Assembly (NCBI RefSeq): GCF_027595985.1
Contig: NC_073304.1
Location: forward strand, 47,161,137-47,225,136
DNA from: Sorex araneus
Lineage: Eukaryota; Chordata; Mammalia; Eulipotyphla; Soricidae
Direction: 5' to 3'
Length of the DNA stretch: 64,000 bases
Made by a program: the position numbers and the translations under genes. The notes beneath the pieces are model-generated. The model was not told the DNA's origin, did no database searches, and worked only from the letters and a program-made list of their open reading frames with translations. This document shows positions 1 to 64,000 of this stretch, piece after piece. Numbering within the stretch: position 1 is the stretch's first letter; each line of letters opens with the position of its first letter.

Positions 1-354
1 GAGTCCCTAATAATCTTAGGAGTTTAATAAGTTCTTGGGACCAAAGTTTTGAGAACCTCTACTCTACTGATTGTAGTATATATCTTTAGATTTTTAAAAG
101 AGCTAATAGTTAATATCATACAACTTAATAAAAATTTAAGAATGTTGCTACTATATGGGTTCATTTACCTGTTCTTTTTATTATAGTGCTATAAAATATA
201 TAGAGTTATATATTAAATTTATGTAAGTCTCACATTGTGTTAGTTTTTGCTTTGTATAATAATTTATTTTATAGAAATTAAGAAATTATATTTACCACAT
301 AATTACTATATCTTGTATTCTTCATTCCTTCTTGAGTTGAAATTCAAACTGATT

Positions 355-1300
355 TTGCTTTCAGTCTGTAGAATTTTCTTAGCATTTCTTACAGTGCAGG
401 TCTGCAGGTAATGAACCCCTCTTCAATTTTCTTTTATCTGAAAAAGTTTTTCTTTGTTGTTTATTTCTCTGGGTGTTCTCTAGGTAAATTTTACTATATA
501 TAGGTACAATAATTGACTTTTTTTAGCATTTAAAACATTGTTTCCATATCTTCTGGGTCCTATTATTTCTAATGAGGAGTGATTATTTGAATCAATGTTC
601 CCTAACATACGTGCCACTTTCAAGATTTTTTCTTTATGCTTTGTGATAAACCTAGGTTTTATTTATTTATATCTATTTTAACAACACTGGAAAATTTAAA
701 TCATTCTTCAAATGCTTTTCCAACATCAATTTCTCTATTTTGGGTGGGTGATTCTATTTATAATTCAGTCTAGAGACTCTTCATTTATAATCCTTATAAT
801 TTTTCAGCCTTATATTCTCAGTTCTTTAATATCATAAATTTCTATTTAAGTTAATCTATTTTACTTTTAGTCACTTAGGCCCAACTAGTGACTTTTTAAT
901 TTTTATTACAAAACTTATTTATATTAATTTAAAAATTTTTCATTGGCTTTTGTTTCACACCTGGCTGTGCTCAGGGTTTACTCCTCGCTTTGTGCCTAGG
1001 GATCACTTGTGGCTGTAGAATTAAATTTTAAGTTTTTGTGTCTCTTGAGTTTTTCTTTTTATTTATTCAGATATAATTTATTTTATATTTGAGCATACTA
1101 TGAAATGTTTTCTAATAAAACTAGTATATCCAATATCAAGTTATCCTAAAGAAACTGTCTCTCTTGATTCTCTTCTGAATTTTTTGTTCTGTTTTTGAAT
1201 GTTTTTCCTGTTTCTTCCTTTATCTAGTAACTTTGTGATGTGTGTTGGACACTGTCAATGATTAGGTATGTATTCTATTATATTCTTCTGAAAAAGCATT
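355..1300 (-). mobile_element. HAL1/L1-like relic
   Basis: Antisense blocks such as GGTCTGCAGGTAATGAA, GTTTCCATATCTTCTGGGTC and AACTTTGTGATGTGTGTTGG match the order of an ancient HAL1/L1 element. Very diverged. Confidence 0.5.
945..1016 (-). mobile_element. SINE-1 fragment
   Basis: CACACCTGGCTGTGCTCAGG and GGATCACTTGTGGC: 3' part of SINE-1 inside the HAL1-like relic. Confidence 0.65.
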
Positions 1301-1943
1301 GTTTTTTTTCTCTTTTTTAAAATATAGCAAATGACTCAAAATCCAAACTGTCTTCCATGTCTAAATAGTAGTTGGAATTTCAGTTATCTATATTCCTGCT
1401 GCTTGGAGTGTGTCCTGCACATGTTAGTTCATATATCAGAGAAAAATCTGGCAGAATTTATTAGGACTTCTCTCTGGCTCTCTTCTTCCTGAGATTTCTC
1501 ACTTTTTATGAATTCTGACTTCTTGTTCTTCAAGCAGAAAAAAACAGCTGGTCTATCTTCAAATTTTGACCGACTCATGGATGGGAACTTCTCTCAGGCT
1601 AGAAGCTGTAAAAAACAGGAAACTTACTCAGTGTCATTCCTCTCTTCTAAGTGGTTGCTCTTCAGTGCCTTCTGTGATTTTCCTATTTGGTCCAGAATTT
1701 ATCATTGCTATCTTTGGAAAGCTGATCCAATAGAAGCTACTCCATCAGAAACCGAACACTGTTCATCATTTTTTGAAGTGTCTCACAATGTGATTTCTAT
1801 TTTGAAATGAAATGCCAAGCTAAGCATTAAAATAATAAACATCAGTCTCAATTAGTAAATTAAAAATTTATTTGGATAATTACAAGGCCTAAAGAGTTTA
1901 AAAATGTTTTTATGTTGTCTAAGGCACAGTGAAATCAGATCTA

Positions 1944-2083
1944 GGGCTGGGGCAGTAGCGCAAAGAGCTGGGGGTGTGCTCAGGGTCCTGTAATAGATCC
2001 CAAGCAACACAAGGCCTCCCTAGCAGTGCAGGTGATCTTGGTGGCCTCCCAGCACTGCTTGGGAGCCTTCCCCCCATATAAAC
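1944..2083 (+). mobile_element. Diverged SINE-1
   Basis: Head GGGCTGGGGCAGTAGCGCAA; body GCACTGCTTGGGAGCC. Degraded B box. Confidence 0.6.
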
Positions 2084-2255
2084 CTCAAAACAATTAGATC
2101 AAAGTCTCTTTTGATTCTACCAATATTATGGATTGGTAGTAAAAAGGGCTTTTACTGAGTAAAGTTTTTGTCATGCAGAAAAACAGAAATGCTGGTTAAT
2201 ACAACAGAAGAGTCTATAACTACAGGATTAAAAAAAGACAACTAACTACCTGAGT

Positions 2256-2418
2256 GGTTGGAGAGAGAGAGGAGAGTGAGTAGGGCACTTGACTTGCATG
2301 TGGCTGACCTGGGTTTGATTCCTGACAGACCACATAGTTCCAAGTCCTACCAAGACTGATCCTTGAGTGCACAGTCAAGAGTAACCCCTGAGCACTGCCA
2401 GATGTGGCTCTCCAAAAA
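2256..2418 (+). mobile_element. SINE-1
   Basis: B box GGTTTGATTCC, body and short A tail. Flanks AACTACCTGAG / AACTACTTGAG form a likely duplication. Confidence 0.8.
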
Positions 2419-3109
2419 AACGAGAATCAAAACACAAAACTACTTGAGCTTAGAAGTAGATAAGAAATATAAACACTGGGTTGTAAGAAGGGACTTTAAA
2501 AAATAGTACAAGTATGTATGTGGTGGGCCAGTTAAGCGAAAGAATAGAAAATAAGATGTGAGGTAAATAAAGTATCAAAGGCAGAAGCATTTGAGCTCAG
2601 TATAGATAAAGAAAATCCCTGTAAAACAAGTGAAATTATAACAGAAATATTGGAAAGGTAGAAATCACATTTATTGCAGAGGAAGATGCAGACTTTATTT
2701 CTACATTATCATTCTCCCTACATTTTGGCCAAGTCATACGTCAGGGTAGTTGAAGAGATACTAATAGTATTTTAGACTGTTTTATTAATTGTGAACTTGT
2801 ATGGTCTTTAGTCCTTAGGATGAAATGAGCGCATGAGTTAAATGCAGTTTAGTTAAACGCTACTGCTCAAGATGCTGATGTTCTCTCATAATACAATATA
2901 ACACTTAATATGCATCAAGGGTTTTATGAACATGGGGCAGGAAGATACACACACAGAAGGTAAAACTGTTAAGAATTGGGGCAGGGGACACACTGAGAAA
3001 GAGATGAGAAGGGGGAGAGTGGGAGAAAGGGTGCGTGGAAAGGAGAATGTATTATTTGTGAATGACTAGTTGGTCTTGAGATAAACTGACCTTTTCTCCC
3101 CTCTCCCCA

Positions 3110-3760
3110 TGATAAGCTGATCTTAAGTATCACACACTGATTACCTTTGCACTCCTATTTAGACATATAAACATATATCCAGTTATACTACTTCTGTGAA
3201 TTTATCCCAAGAATACATAGCACTACTTTTAGAGGACATTTGCACACCTTGGATCACTGGTGTGCTACTTATAGCAGCCACAACATGAAAACACAAAGTT
3301 CTCATTAATCTGTTTATCCACTCATACATCACACATAAAGGATATAATATATACACACAATGGAACACTACTCAGCTGTGTGTGTATGTATGTGTGTGTA
3401 TGTGTGTGTGTGTGTATGTGTGAAATCCTGCACTTTGGACAACATGGATGGTCCTTGAGGGAATTAAGCTAAATTAGACAAGACAATCAAAAAAATGAGG
3501 ATTATGTGATTTCACTCATGTGGAATAAAATCAGAAAAATAAAGATTCTGACAACACATAGTGATTGCCAGAACAGAAGGAGTAAAGGGAGGGTTTAAAT
3601 CATGTGAAAGGAGTAAAATGTATGGTGGTGAGAACAATGCATATACGTAGGTATAAAAGTATATACTAGAAAACTTATACAATGTTATAAACTAATATGA
3701 ATACTCAAATATTATATATATACATCTGTAACCAAAGATGTAAGCCTAAATTCTTAGCTT
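3110..3760 (+). mobile_element. Old L1 3' end
   Basis: Diverged ORF2 end and 3' UTR: CAATGGAACACTACTCAGC, ACAACATGGATGGTCCTTGA, ATTTCACTCATGTGGAATAA. A TG repeat has expanded inside it. Confidence 0.75.
3374..3421. repeat. (TG)n microsatellite
   Basis: Imperfect TGTG/TATG run inside an old L1. Confidence 0.9.
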
Positions 3761-4529
3761 TATTTCTACTCTCCCTTTGAGTGGTCTTTCATAAAGAGAT
3801 TGCCAAGTTGCCATTGCAGGGACTAAGCATCTGCAATCAATTTAAATCTTTTTAAGCTTTTATTTTGTCCAATAAAAATGACATGTCTTCTATAGTTTTA
3901 TAAATATTACTTTTCTCTGAAATCAGAAGGAGTATCAAAAAAAGTAATTTTATCAGAATTTTAATATTAAGAACTCTACTTTTCATAATAAATTCAGGTT
4001 TACCACAGAAATCATGCATGTGAAAGAAAAGCAAACAAGAATAAAAAGTTCTCCTGGGAGAAAAAGACCAATACTACCAACCACATCAATTAAATAAAAA
4101 CAACTGGTTATCCCGGAGTTTATTAAAAAGCCAAAATTCTTAATATTTTATATAAGCTAGTAACACATAAAATGTTATCAACAAAGCATTGTTTATCATG
4201 CCTGTGCAAATAAAGATTTCTAAAATATATCTCAGTTAAAAAGCCCATTATGTATTTCTATAATATTTTATATTCTTTCCAATAATATAAATTTCCAAGA
4301 AAGACCAGAAATGGTACATGAAATAAAATTCATCAGAGATTTCAACCCTTAGCACAATCTGAGTAGAATATGCATAAATATGGTAAAATTATGTCAAGTC
4401 AAATGAAATGATATGAGAAATTCTATGGTTTTATAATATTTATTCTATTGTCAGATTAATTAAATTCTTTTAGAGAAATTTATATGGGTCTCTTGCCAAC
4501 AATTTCAGGTATTCAAAACTTATTAGATT

Positions 4530-4795
4530 TTCACTGCCTACCACATACGAGGACCTTTATATTCACTTTACTAAGCATTTTATGCATTTTCATTTATTCC
4601 TTATAACAATTTTATATGGTAGGGACTATTCTTTATTACTATGAGTGCCATCAATCCATGTTACAGATCAAGAAGAGCAAAGTTTAGAGATGCTATTATT
4701 TATTCAGTGTTACATAGTACCAAAGAAGGAGATGAGATTCACATCCATATATCTTTGATTCTAGGCTTCCAGTTTTCACTTTGATATACTTGTCT
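4530..4795 (-). mobile_element. MIR
   Basis: Near full-length antisense MIR: ATTTATTCCTTATAACAATT, then ATCCATGTTACAGATCAAGA and CAGTGTTACATAGTACC. Confidence 0.82.
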
Positions 4796-4841
4796 CTCTA
4801 AGATGTTTCCAACATAATGAAAAAATCAAAATCCCTGAAAA

Positions 4842-5013
4842 GGGGCTGGATCAATAGCAAGTGGGTAGGACATTTGCCTTGCATGCGACCCACTTAGGTT
4901 TGATTCCCAGTATCCCAAATGGTCCCTGAGCACTGCCAGGAGTAATTCCCAATGCAGAGCCAAAGTAACCCCTGTGCATTGCTGGGTGTGACCCAAAAAG
5001 CAGGAAAAAAAAG
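4842..5013 (+). mobile_element. SINE-1
   Basis: GGGGCTGGATCAATAGCA head, GGTTTGATTCC B box, GTGTGACCCAAAAAGCA end. Confidence 0.88.
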
Positions 5014-6710
5014 ACTGAAAAAACTTATAAACATATCCCAAAGTATATCCAGGGTACAGACTGGATAGATACATAATGCAATCCTGGTACAAATGTTGCA
5101 ATCATCTACACTGGATAGAGGATAAAACAGGATAGTAGGGAAATGGACAGACTATACATTCTTCAGGTTATCTTTCTGGTGACTAAGATTTTTCTCTTCC
5201 AGTTTTATTTAAAAAACAACAACTATATGATGTCATCCTGTTTGTTGTACATTAAATCTCTAGTATTTAGTTACCTTCCTAAATTTTTGAATTTAACAAT
5301 CCAGAGTTTATTTTTGAAGACAAGAACCTGAAGTACATAAGTACTGTGATGTTTCGTAGGCCATTTTGTACATGGATAATCAAACTGAGAGTAAAGTTGA
5401 TAACTTCTTATGAAAGTTAGGGAACCTGGGCAGAAGTATGAATTTTGGACTTTCCACCAAAGTGCTGAACGAGGATCTATAGATAGAAATAGTATCTGAT
5501 TCATATTGATGTGTAAATATGCAAAATTTGAGATATGGCTGAAATCCAAGAAGTAAATATTCTTGTTTTTGTTCAGTAAGAATGTTGCCACAATATAATA
5601 AGATTATGGAAAGCTGCCAAGGCAAAATTTGAGAAAACATATTGCTCTAAATTCCTTTACTAGTTTATATAATAATAAGCTAAATGTAAGATAAAATAAC
5701 ATGAAACATAAAGTAAGAAACATATATGTAAAACACACAGAAAAGAGAAGAAATAACCTATTCCAATTGTCAATATTTAAAAAACAAAGTTTGTATTTGG
5801 AAAAGGAGAACAAAATTACATCACTGTTGTAGTTAATGAAAAAAAAACTGATTAAAAAGAAAAAAGTTAACATTAAAGATACTGAAGTGCTTTATAAACT
5901 GAGACTAGGTTAGACAATTATAGCTATATTACTAGTATTCTAAATTCACTCTTAAATTAAAAAAAGTAAACCAAAACTGATTATGAAAATTATATATAAT
6001 AGACTAGCAGTCTTTTTGAAATCCACCTAATAACCTGCCATTAAGCCCATAGTTAAAATTTGGCATATGCAGTCTTAAAAAGAGTTATTAACAGCATGAG
6101 AAATTTATTTATTACTAAAAGGTGGAAAGTGGGATATAGAATTTGTCAACAGTGAGGTTCAAATACAGTAGAGTCAGTGAGAGATAAATAAGACAGGAAA
6201 ATAAAACCAACCCAAGAAAATTTATCAACCTTCTGCAAAACAGAAAAATTTTCTTAGATTTTCTAATGATAAGCTGTAATATAAGCTATATAATATGGTG
6301 AGAAAATAATACTAGGCTTACAAACTTATTTATGGTTTAAAAACGAAGTGGTTTGAGTGACAGAGTTCTGATATAAATCAGAAGACTCTGATGACTCTAT
6401 ATGAATCTACAGTGTAATTATTTCATTGTATTATATAGTGTTAACTTTTCAGTTTAGGAAATAAGTATGTTTATACTCTGGAGCTTAACAAGGAAACCAA
6501 ACATTTCCTTTCAAGTTTATGTCAAACAAACATTTTAATAATATAATAACAAAAATACAAAATAGTTTAAAAACTTAACCTTAAAAATTCAAGATAAGTT
6601 TTAAAAGGTGTAATAATAAGAATGAATTTATGGGATATAGTCAATTTCAGGATGAACATTTGTATTTCCTTTTGAATAATCCATATTTTAAATTTATTTT
6701 TCTTTCTGTC

Positions 6711-6781
6711 TGTATGTGCGTATGTGCGTGTGTGTGTGTGTGTGTGCGTGTGTGTGTGGGTGTGGGTGTGTGGGTGTGTGT
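6711..6781. repeat. (TG)n microsatellite
   Basis: About 70 bp of GT with GC and GG interruptions. Confidence 0.9.
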
Positions 6782-6786
6782 CTAAG

Positions 6787-6858
6787 TGGGGATTGAACCC
6801 AAAGCTTCATGCACTCAAGGCATAAACTTTACTATGGAGCAACATCTCTGTCTCTAAA
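6787..6858 (-). mobile_element. Old tRNA-type SINE fragment
   Basis: GGGGATTGAACCCAAAGC and CAACATCTCTGTCTC: antisense B-box region of an older SINE type, just after a TG repeat. Confidence 0.45.
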
Positions 6859-7129
6859 TATATGCTTTTTCTCTTGTGCAATTTCTTCTTTCATTAAGGC
6901 ATATACAAAAATAAATGCTAAGTAAGATTTCTATTGCATTTTCTAAAAATATCAACTTGGTTAATCCTTTGGCAAGCAGTTGCAAGAAGACTGATTTCTA
7001 ACATTTTGACCCTAACGACATTTTGATATGAAAAAACACTTATTATTTATTATATTTATAGAATAAACAGGAGAACAAACTCATAGCAATATGATTGTTC
7101 CTGAAAAGGATATTACACTAAACCTCAAT

Positions 7130-7300
7130 ATTTTTTTCTTTTTGGGTCACACACGGCAATTCACAGGGGTTACTCCTGGTTCATGTACACAGGAATTACT
7201 CCTGGCAGTGCTCGGGGGACCATATGGGATGCTGGGAATCGAACCTGGGTTGGCCATGTGCTAGGCAAATGCCCTACTCGCTGTGCTATAACTCCAGTCT
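7130..7300 (-). mobile_element. SINE-1, inverted
   Basis: T-rich tail, GGGTCACACACGGC, GGAATCGAACCTGGG and a head ending at 7300. It shares its target site with the adjacent L1 tail. Confidence 0.92.
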
Positions 7301-7316
7301 CTAAACCTCAATTCTT

Positions 7317-7810
7317 TTTTTGTTTTTTTTTTAATTAATTAATTTTTTTAAATTAGTGAGTCACCGTGAGGGTACAGTTACAAATTTACCCATCTTCGTG
7401 CTTGTGTTTCCCTCATACAATGTTCGAGAACCCATCCCTCCACTAGTGTCCATTCTCGACCACCAACGAACCCAGTATCCCTCCCACCCTCCAATCCCAT
7501 TCCCCCCCCACCCCGCCTCTGTGGCAGGGTATTTCATTTTGTTCTCTCTCTCCTTTTGGGTGTTGTGGTTTGCGATAGGGGTACTGAGTGGCCATCGTGT
7601 TCAGTCTCTAGTCTACTTTCAGCATGCATCTCCCTTCCCGTGTGGGATTTCCAACCACATTTTACTTGGTGTTCCCTTCTCTATCCGGGCTGCCTTTCTT
7701 TCCCCCAGCATGTGAGGCCAGCTTCCAAGCCATGGAGCAAACCTCCTTGTATTATATACTACTATTCTTGGGTGTTAGTCTCCTACTCTATTATTTTATA
7801 TTCCACAGAT
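7317..7810 (-). mobile_element. L1 3' end, 5'-truncated
   Basis: Antisense L1 3' UTR starting at a poly(T)/TTAATTAATT tail. It has the L1 tail CACCGTGAGGGTACAGTTAC and C-rich CATCCCTCCACTAG blocks. It is bounded by CTAAACCTCAATTCTT copies at 7301 and 7811. Confidence 0.9.
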
Positions 7811-8155
7811 CTAAACCTCAATTCTTAACTAAATATACAGAAGACATATGAGTGACTGTTCTTATAAAAAGTAACTAATTTAATATATGCAACACAGAGG
7901 CCAAGTATATGAGATAAATATCTAGATTCTGCTCTAAAAATCAAGAAATATTTTCACTTATAGAGCACTGTATAGGATATCCCTAACAAGGAAATATATA
8001 TGCATATTAATTAAATTTAAATTTAAATGTTAACAGTATACATCAATGAAAATAACCATTAAATAAAATACTAATGAAGCAGATAAAATGAGATTTCCTT
8101 ATAAAGGTGTTTTATTCTTTTGGAGGATAATATCTAGTAAGAATATACTAGTGAA

Positions 8156-8337
8156 TGGGACTGGAGCAATAGCACATCGGGAAGGGCATTTGCCTTGCAT
8201 GCAGCCGACCTGGGTTCGATTCCCAGCATCCCATCATGGTCCCCTGAGCAATGCCAGGGGTGATTCCTGAGTGTAGAGCCAGGAGTAACCCCTATGCATC
8301 ACCGGGTGTGACCCCCCCCAAAAAAAAGAAAAAAAAG
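8156..8337 (+). mobile_element. SINE-1
   Basis: Complete copy with 15-bp near-exact duplication GAATATACTAGTGAA / GAATATATTAGTGAA (8141 and 8338). Confidence 0.93.
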
Positions 8338-8469
8338 AATATATTAGTGAAAAATTCATTAATATGCATAACAACAAATATTCAGATGTAAATTACTACT
8401 ACTAAAAATGTACATCTAAAAGGCTAATTATAAAAGGCAATGTATCGGCAAATAGAGTCAATTCATGGT

Positions 8470-8560
8470 CATTAAGTGGTTTTTTTCTAGCAGAGGCATC
8501 TGGTTATATCTGAGTTTGAATGCTGATTTAATTTTGTGATTGTGGGCATGTTTACTGGTT
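8470..8560 (+). mobile_element. Possible MIR relic
   Basis: ATCTGAGTTTGAATGCTGAT and GTGATTGTGGGCATG follow MIR core order. Weak. Confidence 0.35.
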
Positions 8561-8635
8561 TAATTTGCTACGGACACAACCTAATTGTGAAAACTCATTT
8601 GGTTACTAGGGTAAACCTATGTAAGCAAAGATGTA

Positions 8636-8990
8636 TGGAATATATTCAACAAATAATCATTGATTACTTATCAATAATTATGTCAAGTACTATTTTAGAC
8701 CAAGAGGGATAGACAAGAAAGATTAATAAACTGCTTTTAAAATTTATGCGCTGAAAGGGAACAAAAAATAAATATACAAATATAAAGAGGAAGCATCCTG
8801 TGTGCTAATCAGAATGTCTTCCATAAAAAGGTAAGACATAATTGAGATCAATTATGAAGGATGTTATTTTCAAGAATATGTAGAAAGGATAGAAGAATAA
8901 GGAGAAAACAGACCAAAGTCTGAGTTTTGAAGAAAAGCACTGAGGGGTAATAAGATACAGTGCTGTTTGTATGTAGAGGAGACAAATTCT
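8636..8990. repeat. Possible ancient interspersed repeat
   Basis: GATTACTTATCAATAATTAT and GTCAAGTACTATTTTAGACC start a stretch that resembles the same ancient family as 34660-35780. Very diverged. Confidence 0.3.
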
Positions 8991-9412
8991 CATCATACAT
9001 TTGTTGACAGAATAAAGGATATGGTCACTACTATATATTAGATAAAAGTAAAAGGACGTAAGAGGTTGGTGATTTTACAAGGAAAACACAAAAGCAATAA
9101 AATGTACTCCTTGAAAAACTTACTTAGGAATTTTTATGTTTATTTAAGAATTTAATTAAAGAGATCAAGAACTATATAGTAGTAAAACAACACAAATAAT
9201 CTATCATTTCATATTTATTTACCTCTAGAGGCTTTTTTTTCTTGGGGAATTCTGAATCTATGCAGGTTTTAAATTTAAGACTTTTTAAAAAATAGTAATA
9301 CTATGAATATGTATATTTTGATGTTGTTTATAATGAATAAGCAATGAATATTTTCATTGTTTCATATAGAAAATGTTTGAAATAATTCTGGAGGAGTTAT
9401 ATGAATTTTTCT

Positions 9413-9590
9413 TTAAAAATTTTTTAAAATTTATTTTGTTTATTTTTTGCTTTTTGGATCACACCCAACGATGCTCAGGGGTTACTCTTGGCTCTACACT
9501 CAGGAATTACTCCCGGCGGTCCATGGGGGACCATATGGAATGCCAGGGATCGAAACCAGGTCGGTTGTGTACAAGGCAAACATAGCCCTA
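9413..9590 (-). mobile_element. SINE-1, inverted, head-truncated
   Basis: Exact duplication TATGAATTTTTCTT (9399 and 9591). The tRNA head is lost upstream of the B box. Confidence 0.88.
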
Positions 9591-10981
9591 TATGAATTTT
9601 TCTTATCAGACTGGCAACTTTACTATACTCAGAGTTCTCTATTTCAAAGTGAAACAAACTTAAAAAGTTGTAAAGTATCAAGAAAAGATGCCTTTAAATT
9701 CAGTCATTTCTAATTATACTTTATATTAGATGAGCAAGATGTATGAATATTGTGGCAATTTTATTACACTTGTGAGGATGCTGTTGTTTCACCAAGTATC
9801 TATTTACCACAGAAGTGACAATATTTTTTGTAAAAAATAGGGGCCACTTCTATCAGTGTTTGGTAGATTGGGATGTGTCTGGGAGGGCCATGATGGCTAC
9901 TGGGTGGTGCTCTGATGAGTATTATTATTAACACTTGAACTAAAGTTAGAATTGGCTAAAATATTTAAATTTGGGGAACTAACATTTTATAATAAAAGAA
10001 AAAAATGTCAAAGTATGATTAATAGATTTGAAAGCCTTCATTGCTCCCTACATGTATTTATTCTGTATTTTACTGTTTAAAATGTGAAGTTAAAATAAAT
10101 TTAAAGGATGCAATTACTATCCTAAATTTATAGTGTCTATTTATTAGGACTATATTAAGGAAACAATCCAGAAGACTAAAAATATTTCAAATAGCTTTTT
10201 AGGGCTTTATCTTGCTTATTTCCTTCATTTATTCTCTTATAATTTATACATGTCAGTAAATTGAGAATGAATCCAAGACAGAGCAGCTCAAGGGAATAAG
10301 CCCACACCACAATATCCACACACTTCTACTCCCCTTCTCCTATGCTGTATACACACTCTGATGATCTGCTCAACCACAGTGCTTAAATCACTGTCAATCA
10401 AGAACACCAGATATTTCCACGGTTTCTACCAATGAGATACCATTTGGTTCCTGCTTACTGAAGCGAAGTATAATGAAAGAGAAAAATAAGGCATTTATAA
10501 ATTTAATTACATGACTTTAAAATATCACAATGACTTTATATTGTGGTATAAGGCAACATCTTCTAAACCCCTTATTCAAATGTCATTTTATCAAATGAAT
10601 GGCCAAATGAATGTAGGTCAAATCTTATATAATGACAAAATTGCTACCCCTCTCAGATGAAATCTGAAGTTGTGTGCCTTTATATTATTAAACTATTGGA
10701 TATGTTATGTAAATTCCAGTCCATTTCATTTAATCAGCCTCCAATTCAGAAGCTATAAAGTCAAAGAAAATACAATATGCTTAGTATAACTTATTTAAAG
10801 AAAATCATTTAGTATAGCCAGGATTTGAACACTTTTCAAATTTCTAGTAATTAATTCATGGTCAGAAACATATGCAATATTCAGAATACTTTCAAAAATA
10901 CAAACTTCTAACTAAAATATAGTCCAAATGATAAAGAATTGAACTTAGATTTTCAAGTGTAAATTTAAGAAATAAACCTAC

Positions 10982-11210
10982 CTTTGATTCGAGGTAGACA
11001 TTTGCTGATGACATTTTTGTTATTTTGCATATGTAACTAACTAGAGAGATGGCACAAAGAATAAATAGGCTATCATTAATTAATGCACGAACAAACACAG
11101 TCCATTTCAACTGGTTTTCTGGGACATCTCCATGGACTAGCATTGCACAAGTCAAGTTCACCACTAAAAAGAGGAGGCTGGCCAATATAAAGCCCAAATG
11201 CAGAAGAATT
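10982..11210 (-). CDS. GPR137C: GPR137C coding exon 3 (to residue 239)
   Basis: A 229-nt exon running from [21 protein letters not shown] to ..[10 protein letters not shown]. It holds TM4 (about residues 165-183), the loop [16 protein letters not shown]5 (about 200-222) and the conserved [15 protein letters not shown] cytoplasmic segment shared with GPR137B. Acceptor TTTCTTTCAG lies at 11211-11220 and donor GTAGGT starts at 10981. The exon restores phase 0, so exons 1-3 total 717 nt or 239 codons. Open frame continues past the donor for about 30 codons, but that stretch is intronic and not family-like. Human GPR137C is about 430 residues, so close to half the protein (TM6, TM7 and tail) must lie in exons beyond the left edge. 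Confidence 0.95.
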
Positions 11211-11376
11211 CTGAAAGAAAAAATGAGTTTATTAGATATTTATAAAATAAAGAATTAAATTTAATTCTGAACTAATGTTACTTTAGGGAAAATAATGCTT
11301 TCTAAAGTATTTTAAATTTCATTAAATGGAAACTTGGTATTTATGCTATTATGAAATTAATATCTTAACCACTTTT

Positions 11377-11552
11377 TTTTTTTTTGGTTTTTGGGTCACA
11401 CCCGGCAATGCACAGGGGTTACTCCTGGCTCTGCACTCAGGAGTTACCCCTGGTGGTGCTCAGGGGACCATATGGGATGCTGGGAATCGAACCCGGGTCG
11501 GCCGCGTGCAAGGCAGACACCCTACCCGCTGTGCTATTGCTCCAGCCCCATT
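11377..11552 (-). mobile_element. SINE-1, inverted, young
   Basis: Close to consensus, with duplication TTAACCACTTTT at 11365 and 11553, 155 bp from GPR137C exon 3. Confidence 0.93.
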
Positions 11553-11667
11553 TTAACCACTTTTAAAAGATATTCTACTTTAAAGCATTAATTAAAAAAT
11601 AATCTCATGAGGACCATGACTCAGTTACTTTTACTTGGAAAAGCATATGACTCTTAAGGTGTTTGTG

Positions 11668-11704
<37 letters not shown>

Positions 11705-11705
11705 T
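11668..11705. repeat. (TG)n microsatellite
   Basis: Nearly pure TG run of about 38 bp in GPR137C intron 2. Confidence 0.9.
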
Positions 11706-11709
11706 GAAG

Positions 11710-11833
11710 GTTTGAGCCACAGCTAGTACTGTTTAGGGACTGATTCTGGTCTTGCTTGGGAGGCCAGTTAGTACTCTTGCATGTAAAACATGAACTTGTT
11801 CATTTCAGCGATCTATATCACCCAGTACTACTT
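11710..11833 (-). mobile_element. Degraded SINE-like sequence
   Basis: TTTAGGGACTGATTCTGG and TTGCATGTAAAACATGAAC suggest an old inverted SINE after the TG repeat. Confidence 0.35.
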
Positions 11834-11942
11834 TAGCATTATATATGTAATACAAAAGTTTTCATTTCTATAATTGAAGCATACTTTCATTGACATTTTC
11901 AGTCTAAGAGTTATTGCATTTCAAATATTTACTAGAAAATTA

Positions 11943-12113
11943 TGGTGCTGAAGAGATAGTATAGAGCATAAGGTTCTTGCATGTGGTCACTTAAGGGTCA
12001 ATATTCAGCACCTGGTATGGTTCCTGAGCACTACCAGGAGGGATTTTTGAATACAGTGCCAGAAGGAAGCCCTGAGCATCACTGGGTTTGGCCCCCAAAC
12101 AAACAAACAAAAA
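11943..12113 (+). mobile_element. SINE-1, diverged
   Basis: Duplication TACTAGAAAATTA / TATTAGAAAATTA (11930 and 12114); CATCACTGGGTTTGGCCCCC end with an AAAC-repeat tail. Confidence 0.85.
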
Positions 12114-12580
12114 TATTAGAAAATTAACATATCTGAATAATAGTTGATTGCTAATACTAATTTTAAGAAGTAGTGAAAACAAGTTTGAACAGTGTTAAAT
12201 ATTAAGAACTTCTGCAATCAACAGCAAACTGACTTTCAAGTCTGACTAAAGAAGAACACAGGGACAATATCTGTAGAGTTTCAGGTACTCATCGACAGTT
12301 TATCTTCTCATAAAATTGCATATTTACTATATATATGTATATATAGAACAACTCCAAAAATTCTACTTCCATCTAAGCAAAACTATTTCACCTTATAAAA
12401 ACTATTCTATATCAAATAGCTATCTCTATCAAATAGGTGTAATGGGATCCATTTAAAAGCAAAATGCATTTATACTCTAAATTTATAGAATCCAGGGTAT
12501 TCACTTGATATCCTCTTCCATTTGGAGTCACTTTTAATAGGGGAAACATAAAATACTGTCTGCCTTTAAAAATAATTTGC

Positions 12581-12781
12581 GGGGCTGGAGCGATAGCACA
12601 GCAGGTAGGGCATTTGCCTTGCACGCGGCCGACCCCGGTTCGATTCCCAGCATCCCATATAGTCCCCTGAGCACCGCCAGGGGTGATTCCTGAGTGCAGA
12701 GCCAGGAGTAACCCTTGTGCATCGCCAGGTGTGACCCAAAAAGCAAAAAAAAATATATATAAAAATAAAAATTAAAAAAAT
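12581..12781 (+). mobile_element. SINE-1, young
   Basis: Consensus head GGGGCTGGAGCGATAGCACA, B box GGTTCGATTCC and an A/T-rich tail. 13-bp duplication AAAAATAATTTGC (12568 and 12782). Confidence 0.94.
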
Positions 12782-12944
12782 AAAAATAATTTGCACGGGC
12801 AAACTGTAGGCAATGGGCAAAAAAATGTATAAAAGAAAACTGTGTTTAAGTATAAACATTTCAGTTGAAAAAGTTGAATTTTAGTAGTCTCAGATTAATA
12901 AAAAGAGTTACATAGTTTGAAACCCAAATGGACCTTGAAATTGT

Positions 12945-13075
12945 TTCTATATCTGAGTGGATTATAATAGGCTAGGAAACCAAAGCATAGAAAGGTTTAA
13001 ATGAGCTCTTGGTGAATTAGAGAGATAATTGATCTGAAAACCAAATCTCATGATTCTCCAGCTTAGCAATTTCAT
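12945..13075 (-). mobile_element. Probable MIR relic
   Basis: GGAAACCAAAGCATAGAAAG and GAAAACCAAATCTCATGATT match the antisense MIR core. Confidence 0.45.
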
Positions 13076-13370
13076 TTGGCAGGTCAGTCAGTACTTAAAC
13101 ATTGTTTATTTCATAAGCTAATAATATATTCTTGGAACATAATATAAATTTAGCATTTGTAGACTCTATGAAGTCACATCTGGAGGGGCACAGGGGAGGA
13201 AAAATAGAGAGGTACTAAAGAGCAAATGTGGATTATTCAATTCACTTTCTTTGGAACTAATCTAACTTTTTGATTTTCTGTAATCTTTGAAGAAACACTC
13301 TAATACTATATTCTTCTACCTTGAGAAGACTATTGTAAAAAAATTGAGACTTGCTATTTATAACACTTAC

Positions 13371-13414
13371 CTGTGCTTGTCAAGCTCAGTGGCACATCTG
13401 ACTTTACATATAAC
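13371..13414 (-). CDS. GPR137C: GPR137C coding exon 2 (44-nt micro-exon)
   Basis: A 44-nt exon encoding VICKVRCATELDKH plus two bases of the next codon, the cytoplasmic segment after TM3. A pyrimidine-rich acceptor ends in TTTATAG at 13415 and a strong donor GTAAGTG starts at 13370. It joins exon 1 in phase 0 and leaves phase 2, completed by the first base of exon 3 to give Arg. The segment matches remembered human GPR137C apart from conservative Lys/Arg exchanges. It is too short to be found by ORF length and was located from the splice sites and protein continuity. Confidence 0.93.
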
Positions 13415-14004
13415 CTATAAAGAGAATAAAAATGATTTGAAACCATGTAATATAACATTTTAAAATTTGTTCTCACTTTGTATTTCAGTAGTAGAATGAT
13501 AAATAGCCAGCAAAAAAGTTTAAATATTAATCTTATTACCATAAGGCAAAAACCAGATAGGTTTCCAAAGCTTAATAGATAAGTTTCTTTGTTGTAGTCA
13601 TAAATTTAAATTACTACCTTCTAAACTTTTAACACAATTAATTCTGTTAAAGTTAAGCAGGTAAGAAGAATTTGAAATATGGTAGATTCTGAGAGCAAAG
13701 TTAGAATTACAAAGTCTTCTACATAAATAATATGAAGATTTAAAATATTTTTTGGTAAATATTTCAAAACACTGAATTTAATCTGGCATCAATGTACAAA
13801 CTACTATAGAGGAATTACAGACTAGAAGTAGAGAGCATAATCATAAGATTCATACACACACTACATTAAGAAATTGGGTACACTTGAGTCACTGCTAGAG
13901 GGAAACTGATAATGAGGTGAGTTTGGAGTTGGAATATGGCATGCCTGAATCTCTATTATTAACACTATTTCAAATAACAGTGCCTAAATAAAAACTGGGG
14001 GTAA

Positions 14005-16038
14005 AAATGAATAGGGTGTACAAAAGTCCATGGCTTTCCTATATACAAATAATGAAAGAGAAGAAAGGGACATTAAAAATACAATCCCGTTCACAATAGT
14101 ACCTCAGAAAATCAAGTACTTTGGAATCAACCTAACCTATACAAGGAAAATTACAAAACACTACTTCAAAAAATAAAAGAGGACACTAGGAAATGGAGAC
14201 ACATCCCCTGCTCATGAATAGGGAGAAGTAACATGATCAAAATGGCAATAATGCCCAAAGCACTATACAAATTTAATGCAGTCCCTATCAGGATACCCTT
14301 GACATTTTTCAAAAAAATAGACAAAACACTCCTGAAATTCATATGGAACAATAATCCCCACGAATAGCTAAAGCAGTCCTTGGGAAAAAGAAGATGGGTG
14401 GCATCACCTTCCCCAACTTCAAACTCTACTACAAAGCAGTAGTAATTAAAACAGCATGGTATTGGGCTAGAAACAGACCTGTAGACCAATGGAACAGAAT
14501 TGAATATACTGTCACAGACCCCAAATATATGGCCACTTAATCTTTGACAAAGGAGCAAGAAATGTGAAGTGGAACAAGAAAGCCTCTTCAACAAGTGGTG
14601 CTGGGAAAACTGGATAGCTACCTGCAAAAAAATGAACTCTGACCTCTGTCTAATTCCAGGCACAAAAGTCAGATCAAAGTGTATTAAAGACTTCAATATC
14701 AGACATGAATCTATAAGGTACATAGAGGAAAATGTAGGTAGAACTCTCTGTAACATTGAAGCTAAAAGTATCTTTAAAGATGAAACGGCACTGACCATGC
14801 AAGTGAAAGCAAATATAAACAAATGGGACTACATCAAACTAAGAAGCTTCTGCGCTTCAAAAGAAACCCTGACCAAAATACAGAAAGAGCCAGAGCCCGC
14901 AGAATGGGAAAGTATATTTACCCAATACCCACCTGATAAGGGATTAATATCTATGATATACAAGACACTAGTAGAATTGTATAAGAAAAAAACTCTAACC
15001 CCATCAAAAAATGGGGAGAAGAAATGAACAGAAGTTTCCTCAAAAAAGAAATACAAATGGCCAAAAAGCACAAGAAAAAATGCTCCATATTGCTAGTCAT
15101 CAGGGAGATGCAAATCAAAACAACAATGAGATATCATCTCACACCACAGAGACTGGCACACATTCAAAAGAACAAAAGCAACCAGTGCTGGCGTGGATGT
15201 GGGGAAAAAGGGACGCTCCTTCACTGTTGGGGGGAATGTCGACTGGTCCAGCCTTTCTGGAAAACAATATGGACAGTCCTTCATAAACTAGAAATTGAGC
15301 TTCCATATGACCCCGTAATACCACTTCTGGGAATATAGCCTGAGGATGCGAAAAAGCACAGTAGAAATGACATCTGTACCTATATGTTCATTGCAGCACT
15401 GTTCACAATAGCCAAAATCTGGAAACAACCTGAGTGCCCTAGAACAGATGACTGGTGAAAGAAACTTTGGCTACATAATGGAATACTATGCAGCTGTTAG
15501 GAGAGATGAAGTCATGAAATTTGCTTATAAATGGATAGACCTGGAGAATATCATGCTAAGTGAAATGAGTCACAAACAGAGGGACAGACATAGAAGGACT
15601 GCACTCACTTGTGGAATATAGAATAACATCACATGAAGCTGACACCCAAGGAAGGTAGATATAAGGGCCAGGGGGATTGCCCCACAGCTGGAAGCCTGCT
15701 TCATGAGCAGCGGGGAGAAGGCATATGGAATAGAGAAGGGATCACTAAGAAAATGATGGCTGGAAGAATCAGTCGGGATAGGAGATGCATGCTAAAAGTA
15801 AGGTAATGGACCAAACATGATGACCCCTCAGTGTCTGTGTTGCAAGTCATGATGCCCAAAAGTAGAGAGAGAGTATGGGGAATATTGTCTGCCATGGAGG
15901 CAGGGGGAGGGTGGGAAAGGGGATATTGGTGGTGGGGAATGTTCGTTGGTGGAGGGATGGGTGTTTGATCATTGTGAGATTGTAACCCAAACATGAAAGC
16001 TTGTAACTATCTCACAGTGAATCAATAAAATAAAAAAA
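14005..16038 (+). mobile_element. Shrew L1, 5'-truncated, with ORF2 C-terminal part
   Basis: About 2 kb of L1 on the plus strand: the ORF2 region after the RT domain, then a 3' UTR and AATAAA/poly(A) at 16022-16038. Recognisable ORF2 blocks are [34 protein letters not shown] and the C-terminal zinc knuckle [14 protein letters not shown] (about 15180). Stops and frameshifts break it (for example at 15025 and 15339). At the CKK-M position it has seven A's, in contrast to the copy at 63.7 kb. Confidence 0.92.
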
Positions 16039-16299
16039 AAGGGTGCAAACTTCAGGGGCTTGGAAATGAGTAAAAAAATCAGAAAGAAATAATTTAAGTA
16101 CTTGATAATTTGCTCATTTCATTCAAACATTCACTAAGAAAACACTTTAAAAGTTTCCATAGATTCATTCATAGATTCATAAACTGTTTTTACTTTCAAG
16201 TAATTCAGTGCATGGAAGAAAGAGATAAACCATCTGCTTTTTTAATAATGTGAAAGATAATTGCTCATTTGAGTTTTTTATTCTCATCTCTGTGAACAT

Positions 16300-17650
16300 A
16301 GTCATTTTTAAATTGTAATAAAACACATACAGTAAAATTTACTATGCAACCATTTTAATGTATTGTTCAGTTTTATTAAGTACCTTAGCACTGCTGTGCA
16401 ACCATCACTGTAGGATTACATAGCCTCAGGTAGTTTAGGTTTACTGGGTTACTCCCGTTACAGTGCTCCCATTCCTCTTTGTTTATTTGTAGCTTCTTTA
16501 TTAGTGTTCTGTTGACTTGTGAATATTGTTTTTCTCTTCTTCTTGAGTCCTTTGCATAGTTTATTCAGAGCGTCCTTTTTGTATGGACACAGGAAGACTT
16601 AGCAAATGCTATGCTTTTGTAACCTGGAAGTCATTTGACTCTACATGATATTTTCCTCCTGGGCATCTGTTCTCTGACCTAAGCCTCAGCTGCCCTTACT
16701 TCCTAGCACCCCCAAAAGCAGGATCCCGATGAGGGACGAGATGAGTTGTGTGCTACCCTTGCATTGAGATGGGCCTGGCCAAAGTGCCTAATGCTTAACT
16801 ATAAGTTAAGAGCTTGATCATGGACAAATGTTGTCATGATCCAAACAGTGATAACTAGATTTGGACCCTGCTAGGGTTAGGAGTGATTAATCTGGCCTGA
16901 GTGCTGTAGTCTGAGCCTGTTTAAGATGTTGCCAGGAGAGCTGCCTTGCAAGCCTCAATTTATCTCTTGCTAAATCCATACAAAAATAACTAGTATTAAG
17001 ATGTTAATGAGTGTTTGGACTAAGGAAAGAAAAAAAAAACCTTAAGAATCAGGAAGGGCTTTGGAATGCCCTGCCCTCAGGAAGGGCTTTCTTATGTTGA
17101 TTTTGCTACCTGGCTGGGTGTAGCCTAGAGGGCAAGGTGGGAGAGACAAGTAGGAGAGAGGAGAGAAGAGAGAGGCTGGAGTTGGGAGTGTGGGAGATGA
17201 GAAAGATGGAAGATTGAATAAACGGAACTAATCAGCAACCAGCTTGGTCCTCGTTCTTCCTTCGCCTATCCTTGGCCAACGGCTGTCCCGATCCAGTCCA
17301 TACACAGAGGTTCCAGAGCACCGAACGCGGGCGGTGAGACACAGCTGCCCGGAGAGCCTGCGAGTGCACATGCCCCTCAGCAAGCCTTAGTTTTTTACAC
17401 ATCACCATCCTTTTCCTCCCCAACTTTACATCTTCCCAAACTGGAGTTCTAACCCACTGAACAAAAAGTCCCAGTTTTTCCCTCCTCCAGTTCCTGGTAA
17501 TCACCATACTACTTTCTCTCTTAAATATGACTATTCGATCTACCTCACATTTGGGCAGTCATACCATATGTGAGCACATTTTTGACAAGCTTATTTTGCT
17601 TAACATGTCTACAAGGTTCAACTATATTGTGGTATGGATCAGAATTTCTT
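16300..17650 (-). mobile_element. Ancient L1 3' region interrupted by the solo LTR
   Basis: 16300-16408 and 17406-17650 together read as the antisense of an old mammalian L1 3' end (TGTGCAACCATCAC ... CTTCCCAAACTGGAGTTC ... AACATGTCTACAAGGTTCA). Its age predates the LTR insertion. Confidence 0.7.
16409..17399 (+). mobile_element. Solo LTR of a class II endogenous retrovirus
   Basis: A 991-bp block with TGTA...TACA termini, flanked by an exact 6-bp duplication CATCAC (16403-16408 and 17400-17405). It splits an ancient L1 whose two sides rejoin perfectly when it is removed. It has a polyadenylation signal AATAAA at 17217 followed by a GC-richer, R/U5-like end, which sets the plus orientation. 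No internal retroviral genes are present, so it is a recombination-derived solo LTR. A 6-bp duplication fits class II (ERVK/beta-like) integrases. Subfamily not recognised. Confidence 0.82.
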
Positions 17651-17696
17651 TTAAGTTACTAGTTTGCCTGCTGTAATAAGAATCACGTAAAATTGG

Positions 17697-17905
17697 TACC
17701 AGAGCATTAGTACAGGGCTATGGAGCTTGCCTTGCATGCATCTAACATGAGTTTGATTCCCAGTATCACATATTACTCTGAGCACCCGAGTTACTCTGGT
17801 GTCATGAATTACTTCAAGCACTGCCAGGCTTAAGTACTGAGTGCAGAGCGAGGAGTTACCCTTGAGCATCTCCAGGTGTGGCCCCCAGACAAACAAACAA
17901 AAAAG
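17697..17905 (+). mobile_element. SINE-1, diverged
   Basis: GAGTTTGATTCCCAGTATC B-box region, GAGCATCTCCAGGTGTGGC end and CAAACAAACAAAA tail. An extra ~35 bp lies in the body. Confidence 0.8.
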
Positions 17906-17944
17906 AAACATGCAAAGCTATTTGGAGTCTATATAAATATAGGG

Positions 17945-18097
17945 CTTTTTGGAGGGGAGTACACTAAACTGTGCTCAGGGCTTATTCCTGGCTGTGTGCT
18001 CAGGGATTACTCCTGGTAGAGTCTTAGGGCTCAAATGTAGTTCCAGGAATTAAACCTGAATCAAATGACTTGCCCCTGTACTATCTCTCCAGCCCTG
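17945..18097 (-). mobile_element. SINE-1, inverted, diverged
   Basis: GTGCTCAGGGCTTATTCCTG ... ACTATCTCTCCAGCCCTG. Confidence 0.8.
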
Positions 18098-18125
18098 ATT
18101 TTTAAATTAAAAATTTTAATTACGT

Positions 18126-18302
18126 GGGGCTGGAGCGACAGCACAGCGGGTAGGGCATTTGCCTTGCACGCGGCCTACCCGGGTTCGATTCCCAGCATCC
18201 CATATGGTCCCTGAGCACCGCCAGGGGTAATTCCTGAGTGCAGAGCCAGGAGTAACCCCTGTGCATCGCCAGGTGTGACCCAAAAAGCAAAAAAAAAAAA
18301 AA
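18126..18302 (+). mobile_element. SINE-1, young
   Basis: Near-consensus copy with a 14-A tail, 15 bp upstream of a SINE-2 copy. Confidence 0.93.
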
Positions 18303-18316
18303 TTATTTACATATCT

Positions 18317-18572
18317 CGCTGGAGTGATAGCACAGCGGTTGGGCTTTCGCCTTTCACACGGCCGACCTGAGTTCGATTCCTCTGCCCCTCTCGGAGAGCC
18401 CAGCAAGCTACCTAGAGTATCGAGCCCTCCCGGCAGAGTCTGGCAAGATACCCGTGCATACTGGATATGCCAAAAATACTAACAATAGGTCTCTCAATGA
18501 GAGACGTTACTGGTACCCACTCGAACAAATCGATGAGCAACGATGAGCAACGGGATGACAGTGACAGAGTGA
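18317..18572 (+). mobile_element. SINE-2 (tRNA head, RTE 3' tail)
   Basis: Head with A box TAGCACAGCGG and B box AGTTCGATTCC, then the SINE-2 body (CTCTCGGAGAGCCCAGCAAG) and the RTE tail. GATGAGCAAC is duplicated within the tail. It directly follows a SINE-1 copy. Confidence 0.85.
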
Positions 18573-18959
18573 TTTATGTATCAGTTTACAATCGTATTAA
18601 AGTTGTTATTTTATAGGTGTAGAGCTACTATGCCAATGTGAATGTCACTACTGTTTTCTCTTCAAACATTCCATCTATTATAGCAACTATAAATTCTTGC
18701 CTAAATAATTATTATGGAGCAATTTCTTTTTAATATGTAAACTTGATCACACTATTCCAGGAAAAAATCCCTACTCCTTTGATACATAAAAAAATTTTTT
18801 TAATCCTCCAGGCCCATCTTCCCATAATTCCAGTTTTATCTTTAATCTTAAAGTCTGGTCATTATGAATTATTAACAACTTTTCAAATCAGGGGCTCAAT
18901 TTCACCATCTCCCTGTCTTTATATATTTATTTTTTCTTAAACATGTTATCATGTTCGTA

Positions 18960-19200
18960 TAGGAAATTTCAATACATCCTTTAAAACTTTATTCAAGTGT
19001 CTGTTTTTTTTTATATTATTAAGTGTCTTGAAAAGAGCAAAATGCCTGTATCTTTGTATCATACTATGAGATATTTAGTTATATATGCATTTTCCTCTTG
19101 AAAGAAACCACAACTTACTCAGATTTATAGCTCCAGTGCTTAGCATAATGGGTGGTTAATAGTAGGACTTCAAAAAAGGGTTTGAACACATAAACAATGA
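18960..19200 (+). mobile_element. Probable L2 3' end
   Basis: CCAGTGCTTAGCATAATGGG followed by TTAATAGTAGGACTTCAAA fits the L2 3' end. Confidence 0.5.
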
Positions 19201-19534
19201 AGTGAGGTTAAAGTAAGTTGGTGTCAGATGGGTGAGTAAAAAGTAATACACCACAAACTGAAGCTAGAGGGACATGCAGTTGTCCGATTATGAAGACTTG
19301 TGTAAACATGCTGGAGAGTTAGGTTTTAACTGTCACACAGTCCATATTGTGATTTTATGTTTGAATGACTTCTTAGATGACAGTATGAAAAATGTAATAG
19401 AATAGCACAAAGAATTCTAGTTAGAAATCTTTTGAATTTGAACAAGTCCACTAAAGTATGCTTGAATCTCAAAAACTGACAGAATAAGGGCTTCACTGAC
19501 AAAGGATTTTAAAGTCAGGGGGTGAAACTGATTC

Positions 19535-20095
19535 TTAGTTTAAAAAATTTAAAAAAAATTAATTAAAGAGTCATGATCTACGGAGTTATTGACAGATGAG
19601 TTTTAAGAATACAATACTCCAGGGGCCGGAGCAATAGCACAGCGGGTAGGGCGTTTGCCTTGCACGCGGCCGACCCAGGTTCGATCCCCGGCATCCCATA
19701 TGGTCCCCCAAGCACTGCCAGGAGTAATTCCTGAGTGCAAAGCCAGGAGTAACCCCTGAGCATCGCTGGGTGTGACCCAAAAAGCAAAAAAAAAAAAAAA
19801 AAAAAAAAAGAATACAATACTCCAATACCAATCCCACCACCAGTGTCAACTTCCCTCCTTCAGTATTCCCATACTTCCTCTTTCTCCTTCCCCATCGGCC
19901 ACCTTGGTAAGCATATTTCTAAGTTCAGTGGTTGTAGTTTAGGTAACATGTTTTCAGTTTTGTTGAGCCCGTGCTTTGGATATATAGCTGCATCAGTCTC
20001 CTACATCATTAGTATACCTGAGGCCCTGACAGCTTTCATCCATTACTTCCATTTCTCATTTTCTTCCTCACCCCCTCAAAGGCAATTAAAAAAAA
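19535..20095 (-). mobile_element. L1-tail retroposon, antisense
   Basis: A T/A-rich start followed by ACGGAGTTATTGACAGATGA and CAATCCCACCACCAGTGTCA, the tail of another shrew L1 type. A SINE-1 is inserted near its 3' end. Confidence 0.65.
19622..19807 (+). mobile_element. SINE-1, young
   Basis: 17-bp exact duplication AAGAATACAATACTCCA (19605 and 19808); long pure A tail. Confidence 0.95.
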
Positions 20096-20099
20096 GAGC

Positions 20100-20465
20100 A
20101 GGAGCACTAATTCTTGTAGAAAGATTGCCACTGTGTCGGGGAGGAGAGTAGGTCTTGGAAGGGACCACTACGACACTACGACATGGATAGAGGAAAGCGG
20201 TCACTCTGGATGAGGACTGGGTGCTGAAAGGAGGTAAAGTAGTATGCATGATACCTTATCAATAACAGTATTGTAAACCACAGTGCCTAAAAGGAAAAAG
20301 GAAAAAGGAAACAGTGCCTGGCATGGAAGCCGGTTGTGGGGTAGGAGGAAAACTTGGGAACTTTGGTGAAATAAAGTTTCATTGGTGAAGGGATCAATGT
20401 TGGAACACTGTATTACTGAAACTCAATCATGAATGGTTTTGCAATTTATGATCTTTCAATTTAAA
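20100..20465 (+). mobile_element. L1-tail retroposon, sense
   Basis: L1 3' UTR-like sequence (GGATGAGGACTGGGTGCTGA ... CACAGTGCCTAAAAGG ... TTGGTGAAGGGATCAATGTT) ending in an A/T-rich tail. It lies head-to-head with the previous copy. Confidence 0.65.
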
Positions 20466-20482
20466 ATTTTAAGATATTTTAT

Positions 20483-20726
20483 GGGTTGGAGCGATAGCCC
20501 AGCGGGTAGGGCATTTGCCTTGCAAGCAGCTGACCCGGGTTTGATTCCTCCACCCCTCTCGTAGAGCCCAGCAAGCTACCAAGAGTATCTTGCCCACACA
20601 GCAGAGCCTGGCAAGCTTCCCGTGGCCCATTCAATATGCCCAAAACAGTAACAAGTCTCACAATGGAGGCGTTACTGGTGCCCGCCCAAGAAAATCGATG
20701 AGCAACGAGATGACAGTGATACAGTG
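20483..20726 (+). mobile_element. SINE-2 (tRNA head, RTE 3' tail)
   Basis: Full-length copy with 12-bp flanking duplication AAGATATTTTAT / AAGATCTTTTAT (20471 and 20727). It ends AAAATCGATGAGCAACGAGA then TGACAGTGATACAGTG. It sits 177 bp from an RTE fragment with the same tail. Confidence 0.9.
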
Positions 20727-20903
20727 AAGATCTTTTATAGTCCCTAACTTAACACTATGGTATCAAGGGAAAAATATAGAAAAAAAAGAAACAAAACAGA
20801 TGAGCATATAGGTGGAGGAGAGTGGACCAGACAGATATTTTGACGTAGAGAATGGATAAGAGAATTTGGCAGTGGATTAAATTTCTTTTTTCTTAATATA
20901 GTA

Positions 20904-21164
20904 AGGCTCCTTGGAGATGACTGCTGGACTAGAACCATTACCAACTGGATTCCACGGGATGTCAAAAGAACGCCTGGCTGCCCACCTACGAGATGGTCAG
21001 ACTTCTTTGTCAAGACCCTGAATGAATGGTTTGATGCTCTTCATGTTTCTGGAGCGAGCAGACACCACTGGGCTATACTAGCACTCGATAGGGATGAATG
21101 GCGACGTTACTGGCCCCTGCTAGTATAAATCGACAAGCAACAGGATGACAAGTGATACAAGTGA
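20904..21164 (+). mobile_element. RTE-clade LINE 3' fragment with TSD
   Basis: A 261-bp 5'-truncated copy of the same RTE. It reads the [20 protein letters not shown] end of the ORF and finishes in the ATCGACAAGCAACAGGATGA / AGTGATACAAGTGA tail. A 10-bp exact target duplication TAATATAGTA flanks it (20894-20903 and 21165-21174). Confidence 0.88.
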
Positions 21165-21231
21165 TAATATAGTAGAGCTAAGGTCATATTATGGGAAAGA
21201 ATGTTATATTTTGTACTTGTAATATGAAAAA

Positions 21232-21417
21232 CATTTTTTTGGGGTTGGGGGGAGTTGGTTGTGCCACACCCAGCTATGCTAAGTGTGTTATATATAAGTG
21301 TGTTATGTATAATCCTGGTGGTGTATAGGGGACCATACACATAGTGGTGCTGGGTATTGAACTAGGGTTGGTTGTGTGCAAGGCAAGTACCTTACCCCAT
21401 GTACTATATTCTCTGGA
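21232..21417 (-). mobile_element. SINE-1, inverted
   Basis: GGGTATTGAACTAGGGTTGG B-box region. The body has an internal GTGTGTTAT duplication. Flanks TTGTAATATG / CTGTAATACG. Confidence 0.8.
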
Positions 21418-21707
21418 TCTGTAATACGTAAAATTAAATAGAAGGGTTTCAAAAATATATCCTGAGAACCAGAGTGGTAGAGTTTAGTTAGGCAATGAAG
21501 GCAGTCAGCAAATGTTCCTGATCTAAAAAACATAAACAGACAAAAACGAGATTCCCAAAGTTCAAATAACTTGGTTTCATTTTTTTTATTGAACAATTTA
21601 CAACCATGACACATGGAGGTGTTGTAAAGAAAGAAAAAGTGAGTAAATCATATTGACACAAGGAAACTTTGAAGGGTGAGAAATCTACTAAACTGATAAT
21701 AGATTCT

Positions 21708-21876
21708 TTTGGGGGGGTCACATATGGTGATGTTTAGGGATTACTCTTGGCTCTGTGCTCAAGAATTACTCCTGGCATTGCTCAGGGGACCATATGGGAT
21801 GCTGGAGATTGAACCTGGGTCAGACACATGCAAAGCGAATACCCTACACACTGTACTATCACTCTGGCTCCTAATT
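21708..21876 (-). mobile_element. SINE-1, inverted
   Basis: Flanking duplication TGATAATAGATTCT / TGATCATAGGTTCT (21694 and 21877). Confidence 0.88.
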
Positions 21877-22361
21877 TGATCATAGGTTCTAAGAGCAAAC
21901 GACATCAGAAGAATGCTAACAGAGTGCAAAAAGTAGGGAAAAAGAGAGCAAAAGTCAAGATGAGGATGGAAAAAAAAGAGGCTGAATCCAAGATGGAAAG
22001 GAGAAAAAAAAAGAGGCACTGGCAAGAAAGAATAGCTCCATTTGTAAGAATTGATCTGAGGGATGGCTTTGCTTGTTTGGTGGTACAAACAGAAATTGCA
22101 TGTTAGAGAAAGCTATTGACTGAACTGAGAAACACTGATGTGTTGTCAATATAGGCTCTGAGAAAGATCTGTATTTTAGGACACCAGGCTAGAAGAACAT
22201 GCTGATTCATTCAAGAGTGCAAAAGTTTTTATTAGGGCCAATAATGACCCAATCAGGTTGAATACGTTTCAGAGTGATGATGCTCAAACATCACTACGTT
22301 GTACTGGGAAACATTAAGTAAGTCTGATTATAGTTTCCACAGATTGATATCTCTCTCCATT

Positions 22362-22535
22362 TTATTTTCTTTTTGGGTCATATCTGGCGATACTCAGGAG
22401 TAACTCCTGGCTCTAAACTCAGGAATTATTCCTGGCAGTGCTCAGGTGACCATAAGGGATACCGGGGATCGAACCCGGGTTGGCTGTGTGCAAGACAAAT
22501 GCCCTACCTGCTGTGCTATTGCTCCAGTACCAACC
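22362..22535 (-). mobile_element. SINE-1, inverted
   Basis: TTTTTGGGTCATATCTGGCG, GGGATCGAACCCGGGTTGG and CTATTGCTCCAG. Confidence 0.9.
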
Positions 22536-22706
22536 GCTCTCAATTTTTAAGACTTGAGGTATCATGTGGAATATGCCAGATTTCACTAAAGGTATTAAAA
22601 AGGTACAAATGAAGATGAGAATGGGAATAGAGTGGGAACATATAATGGATGAGATTATAGGGCATAGAATGGGACAAATTAAGTGTGAGAGGTAGCTGAG
22701 CTACAT

Positions 22707-23077
22707 AACTTAGTAACATAAAAATATAAAATATGAATACATAGAGGATGATAATCATCAACCCAGATTATCAGAATGTTAACAACATATAATATAAACA
22801 TAATCAGGCACTTTAATCACAATTATATTATAATGCAGTTTTAAACAATTATCTGATATGAGTAGATTCCAAGGTATTTGTTTTATTTATTTATTTATTT
22901 ATTTTGTGTGTACAGTGTAATACTGTAGTGGAACCCGGGGACCTCACACATGTTAAGATAAATACTCTACCACTGAGTCACATCTCCAGTCTAATTTTAT
23001 TTTATGGAGTACAACGAACATGATTCTTAGTACAAAAACTTAGTAACATAAAAATATAAAATATGAATACATAGAGG
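22707..23077 (+). repeat. 41-bp exact direct duplication
   Basis: 22707-22747 and 23037-23077 are identical (begin AACTTAGTAACATAAAAATA, end ATACATAGAGG). The intervening 289 bp contain an old SINE. Confidence 0.9.
22880..22995 (-). mobile_element. Old tRNA-type SINE
   Basis: TTTA-repeat tail, GGAACCCGGGGACCTC, then CTACCACTGAGTCACATCTC. It differs from SINE-1 and resembles an ID/Ala-tRNA-like head. Confidence 0.55.
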
Positions 23078-23777
23078 TTAATAATTACCAAATAGTTTTC
23101 ACCATATTACTACCTTTATTTAACAAACTATCAACTACTAATTTAGAAAATTACTGGTTTAATTTTTTAATTTAATTTGGTTTAATTTAAAATATTAATT
23201 TTAAATTTTAAATATTAAAGTAATGTTACCAGCATAATCTTATTTTACAACATTTAACTTATCTATAAATAAGTTAAAATAACTATCCTACTAAAACATG
23301 CAGACTTTTGGACATTCTTCTTGTTTCTTCATCACCCCTGGTGAGACTTGCCTCCAGCTGACGTCACTGGGCCTACCCTGAAATGGGAGGCAGAGCCCCT
23401 CCATTCCGGCTGGCTCCCAGCCACCTCCACACCAGACCTGTGTGATACTAAGGACCTGCACCACAGCTCCTGAAAACATGCAGCTACTTACACGGCCCCC
23501 ACAACAGATCAACTCAACAAGCTACATGTTGCTCAGTTATACTTCCTATCATTGAGTGATGAAGACAGGCAGAGAAGAAAGAGAACTGCCTCCAGCCTAA
23601 TCACAAAGCATTTTTCAGGGAATATAAATATAAAATTTCACCCCCAGCACAACAAGAACATTAGAAAACCAATAGGAGAAAACATGTAGAAGCCCATCAA
23701 GTTCAATGAGCAAAAATAATATCACTGGAGACACAAAAATATCATCCAGCTTGATAAGTATTCAGACAATGACTTTA

Positions 23778-24316
23778 TTTTTTTTTTTATTTATTTTTTT
23801 TTTTTAAAATTTTATTGAATCACCATGTGGAGGGTTACATAGTTCTCAGGATTATGTCGGTTATACAGTTCTCAAACACCCTTCACTTCACCAGTGCCCA
23901 TCTTCCATCACCAACCCCCCCAGTATACCTGCCGCCCCCTCCCACCTCCCCAGTCCCAACCCTTGCACATGATATGTTTCACTTCGTTTACGCCTTATTT
24001 CGATTACATTCCATGTTTCAACACACAACTCACTACCGTTGTTGGGGTTTCCCCCCAAAAAGAAAAGCAGTCCTATTGCCAAGGAGGCATTTGATAGTTC
24101 TCCATTGCTAAGAATATAGAGATATTAAGTCCCGCTGTTTGTTACATAGTTTTTCTTTTTCCCCCTTGCCCCGCGCCACCGAGTTCACGCCTGTTTTAGT
24201 AATCGCCACGCTGCCTGACAAGGGAAAAAAAAAACCGAAAAGGATGGTTATTTCCCGTCATCAGCAGGCGTGGGGCTCTGGCTTAGTTGATAGACTTGTA
24301 GAGTATCTGCAAGCAG
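23778..24316 (-). mobile_element. L1-tailed retroposon with unusual 5' half
   Basis: A 539-bp antisense insertion with a long T-rich tail and exact 16-bp duplication TCAGACAATGACTTTA (23762 and 24317). The 3' half is L1-tail-like (GTGATTCAATAAAATTTT as read on the minus strand). The 5' half (24060-24316) resembles no other L1 copy in the window. Confidence 0.85.
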
Positions 24317-24741
24317 TCAGACAATGACTTTAGTGACACCATGCTGTGGATGTTTAACAAACTAAAGAAACAATGACACAGGTAGTCAGTAAAGCACAAG
24401 AAAATATAAGAGTAGAAATAAAAAAAACTACTATAATCGGAAATGAAGAGCATGGTAGGTGATATTAAAAAAAAAAAAACTCGAAAGAAGCTCTGAATAG
24501 CAGAATAACAGCAGCTAATTAAAAAAAAATAAGGAGCTCCAAGATGAGATGAAGGAAACCATTAGAAAATGCAGAGGTAGAAATAGTCTGAAAAAAAAAT
24601 GAACTATACATCAGTGAACTAAGGGATGAGTTTAAGAGAAACAACAAACAAAATTAGAGTCCCTGCAGAACAAGAAGACAAATGCGATGTAGAAACAATA
24701 GTTAAAGAAATCATTGATAAGAATTTCCCAGAGTTATAAAG

Positions 24742-25345
24742 AAACTATGGGGCATATGCAATGGAATACTGTGCAGCTGTTAGGAAAAATAAAGTCATGA
24801 AATTTGCTTATAAATGGATGGACATGGAGAGTGACTGAATTTCAGTGCTGACTGAAATGAGTCAGAAGGAGAGGGACAGATATAGAATGACTGCACTCAT
24901 TTGTGGGATATAAAAAAAATAGTATGAGACTAACATCCAAGGCCAGGTAAAATAGAGGCCAGAAGGACTTGTCAATGGTTAACAGCTGCTACAAGTATTG
25001 GGGTATGGGTGGGCAAAGGGCAGTTAAGATAGAGAAGGGATAAGTATGACAATAATATTTAAAAATGATCACTCTAGACAAGAACTGAGTGTTAAAATTA
25101 GGTAAAGGTTAAATGATAACCTTTCAGTATTTGTATTGCAAACCATAAAGCCCAAAAGGAGAGAGAAAGAGAGAAACAGAGAGAGAGAGCACCTTCCATG
25201 GAGACAAGTGTATGTGAAAGATAACAGGACACTGGTGCTAGGTAGGAAATGTACACTGGTGAAGAGATGAGTATTGAAACATATAAGTGAAACCCAATCA
25301 TAAAAAACCTTGTAATTGTGTATCTCACTGTTATTCAATAAAAAA
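24742..25345 (+). mobile_element. Shrew L1 3' end
   Basis: Starts within the ORF2 C-terminus (GGAATACTGTGCAGCTGTTA), then the 3' UTR with a GA-rich stretch, ending AATAAAAAAATAAAAAAA. It is inserted in the HAL1-like element. Confidence 0.85.
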
Positions 25346-26423
25346 ATAAAAAAATTCCCAATATTGAGGAATATAGGCACTAAGATCCAAGAAATCTGAA
25401 GGGTCTCAGTGAAATAGACCCACTAGGAAGATTCTGAGACACATTATACTCAACGTGTCTCAAAGTGACAAAATCAAATGATAGAGAATGTTGAAAGCAA
25501 CAAGAACAAAACAAAAAGAAACTTACATACAAGGGAAAGCCCAGAATATGTATAGCAGATTTATCAAATGAAACTTTATGAGCCAGCAGAGAATGGAGGG
25601 ATATATTACAAAAACTCAACAAAATGAACACCTCACTAAGAATACTCTACCCAGCTAGATTATCATTCAGACTTGAAAGAAAGATACAGGGATTCAAAAA
25701 GAGAGGACAGTATAGGGAATTCATAGTCTTGAAACCAGTTTTGCATGAAACATTAAAAGGCTTTTATATGTCTGCCAAGGGGGCAGGCTTGCAGCATTAG
25801 TAGAGGAAAGGGGACACTGGTGATAGTACAGGTTCTGGAATATTGTATGCCTGAAACAAGTCATTATGAGTAGTTTTGTAATCACAGTGGCTTAATAAAA
25901 TCAAAGAAAAAATGCAGACTTTCATATTTTTTCTTCTCAGTTTCTCAAATAAATGGAAGATGACAGTATATCAAATATTATTTATTTATGGATATTATCA
26001 TAAGCTTAATAACACCTAGGTATCCCAAAATTTGAGAAAGAGTTACACTGGATCAGTAATTTATTGTCAATGCATGGAACATGATGTTATCTGGAGACAG
26101 ATACTTAAGTACTAATAAAATGAACACCTTTCTGTAGAATTTCTGTCAAGCAGATTTTCTTCGATTGATTTGAAATAGTCATTAGAGAACATATTTCTAT
26201 AAGGTTTGGAATTCATGCAAAATTTAATTCTGGTGAACATAATCTCTTTTCCATGATGAGTGGACAAGCATATATATACATACACATATATATTCATCTA
26301 TGTAGATTATTTTCATAGACATTATCACCTACAGTTTTCATCTTAATTTCAAATTCCTATAGATAGAAGTGTACTATTCCCAAGCTTACCATCACTACTG
26401 CCTGCATATAAAAATAAGGCTTA

Positions 26424-26582
26424 GGGCTGGAGTGTCAGTATATATAGAGGGTGAGGTGTTTGCCATGCACAAGGCCAACCCCTGAGCATCCTCTGAGCTA
26501 GAAGAGACAGGAATAAGCCCTGACTGAGCACCACCAGGTGTGGCCCAAGAACCAAAAAAAAAAAAAAAAAAAGAAAGAAAGA
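26424..26582 (+). mobile_element. SINE-1, internally shortened
   Basis: Head, collapsed B-box region and CACCAGGTGTGGCCC end with A tail. Duplication AAGGCTTA (26416 and 26583). Confidence 0.78.
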
Positions 26583-26781
26583 AAGGCTTATAAATCAATG
26601 CTACTTCAATTAAAAAAAATCATAATTCAATTATAAAAACCAAAACTTTTGCCTATGTTAACTACAATCTGAATAGTCAGAATACCCCGACTTTCTCAGA
26701 TATCCTCTTTGAATGTTTATCAAGTATTTCATAAATACTGAATAATAAATATTTCATAAATAAAATAATAAGTATTTCATA

Positions 26782-27411
26782 AAGCCTGGCTGTCTTCACC
26801 GGGGCCCGTTGGAGCGGGGTGGGTTGAGTTTCCCTCCCCTCCCTGAGCAGAGCTCTGGCAGTCGAAGACCAGCCACAGCCATGCTCAAGACCCCTCTCCA
26901 CTTGTTCAAATGAGCCTCATGTATGAAGGAACCAGCAGAGGAACCCAGGTGTGCGGGACCCAGGGCTGGGATCTCCAAGCCTGCTCAGATCAGGACTGGG
27001 CCTCCTCCACCCAGATCCCCCATTTCCCAGTAGGTTGGTAGCCCACCACCATGCTGTGTAATCTTATCAATGGCCAACATCCAGAGACTATAAAACCAAA
27101 CTCCTGTAAGTACATGGGTGTGACATCTTATAGCCTAGTTCTCCTCGGAGAACCTGTTAAGCTACTGAAAGTTTCCTGCTTACACGGGAGAGCCTGGTGA
27201 GCTCCCCATGGTGTATTCATATGCCAAAACCAGTTACAATGATGGTTCTCATTCCCTGACCCTGAAAGAGCTTCTAATGCGGCATTGTTGGGAAGGATGA
27301 GTAAAAAGAGGCTGCTAAAATCTCAGGGATAGGACAAATGGAGATGTTACTGGGCCCGCTCAAGCAAACCGATGATCAAAAGGATGACAGTGACAGTGAT
27401 ACAGTGATTTA
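26782..27411 (+). mobile_element. Long RTE-tailed non-autonomous element
   Basis: About 630 bp. The 5' two-thirds (26806-27130) have no tRNA head and share blocks with 39660-39990 (GAGCGGGGTGGGT, GAGCCTCATG, ACATCCAGAGACT). 27142-27240 matches the body of SINE-2. An extra internal block follows, then the RTE tail (CCGCTCAAGCAAACCGATGA and GACAGTGACAGTGATACAGTGA). No ORF. It may be a longer ancestor or relative of SINE-2. Confidence 0.6.
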
Positions 27412-27908
27412 ATAAGCTAAAAACTAGTAGCTATTCTTTCTAGAATACATAGAAGACAGCATCTTTTTTTCTCTCTCTTCTAAGATACTAATGTCATTTT
27501 TTTCTCCTTAAGTTTATTTTCTGTTTAATTTTCTTTCAACTTGTTTAGAATGATTTTGTGCAATTAAACAGGTATATTTTGATTTACAATAAAATAAAAT
27601 TCCAGGTTAATACTGAATATGCATGTCTAATTTCTTCACTTGAAACTTCACTGAAACAATAATAAAAGGGTTTAAAAAGAAGACATAAAACTGTGAGTTT
27701 GAATATCATAAGAAAGGATACAATAACAAAATTGTAGTAAGCAGGCAATCTATGCATGTATGCAGGGAAGAGTTTTACAAGATATGTCTTATACTGCTTG
27801 TCCTTAGTTTGCTCATAAGGTTCCTGACTGGAATTTGTAGAACTTGGACTTTGTGAGGTTCTTTATCTTTATCATCAATATAGTTATTTCTCAAGGTAAT
27901 TTTTGAGC

Positions 27909-28058
27909 TTGTTTTGGGCCACACCTGGAAATGCTCAGGGTTATTCCTGGCTTTGCACTCAAAAATCACTCTAGTGGTACTTGATAGACCGTATGGAATG
28001 CTGGGGATTGAACCTGTGTTGGCTGCTTGCAAAGCAAATGCCCTACCTGCTGTATGCC
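27909..28058 (-). mobile_element. SINE-1, inverted
   Basis: TTTTGGGCCACACCTGGAAA, GGGGATTGAACCTGTGTTGG. Confidence 0.85.
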
Positions 28059-28139
28059 TTTCTTCTATAGTAGTTTTATCTTAGGGTAATTCCAAATTGC
28101 AAAAGCTTACAAAATTTTCTTCTTACTGAGGAAATATTT

Positions 28140-29081
28140 CAGTGAAATATTTCACTGAAACTCTTCAGTGCCAGCCTTGAGAACATCATGCGACGACTGG
28201 AATGGGAAGGAATGGAAGTGAAGAGAGATGGTCGGCAATCACACCATCTCTGCTTTGCTGATGACATCGTTCTAATAACACCAAACATTAGCCAAGTGGC
28301 ACAAATGCTGGTCGACTTCAACTGAGAGTGTGGAAAGGCCAGACTGCAGCTGAATTTCAGCAAAGCAATGTTCATGAAAAACAAACTAGTCCCTGACGTT
28401 CCATTTGTTCTCAACGGAACGAACATCTCTGAATGCAGCAGCTATGTGTACCTGGGTTGAGAACTCAACGTGAAGAATGACTTGGCGTCAGAACTGCGCT
28501 GGAGGAAGAGAGCAGCAGGGAAGGTCTCCAAGAGTGTTGAAGAAGTGGTTAACAGGACAAAGAACCTCTGGCTCTGGGCATATCTTTTTGACTCCACCAT
28601 TCTTCCTGCACTAACATATGCCTCAGAGACCTGGGCCCTATGAAAACAGGATGAGAACACTATTCGGGTATCCCAAAGAGGAATGAAAAGAGCTATGCAT
28701 GGAGTGTCACATTTCACTCAAGTGAGAGAAGGAATTTGGAGTTCTGACCTCAGTCGCAAGTCAAGAATCAGGGATGCTGTCTCATTTGCCAAGGCGTTGA
28801 AAATCAGATGGGCCGAACATGTAATGCAATCAGAGATGACCGCTGAACTAGAGCTATTATCGACTGGATTCCATGGGACGTCAAAAGACCACGTGGATGC
28901 CCACCAATGAGATGGTCAAACTTCTTCGTCAAAACCTTGAATGAACCATTTGAGGCGCTTCCTGTTCCTGGAGTGAACAGATATCATTGGGCTACACTAG
29001 CATGTGACAGGGACAAATGGAGATGTTACCGGCACCCGCTCGAGCAAATCGAAGATCAATGGGATGACAAGTGATACAAGT
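28140..29081 (+). mobile_element. RTE-clade LINE, 5'-truncated (RTE1_Sar-like)
   Basis: Carries the 3' part of an endonuclease-reverse transcriptase ORF followed by a short 3' tail. In one frame it reads HHLCFADDIVLITPNIS (RT catalytic FADD box), then LNFSKAMFMKN, NGTNISECSSYVYLG and TILPALTYASETW. After a frameshift near 28850 it reads [27 protein letters not shown], ending about 29075. Three in-frame stops and the frameshift make it dead. It ends in CAAATCGAAGATCAATGGG and a GACAAGTGATACAAGTGA tail rather than poly(A), typical of RTE elements. Near-perfect flanking repeats (GAGGAAATATTT at 28128 / GAGGGAATATTT at 29082) mark a real insertion. The protein motifs match RTE proteins of strongylid nematodes as I remember them; RTE1_Sar of common shrew was reported as horizontally transferred. 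Confidence 0.88.
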
Positions 29082-29571
29082 GAGGGAATATTTAATTCCT
29101 GAAAAATTTAGTGACTTATAGTTGAAGACAATACTTTTAGCTTTATAAAGGGTAAAGGTACCTGATTGTCAACAAAACAACACAAAACAAAGGTATTAGA
29201 GCCTGTGATACAGCACATGTTTTTCATATATGAGCACCTGGGGTCAAGTTCTAGCATATTTGCATGTTCATGCACACACACAAACACACACAAACCCAGA
29301 GGTATAAAACTGTATACCTGAAATTTTGTAGAATCAGAAGCAAGGTAAATCAGTATAATTTGTTTTGCATGAAAAATGAAAATGAAGACATATAATTTCT
29401 TCGAGGTCATTATATTTTACTAAACAGAGAATTTGATTTCTGGATATATTTTTTGGGGGCCTGTTCTGTAAGTCTTGGACAACTAATCACTAGTTGCCAC
29501 GACATACAGTTGATATTATTATCAATAAAATAGTACTTATCACCTTAAAAATTAGGGAACTAGGGACTGGA

Positions 29572-29756
29572 GATAGTACAGCAGACAAGACACTTGCCTT
29601 GCATGTGACTGAACCAGTTCAAACCCTAGATTTGCATAGAACAGGATTCCCTGAGCCCTATCAGTGAGAGTGATTGCTGAGCACAGAGGAGTAAGCCTCT
29701 AGCAATACCAATAATAGCCTAAAACCAAAAAAGAAAAACAAACTAAAAAAAGTGAC
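29572..29756 (+). mobile_element. SINE-1, diverged
   Basis: GGGACTGGAGATAGTACAGC head; degraded B box; A-rich tail. Confidence 0.7.
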
Positions 29757-29759
29757 TAT

Positions 29760-29917
29760 GGGGCTAGAGAGATAGTCCAGTATGTTGAACACATGCTTTG
29801 TATGTGGGGGCCTGGGTTTGACCACCAGTACCACATGCAGCACTTCCAGGAGTAACCCTTGAATACAGCAGAGGAAGTAGACTCTGAGCACTGACAGGTG
29901 TAGGCCCACAAACAAAT
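29760..29917 (+). mobile_element. SINE-1, diverged
   Basis: GGGGCTAGAGAGATAGTCCA head, TGGGTTTGACCACCAGTA, CTGACAGGTGTAGGCCC end. Confidence 0.75.
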
Positions 29918-30030
29918 CATTAGGGAATTACTGAACTAGATAACATCAAAAGATCTAAATACATAAATATATCAAATAAATCTAGGTTGTCCATAAGTCT
30001 TGAATAGGAAATGAGGATACCTGGATTTTT

Positions 30031-30205
30031 TTGGGGGGGGGCTTTTTGGGCCATACCTGGTGATGCACAGGGGTTACTCCTAGCTCTGCACTCAGGAATT
30101 ACCCCTGGTGGTGCTCAGGGGACCATATGGGATGCTGGGTATTGAACCCGGGTCAGCCATGTGCGAGGCAAATGCCCTACCCGTTGTGCTACTGCTCCTG
30201 CCCCT
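30031..30205 (-). mobile_element. SINE-1, inverted
   Basis: 15-bp duplication GATACCTGGATTTTT / GATACCTGAATTTTT (30016 and 30206). Confidence 0.93.
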
Positions 30206-30999
30206 GATACCTGAATTTTTATCCTATTCAATTTCCTGTGTTCCAGACAATCCACTTAATCTCAAAGCTCAATCTTGTTATTTGTATAATTAAGTTATTA
30301 GATCTCTAATGTTTCTCTTATTTCAGTAGAGACCAGGGAAATCTGCCAAATGTCCTCTCTAGCAGCCTTAATGACAATCTCATTATCTGAGCAACATAAC
30401 AAGAGCCACAAAATATTGCCAGCCACAGTAACTTAAATGGTGACCAAGATTTCTATTAGGTTCTCAGTTATTTAGGCATGCAGTGATCTCATGACTGACC
30501 TGAGTTACACAGTCTCTTCAAAGACATGACTCAAGGCTTCTATCATAAATTAGTCTATACTGTTAGTATAGGCTACTTGCTGTGATTCAAGTTCCTTGGT
30601 AAAGAGATAATTTTATCAGGCAGGCTAGTCCAAGAATTAGATGTTGCCATCCAAGATACAAGCAAAGGGAAAATCTTCGGACCACGCAGGATACAGAGTT
30701 TTGGCTTGCTGAATTAATCCTTTCCTATATACCTTGTTTTAGTCCTCAGGGGTCTTCTTGAGGAAGAATGTTTGATAATTATTTTTTGAAACTGTTTATG
30801 TATAAAATATGGTTATTCTACTGTCATACATGATAAGTATGTATGACAGTAATAGGCAGTCATAGATTGTTGGTGTTTTTCCCCCCTGAGGATTTTTAAA
30901 GGTGTTGATCTACTTCCAGAATTGTTATTAAAGTTTGAAAGCCTTCTGGTTTTCTGATCCTTTGTTGTTCTAGAACATACTGGTTCCAGCCCTTTGAAA

Positions 31000-31165
31000 T
31001 AATTATTTTACCTAATCTCCACAACTCTAGAAATAGGCTGATATGCTCTGATTTACAAATGGGAGATACTGTGATAAGTCCTTTGCTCTAGGTAAGTTAG
31101 CACGGATTTCAAGTTATCCAATACCCAAACCCACTATCCAAGTGTTTTTACTACATCAAGCCTCT
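31000..31165 (-). mobile_element. MIR
   Basis: ACCTAATCTCCACAACTCTA, TTACAAATGGGAGATACTG and AACCCACTATCCAAGTG in antisense MIR order. Confidence 0.65.
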
Positions 31166-31823
31166 CAGTGAATGGTTCAACTTTATCCTTAGACTTCAGT
31201 TTACAAATAAAGATGTCCTTCACCATGACTAAAATTATTCTGTTAATTCATTTCAAGAAAAATGCTTATGTACAATGCCCCTGAGCAGGTACTGATGTCA
31301 CTTTTTCTACTTCAGGCAAAAGGATTATCTGAAGTTCCAAGTATGTATATGCTTTCTTTGCTATCAGTTCTGCTGCTATATGCCCTTGTAAGTCAAATCC
31401 CTTCCAGAATAGGTTTTTTAAAGATGCCAGATAGATACTCAACAGCCTCAACCCTTATATTTAACTTTCTCTTTCACAAAAACCCTTGGAAAGTAAAAGA
31501 AAGAAAATGAAATTTTCAATGAAAGGAACTAAAATGAAGTTCTGTGGAAATAAAAGTTCCTATCTTCTCTAGAGTCGATGGTATCATGTCAAACTAGCAC
31601 AAGTGATTGATTGGATCAGCAACTGAATAAAATCTTATAGAGTGGTTGAGGAAACAGCACAAAATTTTAAGAAAATATCATTACAGAGTTTTAAATCCTG
31701 GGATGCTAAACTTGAGAAAAATCTAAAGAATTTGATCAGAAGCAAATGAATGGTTAACTGTAACTAATTTTTTTTAAAAGATCAGAATATATAGATTAAA
31801 AATATTCAGCTATAACTAATTTT

Positions 31824-32055
31824 CACTGTATTACTGTCATCCCGTTGCTCATTGATTTGCTCGAGCGGGCACCAGTAACATTTCCATTGTGAGATTTGTT
31901 ATTTTTTTTTGGCATATCTAATACATCACAGGGAGCTTGCCAGGCTCTGCCTGTGTGGGTGAGATACACTTGGTAGCTTGCCAGACTCTCCGAGAGGGGC
32001 AGAGGAATGAACCCAGGTCAGCCGCATGCAAGGCAAATGCCCTATCCGCTGTGAG
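31824..32055 (-). mobile_element. SINE-2, inverted
   Basis: Reverse-complement copy beginning with the RTE tail (CACTGTATTACTGTCATCCC) and ending in the tRNA-like head. Exact 10-bp duplication AACTAATTTT at 31814 and 32056. Confidence 0.9.
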
Positions 32056-33073
32056 AACTAATTTTAATAATAAGTATTTATTCTAAATGTTTACCCTATT
32101 TATTTAAACATTTATGGTTATTTATATCCTAAATTAAGTTTCGATTAGTTTTAAAATTATATATGTAACTTTTAAAAATTGGCATCCATATCTCAGTGAC
32201 AGAATTCAGATATTATATCTCAGAGGCATACAATAAAAATGTTTTTAAAGAAAAAAATCTCAACTCCATAATTATTAGTGTCAGGCTATTAGAACTAATG
32301 GTGTCTTTGGATATCAGTGATATTAACCACTCTACAAATTTGAACTGAGCCAGGAAAGTATTGTTTTGTTAAATCAATTAGTCTTATAGGACAGAATTTG
32401 AACTAGAAGTTGGATTCCTATATTTCCAATTCAGATATAGTCATCAAACTTTATTACCTTAAACAGATGATTTAAAACTGTTAAGAGGATTACACTTAAG
32501 TCTTAAAGAGTTGGACTTTATTTAAAGCAAATTAAATAAATTGCATTTTTCTAAGTCAGAGATTTGGATTTTATTTATGGAGATAAAGACAACTCCTCTA
32601 AACTCTTTGACTTTACTACTGATTTGCTCAGCCATCTGAATTATTTAGCACTAATAACACCATGTAATTATTATGAGTGTAGAAGAAGATGTAAAGTTCC
32701 CTTCAAAATAAATGCTGACATAAAACAATATATGATATAGTAGAGGATGGGAGATACTGATAGTATATCATGTGATATTTGGTACTTTTATATACGTCAA
32801 TTATAAAGATAACATATTGATTTGTTTTACTTCTTTGAGATAATATAGGAGGAGCAGCACAGAGAGAAAACAGAAATTAGTAGCTCGTGAATTTTGTTTA
32901 ACCCTAAAACAGTTTGAATAAATTAGTCTATATAATTTAAAAAAAATAACGCTTTAATACCCTGTCATTATTATGAAAGTGGAATATATATCAAAGTCTA
33001 AGTTTCTAATTTCTCTTAAAAAAGTCAGATGACTTGGCCATGTCACCTCCCAGTTAAAACTAAATATGTCTGT

Positions 33074-33331
33074 GGGCTGGAGTGATAGCACAGTGGTAGG
33101 GCATTTGCCTTGCATGCGGCCGACCTGGGTTTGATTCCCACCATCCCATATGGTCCCCTGAGCACCACCATCCCTCCACATTAAAAGGAGTAACTCCTGA
33201 GTGCAGAGCCAGGAGTAACACCTGTGCATCGCTGGATGTGACCCAAAAAGCAAAAAAGCAAAAAAAAAAAAAAAAACAAAAAAAACCAAACCAAACCAAA
33301 ACCAAAACCAAAACCAAAACAAACAAACAAA
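33074..33331 (+). mobile_element. SINE-1 with insert and long tail
   Basis: 18-bp exact duplication AAAACTAAATATGTCTGT (33056 and 33332). A 17-bp insert sits in the body near 33170, and the tail has become an (AAACC)n repeat at 33262-33331. Confidence 0.94.
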
Positions 33332-33474
33332 AAAACTAAATATGTCTGTCCTCTATAGTCATGCATTCTCTGGTTTATCATAGTCATCTCTTACCTATGT
33401 AATCTTAAATAGTAGCAGTCAGGCACTCTAGACTTTAGTTGGGACTTCTCTTTTTAGGCAAACACTTTATTTTA

Positions 33475-33643
33475 CGGTTATTTTTGGCTCACATCTAGTG
33501 GTGGTCGGGGGTTACTCCTTGTTCTGCACTTAGAAATCACTTCTGGCAGGCTCAGGGGAACCATATAGGATGTGGGGAATCAAATTCAGGTTGGCTGAGT
33601 GCAAGGCAAGTACCTTACCCTTTGTACTATCACCCCAGTTCCT
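33475..33643 (-). mobile_element. SINE-1, inverted, diverged
   Basis: GGCTCACATCTAGTGGTGGT ... GTACTATCACCCCAG. Confidence 0.8.
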
Positions 33644-33814
33644 ACAAGCATCCATTTTTTGGAGGGAAGGGATAAATGGTGGGAAAAAAGAAAGGAAAAT
33701 GTACAGAAATTTTCACTGTGAAATTACATCATCAGAGATTCTACTATCCTAGTGTACTTGGGATGTACTGAATAAGATTTCTAATGAATGGTTATAAATA
33801 CCTAAGACATGCCA

Positions 33815-33847
33815 GGTTGCAAACCATAAAGCTCAAAAGGAGAGAGA

Positions 33848-33881
<34 letters not shown>

Positions 33882-34098
33882 CAGAGAGACAGAGACAGAG
33901 ACAGAGTGCCTGCCATAGTGGCAGGCAGTGGGATGGGGAGGGGAGAGGGGGGAAGGAAACTGGAATCACTGATAGTGGGAAAAGTACACTGATGAAGGAT
34001 GGATGTTAGAACATTATATGACTGAAATCCAATCATAAACAACTTGTAAATATGTGTATCAATGTGATTCAATTAAAAATAAATAAAAATTAAAAACG
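33815..34098 (+). mobile_element. Shrew L1 3' UTR copy
   Basis: GCAAACCATAAAGCTCAAAA, a long GA repeat, then GTACACTGATGAAGGATGG and a poly(A)-like end. Confidence 0.75.
33838..33906. repeat. (GA)n microsatellite
   Basis: GAGA run with CAGA interruptions, arising in the GA-rich patch of the L1 3' UTR. Confidence 0.9.
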
Positions 34099-34658
34099 GA
34101 CAGGCAAAAATAGTCATAAAAAAACCTTCCAATAACCCAAAACTGGAAATGGGGACAGTTAGTTTGGGACTGAGTTGGTATTCTTGGGAATCTGCAGGCA
34201 CTCCCTTCCCTCCAGGTTTCAGTGCTTTTGAATTAATCAATTAATTCACCAGCAGCAATTGCTGCCTGAATATAGTGAGCTCTGATTGCCAATGACTGAG
34301 CTTCTCAGGACAGAAGGTTTAAGTCACACCACCAGGGGAGAAACCAAGGCCTCCAAAAAAAGTTGTTGATGAGGTGGGTTTAGGGTGGAGAGTGAAATAG
34401 GAAGAACACAGTGTGAACTTGAAACCAAGAACTTCCTCTTCTAGAGAAAAAGAGAGAGAAGAAAAAACCCTGCTATAGAGTAGGAAGGAGCAGGAATGGG
34501 GTGGGAGGGAAACTGGGGAAATTCATGATGGGAAATGTACACTGGTGAAGGGATGGGTGTTGGAACATTTTATGATTGAAATCCAAACATGAACAACTTT
34601 GTAACTGTGTATCTCACTGTGATTCAATTTTAAAAATTTAAAAATTAATTAAAAATTA
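34099..34658 (+). mobile_element. L1-tail retroposon
   Basis: Unrecognised 5' part, then the common L1 tail (GTACACTGGTGAAGGGATGG ... TCTCACTGTGATTCAATTTT) and an A/T-rich end. ACATGCCAGGT occurs both before 33815 and after 34658, so the two copies may have entered together. Confidence 0.6.
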
Positions 34659-34659
34659 A

Positions 34660-35780
34660 TACATGCCAGGTATTAAGTATCAGGACACAGTAAGACTAAA
34701 GTTGATCCCAATTTATAAGCCTTACAGTTCAGAAAGCCAACACAAAGAAATCACACAAACATAAAATTGCAAATGAACAAATGTTATAAAGAGAAGGAAC
34801 ATAAAGTTTTATGAAATTATAATTTTAGAACTTAATCTAGGGTAGATAGTTGAGTGAAGCCTTCTCTGAATAACTGTTGCCCTGGAGCTGATCGTTAACT
34901 AAGCAAAAAAAGAAAGAATATGCTAAACAGAGGGGAGAATATATGGAAGCTCTGTGGCAGAAGGAAATGGTAAGTACATAGGACTAAGAAAATGAAAAGT
35001 GTGACTGCATGGTGATTAACAAGGAGGAGCATAGAGTGGGACAAAGCTAGAACCATGAAGTGCCTTGCAGTATATACAAAAGTGTTTAGTTTAATTTTTA
35101 AATTTTTGGGCCATACCCAGGATGCTCACGGTTAACTCATGATTCTATTATGCTCAGGGAATCACTCCTGGTAGTGCTCGGGGAACCACATACTATATCG
35201 GAAATTGAATCTGGGTCAGCTAAGTGCAAGGCAAATGCTGTATCATTTGTATCACCTCTTTTTCCCCCCAAATCCAAATATTTCTTTTTATTTTATGAGT
35301 AAAGAGCCAATGGACAAATCTGGGCAGTAGAATTTTTATTTTTTTGTTCTAAAAGGATAACTCAGGCTAGCCAAAATTGCACTGTGAAAAATGAATGGAC
35401 TTAATACTTAACAGATGTTTGGAGGTTATGGAGTGAATGTGAGATATGACGAAGAGGGAAGCAACAATGACACACAGGTTTCTAGATTATATAAATGAAT
35501 AGTAAAACCATGTACTAAAATGAACTGGTATTAATATTGATTAAGAGAATCAGTTTTGGGGCTGGGGGATATGAAAGGGTAGGAATGATTATTAGTCTGA
35601 GACATACTGAATCTGAGGACTCCATATGTCCTTGAAGAGCTGTTGAATAGGTAAAGAAAATCAGAGCTCAGGGGAGTAGCTTGTGTTAGAATCACAGATT
35701 TGTGCAGGCAAAAGTTATCTACTCTGAAGTGATATGCATGAATGTGAATGTGACCACGGGAAAGACAAGGGGTTTAGTCT
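34660..35780. mobile_element. Ancient mammalian-wide repeat with nested SINE
   Basis: Strongly diverged, but long collinear blocks (GGACACAGTAAGACTAAAGT, GAAGTGCCTTGCAG, GGATAACTCAGGCTAGC, AGAGCTCAGGGGAGTAG) follow a widespread ancient mammalian repeat. I cannot name the family with certainty. Confidence 0.45.
35095..35265 (-). mobile_element. SINE-1, inverted, diverged
   Basis: TTTTTGGGCCATACCCAGGA ... AATTGAATCTGGGTCAGC. Nested in an ancient repeat. Confidence 0.8.
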
Positions 35781-36469
35781 TTCTTGAGTTACCCAAGTAA
35801 TGTTACCATGTTGCACATAACTGAAAAGTGCTAGGTTACCTCTGACAGCAAGTGGCAGAGGAGCTTGAAAGTGGAACTAGTAAGGTAGTAAAAGCACAAA
35901 ACAGGATAGTGTGCTAGTCAATGTACTAGCCAGTTAAAGTGTTAAAAAGGTTAAGACTTGGAATCAATTGGTGCTGAGAGATAATAATTTGGGTGAGGAC
36001 TGAAAAAAAAAGCCTAATGAACTTATGACATCTGAGGTTACAGCAGGATATAAAGTCATAGGAATCTTAGGTGCTTTTATTTTAGCTATTTCCTCAGTGA
36101 CAGTGAAAGGCAGATTATAGTAGCTAGAGAAGTGAGAAGATGGTGAACATGCACATGAACACCCCTGTACAAGATTGATTAGAATGCTATGTGTTACATT
36201 CTGGCTTGTTGAGGTTCTCCTATAGTAAATAATCTTTTTATTAATTTCTATGTTAATCTCTAGTTTTTTTCCGTTGGATTTATCCTATTTTTCTAACAAA
36301 TTATATGTTTAGCTTGTTATATTTTCTAATGTAAACATTTATGCTTTTATATTTACTTTTGCAGCCTAAATGCCTTATTCAAATTCTGATGTATATTTTT
36401 ATTACTATATTTTAAGCATTTTTAAAATTCACTTCCTACTTTAGCCATATATTGTTTAAAACTTTTTAT

Positions 36470-37090
36470 AAATACTTAAAAAATTTTAAATTAGAGCACC
36501 ATGATTTACAAAGTTATTCATAAATGGAATTTAGATATACAATGCTTCCGCACAAATCCGACCCCCCAGTCTTTTCACCAGAGTTCTCAGGTTCCATTCA
36601 CCCCATCCCTCCACATTAAAAAAAAGAAAAAAACAAGGAATCACCTTGAACTTCAAAATTACAAAGTTATTTATGACTGAGTTTCAGTCATACAATACTC
36701 AACACAATCTATTCACCAGTGGCCACTTCCCTATACCACTGTACCCAATTTCCCTCCCTCTATGTAGGCACTTTATACCTACTTTCAGCTTTCTCCTCCA
36801 GAGTGATCAGCTGCCTCCACCAATATCATATTGTACCCTTTCCAGGCCTATCCCCTGCACTTTCCCTGCCTCTCCCCTCCCCTTATGGCAAGCTTCCACT
36901 GAAAACTAGTTCTCTTGCTCATTATTTCTATTAACAGGGGCATTTGTTGTTCCCACACTAGTTTCCTGATTTTCTGCATATGAAAGAGATCATTCTGTGT
37001 CTGTACCTCTCCACTAACTTCACTCAGCATGATACTTTCCAGATCCATACAATTTGCAGCAAAATTGCATAACTTCTTTTCTTTCTTAAA
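36470..37090 (-). mobile_element. L1 3' end
   Basis: Antisense tail (GATTTACAAAGTTATTCATA and a second tail-like start near 36655), 3' UTR, then an ORF2 C-terminal relic (CACTCAGCATGATACTTTCC). Confidence 0.7.
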
Positions 37091-37285
37091 GGACAGGAAC
37101 ATTTTAAAGTTCGGGTTGCAGAAGTTTGGATTCTTGTTTTCAATGTTTTGGTTTGTATATTTAGTTGTACCACTCCTTTACACCAATGATTTACTCAGAT
37201 CCCCTTGATCCCTGCTCTCTGTTGCTTCTTGTCTTTTTCTCTTAAACAAGTTTCCACAGATTTTTTTTTTTGTTTTGATACTGAA

Positions 37286-37668
37286 TGAAAACAATGACTG
37301 GCAGCTCAGATAGAGAAGGGAACACCAAGTAAAATGTGGTTGAAGACCACGCACAGGAAGGGTGATGTGTGCTGAAAGTAGACTAGAGACTGAACACAAT
37401 GGCCACTCAACACCCCTATTGTAAACCACAACACCCAATTGGAGAGAGAGAACAAAAGGGAATACCCTGCCACAGAGGCAGGGTAGGGTGGGGGGAGATG
37501 GGACTGGGGGGAGGGATACGGGTTTATTGGTGGTGGAGAATGGGCACTGGTGAAGGGATGGACTCTTGAAGGGAAGGGAAACATGAGCATGAAAATGTGT
37601 AAATCTGTAACTGTACCCTCATGGTGATTCACTAATTAAAAATAAATAAAAAAATTAAAAAAAAAAAG
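37286..37668 (+). mobile_element. Shrew L1 3' UTR
   Basis: GAAGGGAACACCAAGTAAAA ... CCTGCCACAGAGGCAGGGT ... CCCTCATGGTGATTCACTAA, ending in an A-rich tail. Confidence 0.82.
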
Positions 37669-37859
37669 AAAAGAAAATCCTACAAATAACAAGTCTGTAA
37701 ATCATGGTGCCCAACATTTAAAATACTAAAAAACACAAAAATGATGGTTAAAAAAAATAAAAATACAAATACATAGCATTAAAAAAAAAGAAAATAATGA
37801 CCTGAGTGAGAAAAGTCTATAAAATCTAAATTCTTTGAAATTTCACGTTAATAACTAGT

Positions 37860-38165
37860 AATCAACACTATATGCCAAGTACCATTCTAGAGGCTTTTTA
37901 TGAATTTATGAAAATAATTTAGTCCCATGATTATTCATGAAATAGGTAGTTCTCTTCTTTTATTGAGAGGGCTATTCTCAGCAGGGCTCAGGCCATATGA
38001 TACTCAGGATCAAACCAAAGGTCTTGCACATAAAAGGCATGCGCTCTACCACTTTAACCACATCTGTAGTCCCTATTCTCATGTCTGTAAATAGGGAAAT
38101 AGGCATAGAGGTTAATCAGTTTATTCAGGTAATTTTATCAAGTCAAAGAGTTTATGATAGAGTTA
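37860..38165 (-). mobile_element. MIR split by an old SINE
   Basis: TATGCCAAGTACCATTCTAG ... TTAGTCCCATGATTATTCAT, then after the SINE TCTGTAAATAGGGAAATAGG and AGAGGTTAATCAG. Confidence 0.75.
37950..38072 (-). mobile_element. Old SINE nested in MIR
   Basis: GGATCAAACCAAAGGTCTTG and CTCTACCACTTTAACC. Splits a MIR; CTATTCTC at 37972 and 38073 may be the target duplication, though the left boundary is uncertain. Confidence 0.6.
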
Positions 38166-38519
38166 GTGATTACATTTCCCCCATTGTTTTAATGTTTTAC
38201 TCTTGAAGAAAATTGCTATCAACTCTGTACTGTTTTGTACTTGATCAAGTTCTTTGACATATATTATAATGCATTCATTTTGGGTGCACAGCATGAACCA
38301 CGTAGGTAACCTGTGAAACCACTCTATCAAAAATTTTCAAACCTACTAAATTTCATCCTGTTCCTTTGTTGTACATTCTTCCTTCTTTTCTGCTTCTTAG
38401 GCTGATTTTTTTAGATTCATCCATGTTGTGTCTATCAATAGCTCCTTTCTCTTTTTAAATCAATGAATAGCATCCTTTTGTAGGATATACCTTAAACTAT
38501 TTCACCATTTTTCCATTTG

Positions 38520-38655
38520 TTTTTGGGCCATAACCAGTGATGCTTAGGGTTTACTCTTGACTCTACATTCAGGGATCACTCTTGGCAGAGCTCAGGGGAC
38601 CATATGGGGTGCTGGAGATTGAACCTGGGTTGGCTGTGTGCAAGGCAATAGCCTT
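38520..38655 (-). mobile_element. SINE-1, inverted, head-truncated
   Basis: TTTTTGGGCCATAACCAGTG ... GATTGAACCTGGGTTGGC, in an old L1. Confidence 0.85.
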
Positions 38656-39176
38656 TTCAGTTTGGGGATAGTATGAATAAAGCTAGTATAAATATTCATG
38701 TGCGAGTTTTCACAGCGACATATGCTTTATTTCTCTTGCTATCTAGGAATATAAATGTTTATGTAAAGGTTTTACTTTTTTTTGGAAACTGACAGATTAT
38801 TTTCCAAAGTGGTTGACAACTTTACATATTAATAATATCAGTGTATATGCTGCAATTAATCCACATGTTTTTGTAAATACTTGGTAAGATCACTCTTTTA
38901 AAGTTTTGTCTTCCTAGTCAGTTTTTACTGGTTTATCTTTACTGTTGTAACTTTTATTTTGTAACTACTTTTATTTGCTTCTTGACCATGTATACATCTT
39001 TTGTGAAGTATCTGTTCATTTACTTTGTCCACATTGATTATGGACTTTCTTGTTAATGAGTTGCAAGAGTTCTTTTATAAAATACAATTATGCCCTGCAA
39101 ACTTGTTCAATAATCACTTACTAGCTATAGACGTGTTTGGAAATGAGGATTTTCTCTCTAAACAATCATATATTCT

Positions 39177-39354
39177 TTTTTTTTTTTTTTGGTTTTTGGG
39201 TCACACCTGGTGATGCACAGGGGTTACTCCTGGCTCTGAACTCAGGAATTACTCCTGGCAGTGCTCAGGGGACCATATAGGATGCTGGGATTTGAACCCG
39301 GGTCTGCCGCATGCAAGGCAAATGCCCTACCCGCTTTGCTATTGCTCCAGCCCC
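39177..39354 (-). mobile_element. SINE-1, inverted, young
   Basis: 16-bp exact duplication AACAATCATATATTCT (39161 and 39355). Confidence 0.95.
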
Positions 39355-39612
39355 AACAATCATATATTCTATATATGAAAATTAAACATCTTTCTTACTT
39401 TTGTTTAAAACTCTCCCCTTTATCTTACTGCAATTGCTAAAGGACTCTACTACGAAGGTAAGAAGTGTGGATCTATTTTTGTCCTAGGGAGTAATCTTTC
39501 AATCTTCCATGTTTAAGTATAATATCAGACTGTTTCTTGTATATGCCCCTTACTATGCTAAGGAATCTATCTTTTCTAGATTGTTAAATATTTATGTTTT
39601 TAAAAAAATGAA

Positions 39613-40490
39613 TGGTGAAGAGATGCCTCTAGACCCTGTACCAGGCTGAGTCTCATATCTGGGGCACTCCGGAGTGGGGTGGGTGAGCCCACTACCTGCC
39701 CAAACAGAGCCCCAGCAACTGAAAACTCCACACTCCAATTGCCATCATGCTCATGGCCAGGCTCTACAGGCTAGGACGAGCCTCATCAGGAATGGATCTG
39801 TTGAGAAACTCAGGTATGGAGGTTTTGTGATGAAATCTTTAGGCTCTAATGGAGTCAGGGGTCAGGGATGGGCTACCTCACCCACTCCCCTGTTCTTCCA
39901 GGAACCTGGCAATCACAGCTATGAACTGCCTCTGAATTGCCATATAAGCTCATTAACCAGACATGATCCAGAGACTCATAAATAAATCTCACAATAGATC
40001 AAAAAGTTACAGAGATGCTTCTGTACCCCTCAAATTTAACTCCATTCTGTATCACCCCATTCAAAGTTTTTGAATTTTTGCAGTGACACCTCAAACTCTA
40101 TTATCACTGATAAACCAGGAGTAGTACACAATATTAGATGGGATGTAAAGTAGAAGGCAACCATCTAGATTAACAAAATATAAACATGCAAGGCTTAACC
40201 TGTAACAACATGTTAATAATCTCTTATACAAGGGCTTAATGACTCCAGGGTGAGATACAATAATCTTTACACACTTTCCTCTAAGGAAATGTTTTTTGAT
40301 CATTTTTAGCGAATTATTCATAACAAGCATTATAAAATTATTTAGGACATGCTCTTGGGGCAGGCTTGGGTGGTGATTAGGAAAACTGGAAATAATGGTG
40401 GTGGGACGGTGTAATGGTAGTGGGATTGGTGCTGGAATATTGAATATAACAAATAAAATCATCAAAAACAACTTTAAAAAATAAAGCAAT
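39613..40490 (+). mobile_element. Unclassified retroposon related to 26782-27130
   Basis: 5' part shares blocks with the composite element at 26.8 kb (GGAGTGGGGTGGGT, GAGCCTCATCAGGA, TGATCCAGAGACT). 3' part ends in an L1-like tail (GGTGGTGGGACGGTGTAATG ... AACAAATAAAATCATC). Fragments may be unrelated insertions side by side. Confidence 0.45.
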
Positions 40491-40734
40491 GGTGTTGAAT
40501 TTTGTTGAAACTTTACTGTATTTATTAATGAATTAACTTTTTTATACATTGAAAATATGGTCTATTACACTGATTTTTGAGTTAAACTGATGTTCCATTC
40601 TTCGAATACAATACATTCTCAAAATATACTATATTCTTAAATTTTATTTTTATATTTTATTTATGAAAGAACCTTGATTCCATGGTCATGAGAGATATTT
40701 GAAATCATTTCTCACAAATCTTTTTTTTGATTTT

Positions 40735-40855
40735 AATATTGTCCTCACAATAGTTTTATCAATTAGACATTACCATTCATTTTTGAAAATGGGCCTTAGA
40801 CACATGGATGTTTAAGAACTTTCCTAAGTCCACACTACTGATTTAGTGTTGAGAT
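40735..40855 (-). mobile_element. MIR
   Basis: TTGTCCTCACAATAGTTTTA ... TGAAAATGGGCCTTAGACAC ... CCTAAGTCCACACTACTG. Confidence 0.65.
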
Positions 40856-41284
40856 AATTTTTAATCACTGTCTCATTACATATAATTGGTTAAACATTGT
40901 CTTCATGATCTAAGAGGTGGTCAATAGCTAAAAACAATCCAATTGTTAATAAAAATAATGTGTCTTACTGGAAATAGTATTCAATAAATGGTCATTCTTG
41001 GTACTTCTTTACTAGTTTTGTCTTTTTCATCAATGGTATAATTTTTTCAATGATGTATGTTGCAAATTCCCATGGAATAAGTTTATTAGTTTCTCCTTGG
41101 TGTTAATATTTTTTTTTTGCTTTTATGTTAGTGTAACATGATTTAAAAATTTTTAAATGCATTTACTCTCTTCTTTTAGTCCTGGTATTAGGAGTGACTC
41201 TTGTGAATAACATATAACTGGATTTGTTTTTTTATGGCATATTGAACATTTTCTTTGCGTTAGAATGTAAAATTCAGGACACCC

Positions 41285-41665
41285 TTGATCCCAAAATATA
41301 GGAAGGAGGGACTAAGTAGGGAGGCAGGGAGAAAAGACAGAGGAGAAGCAACAGGGGCATATTGTCATGTCCATCAGTGTTGTTAAGGAATGATAGAGCT
41401 AAATATTCAGACCACAGAGTCAGTAACACTGAAATCATGAGACCAAAACTTTAAAAACAAACTTAAAAAGGTATCTGTGGAGATGGCAGGGTGAGGGAAT
41501 GAGGGTGGGTTGGAATGGGGGGTGGGAGAGGGAGCCTGTGAACATCGGTGGAGGGAAGATGAAACTGGTGGTGGGTAATGAAACAATTACGTCTAGAATC
41601 TAACTGTAAAACTTTGCAAATCATGGTGCTTTAATAAAATAAAACTTGGGGAAAATATTAAATAA
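41285..41665 (+). mobile_element. L1-tail-like retroposon
   Basis: G-rich 3' UTR (GGGTGGGTTGGAATGGGG ... GGTGGAGGGAAGATGAAACT) ending TTTAATAAAATAAAAC. Confidence 0.5.
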
Positions 41666-41811
41666 AAAAGATCCTATGCAGTTTAGCCAGAACAACATTC
41701 TAGTTCTTTCTAGTTAAATACTTACAAATATAGGGAATGCTGGATCATATAGCAGTACTTATTTTTCAGGAACTCCTGTTTTCAATAGTAGCTACACTAT
41801 TCTTTAATTTT

Positions 41812-41946
41812 CATTTTTGGGTCACATCTGGTGGTGCTCAGGGCTTATTCCTATCTTTGCACTCAGGGATCACTTCTGGTGGTATTTGGGGGACCAGGGA
41901 TGCTGGGGATAAAACTTAGGTTGGTTGCTGCACCTCTCCTGCCCCA
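41812..41946 (-). mobile_element. SINE-1, inverted, shortened
   Basis: TTTTTGGGTCACATCTGGTG ... ACCTCTCCTGCCCC, missing part of the head. Confidence 0.8.
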
Positions 41947-42532
41947 ACTATGCTATTTTAGATTCCTACCAAAAATACGCAGGGTTCCTTTTTTTCTACA
42001 TCTTTTCTTACTACCACTGTCTTGTCATTACATGTTTATAATAGCTATAATGATATGTGACAGATATCTCATTGTGGTTTTGATTTGCACTTACTTGATA
42101 ATTACCAACATACGGCATTCATCCCACCTCCCAGGTGCTTGACCACTTATGTTTTGTATGTAGAAATATCTGTTTGAGATTTTTGTCTTATTTAATTGGA
42201 TTATTAGGTTTATTAGGGTATTAGGTTTTTTTGTCCAATTTAATTGAATTAGGTTTATTAGGTTATTTTTATAGTATTATAGAATTTTTTAAAAAAACCT
42301 TTGAGATTAACCCCTTAATAAGTATATGATTAGCAGTACTTTCTCCCATTCAGTAAGATGCCCTTTTACTCGTGATTGATTCTTTCGTTGTGTGGGTGTT
42401 TTTCTTTGATACAACATCATCTGTTTATATTTTTTTGCTTCTGTTTTTGTTGTTCATGACATTGCCAAGATCAATGCCATCATTTTTCCCCACTAGATTT
42501 TCTTCTAGTTTACATAACTTAGAAAACAAGTC

Positions 42533-42715
42533 CTTTTTTTTTTTTTTATTTCTTTTTGGGTCACACCTGGCGATGCACAGGGGTTACTCCTGGCTTTGCA
42601 CTCAGGAATTACTCCTGGTGGTGCTCAGCGGACCATATGGGATGCTGGGAATCAAACCCGGGTCGACCACATGCAAGGCAAACTACCCTATCCGCTGTAC
42701 TATCGCTCCAGCCCC
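42533..42715 (-). mobile_element. SINE-1, inverted, young
   Basis: 12-bp exact duplication AGAAAACAAGTC (42521 and 42716). Confidence 0.94.
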
Positions 42716-43443
42716 AGAAAACAAGTCTTAATAATTTAAGACTAAATTTAAGATGACTAAAGCAAATATCTGTTCTGTGCACAACTGAATTAGAGATGAA
42801 CAGAAATAAAATGGGGAAACTCACAAATAAGTGAGAGTCCACACTTGAAAAATTTATTACATCAAAGCAGCAATCAAAAGGGAAATCAGAAAATAGCCAA
42901 GACATGACAATTATGTTAGCTTTAGCCTCACATATGCAATTTGTATTACATTCTGGTAATTTCCTTCTGTCCTGTTTGAGTTGTCATGATAGGATGTTAA
43001 TTTACTCAAATCTTATTTACATGTGTTGAGATGATTATATGAACTTTGTCTTTTATTATTGTGGTATGTTATATAACTAAGTTGTGGTAAATGATTCTTT
43101 TAACATGTAGCTTAATTCTGTCTCCTACTATTGCGGTGCTTTATATCTATGATTGTCAAGAATCTTGGCCTATAGTTTTCTTTTCATGTGGTGCCTTTGT
43201 CGGAATGTAGTATCAGTATTATGTTGATTCACAGGACAGGTTTGCAAGCATTTCTTCGTTTTCAACTTTTTATAAGATTTTGAGAAGGACTGGTGTTAAT
43301 TCTTTATATTCTGGTAAAGGCTGGTATGTATGTGTGTGTGGATATTCAAGTGTCAGAATACATGGCTAGCATGTTCAAGATCCAAGTTGGTCCTTGGCAC
43401 TACATGGCTCTTACCTCAAGGATCCCATTGAGTGTAATTCCAA

Positions 43444-43445
<2 letters not shown>

Positions 43446-43473
<28 letters not shown>
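43446..43473. repeat. (CA)n microsatellite
   Basis: Pure CA run. Confidence 0.9.
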
Positions 43474-43478
<5 letters not shown>

Positions 43479-43689
43479 TTTTTGTAGACTTTTAAAGGAA
43501 AGCTGTATGGGTCTGGGCTTTACTTTGTTGGAAGGGTTTTGATTACTGATTCATTCTCTATACAAGTTAGAGGTCTGTTCATTTTCTACATCTTTAAATC
43601 TAAGCTGTATGCTTGTAGGAATTCACTCATTTCTTCTAGGTTATCTAAGTTTTTGGTGTATATTGTTCATAGTCAATTGTTCATTTGTG

Positions 43690-43890
43690 GTGGGCAGGGG
43701 ATTCTCTAGTGGTGTTTGTTGGACCAAGAGGACATTTCTAGTGATACTAGGCCTCACAGGTGCTCTGGTCTGAACATGTAGAGATACTTGGGTCTGGTGG
43801 TATTCAGGGGGTCATGCAATGCTCATAATCAAACTCAGGGCCTTATGCATGCAAAGAGTGCTCTCAATCCCTTTGAACTGCACTACCCAA
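43690..43890 (-). mobile_element. Degraded SINE-like sequence
   Basis: CATAATCAAACTCAGGGCC with a G-rich expanded body. Probably an old SINE. Confidence 0.4.
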
Positions 43891-44078
43891 TGTAAAATTC
43901 TTCTTACTGTGGCATCTGATATAATGTTGCTTCCATTTATTTTATTTTTCTTCTTAGTCAAGAGTTGGCGGAATTCATCTTTGCTCCCCCTCCAAAACAT
44001 CCCAAAAACCTTAGCTTCATTTCATCAACTCTTAAAGTTTTCCTATCATTTTCTATTTTATTTTTTTAATGTATGGTA

Positions 44079-44317
44079 GCACTGTCATCCCATTGTTCAT
44101 CAATTTGCTCAAGCGGGCACCAGTAACATCTCCATTGTGAAACTTATTGTTACTGTTCTGGGCATATCGAATATGCCACGGGGAGCTTTCCAGGCTCTGC
44201 TGTGTGGGTGGGATACTCTTGGTAGCTTGCTGGGCTCTCCGAGAGGGATAGAGGAATCTAACTTGGGTCGGCCATGTGCAAGGCAAACACCCTACCCGCT
44301 GTGCTATTGCTCCAGTG
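44079..44317 (-). mobile_element. SINE-2, inverted
   Basis: RTE tail at left (CACTGTCATCCCATTGTTCA), SINE-2 body, then head with the B box complement. Inserted in an ancient antisense L1. ATTTTTTAA-type flanks suggest a short target duplication. Confidence 0.87.
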
Positions 44318-44429
44318 CATTTTTTAAGTGCACCTACATTTATTTTATTCTTTTAAATATTCTGTATTTTAAATGTTTATAATCTTCCCTTTCCTTTTCC
44401 TCCTTCACTTCTTGTTGATACAGTGATGG

Positions 44430-44842
44430 GTGGAGGTTGCACAGGTTGCACACACCTGGTTATAGTATTTGCCAGGTTCATACCTCAAATTGCAGTGCTT
44501 GCACACTGGGTCATGGTGCTCACCAACATTTGCACTCCTTTAGTTGGAGTGTTTGCATATATATTCTCCAGGGATTTAATTCTTAGTTAAGGTACATAAA
44601 TAATGGTTGTTGTGCTCTGAGGCAGTGGTATCATGCTTATTGGGAGTCACTTCTCTTTTTGTGGTGTTTACAAAAACCTGGCTGCAGTACAGTAAGCAAG
44701 CTCCTTGTAGTGGCTGGGATTATAGACAGTAGAGCTATTAAGAATGCACTTGGTGCATATAGGACACCAGAGATTTGAACTCCTGATGATATGCTGCCAA
44801 GGCTGCCAGTTTTAAGCTACTGTGCTATTCCTCCAGGCCCTG
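44430..44842 (-). mobile_element. Degraded long SINE-like element
   Basis: Ends in a head-like segment (GAGATTTGAACTCCTGATGA ... GCTATTCCTCCAGGCCC) but carries about 300 extra bases. Unclassified. Confidence 0.35.
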
Positions 44843-44954
44843 TTTATTTTTGCTCTGATCTTCAATGGCTTTCTCTGCTAATTTTGGTTTCAGTTTTTTT
44901 CTCTTTCTAACTCCTTGAGGTGTAAATCAGGTTGTTCGTCTTAAGTTTATTTTC

Positions 44955-45093
44955 ATTAGTTATAGCACCTCTGCAACACCTTGCATTGTTCGGAGGCCAC
45001 TAGGGTAGCCACTTTGGGGGACAGTTTGTGCCAGGGAACATATCCATGGTGTGCATGTGTTCTATCACCTTAATCCACATTCTCAGTCCTCTA
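44955..45093 (-). mobile_element. Degraded SINE-like sequence
   Basis: GTGTGCATGTGTTCTATCAC and CCACATTCTCAGTCC: old inverted SINE type. Confidence 0.35.
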
Positions 45094-45212
45094 AAATCTT
45101 TTTTATAAGGGTCATATTTATCACTAAGAACTTTCCTTAGTACTATGACAGTTTCCTATTTCCCCAAAATTTTATGCTGTATTTCTTTAATCTCAAGGAA
45201 TATTTTAAGTTC

Positions 45213-45427
45213 CGGGGCTGGAGCAATAGCACAGCAGGTAGGGTGTTTGCCTTGCACGCGGCCAACCCGGGTTCAAACCCCAGCATCCCATGTGGTTCCC
45301 TGAGCATCGCTAGCGTAATTCCTGAGTGCAGAGCCAGGACTAGCCCCTGTGCATCGCCGGGTGTGACCCAAAAAGCAAAAAAAAAAAACAAAAAACAAAA
45401 ACAAAAAACAAACCCCCACACAAAAAC
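45213..45427 (+). mobile_element. SINE-1, young
   Basis: Near-consensus with an ACAAAA-repeat tail. Duplication AAGGAATATTTTAA / AAGAAATATTTTAA (45195 and 45428). Confidence 0.93.
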
Positions 45428-46274
45428 AAGAAATATTTTAATTTACTTTTAGATTTCTTCTTAATCCAATGATTGTTCAAGAGTGTTAATTTCCACATAG
45501 TTGCAAATTTTTCATTTAACTTACATTTATTTCCAAGTTATTCCACCATGGTCAGAAAAGATACTAGGTATGCTTTTAAGCTTCTTAAATTTGCTAATCT
45601 AATTTCAAAGGTTGAGCTCAAGTTCCTTGAAATTTTATCTGCCAGGATTCTGAATATAAAATATAAATATTTCTCAACAGGATGATCTGCATTTTCCTCC
45701 GGGTGCTTTAGGTTACTACCAAGTCAAATGATTTAAAATAGTTATTTTTAGGGTTTCGGTTCCCCTTCAAAATGATAGAAGGCTTTAAAACTTATTTGAG
45801 AATAAGTTTGTTATGTATTCCCAGGTAATGCTTTTCTTTCTACATTTTGTAACTTCCTTATTCAAGCACATGATATAGATAAGGCACAAGTCCTATCATC
45901 AAACACAAATAACCTGTTTAGTTTCCTCCACCTCATCCACTGAAAACGTATATTTGGAGAATTCTTATACTAGCTGGAGAGAGTTAGAATTTCTGATTAG
46001 ACCTCGACATAGGTAATGCCTCCAATGTGTGCCTTAGACACCTAGCACATGAAATTAAAAGCCAGATTTTAGGCTAGTAGAACACAAATAATAATTATCC
46101 CTGATCCAAGACAACTATCAGTGTCTTTTATCATTCTGCATTATCTTTTTCAAGTGCCTTTGTCCAGCAAAGACAAAAGAACGTAATGAGGTGGCTATTC
46201 TCAGAGAGCTTTTCATAGCTTCAAAACTACATCAAATCAACTTTTTTCTTAAAAATACCTTTTTACTGACACTG

Positions 46275-46513
46275 GGACTGGAGTGATAGCTCAGCGGGTA
46301 GTGTTTGCCTTGCATGCGGCTGACCCAGGTTTGATTCTTCCATCCCTCTCAGAGAGCCCGGCAAGCTACAAAGAGTATCCCGCCCACACGGCAGAGTCTG
46401 GCAAGCTCCCCGTGGCATATTCGATATGCCAAAAACAGTAACAACAAGTCTCACAATGGAGATGTTACTGGTGTCCACTCGAGCAGATTGATGAACAAGG
46501 GGATGACAGTGCT
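46275..46513 (+). mobile_element. SINE-2 (tRNA head, RTE 3' tail)
   Basis: Near full-length copy with flanking duplication ACTGACACTG / ACTGACATTG (46265 and 46514). Includes the diagnostic SINE-2 body and GCCAAAAACAGTAACAACAA before the tail. Confidence 0.9.
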
Positions 46514-46867
46514 ACTGACATTGACTCTACTCTCCTCACTGGATAAACTGGTAATGGACACTGTACATAAAGTCCTTTTGAATATACTTCCTAATTGTAA
46601 AAAATATTCTTACTAACATTTCACTACTATTTTGTGTACCTATAAAACATGATTATGTTCTTCAACCACATGCTCACTACCCTTCTCATAAACATGCATA
46701 GCTTTCACTGGAAATACTCCTAAATGTGGATAGACTATTATGTTAACCTAACTTTACATTAAACCAAGTTCCTTCTCCCCCCTTTTGAAGCTTGTTCTAA
46801 AGCCTATGTTCGCTAGATTCATTCCACACTTTATAAGTTGATTTCTATTTCTTTTATTTTTTAATAT

Positions 46868-47004
46868 TCTGGTATTTGGGACACACCCAGATGTGCTCAG
46901 GGGTTACACCTGGTAGTGCTCATAAGACATTATGTAATGCTGGCGAGCAGCTGGAGTGGCCTCATTTAAGGTAAGCATCTTACCTCTGTACTATCTTTCT
47001 CGTC
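46868..47004 (-). mobile_element. SINE-1, inverted, diverged
   Basis: GGGACACACCCAGATGTGCT ... CTGTACTATCTTTCTCG. Confidence 0.7.
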
Positions 47005-47871
47005 ATAAAGTCCCTTCTCTTCAGTTCTTTCCTCTGTAAATTTTGGATTTTAACAATCTTGTAAAGGACAATGACAGCAACCAAAGATAGGAGAACAATA
47101 ATGTTCAATTTAATTTTCTTAGCTATTTTTTTTCCTTAGCTATTTTGAATTATGTTTAAGTCACTATATTTTGTCTCAATAATGTACCTTGTACTTTTAT
47201 TATAAAATTACATGCAAATAGATCAATATGAGCCTCAAACATAAACTCATTGATTTTGTCATGCATCATAATATTCCAAAGATAGTATACTATCAATTCT
47301 CATTTTAAGTCCTTCCATTGCTTCAAATGGTACAGAATATTTTATCTGATGATTTGTTTTAAAGATTGAGTCTCTCTATGACAGAAATATAGGTGTGTGA
47401 ACCTCGCTGATAAAGTACATATTTCAAATGAACTAGGGCGGCAAAAGTATAGTTGGCATATTTAGTGTATAAGTTTTCCCTTTTCTCCAAACTATCTGCA
47501 TTTAAGAGCTCAGGTATAAGAAAAGTACTTCAGAAAGGGCTATTTCCTCTTATATCAAATTTATTCAAGTAAAGCCAAGAAGAGTGGTTTAAGAAATTTT
47601 AACTTACTGAAAACCTAACAAAAGTTTTAGAAGAGCACATATTTGAAATGTGTTCAAAGTAGTAATAATTCTTTTACTAACTTCATTTTTATACTGCTCC
47701 AAGGATCTTTCTAGCTTAGTCATTAAAGTCAAGATGTGTTAAATTCATGAAATATTTTTAAGAAGTCAGACAAAAAGTAGGACTGGTATTTGATATGGAA
47801 ATACCAGAAAAGTTAGTACTTTATTTAAACCACAAAGGCAGAGTGATTTAGTAGCTATACAGTACAAGAAT

Positions 47872-47945
47872 CTAGAGATGTGACTCAGTGGTAGAGTATA
47901 TATCTTGCATGTTTGAGGTAAGTGGTTTTTATACCCAGCATAAGC
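47872..47945 (+). mobile_element. Old tRNA-type SINE head
   Basis: GACTCAGTGGTAGAGTATAT: an A-box region like ID/Ala-tRNA-derived SINEs, distinct from SINE-1. Confidence 0.5.
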
Positions 47946-48186
47946 AGGGGAGGGGAAGCTCAACTATTCAGAAAAATACAGGGCTTAGGGGTTTAAAAAA
48001 ATTAAAAATGAAAAAAAACCAAATATTAAGTTTTATATCTGTCACCACACAACTTTCTCTACCACCTTGTTGTAATATTAAAAACTTAAGTTCACAGATC
48101 CATCAGTGGAAAGTTTACTTCTTATTACTTGAATAATATATAAAAACCAAAATTCAGTACTTAGTTTTTTAAGAAGAGGTTTTTAT

Positions 48187-48250
48187 TTCACAATGGAGAC
48201 ATTACTAGTGCCCGCTCGAGTAAATCGATGAGTACGAGATGACAGTGGTC
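48187..48250 (+). mobile_element. SINE-2/RTE 3' tail fragment
   Basis: Only the last 64 bp survive: CCGCTCGAGTAAATCGATGA and ACGAGATGACAGTGG. It could derive from SINE-2 or the LINE; the preceding TTCACAATGGAGACAT favours SINE-2. Confidence 0.75.
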
Positions 48251-48285
48251 ATTTATTCTTAATTCTTCTTCTTCTTCTTATTTAC

Positions 48286-48447
48286 TTTTTTGGGTCACAC
48301 CAGGTGATGCTCAGGGGTTACTCCTGGCTCTGCACTCGAATTACTCTTGGCAGTGCTTGGGGGACCATATGGGATGCCAGGGATCGAACCCAGGTTGGCC
48401 GCATGCAAGGATAACACCCTATCCAGTGTACTTCAGCTTAGGCCCTC
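48286..48447 (-). mobile_element. SINE-1, inverted
   Basis: TTTTTGGGTCACACCAGGTG, GGGATCGAACCCAGGTTGG. Confidence 0.9.
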
Positions 48448-48521
48448 ACTTTTAAATGTAGATGTATTTAGATTTTCTCTAATGAATAGGAAAACAAATT
48501 CATGATCAAAATTTTTAATTT

Positions 48522-48693
48522 TCTTTTTTTGGGTCACACCCTGCAGTACTCAGGGGTTATTCCTGGCTCTGCACTCAGGGATCACTGCTGGTGGGGCTCA
48601 GGGGTACCAAATGGAATGTTGTGGATCAAACCTCAGTCCACAGCAAGCCAAGAAACTGCTCTACAACCATTGTGCTATTGGTCTGGCTCCCCA
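48522..48693 (-). mobile_element. SINE-1, inverted
   Basis: TTTTGGGTCACACCCTGCAG; the head region is rearranged. Confidence 0.85.
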
Positions 48694-48977
48694 TCTTTAA
48701 ATAGGTTGAAAATATGTTCTTTTAAATAGTTATGTGCTTTAAAATGGCTAGATTATAGACAAATAATCTAAACCCTTTTTGAGAAGACACTGTGAAAGGA
48801 AAGAGCTTTAGACACAACTTTGTTTTCTAGGTTACTTGAGTTTTATTGTTTGTTAAAAAAACACTATTACATAAACAAGAGGTTAATTATTTTTTTTTTT
48901 CTGTAGGACTATACTGAGATACTATTAAAACAATCTTAAGTGACATAACTTTATTGTCCTTTGAAAACCAATTTCCA

Positions 48978-49102
48978 CTGGCCTGGCAAGGTACCCGTGG
49001 CATATTCGACATGTCAAAAATAGTAACAGCAAGTCTCACAATGAGACATTACTGGTGCCCGCTTGAGCAAATCAATGAACAACGAGACATCAGTGCTACA
49101 GA
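48978..49102 (+). mobile_element. SINE-2 3' half
   Basis: 5'-truncated copy starting in the body (GGCATATTCGACATGTC) and running through GCTTGAGCAAATCAATGAAC to the tail. Confidence 0.8.
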
Positions 49103-49106
49103 GCTT

Positions 49107-49259
49107 CTTTTGGGGGGTCACAGGTGATACTCAGGGCTTACTCCTGGCTCTGCACTCAGGGATCACGCCTGGCAGTGATGCTGGGCATCAAACCCAGGTC
49201 AGCTGCATGCAAGTCAATGCAATGCAGTACCCTATAACTGTACTATGTCTCTGGTCCCA
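49107..49259 (-). mobile_element. SINE-1, inverted, shortened
   Basis: GGCATCAAACCCAGGTCAGC; a small deletion removes the CATATGGGATG block. Confidence 0.85.
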
Positions 49260-50576
49260 ATAAGAGATTCATTTAAAAGGAAGACTTTACATATTGAAAT
49301 TTTTATGTACTAGCTTGAAATATAACCATAAACAAAAAATTCCAATTTAGAATTTTATGCTGTTGGGGCATGATTTTTTGAATTGAGCTTAAATATAATA
49401 GCCAACCCCCACCCATTCCATGATAAGGTCTAGTTTCTGTATTTAGCTCAAAAAGAAGAGAGAAACTGATTGGAAGAGGCACAGGGTGATTTTCTGGGCA
49501 CTGTAAATGCTCTATGTGTTAATCTGGGTTGTAGTAACTTGTAATGCACAAGGAAAATTTCACTGAGCTGTACAGTGAAGACCTGTAGCACTTGATAGTA
49601 TATTGTATATCTTTAGAATAAAAGTTAAAGGGTGTTTGGCCACTTTAAGAAATTTCCACCAACTACTTTATAGTGGCTCATTAAAACAATCCTGTGGTCA
49701 AATGTAGAGAGGAAAAAAATACTAATATTTATAGCATACAGACTTCATGACATTCTGACAATATTGGGGTTGATATATCTGAACTATATTTGAAGTCAGA
49801 TATTCAGCAATGATAAGGAAGAAATGATGTCAAGAAGAATGCAAATTAGCAGTTTACTTATAAAGGCCAGAATATTAAGACAGCTTAGACAAAAAGAGAG
49901 AAGATGAGAATACAATCAAATAAGTGCATGACTACAGCATGATTATTTATGTTTGTCCATGCTTTTTTTGCTGCCGCTGCTTACTGTTTAGCTATTTGTT
50001 ATTATATTGCTTGGGCTGCCTCAGGATGGAGAAAGAAAAGAAAGTTAGATTAATGTTGTTACTGATTTTCAACTGTTGTTTTCCAGTGTGCTTTTAAAAA
50101 GCTTAAGTTATAACTGTGATTTTCAGTTTGTACATTGTACTTCCTATTTAAAGGAGAGAACTACTGATTTATGTTGGAAATATACACTGACTATAATTCA
50201 AATGTTTTTCACCTTTGCTCAGAACTATGTTAATTCTTATCACCTCCAAAAGCTTTTGAGAGGATTAGTTGCACACACCAATATTGTTCTATATTAAGTC
50301 AGTATTAAGCATATGATGTCACCTTGTTTCCTCTGCTGCTCAAGCTTTTTTTTTTCCCCGGGGGGCGGGGCGGGGAGACCATTTTTTTGGGCAAGCTTCA
50401 AAATTCTGTCGCTTACCTACCACTAGCAGCCACACATGATTGACAACCTCACACTTCCAAACCTGTTTGAAATGGGTCAAATACCTAAGCGCTGCAGAAC
50501 AATGCGACCCAACCAGCAATTCCTCATCAAGAGAAAGGGGGTGTGATTAGGTTCCAGTTCTAAAGCAAGTTACTGA

Positions 50577-50712
50577 AAAAAAAAAAACCACCAGAAAACC
50601 CCCAAAACAAAACAAAAAAAACCCCCACAAAACCCACCCAACCCCCCCCCCCAAAAAAACCAAACCCCAAATGAAACATAAAACAAAACCAAATCCCCCC
50701 AAACAAATAACC
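50577..50712. repeat. A/C-rich low-complexity tract
   Basis: Runs of A and C (AAACCCCCCACAAAAC-like) at the AT-rich to CpG-island boundary. Confidence 0.9.
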
Positions 50713-51048
50713 CATCCCAAACAGTTTAGGGGGGGGTGTTTCTGTTTTGGGCATTACGTTAAGCGCGTCCTTGCTCGCCCCCTGCCTACCCCCCGCCCCC
50801 AACACTAGGCTGGAAAGGGGTAGCCTGAATGGCCAGGGCAAACCTTCAGGGCTTTCTGGAGCTCTTTCTATGCCCCCCCACCCCACTCCCCACCCCCGCG
50901 TTGATATTGGACCTGGATGCCTGCGGGGGAACTCTCGGACGTAATGTGCGCCAGACTGAGCGGGCAGCGGGAGAGGAGATGCAGGAGGGAATATCAGCTT
51001 CTAATAAAAGAAACGCAGCAACAATAGCGGAGGAGCAGCTCTGCCTGG

Positions 51049-51056
51049 TGACGTAA
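51049..51056 (+). promoter_or_regulatory. CRE/ATF-like site TGACGTAA
   Basis: One-mismatch CRE octamer in the intronic flank of the CpG island, about 480 bp inside GPR137C intron 1. A motif match only. Confidence 0.35.
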
Positions 51057-51407
51057 TGGCTGGCCGCGCGCCAGCCTCCGCCGAGCTGCTGCTACCTCAG
51101 CACCCGACCTCTCTGCACAGCCGGGCTCCGGCCCGAGCCGCCGCGGCCACCGCTTCTCGCCCGGCCGGTGCGTCGCCTCAGGGGGCCAGAACCTCCGAAG
51201 ACAGGGGTGTCCGGCCGCGCTGAAGTTGTCCAAACACCCCCACTCATTCATTCGCCCTCGCCAACCCCCTCAAGAAACCTGGTCCATCCGCGGCTTTTAA
51301 CTTTCGGGCGAAAACCGCGGCGCCCACTCCGCCCGTGCCTCAGTTTCCCCAGGCTGAGTTCGGCTCCGTCTCGCACCGTCCATCCTCCGCACCCCCACCC
51401 GCTACAG

Positions 51408-51428
51408 ACACACACACACACACACACC
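51408..51428. repeat. (CA)n microsatellite in the CpG island
   Basis: Pure CA run about 110 bp inside GPR137C intron 1 from exon 1. Confidence 0.9.
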
Positions 51429-51533
51429 TCCGCTTCACCCCATCCCGCCTCCCCCCGCCCCCCAGGCCCCCGGCCGGGGCTCCGCAGGAGTTGGTAGCGG
51501 CGGCCGCCCCGCACGCCTGTCCTCCCGCCTTAC

Positions 51534-51977
51534 CTCGGCCAGGTAGAGGTTGAGGAGACAGAGCGTGGAGAACTGGAGACAGGAGGGGAAGCAGTAGAGC
51601 AGCCAGTGGGGGAAGAAGTGCAGGTGAGCGGGCGGCCGGAGCAGGGGCAGCGAGCCGCTGAGCGAGAAGGCGGCGGAGAAGAGGGTGGTCCTGAGCGCTG
51701 CCCACAGGAGACAGAGGAAGAGGCAGAGGCTCTGGTAACTCAGCCGCCGCTCGCGGTACAGGAGCAGCCGCCACAGCTGCAGGTAGGCAAAGGCGAAGAG
51801 CGCGGCGTAGAGCAGGGCGTGCAGGACGCTCAGAGCCAACTGCACCGAGCCGGGCATCGCGGCGCCCGAGGCTGCCGCCGCCGCCGCCGCCGCGCCGTCC
51901 CCGCCGGGCGTCGAGGGCTCCCGGCCGGCCACGGGGGCCGCGGGGGCGGCCGCCGGACCCGGCACGGACACCCTCAT
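51534..51977 (-). CDS. GPR137C: GPR137C coding exon 1 (residues 1-148)
   Basis: Encodes the N-terminus and first three membrane spans of GPR137C, a seven-transmembrane protein of the GPR137 family; paralogue GPR137B is a lysosomal membrane protein linked to Rag/mTORC1 signalling. Seen here: the ATG at 51977 opens a frame beginning [10 protein letters not shown], then a Pro/Ala/Gly-rich N-tail with an eight-alanine run (about residues 29-36), TM1 (about 48-70), the basic loop [12 protein letters not shown]2 (about 82-104), a Leu/Pro-rich loop and TM3 (about 124-146). The exon ends ..NLYLAE before a consensus donor (GTAAGG) at 51533, phase 0. The protein start matches my memory of human GPR137C. 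The frame upstream stays open but has no earlier ATG, so this is the first in-frame AUG, in a weak context (C at -3). The exon lies in a CpG island, and the next exon is about 38 kb away. Confidence 0.95.
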
Positions 51978-52343
51978 GAGGGGGGCTGAGGGCTGGCGGG
52001 GTGGGGGGGAGAGGGGGAAGGAGCGCGGGAAGAAAGACGCCGGATTCGGAGCCGCCGTCGAGGGGTGGGGGAGAAGGCTTTTCCCCTTACCCCCCACCCA
52101 CCCCAGTCTCCAACCCCAGGAAGTGCCGTGACAGGACCCGGAGCCCCGCGCCGAGCAGTCAAGGCTCCCAGGATCCCGCCTCCTTTCCCCTCCTCCCCTC
52201 CTGCCCCCCCCCCCTCCGGGGGGTCTCGGCTCCTCCTGCTGCGGCTCGACTCCGTAAGCTGCAAAAAACAACTCTCCGCTGGAGACAATCAGCTGAGAAA
52301 CCCGAGCATTTGAGGCGCTCGCTCCGCACCGTGGGCTCGCGCC

Positions 52344-52350
52344 GATTGGT
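52344..52350 (-). promoter_or_regulatory. Inverted CCAAT box 1
   Basis: GATTGGT, the NF-Y core on the minus strand, about 370 bp upstream of the GPR137C ATG within the CpG island. It is the first of three ATTGG motifs in 250 bp. Confidence 0.55.
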
Positions 52351-52487
52351 CCAGCCGGGCACGCCCCCCGCGCGCCGCACTCGGAAGACCACGGGTCGCG
52401 GGAGCCGTCGCTCTAGAGCCTCGACCTCTGATAGGACGTTCGCTTTCTCCGCTTTCTCCCGCCTCTTCACTCCCCACCCACGCTGCC

Positions 52488-52495
52488 GATTGGCT
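52488..52495 (-). promoter_or_regulatory. Inverted CCAAT box 2
   Basis: GATTGGCT, a strong NF-Y-type core, 144 bp to the right of the first. Confidence 0.6.
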
Positions 52496-52584
52496 CGGCA
52501 ACTGCACAGCCCGCTCGCGCCGGCGGGAGGACTCGTTTGTCGCCTGTCACCAGGGGCGGCTCTGGCTCCGCCTTCTGCACTTCT

Positions 52585-52592
52585 CATTGGTT
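52585..52592 (-). promoter_or_regulatory. Inverted CCAAT box 3
   Basis: CATTGGTT, 97 bp to the right of the second, just before the region where the divergent TXNDC16 transcript is expected to start. Confidence 0.5.
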
Positions 52593-52639
52593 GGAGAATC
52601 CTACGTAAGGAACACGAGGAGTGGGAGGAGCCCCGCGGG

Positions 52640-52852
52640 CTTTTTTTTTTTTCCCCCCCCTGCGTAAGAGTCAGACTCCTCGGAGCTGGAGGTGGTCTCT
52701 AATGCCGAAGGAGGGGGCGCTACTCGCTAGCCGGTGGGCGTAGCTGTACGCGGCGGCCTGGCCTAGACGAGCGTGTCTCCGCCTTCTGTTTCTGTTTCTA
52801 GTGGCGGGGACTGTCGGTCGCGCGCCAGGGAATGCCCACAGGTCTCGGGCAG
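52640..52852 (+). other. TXNDC16: Putative TXNDC16 non-coding exon 1
   Basis: Inferred. In human the divergent TXNDC16 start lies roughly 0.6-0.7 kb from the GPR137C ATG, which maps here near 52640. The GC-rich sequence ends at a good donor, CAG|GTAGGT, at 52853. The start is a guess and no coding sequence is claimed. TXNDC16 encodes a thioredoxin-domain ER-luminal protein. Confidence 0.35.
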
Positions 52853-53904
52853 GTAGGTGGCAGCAGCGCGGGACCTTAATTAAGACAAGGGCTGTGGTTT
52901 CTGTCTGCAGAGGTTGAGGCTTCAGACTGGTCCCACCCCGCCAGAGCCGAACCTCCAAATTCTGGACTTTGTTGCTTAAGTAGGGCCCTCTCCTGCATCC
53001 GTTCGAGGGGCGTTTGGCTCACTGTTTTTTTTTTTTTTTTTTGTCTAGCGTGAGCAGCGAAGTAGGGATGGATGAGGCGAAGGGTGAAGTGATAAAAATC
53101 CTCCCGGGGGAAGGTTCTTTAGAGCTGAGCGATGTTCGGAGGGGAGGAGCTGTCTTTAGGGCCAAGGTGGGTCCGTGAACCTTCGAATTTGGGAAGAAAC
53201 TCCGAGCATGAATTTAAGCTTTAAAAAGGCAGATTCAGTCTTGTAAGTCTTTGATGGATGGAGAAAGAAAAGGCAGAGGAGTCTGGGCTGAAACTGCACG
53301 TGTCAGTTCAAACCTTCTTCCTGTGTGTGCTAGTTGATGGCTCAGAGAGGTGCACCACAAATACTGTAGTGAGGAACTGCCAAGGCATATTGCACTGACC
53401 CAGAACATTTGTCGATGTGATTGATGACGGCCCCGGGATATTTATTTGGTGATAAAACAAAGTAGTACACAAATTGAAGTAAACTAGTGAACGATACTGC
53501 TACATTTGCTGGTGCAGCCGAGAGCCAGACTTTTCTAACCCCCCCAAATCCTAATGTTTCTGCCCAAGAAGAGTGTTGCTACCTTGGTAGCAAAGTCAAA
53601 GTCATCCACAGGAAATGACAATATCCGTTTTGTACTTCAGCGTTAGGGGCTAAAAGTTCAGGTACTAGATGTTGGCATATTTTGGATTTCTTGTAGGGTG
53701 GCGAAAAACTGTGATAGGTGTTAAGGCAGTGTTCTCTTCCATGGTGATCCCTTATCAGAACACCTTGTGCAATGCTCTATACAGTCGATTGTAACAGCTG
53801 TAAAAACTAATCCGTCTCATTCAACAGTTACATTCTAAAGGAGGAGTGCATGTTTAGTAGAATTTAAGAACCTTGCTTTCAGAACTGGAGAGTTGACCTA
53901 TGGA

Positions 53905-54055
53905 ACTGAGCTGGGTGGGAGGCATTGGGGATAAGAGGGGTCTTGGGATATTGGTGGAGGACAGTGGCACTTCTGGTGGTAGGTGTAGTATTGGAATGTG
54001 TATGCATGAAACCGCAGTTGAGTATTATAAATGATGGTACCTCAAGTGGAAAAAT
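53905..54055 (+). mobile_element. L1-tail-like fragment
   Basis: GGATATTGGTGGAGGACAGT and AATGATGGTACCTCAAGTGG resemble degraded L1 3' tails seen elsewhere in the window. Confidence 0.45.
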
Positions 54056-54414
54056 TTTAATGCTGACTTATGGATTCTTAGACTAAGGACTCACAAAGCA
54101 CTAGAGTGCTTGACAGTACTGAGTTAACTACTTTTATAAGCTTAAATGCATGGAATTAAGCATGACCTCTGATTGAATTTAACCAAAATCTTGGGGCAAT
54201 TCTTTTTCCCTGGCCTGTCTATTTTTGTGTATCCTTAACCAAGAAAGTACAAGTTTCAGGTCAAGAATAGATTTTGACCATGAGGGTTTTTGGTTTTATT
54301 TTTTTGTCATTTTCTCCCACATTCTCTATTCAAATTGATAGAAAACCATAGTTAGATAGTAAACCATAGTTAGGCCCATACTATTTTTTTTTTCATTTTT
54401 TTCTTAGGTTTTTG

Positions 54415-54562
54415 TTGTTTGTTTTGGGGCCATACTTGCCTGTGCTTAGGGATTATTCCTGTCTCTGCAGTCAGGGATCACTCCTGGTAGGGCTCAGAGG
54501 ATCATATGGGGTGTTAGGGATCCAACCTGGGTGAACAGTGTATAAGGCAAGTTCCCTAGTTT
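54415..54562 (-). mobile_element. SINE-1, inverted
   Basis: TTTTGGGGCCATACTTGCCT ... GGATCCAACCTGGGTGAAC. Confidence 0.85.
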
Positions 54563-54600
54563 TGTTTGTTTGCTCAAGTTCCCTAGTCTTGTTTGTTTTA
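54549..54600 (+). repeat. Two-copy 25-bp tandem repeat
   Basis: CAAGTTCCCTAGT-TTGTTTGTTT occurs twice in tandem at the head end of a SINE-1. Confidence 0.85.
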
Positions 54601-55107
54601 AATTCTAGTGTTAGAGCAAATACTGATAGCCTCTTCTCCCGTGCCCCCTCCCTTTTTTTTTTTTGTGATGAGGGTGTGGTAAGTCTGGAGAACGAAAAAA
54701 GAGGGTTTGATTCTAACTGCTTTAAAGAGACTGAGAGATACTGCATTTCTAATATCTTAAGAGATTATCTCTCATGGGAAGGTACTGGGGGTGCTTGTTC
54801 TCCACTAGAGTATTTTACTAAACTAATATTTGGCAGAATTTTTTTTTGAATAGGAACTTTGTAACAAGTTGTTCCCCGTTTGTTGCAAAATAGGAAATGT
54901 TTCATTTCCAAAATACTGATGCCCACAGGTTTTGGGATTTGCATAAGGGAAAAAATAGGGATTAACATATTTTTAAATTAACATACACTTAAAAATAGGG
55001 ATTAACATTTAAAACATAGGGATTAACATTATTTTTATTGTAAAGGAAATGTAGGCTTGAAAAGGAGACATCAAGCAAGTATGTTGCAGACCAACTTGTT
55101 ACATTTC

Positions 55108-55205
55108 TTTTGTTTTTTTGCACCTTATCTAGTGGTACTCAGGGGACCATGTGGATTGAGCCAGGATCTGTATACAAGGCAAGCACCTATACTTCTATAC
55201 TCTTT
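55108..55205 (-). mobile_element. SINE-1 fragment, inverted
   Basis: GTGGTACTCAGGGGACCATG ... CAAGGCAAGCACCTATAC. Confidence 0.65.
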
Positions 55206-55292
55206 CTTCTGCTTTTGTTGTTAGATTTCTAAAAATTGAAATATGTCCAAGTGCACAATGATCGAATGTTGTTGTTCTAGCACCTACTTTCT

Positions 55293-55779
55293 ATGTTTTT
55301 TTAATAATTTTTTTTATAGACTTACAAACTTCCTTTTTCTTTTTCTTTTCTTTTCTATTTTTTTTCTACTTTTTGGGTCACACCAGGCGATGCTCAGGGA
55401 TTACTCCTGGTTTTGCAGTCAGGAATCACTACTGGTGGTGCTCAGGGAACCATGTGGGAAGCTGGGAATGGAACGCGGGTTGGCCATGTGCAAGGACTAC
55501 CCACAGTGCTATCGCTGCAGCCCCAGACTTACAAACTTTCATGATTATGTTTCAGTCATACATTTCTACTATATTTTTTTCATCTCTGGGATATACTCCC
55601 AGAAGTGGTATTGCTGGGTCAAATGGGAGCTCAATTTCTAATTTTTTGAGAAACGTTCATACTGTTTTTCAAAAAGGCTGAACCAGTCGGCATTCCCACC
55701 AGCAGTGAGAGTCCCTTTTTTCCCACATCCATGCCAACACTGGTTACTTTTGTTCTTTTGGATGTGGGCCAGTCTCTGT
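55293..55779 (-). mobile_element. Internally deleted L1 with nested SINE-1
   Basis: Flanked by the 14-bp exact duplication AGCACCTACTTTCT (55279 and 55780). The 3' tail (ACAAACTTTCATGATTATGT) joins directly to an ORF2 segment (GGGATATACTCCCAGAAGTG) normally several hundred bases away. A SINE-1 sits at 55333-55524. Confidence 0.85.
55333..55524 (-). mobile_element. SINE-1, inverted, young
   Basis: 14-bp duplication AGACTTACAAACTT (55319 and 55525), inserted in the internally deleted L1. Confidence 0.93.
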
Positions 55780-55854
55780 AGCACCTACTTTCTTAAACTG
55801 TTGGTTGTGACCCTACATAAGGTTGCATATCTTTTTCCTTTTTCTTTTGAGTTT

Positions 55855-58605
55855 ACTTATTTTTTAGAAAAATTTTTATTAGTGAATCACAGTGAGGTAC
55901 AGTTACAGACTTACAACTTTTCGTGCTTGTGTTTCAGTCATACAATGCTCGAGTACCCATCCTTCCATCAGTGCACATCCTCTACCACCAATGATCCCAG
56001 TATCCCTCTCACCCCTCCACCCCATCCCCCCCGACCCAACCTGACCTCTGTGGCAGGGCATTCCCTTTTGTTCTGTCTCCCCTTTTGGGTGTTGTGGTTT
56101 GCAACAGAGGTATTGAGCAGCCACCTTGTTTGATCTGTAGTCTGCATTCAGCGTGCATCTCCCTTCCCAAGCGGGTCTTTTAACCACACTTTACTTGGTG
56201 TTCCCTTCTCTATCTGAGCTGCTTTTCCTCCAGCATGTAACGCCAGCTTCCAAGCTGTGGAACCAACCTCCTGGTACTAATCTCTACTATTCTACTAATC
56301 CTATTCTATTACTTTATATTCCATAGAGGAGTGCAATCTTTCTATGTCTGTCTCTCTCTTTTTGACTCATTTCATTTAGCATGATACTTTCCATATTGAT
56401 CCACTTATATGCAAGGGTCATGACTTCATCTTTTCTAACAGCTGTATAGTATTCCACTGTGTAGATGTACCAAAGTTTCTTTAACCACTCATCTGTTCTC
56501 GGCATTTGGGTTTTTTCCAGATTCTGACTATTGTAAACAGTGCTGCAATGAACGTTCGAGTGCAGATGTCATTTCGACTATATTTTTTTGCCTCTCCGGG
56601 ATATATTCCCAGGAGTGGTATTGCTGGGTCAAATGGGAGCTCAATTTCTAATTTTTTAGAAGCCTCCATACTGTTTTCTAAAAGGGCTGAACCAGTTGGC
56701 ATCCCCACCAGCACTGTAGGAGAGTCCCTTTCTCCCCACATCCACACCAACAGCAGTTTCTTTTGTTCTTTTTGATGTGTGCCAGTCTCTGTTGTGTGAT
56801 GTGATATCTCGTAGTTGTTTTGATCTGCATCTTTCTGATGATTAGTGGTGAAGAGCATTTTTTCCCTTTTTTTAAAAAAAAATTAGATCACTGTGAGATA
56901 GTTACAAGCTTTCATGTTTGGGTTACAATCACACAATGATCAAACACCCATCCCTCCACCAGTGCATATTCCCCACCACCAATATCCCCGGTATATACCC
57001 CCCTTTCCTTTTCCTACCCTCCCCCTGCCTTCATGGCAGACAATATTCCTCATACTCTTTCTCTACTTTTGGGCATTATGGCTTGCAACATAGACATTGA
57101 GAGGTCATCATGTTTGATCCATTATCTACTTTTGGCACTCACCTCTCATCCCGATTGATTTCTCCAGCCATCATTTTCTGAGTGATACCTTCTCTATTCC
57201 ATCTGCCTTCTCCCCTCCACTCCAGAAGCAGGCTTCCAGCTATGGGGCAATCCTCCTGGCCCTTGTATCTACTGTCCTTGGGTGTCAGCCTCATGTGATG
57301 TTATTCTGTACTCCACAAATGAGTACAATCCCTCTATGTCTGTCCCTCTCTGTCTATCCATTTATAAGCAAATTTCATGACTTCAGCTCTCCGAACAGCT
57401 GTGTAGTATTCCATTGTATAGATGTACCAAAGTTTCTTTCACCAGTTATCTGTTCTAGGGCACTTGGGTTGTTTCCAGATTTTGGCTATTGTGAGCAGTG
57501 CTGCAATGAATATATAGGTACAGATGTCATTTCTACTGTGCTTTTTTGCATCCTTGGGATATTTATCCAGAAGTGGTATTGTGGGGTCATATGGAAGCTC
57601 AATTTCTAGTTTATGAAGGACTGTCCATATTGTTTTCCAGAATGGCTGGACCAGTCAGCATTCCCACCAACACTGAAAGAGCATCTCTTTTTTCCCACAT
57701 CCACACCAGCACTGGTTGTTTTTGTTCTTTTGAATGTGTGCCAGTCTCTGTGGTGTGAGATGATATCTCATTGTTGTTTTGATTTGCATCTCCCTGATGA
57801 CTAGTGATGTGGAGCATTTTTTCATGTGCCTTTTGGCCATTTGTATTTCTTTTTTGAGGAAACTTCTGTTCATTTCTTCTCCCCATTTTTTGACGGGGTT
57901 GGAGTTTTTTTCCTTATACAATTCTATTAGTGTCTTGTACATCCTGGATATTAATCCTTTATCAGATGGCTATTGGATAAATATTCTTTCCCATTCTATG
58001 GGCTCTTTCTGTATTTTGGTCACTGTTTCTTTTGAAGTGCAAAAGCTTCTTACTTTGATGTAGTCCCATTTGTTTATGTTTGCTTCCACTTGCATGGTCA
58101 GTGCTGTTTCATCCTTAAAGATGTGAAGAGCATTTTTTCATGTGCCTTTTGGCCATTCATATTTCTTCCTTGAGAAAGTGTCTGTTCATTTCATCGACCC
58201 ATATTTTGATGGGGTTGGATGTTTTCTTCTTGCTGATCCAACCAGTGCCTTGTATATCCTTGATATGAACCCCTTATCAGATGGGTAGTGTGTGAATATT
58301 CTTTCCCATTCTGTAGATTGTCTTTGTATTTTGGTCACTGTTTCTTTTGCGGTACAAAAGCTTCTTAGTTAAATATAGTCCCATTTGTTTATCTCTGTTT
58401 CCACTTGGTTGATCAGTTCTGTGTCATCTTTGAAGATACCTTTAGCCTCAATATTGTGGAGGGTTTTGCTGACCTTGTCTTCAATGTACCTTATGGATTC
58501 TGGTCTGATGTTGAAGTCTTTAATCCATTTTTATCTGACTTTTGTGAATGGTGTTAGGTCAAGGTCTAAGCCCATTTTATTGCATATGGTTGTCCAGAGG
58601 GTTGT
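55855..58605 (-). mobile_element. L1 copy A, split by L1 copy B
   Basis: 55855-56864 holds the antisense 3' UTR and ORF2 C-terminus; 58123-58605 continues the same ORF2 inward (TTGATGGGGTTGGATGTTT ... TTAATCCATTTTTATCTGAC). The two parts are separated by a younger L1 with a 17-bp target duplication. ORF2 is broken by stops. Confidence 0.9.
56865..58122 (-). mobile_element. L1 copy B nested in L1 copy A
   Basis: A 5'-truncated, 1,258-bp antisense L1 (3' UTR from about 56880, ORF2 C-terminus from about 57330 on). Exact 17-bp duplication GTGAAGAGCATTTTTTC at 56848-56864 and 58123-58139. Its 3' UTR differs from copy A and resembles the 14-16 kb copy, so it is another subfamily. Confidence 0.93.
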
Positions 58606-58742
58606 ATAACGTTTAAAAAATATTTTAAAAATAAATTATGACTTGTTTGTAAATATTTTGTGTATCTTTTTTATTTACTTGAATACCCATGGTCACAATA
58701 ATTTCTTAAGCTGAAAGGGGTCATAGTAAAGCTTCAGAAACC

Positions 58743-58946
58743 TGGATCCAGAGCAATAGTATAGTGGGCTGGGCATTTACCTTGCTTAGACTGACCTGGG
58801 TTCAATCCCCAGCACCCTGAATGGTCTTCTGACTTCTTCAGGAGTGATCCCTGAGCACAGAACCAGGAGTAAGCCCTGGGCACTGTCAGGTGTGGCCCCA
58901 AAACAAAACAAAACACCCAAAAGAACAACCACTCCCCTCCAAACAG
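58743..58946 (+). mobile_element. SINE-1
   Basis: Duplication AGCTTCAGAAACC / AGCTTCAGGAACC (58730 and 58947); B box GGTTCAATCCC. Confidence 0.9.
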
Positions 58947-59013
58947 AGCTTCAGGAACCATATACTATACAATAATATTCAGAAAACAGTTCTGCTTTTA
59001 AATTTTTGAAAGG

Positions 59014-59243
59014 GGGCTAGAAAGATAGTACAAGGGATAGCACTACATGGTCACCAGAGACCTCCAGGAACCACCAGGTGTGGCCCTGGACCTTCCTGAG
59101 CACTAGGACCTGTGTGTTACTGGCCTATAGTCTTTGCGTCCTTGCATTGAACTCCTACCCTGGTTGGCCAAGAATTCTCAGGAATGGCCCCTGACTTTCT
59201 GAGCACCATTTGGGAGCCACCCCAGGCAAAACATGAAAAATAA
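59014..59243 (+). mobile_element. SINE-1 variant with expanded body
   Basis: Head GGGGCTAGAAAGATAGTACA; CACCAGGTGTGGCCC occurs mid-body, followed by ~130 extra bases. Flanks TTTGAAAGG / TTTGAAAGA. Confidence 0.6.
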
Positions 59244-59302
59244 ATGTTTGAAAGATCAGTGTTAGAGTAATTTCCTCTCTTAGATCAGGGCTTCACAGGG
59301 AG

Positions 59303-59580
59303 TCTTTTAATTTTTATTGGAATTATGTGGTTTACAGTACTATTAATAATGGTTTTTCATACACATAATTTCAACACCACATCCATCACCAGTATGCCCA
59401 TCTCCCTTCCCCAAGAACCCCAATACCCATCCCTCTCAATTGTGTGTATCAGTTCTCTCAGTATGTTGTCTTTGGACCATTCTTGCTACTTTACTGTGTG
59501 TCTGACATTCTTCCACAGAAATTCTTAAACTTTTCCACTCATGACATGATCTCTATTGGCCTTTGTAACCTCGGGTATAT
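59303..59580 (-). mobile_element. L1-tail-like retroposon, antisense
   Basis: TTATTGGAATTATGTGGTTT, CATCCATCACCAGTATGCCC and CCAATACCCATCCCTCTC: antisense of a shrew L1 tail. Confidence 0.6.
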
Positions 59581-60543
59581 AGAACTGGAATACAGATCAA
59601 ACATTTGCATACAATAAATCATAAATTTATTTAAAAAGAAGATTTAAAAGTTATGTGGTCTCATGTGGAGTGGAGACCTGTAGTTTAAGAAGGCTAGGCT
59701 CTAGAGGATCCCAATTCCAAAATGGGATTGCTCTAATTGAAAAGGGCTACCAGCTGCTCCCTTTGCCTAGGGAACAGAGAAAGACAAACCCCCCTTTACA
59801 CTCGTGGCCCTGGCTGTGGGATCACTATTTTCTTTGGAATCCTTCTCTTTGCTTCCTGGGGACTTTTGCAGCATCTTGGTGCTGAACAAAATCAAACTTT
59901 TGTTACCCTTATTTTGCTACCATAGACACGTTTGCTGAGTTGAGCCCTTTTGGTACCATAGTCCTGCTTGTCATCTGTTTCTATTTGTTGTTTGTTAAAA
60001 GTTAAGTTGAGGTGAAAATTACATTGTACAGAACAACTCTGCTTAGTGCTGAAAGAAACGTTATACTGATAATTTAGGGCACCTTTCAGGCCCAAAAGGT
60101 AAGTTTGCAGAGTTGGGAATTCTGTGTGTAGTATTGTCACACGTTTTTACTGGCACCTGTTATGGTAAAAGTCAATTTCATTATAAAGAATTAAGGTATT
60201 GCCCTTGTGAATCTTCTACAATAAAATTCTGTCAATTCCCTGTAAATTCTCTGAAATACACTGTCTTAATGTCCAGAATATGTACTTTTTGTACAAGGTA
60301 CTCCTGGCTGTTACAAATATCAATAGAATTAGACCAAGTTATAATATTATTACAATCCAAGACATCAGAGGTTTAAAAAATTAATTTATGATTACTCTGG
60401 GTAATCTGGGAGCTTTGCCATTTTCTCTGAGACTTGTTTGGGCAGAGAGGGCTTCACCCTGATTATAATCATCATAGCAGGAAGAGGAAGTGCATCTTCA
60501 TTCATGATACATATGTGTTGATTCTTTAAAACTTTCAGAAGTT

Positions 60544-60712
60544 GGGGCTAGAACAATAGCACAGCGGATATGGTGTTTGCCTTGCATGCAGCCAACCTGG
60601 GTTTAATTCCTGGCATTCCATATTGTCCCCCGAGCACCACCAGAGTGTTTCTAACTGCAAAGCCAGGAGTGACCCCTGAGCACCACTGGGTATGACCCCC
60701 CCCCAAAAAAAA
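60544..60712 (+). mobile_element. SINE-1
   Basis: GGGGCTAGAACAATAGCACA head; B box GGTTTAATTCC; GGGTATGACCCCCCCCC end. Confidence 0.9.
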
Positions 60713-61170
60713 TCTGAATGTACTAAGGAAAAAATTTAAAAAAAAAGAAGAAAAGCTTCCAGGAAGTTATAATGTGTTACTTTGCACTTTCATTTGCACA
60801 AGTAGTCATGGTCATTGTAATTCATGAAAATGGGGAATTATAGAATGTTATAATTGTCACATGTACAGGGAACATGAAATACCTGGACAGTCCAGCCTTC
60901 TTGTCAACAGATTCTTTTTTGTAAATGTGTAGGACAGTACCGCAATTCTCCCCCCCCCCCCCACCAATCCATCCAGTCACTGTGAAGCTCACGGTCCCTG
61001 TTCTCTTAATAATGATCAGTAGCCAAAATTCCTATCAGTCCACACATGATAAATGATATATTTCCATGTCTTTTGAATATGTAGGGGAGTGTCAGGACAC
61101 ATAACTGTTAGATGTTCTCATTTGGATAGTGGGAGGAGAGAAAACATACAAAACTCTGGATTAGCAATTC

Positions 61171-61225
61171 TTTTTGGTTTTATGTTTTGGCCATACCCGC
61201 AATGCTCAGGGTTTTTCCCTAGGGC
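61171..61225 (-). mobile_element. SINE-1 3' fragment, inverted
   Basis: TTTTGGCCATACCCGCAATG and CTCAGGG only. Confidence 0.6.
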
Positions 61226-61504
61226 TATAAATAAATTCATAGCCACACAGTCATGGGTACATGTTCATTATAAATTCATCAGGCACATGCCACCTCCCAA
61301 TTGTCACAGTGAGCTTCAATAAATATTTTACCACTTTTTAACATGGATCACGAGTGTAATGCCAGTCAGTCACTGATAAAAACTTTTCTTAATTATACAT
61401 GGAACATTTTTTTTGTGCTCAGCTTCTGAGCCAGTATTTGGGTTCTTATGAGAGAAATATATCATTCTAATTGGTGTACTATTGGAGACATGGTGTTTCA
61501 TTTG

Positions 61505-61765
61505 TTTTATTTTTGCCAGCGGTTGCTCCCAAGTACTGCTCAGGTCTAGTGACTAATCCTGGTATTACTTAACCAACTGAACAAGATGGTCAGTGATTGG
61601 GCCTGGCAATGTGATGCTCTTGAACCCAAGAGTAGTGGGGTGTCTCTAGGGTCACACTTAGCTAGAATGTGGGGGTTGGGGGGAAACATGAAGTAGGGTA
61701 TTTAACTTGGGGCATTGTGCATGCAACACATGCTCTCCTGTGCCATCCCCCATGTCCAAGGTAGC
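61505..61765 (-). mobile_element. Degraded long SINE-like element
   Basis: AGTACTGCTCAGGTC near the tail and CATTGTGCATGCAACACATG near the head, with a G-rich middle. Unclassified. Confidence 0.35.
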
Positions 61766-61929
61766 TTAGTTCTTTTCCTGCCAGAGTCTCATTGATTAAC
61801 TACAGATTCTCTTGTATTGTGCTCCTTGTGGTATCCATGCTGATGCATAATCACTAGTTAAGTGTTTTAGTGGTTGTGACAGAAGAAAAAAGGCTTGACA
61901 TAACACACTTTGACTTTCAAAATTGTTGC

Positions 61930-62062
61930 CTTGGCTAAGAGATGTTTATATCAGGTAAGGTTCTTGCCTTGCCAACCCAGATTTGATTCCTAGCACTCAT
62001 ACGGTCCCTTCTGAGCCCACTAAGAATGATCTTTGAGCACCTCTGTGGGTGGCTCCAAAATA
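61930..62062 (+). mobile_element. SINE-1, diverged
   Basis: CAGATTTGATTCCTAGCACT B-box region and a GGTGGCTCCAAAATAAAT end. Confidence 0.65.
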
Positions 62063-62284
62063 AATTAAAAACTACTGCCTGAGAAAGGTATCCACAGTTG
62101 CTCCTTTTTAATTACTGAGAATAAGTCACATGGTGGCATAACTAACTTCACCAGAAGTAGCACAGAAGTCAAGGATAATCCTCCCAGAGAACTGCAGCTA
62201 TTCACATATATTAAGGGACAACAAAGTAACAAGATCTCATTTCTCTCTAAACACATATCACCCTATTTTGATACTTAGATTTTT

Positions 62285-64000
62285 TTATAATAAATTTATT
62301 TATTTTTAATTAATGAATCACCATGAGGGTACAGTTACGGATTTATACACATTTGTGCTTATGTTTCCCTCATACAAAGTTCGAGAACCCATCCCTTCAC
62401 CAGTGCCCATACTCCACCACCAGTAAACCCAGCATCCCTCCCATCCTCCCCAATCCCATCTCCCCCCACCCCACCCTGTCACTGTGGCAGGGCATTCCCT
62501 TCTGTTCTCTCCCTCTAATTAGCTGTTGTGGTTTGCAATAAAGGTGTTGAGTGGCCACTGTGCTCAGTCTCTAGCCCTCATTCAGCCGCAACTCTTTTCT
62601 CCCACATGGCCTTCGACTACATTATAGTTGGTGATCCCTTCTCTGAGTTGCCCTTTCACGAGAATGTGAGGCCAGCCTCCAAGCCATGGAGTCAACCTCC
62701 TGGTAGTTGTTTCTACAATTCTTGGGTGTTAGTCTCCAACTCTGTTATTCTATATGCCATAGATGAGTGCAATCTTTCTATGTCTGTCTCTCTCTTTCTG
62801 ACTCATTTCACTTAGCATGAAACTTTTCATGCCGATCCACTTAAATAAAAAAATTGTGACCTCCTTTTTTCTAACAGCTGCATAGTATTCCATTGTATAG
62901 ATGTACCAAAGTTTCCTCAACCAGTCATCCGTTCTAGGGCATTCGTGTTTTTTCCAGATTCTGGCTATTGTAAACAGTGCTGCGATGAACATACATGTGC
63001 AGATGCCATTTCGATTATACTTTTTTGCCTCTCTGGGATATATTCCCAGCAGTGGTATTGCTGGGTCAAATGGGAGTTCAATTTCTAATTTTTTGAGAAT
63101 CGTCCATATTGTTTTCCAGAAGGGCTGAACCAGTCGGCATTCCCACCAGCAGTGTAGAAGGGTCCCTTTCTCCCCACATCCTCTCCAACAGCGGTTGCTT
63201 TTGTTCTTTTGGATGTGCGCTAGTCTCTGTGGTGTGAGGTGGTATCTTGTGGTTGTTTTGATCTGCATCTCTCTGATGATTAGTGATGTTGAGCACTTTT
63301 TCATGTGCCTTTTGGCCATTCGTATTTCTTCCTTGGTAAAGTTTCTGTTCCTTTCTTCGCCCCATTTTTTGATGGGGTTGGATGTTTTCTTCTTGTAGAG
63401 TTCAACCAGTGCTTTATATACCATTGATATCAACCCCTTATCTGATGGGTATTGTGTAAATATCCTTTCCCATTCTGTGGATAGTCTTTGGATTCTGGTC
63501 ACTGTATCTTTTTCGGTGCAGAAGCTTTTTAGTTTAATGTAGTCCCATTTGTTGATCTCTGTTTTTACTAGATTGCTTAGTTCTGTGTCACCTTTGAAGA
63601 TACCTTTATCTTCAATATCGTGGAGGGTTTTGCCGACCTTGTCTTCAATGTACCTTATGATTTGTGGTCTAATGTTGAGGTCTTTAATCCATTTTGATCT
63701 GACTTTTGTGCATGGTGTCAGGTCAAGGTCTACACCCATTTTTTTTGCATGTGGTTGTCCAGTTGTGCCAGCACCATTTGTTAAAGAGGCTTTCCTTGCT
63801 CCACTTCACATCTCTTGCTCCCTTATCAAAGATTAGATGATCATACATTTGGGGTTGTGTGTAAGGGTATTCCACCCTGTTCCATTGGTCTACGGCTCTG
63901 CCTTTGTTCCAGTACCATGCTGTTTTAATTGTTACTGCTTTGTAGTAAAGTTTGAGGTTGGGGAGGGTGATGCCTCCCATCGTCTTTTTCCCAAGAATTG
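62285..64000 (-). mobile_element. Young shrew L1 running off the right edge
   Basis: The 3' UTR starts with a T/A-rich tail at about 62285, then CACCATGAGGGTACAGTTAC. ORF2 follows from 62750 to the window end. The 5' part lies outside. It is the best-preserved L1 here. Confidence 0.93.
62750..64000 (-). pseudogene. L1 ORF2 C-terminal part with one frameshift
   Basis: The last ~415 codons of the L1 ORF2 protein (endonuclease/reverse transcriptase of L1; this part lies after the RT domain). 63739-62750 is open for 329 codons and includes [17 protein letters not shown] (zinc-knuckle region [10 protein letters not shown]), DPAIPLLGIYP and LWYIYTMEYYAAV, ending IALIYGI. The upstream segment 64000-63723 is open in a neighbouring frame ([23 protein letters not shown]). 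The two meet at an eight-A run (63739-63746 as T's), where the 14 kb copy has seven. A single-base expansion is the only lesion seen. Confidence 0.88.

What the first reader, a model, noticed from the sequence alone, without database searches (positions are those of the whole stretch)
20483..21174. A SINE that ends in the same tail as the RTE LINE: autonomous/non-autonomous pair
Seen: within 450 bp lie a full SINE-2 and a truncated RTE, both ending in the pattern CGCTCGAGCAAATCGATGAGC then GATGACA and a GTGATACA(A/G)TGA repeat. At least five further SINE-2 copies or fragments (18317, 31824, 44079, 46275, 48978) share it. Inference: SINE-2 borrows the RTE reverse transcriptase by tail recognition, as Bov-tA does with BovB. 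If the LINE came from a nematode, an endogenous tRNA head captured a foreign tail and amplified on it.
Basis: partly seen in the sequence, partly recalled or inferred. Interest (0 to 1): 0.88.

Follow-up and report, generated by a model that had tools for sequence, protein, structure and literature searches.

The report
Shrew SINE built from nematode-type LINE
A short parasitic repeat in this shrew-like DNA is a hybrid: its front end comes from an older local repeat, and the rest consists of two pieces of a larger jumping element of the kind found in parasitic worms, whose copying enzyme it most likely borrows.

Summary
SINE-2 and the RTE share a 66-base 3' end (59/66 and 55/66 identical with the two RTE copies; 0 of 500 shuffles as good). 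Ten elements carry it: 7 SINE-2, 2 RTE, 1 intermediate.

The shared tail is the end of the RTE reading frame, conserved in strongylid nematode proteins, so sequence went from LINE to SINE. SINE-2 carries more than a tail: its middle body most likely comes from the leader upstream of the RTE reading frame. An intermediate at 27140-27407 joins that body and a clear RTE leader to the RTE 3' end. The head is that of the resident A-tailed SINE (63 of 66 bases), not a fresh tRNA gene. This is the design known from bird SINEs carried by AviRTE. The window RTE groups with Sorex fumeus RTE (100/99), then with Nippostrongylus and Heligmosomoides.

Mobilisation by the RTE enzyme is inferred. Target sites did not separate RTE from L1. 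Transfer direction, and SINE-2 in other shrews, could not be tested; the genome search did not complete.

The parts
20483..20548 (+). SINE-2 head with pol III A and B boxes; same as the head of the resident A-tailed SINE-1
   Evidence: ARAGORN calls a tRNA-like fold at 20487-20558; consensus heads identical at 63 of 66 bases; A box at consensus 13-24, B box at 56-66 with one mismatch
20549..20660 (+). SINE-2 middle body, most likely derived from the RTE leader upstream of the reading frame
   Evidence: the same segment lies next to RTE leader in 27140-27407; frame-tolerant match of the SINE-2 body consensus to leaders in proteins P0124 (Angiostrongylus costaricensis), P0170 (Necator americanus) and P0151 (source unnamed)
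20661..20727 (+). SINE-2 tail = end of the RTE reading frame plus terminal repeat
   Evidence: consensus translates in the RTE frame as QWRRYWCPLEQIDEQRDDS against EWRRYWRPLEQIDDQRDDR of Nippostrongylus P0003
20471..20482 (+). 5' target-site duplication of this SINE-2 copy (3' copy at 20727-20738, 11 of 12 bases)
   Evidence: p 0.024 against 2000 random placements
20909..21165 (+). 5'-truncated RTE (C-terminal end of the reading frame and terminal repeat), flanked by duplications at 20895-20908 and 21166-21179 (12 of 14 bases)
   Evidence: p 0.014
28140..29083 (+). second 5'-truncated RTE with part of the reverse transcriptase (FADD motif) and the C-terminus; the stop codon lies in the first terminal repeat unit
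   Evidence: (RVT_1 E 6.4e-6, below the curated cut-off)
27140..27407 (+). bipartite element B: SINE-2-like body, more RTE leader, then the RTE 3' end; no tRNA head; 5' limit approximate
   Evidence: (tblastn of P0124 E 2e-9 and P0159 E 2e-8 on a 974-base subject)
46275..46512 (+). SINE-2 copy with head, variant with GTGCTAC
   Evidence: p 0.0515
44072..44318 (-). SINE-2 copy with head, variant with GTGCTAC
31824..32056 (-). SINE-2 copy, 5' end short, with 10-of-10 duplication AAAATTAGTT
   Evidence: p 0.0195
18315..18566 (+). SINE-2 copy, the most diverged of five; 10-bp internal duplication in the tail
48980..49103 (+). SINE-2 fragment (body and tail), variant with GTGCTAC
48188..48246 (+). 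SINE-2 fragment (tail only)
19623..19788 (+). example of SINE-1, the resident A-tailed SINE that shares the head; 17-of-17 duplication

Best explanation
SINE-2 is a composite non-autonomous retrotransposon made of three parts. Part 1 is the pol III promoter head of the resident A-tailed SINE (bases 1-66). Part 2 is about 110 bp of the leader that precedes the reading frame of a strongylid-nematode-type RTE. Part 3 is about the last 66 bases of that RTE: the end of its reading frame running into a short terminal repeat. Shown: the three-part anatomy, the coding nature of the tail, junctions common to the copies, and an element (27140-27407) with the same body, more RTE leader and no head. Supported but not fully shown: the leader origin of part 2. 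Inferred: an RTE first lost its middle and became a bipartite element whose repeat unit was one base shorter. A SINE-1 head was then joined to it, by template switching or recombination. The pol III transcript is copied in trans by the RTE protein, which primes on the shared terminal repeat. How the RTE came from, or went to, nematodes rests on published work and was not decided here.
For: Tail found in 10 elements and beyond 500 shuffles. Tail is RTE coding sequence in nematode and Sorex fumeus proteins. The segment SFPDPERASNAALLGRMSKKRLLKSQG in 27140-27407 matches the leader upstream of the endonuclease start in P0124 (A. costaricensis) and P0159 (unnamed source): tblastn E 2e-9 and 2e-8 on 974 bases, P0124 E 9e-6 on the whole window, frame-tolerant scores 123 against a null maximum of 54 and 88 against 50 in 60 base shuffles. 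SINE-2 body consensus against the leaders of P0151, P0170 and P0124: 1, 2 and 3 of 1000 DNA shuffles, 0, 2 and 4 of 1000 protein shuffles, and 0 of 94, 0 of 136 and 0 of 116 interior protein segments score as high. Head 63/66 with SINE-1, which ends in poly(A) instead. One A fewer in the repeat of 8 of 8 SINE-2 and element B against 2 of 2 RTE copies. Duplications at p 0.024 or less for SINE-2 20483 and 32056 and RTE 20909. Window RTE groups with S. fumeus RTE, 100/99.
Against: The body-leader match is weak for any single protein, the three leaders are related, and they are 3 of 7 leaders, chosen after the alignments. Of the other four, P0159 scores on the SINE-2 body within the null (28 of 60 shuffles reach it) and P0187, P0193 and P0169 had no null run; these four cover mainly the leader nearest the start codon. 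Against element B's own body, 23, 16 and 24 of 60 shuffles reach P0170, P0151 and P0159 (P0124: 0 of 60), and against all of B 8 and 14 of 60 reach P0170 and P0151. The tail fold is no better than shuffles (z -0.47, -0.07, -0.10, +0.98), with one compensated pair of 11. Target sites do not separate SINE-2/RTE from the L1-like SINE-1 (T|A 6 of 7 against 7 of 9; TT|AA 4 of 7 against 4 of 9; TTT upstream 3 of 7 against 1 of 9). 6 of 10 elements have duplications at p above 0.05 in the automatic test. SINE-2 and RTE repeat units differ by one base.
Confidence: 0.85

Rival explanations
1. SINE-2 is a simple head-plus-tail SINE: an endogenous head that captured only the RTE 3' tail, with a middle body of unrelated origin.
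For: The tail match alone is very strong, while the body matches no stretch of the two window RTE copies (500 of 500 and 349 of 500 shuffles do as well). Those copies lack the 5' region, so this is a weak argument. Element B's body alone matches the leaders poorly.
Against: The body lies next to RTE leader in 27140-27407, and the SINE-2 body consensus matches three leaders at about 0 to 4 in 1000.
Confidence: 0.1
2. SINE-2 is mobilised by L1, like SINE-1; the RTE pieces are passengers.
For: Head shared with an L1-type A-tailed SINE; 4 of 7 SINE-2/RTE sites read TT|AA; copy 44318 is followed by an A-rich stretch.
Against: 6 of 7 SINE-2 copies have no A run beyond the repeat or duplication; the A-rich stretch after 44318 resembles its own 5' flank and is read as target sequence. 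Duplications of 20483 and 32056 start right after the RTE-type repeat.
Confidence: 0.04
3. The bipartite module (leader plus 3' end) was formed in the nematode and entered the shrew lineage ready-made beside the autonomous RTE; only the head was added in the shrew.
For: The module exists without a head in 27140-27407; leaders and ends of shrew and nematode RTE are alike.
Against: A pattern for leader joined to C-terminus matched 0 of 193 fetched proteins, but proteins are a poor place to look; nematode DNA could not be searched.
Confidence: 0.08

Closest known systems
AviRTE-carried SINEs of birds (ManaSINE1, GymnSINE and others; PMC4844689, section 6 and passages read)
   Same: Promoter head followed by a bipartite tail of 5' leader and 3' end of an RTE shared with parasitic nematodes
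   Different: Birds and filarial nematodes; PMC6542046 counts AviRTE and RTE1_Sar as different RTEs; there the 3' UTR is used, whereas here the tail is mainly the end of the reading frame
Ped-2 of springhare (table in PMC3747384, passage read)
   Same: Head of a resident SINE (ID) on the tail of an RTE-clade LINE (BovB) in a mammal
   Different: BovB, rodent; the table passage names no 5' leader piece
RTE1-N1_LA, Bov-A2, MAR4 and RTESINE1 (same table passage)
   Same: Mammalian elements listed with the 5' end of an RTE as head and the RTE tail, like element B
   Different: Other RTE families; no tRNA-type head
Bov-tA / BovB (same table passage)
   Same: tRNA-headed mammalian SINE paired with an RTE-clade LINE
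   Different: Different LINE; listed head tRNA-Glu, whereas here the head is that of an existing SINE
Hagfish SINE1-1_EBu and SINE2-1_EBu with RTE-2_EBu / RTE-4_EBu (PMC7245038, passages read)
   Same: SINEs with bipartite RTE-derived sequence
   Different: Other RTE families; 7SL or other tRNA heads
RTE1_Sar (PMC6542046; abstract, sections 9-11 and passages read)
   Same: Shrew RTE shared with strongylid nematodes; nearest to Heligmosomoides and Nippostrongylus there as here
   Different: That paper treats the LINE; 'SINE' occurs 0 times in its main text. The Repbase sequence itself was not available for comparison
Sor, a shrew SINE (named in PMC11240701, passages read)
   Same: Probably the SINE-1 of this window, donor of the head
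   Different: Name assigned by inference; its sequence was not compared

Membership tests
SINE mobilised by an RTE-clade LINE (SINE/LINE pair) | Internal pol III promoter in a tRNA-like head | tested here: met
   ARAGORN call at 20487-20558; A and B boxes in the consensus, no TTTT; transcription itself not tested
SINE mobilised by an RTE-clade LINE (SINE/LINE pair) | 3' end shared with a LINE in the same genome | tested here: met
SINE mobilised by an RTE-clade LINE (SINE/LINE pair) | Insertions flanked by target-site duplications | tested here: met
   of 10 elements tested, 20483, 32056 and 20909 at p 0.024 or less, 28140 at 0.024 with a wide gapped match, 46275 at 0.0515; the other five above 0.07
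SINE mobilised by an RTE-clade LINE (SINE/LINE pair) | RTE-type target signature (T stretch about 10 bases upstream plus T|A, as in passages of PMC13295347) | tested here: inconclusive
   TTT upstream 3 of 7 and T|A 6 of 7, with duplication starts placed by hand; no clear difference from SINE-1
SINE mobilised by an RTE-clade LINE (SINE/LINE pair) | Copying in trans by the LINE protein | not testable with these tools
   needs a cell assay
Bipartite RTE-derived SINE (AviRTE / hagfish type) | Body from the 5' leader of the RTE | tested here: met
   by contiguity in 27140-27407 and by three leaders; shrew RTE leader DNA not available, and four other leaders gave no support
Bipartite RTE-derived SINE (AviRTE / hagfish type) | 3' part from the 3' end of the same RTE | tested here: met
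   'the same RTE' in the sense of the same clade
RTE1_Sar / strongylid RTE clade | Protein closest to Sorex and strongylid RTE | tested here: met
   tree flags the window row as a long branch
RTE1_Sar / strongylid RTE clade | Match to the Repbase RTE1_Sar consensus | not testable with these tools
   sequence not held
SINE-1 (Sor-like, A-tailed) | Same head | tested here: met
   63 of 66 bases
SINE-1 (Sor-like, A-tailed) | SINE-1 body and A-rich tail | tested here: not met
Bov-tA / BovB | Tail of BovB | not tested
   no BovB sequence was compared

The most novel reading that the evidence does not exclude
A bipartite RTE element formed in a strongylid nematode crossed into the shrew lineage beside its autonomous partner. 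A resident mammalian SINE then gave it a promoter, so that a chimera of mammal and nematode DNA became a multi-copy family of shrews.
Probability: 0.08. Interest if true: 0.78.

Novelty: new member of a known kind. Interest (0 to 1): 0.52.

Why it matters
If the RTE did enter from a nematode, as published for RTE1_Sar, then this SINE is a case of a mammalian SINE switching partner to a newly arrived LINE. It would repeat in a mammal what AviRTE did in birds, and suggest that such takeovers follow horizontal transfer by the same bipartite route. It also gives a testable clock: SINE-2 should not predate the RTE in any shrew. The one-base difference in the terminal repeat offers a marker for how exact tail recognition must be.

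Tried and rejected
Tail structure: folds of four tails are no better than shuffles, and the alignment fold has one compensated pair of 11; structural recognition was not claimed.

Target-site signature: does not separate the two SINE families at this sample size. Seven of 10 SINE-2/RTE/B elements and 9 SINE-1 copies were used, with the duplication start placed by hand; the other three elements had no usable duplication.

Element B as a 630-bp element: rejected, because 26785-27103 matches a separate repeat at 39645-39990. B is taken to begin near 27140; its duplication is not significant (p 0.47).

Leader search in proteins with a typed 67-residue query found nothing. The answer came instead from N-terminal extensions of proteins. 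Of seven such leaders, three were carried to the large control on the SINE-2 body.

Viral contigs: 0 matches to a 19-base tail pattern; 3 stretches matched a protein pattern but none was confirmed.

Tree: 6 of 29 chosen proteins were skipped by my cutting rule, leaving 23 plus the window copy at 28140 (the copy at 20909 was not included). It is unrooted and gives no direction, and the window row and the Heligmosomoides row are flagged as long branches of unsure place. One search holds one faulty pattern (its '2 of 193' line is not used).

Papers: no shrew SINE/RTE pair was seen in the listings (15 of 853 listed; 15 of 17; 1; 3; 15 of 26; 10; none), nor in the SINE/LINE table passage of PMC3747384. 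Kojima 2018 (PMC5786205) is not held, and Repbase and Dfam could not be searched, so an existing entry for this SINE cannot be excluded.

Full report
What is there. The window carries at least two tRNA-headed SINE families and an RTE-clade LINE. SINE-1 is about 160 bp, ends in poly(A) and is common (25 head matches were looked at, not all of them good copies). SINE-2 is about 245 bp. Seven SINE-2 copies or pieces were found: 18315-18566, 20483-20727, 31824-32056 (minus), 44072-44318 (minus), 46275-46512, 48980-49103 and 48188-48246; five of seven carry the head. RTE pieces lie at 20909-21165 and 28140-29083. A further element lies at 27140-27407. That the species is a shrew is inferred from the RTE (below).

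The shared tail is real. The SINE-2 consensus and the RTE copies align over 66 bases from AATGG to the terminal repeat: 59 of 66 identical with the copy at 28140, 55 of 66 with that at 20909, plus two 1-base gaps each. None of 500 dinucleotide shuffles scored as high. In the given interval neither element has it exactly. The terminal repeats differ by one base: CAAGT in 2 of 2 RTE copies, CAGT in 8 of 8 SINE-2 copies and element B. From the reading frames of the Haemonchus proteins P0063 and P0110 I infer a 9-base unit in nematodes as well; that DNA was not seen.

The tail is the end of the RTE gene. A search with the window RTE read in pieces returned 345 proteins, 120 listed. Among the listed rows that show an organism, two are Sorex fumeus and the rest are strongylid nematodes. 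Complete C-termini read like [22 protein letters not shown] (55 of 193 fetched proteins carry a pattern of this kind in their last 40 residues; many of the others are cut short or run on). SINE-2 translates in that frame as QWRRYWCPLEQIDEQRDDS. The RTE stop codon falls in the first repeat unit. The direction is therefore LINE to SINE.

The body is most likely RTE leader. A second search, with the Sorex fumeus protein P0054, gave 626 proteins, 120 listed. Seven listed rows are Sorex (six S. fumeus, one S. araneus); the other listed rows that show an organism are nematodes. A few proteins run upstream of the endonuclease start into translated leader: P0124 (Angiostrongylus costaricensis), P0170 (Necator), P0187 (Haemonchus), P0193 (Heligmosomoides), P0169 (S. 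fumeus), and P0151 and P0159, whose source is not named. Element 27140-27407 encodes SFPDPERASNAALLGRMSKKRLLKSQG, which matches the leaders of P0124 and P0159 (tblastn E 2e-9 and 2e-8 on 974 bases; P0124 E 9e-6 on the whole window; frame-tolerant scores 123 and 88 against null maxima of 54 and 50 in 60 shuffles). It then jumps to the RTE 3' end. It is thus a bipartite RTE. Its first part is related to the SINE-2 body (nhmmer E 2e-13; score 50 against at most 21 in 500 shuffles). The SINE-2 body consensus alone also aligns to the leaders of P0151, P0170 and P0124; all three align the stretch EPGKLPV...AKNSNNK, two ending at base 110 and one at base 116 of the body. 1, 2 and 3 of 1000 DNA shuffles, 0, 2 and 4 of 1000 protein shuffles and none of 94, 136 and 116 interior protein segments score as high.

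Against this: these are 3 of 7 leaders, chosen. P0159 on the SINE-2 body is within the null (28 of 60), and P0187, P0193 and P0169 were given no null; these four cover mainly the leader next to the start codon. Element B's own body is within the null for P0170, P0151 and P0159 (23, 16 and 24 of 60), and all of B is within it for P0170 and P0151 (8 and 14 of 60). The claim for the body rests on contiguity in B plus the consensus test.

The head is that of SINE-1. The two consensus heads agree at 63 of 66 bases up to the B box and then part company. [quoted passage not shown]

Insertion marks. Duplications flank SINE-2 20483 (11 of 12), SINE-2 32056 (10 of 10) and RTE 20909 (12 of 14), all at p 0.024 or less; SINE-2 46275 is borderline (10 of 11 bases, p 0.0515). 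RTE 28140 gave p 0.024 but by a wide gapped match; by eye 28130-28139 and 29084-29093 agree at 9 of 10 bases. The other five of ten elements gave p above 0.07. The target-site pattern does not separate RTE-type from L1-type.

Ages. SINE-2 mean pairwise K2P is 0.204 (non-CpG 0.150; five copies, the two fragments left out). The single RTE pair is 0.245 (0.185). Fourteen SINE-1 copies, picked for their match, range from 0.03 to 0.29 from their consensus. At 18127-18330 a little-diverged SINE-1 (0.032) sits in the flank of the most diverged SINE-2 (0.148), which fits SINE-1 having been active later.

Source of the LINE. The window RTE groups with two S. fumeus proteins at 100/99, and this group with Nippostrongylus and Heligmosomoides (97/97 for the seven rows; unrooted, 24 rows, with the window and Heligmosomoides rows flagged as long branches). 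This agrees with the published placement of RTE1_Sar (PMC6542046, sections 9-11 read), which infers horizontal transfer and reports the element in no mammal but S. araneus among those searched. Its presence in S. fumeus adds a second Sorex species. The main text of that paper does not contain the word SINE.

Comparison. AviRTE SINEs of birds have a promoter head and a bipartite tail from the 5' and 3' ends of an RTE shared with nematodes (PMC4844689, section 6 and passages). Hagfish SINEs are similar (PMC7245038, passages). Among mammals the table passage of PMC3747384 lists RTE-clade pairs for marsupials, springhare, ruminants, horse and afrotherians, none for shrews. Ped-2, with an ID head on a BovB tail, is the nearest, and RTE1-N1_LA or Bov-A2, listed with an RTE 5' end as head, resemble element B. 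I file this as a new member of that kind. Repbase, Dfam and Kojima 2018 could not be checked.

Mechanism. Most likely the pol III transcript of SINE-2 is taken by the RTE protein through the shared end and primed on the terminal repeat at the cut site. The anatomy is shown; the copying step is inferred. What part of the tail is recognised is open: predicted folds are no better than shuffles.

Noticed in passing
26785-27103 and 39645-39990: A GC-rich repeat of about 320 bp occurs twice (nhmmer E 2e-15), unidentified, in one case directly upstream of the bipartite RTE.
   Followed up: partly
44072-44318, 46275-46512, 48980-49103: Three of seven SINE-2 copies share TGAACA and GTGCTAC in the tail, which looks like a subfamily.
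   Followed up: partly
18127-18330: A little-diverged SINE-1 abuts the most diverged SINE-2 and, by eye, seems inserted in its flanking duplication, which would order the two events.
   Followed up: partly
48188-48444 and 48980-49252: Two SINE-2 fragments each lie tail to tail with an inverted SINE-1.
   Followed up: no
57812-58437: A 315-bp unit is repeated twice in tandem at 81%; it reminded me of L1 sequence, by recall only.
   Followed up: no
proteins P0127, P0132, P0143, P0169 and P0084: Sorex fumeus gene models named craniofacial development protein 2-like align with RTE endonuclease sequence; likewise P0084, a Haemonchus RTE-like protein, bears the name of a disease resistance protein.
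   Followed up: no
proteins P0054, P0059 (S. fumeus) and P0121 (Haemonchus): RTE reading frames in which the endonuclease part is joined to the C-terminal part with the reverse transcriptase core missing.
   Followed up: no
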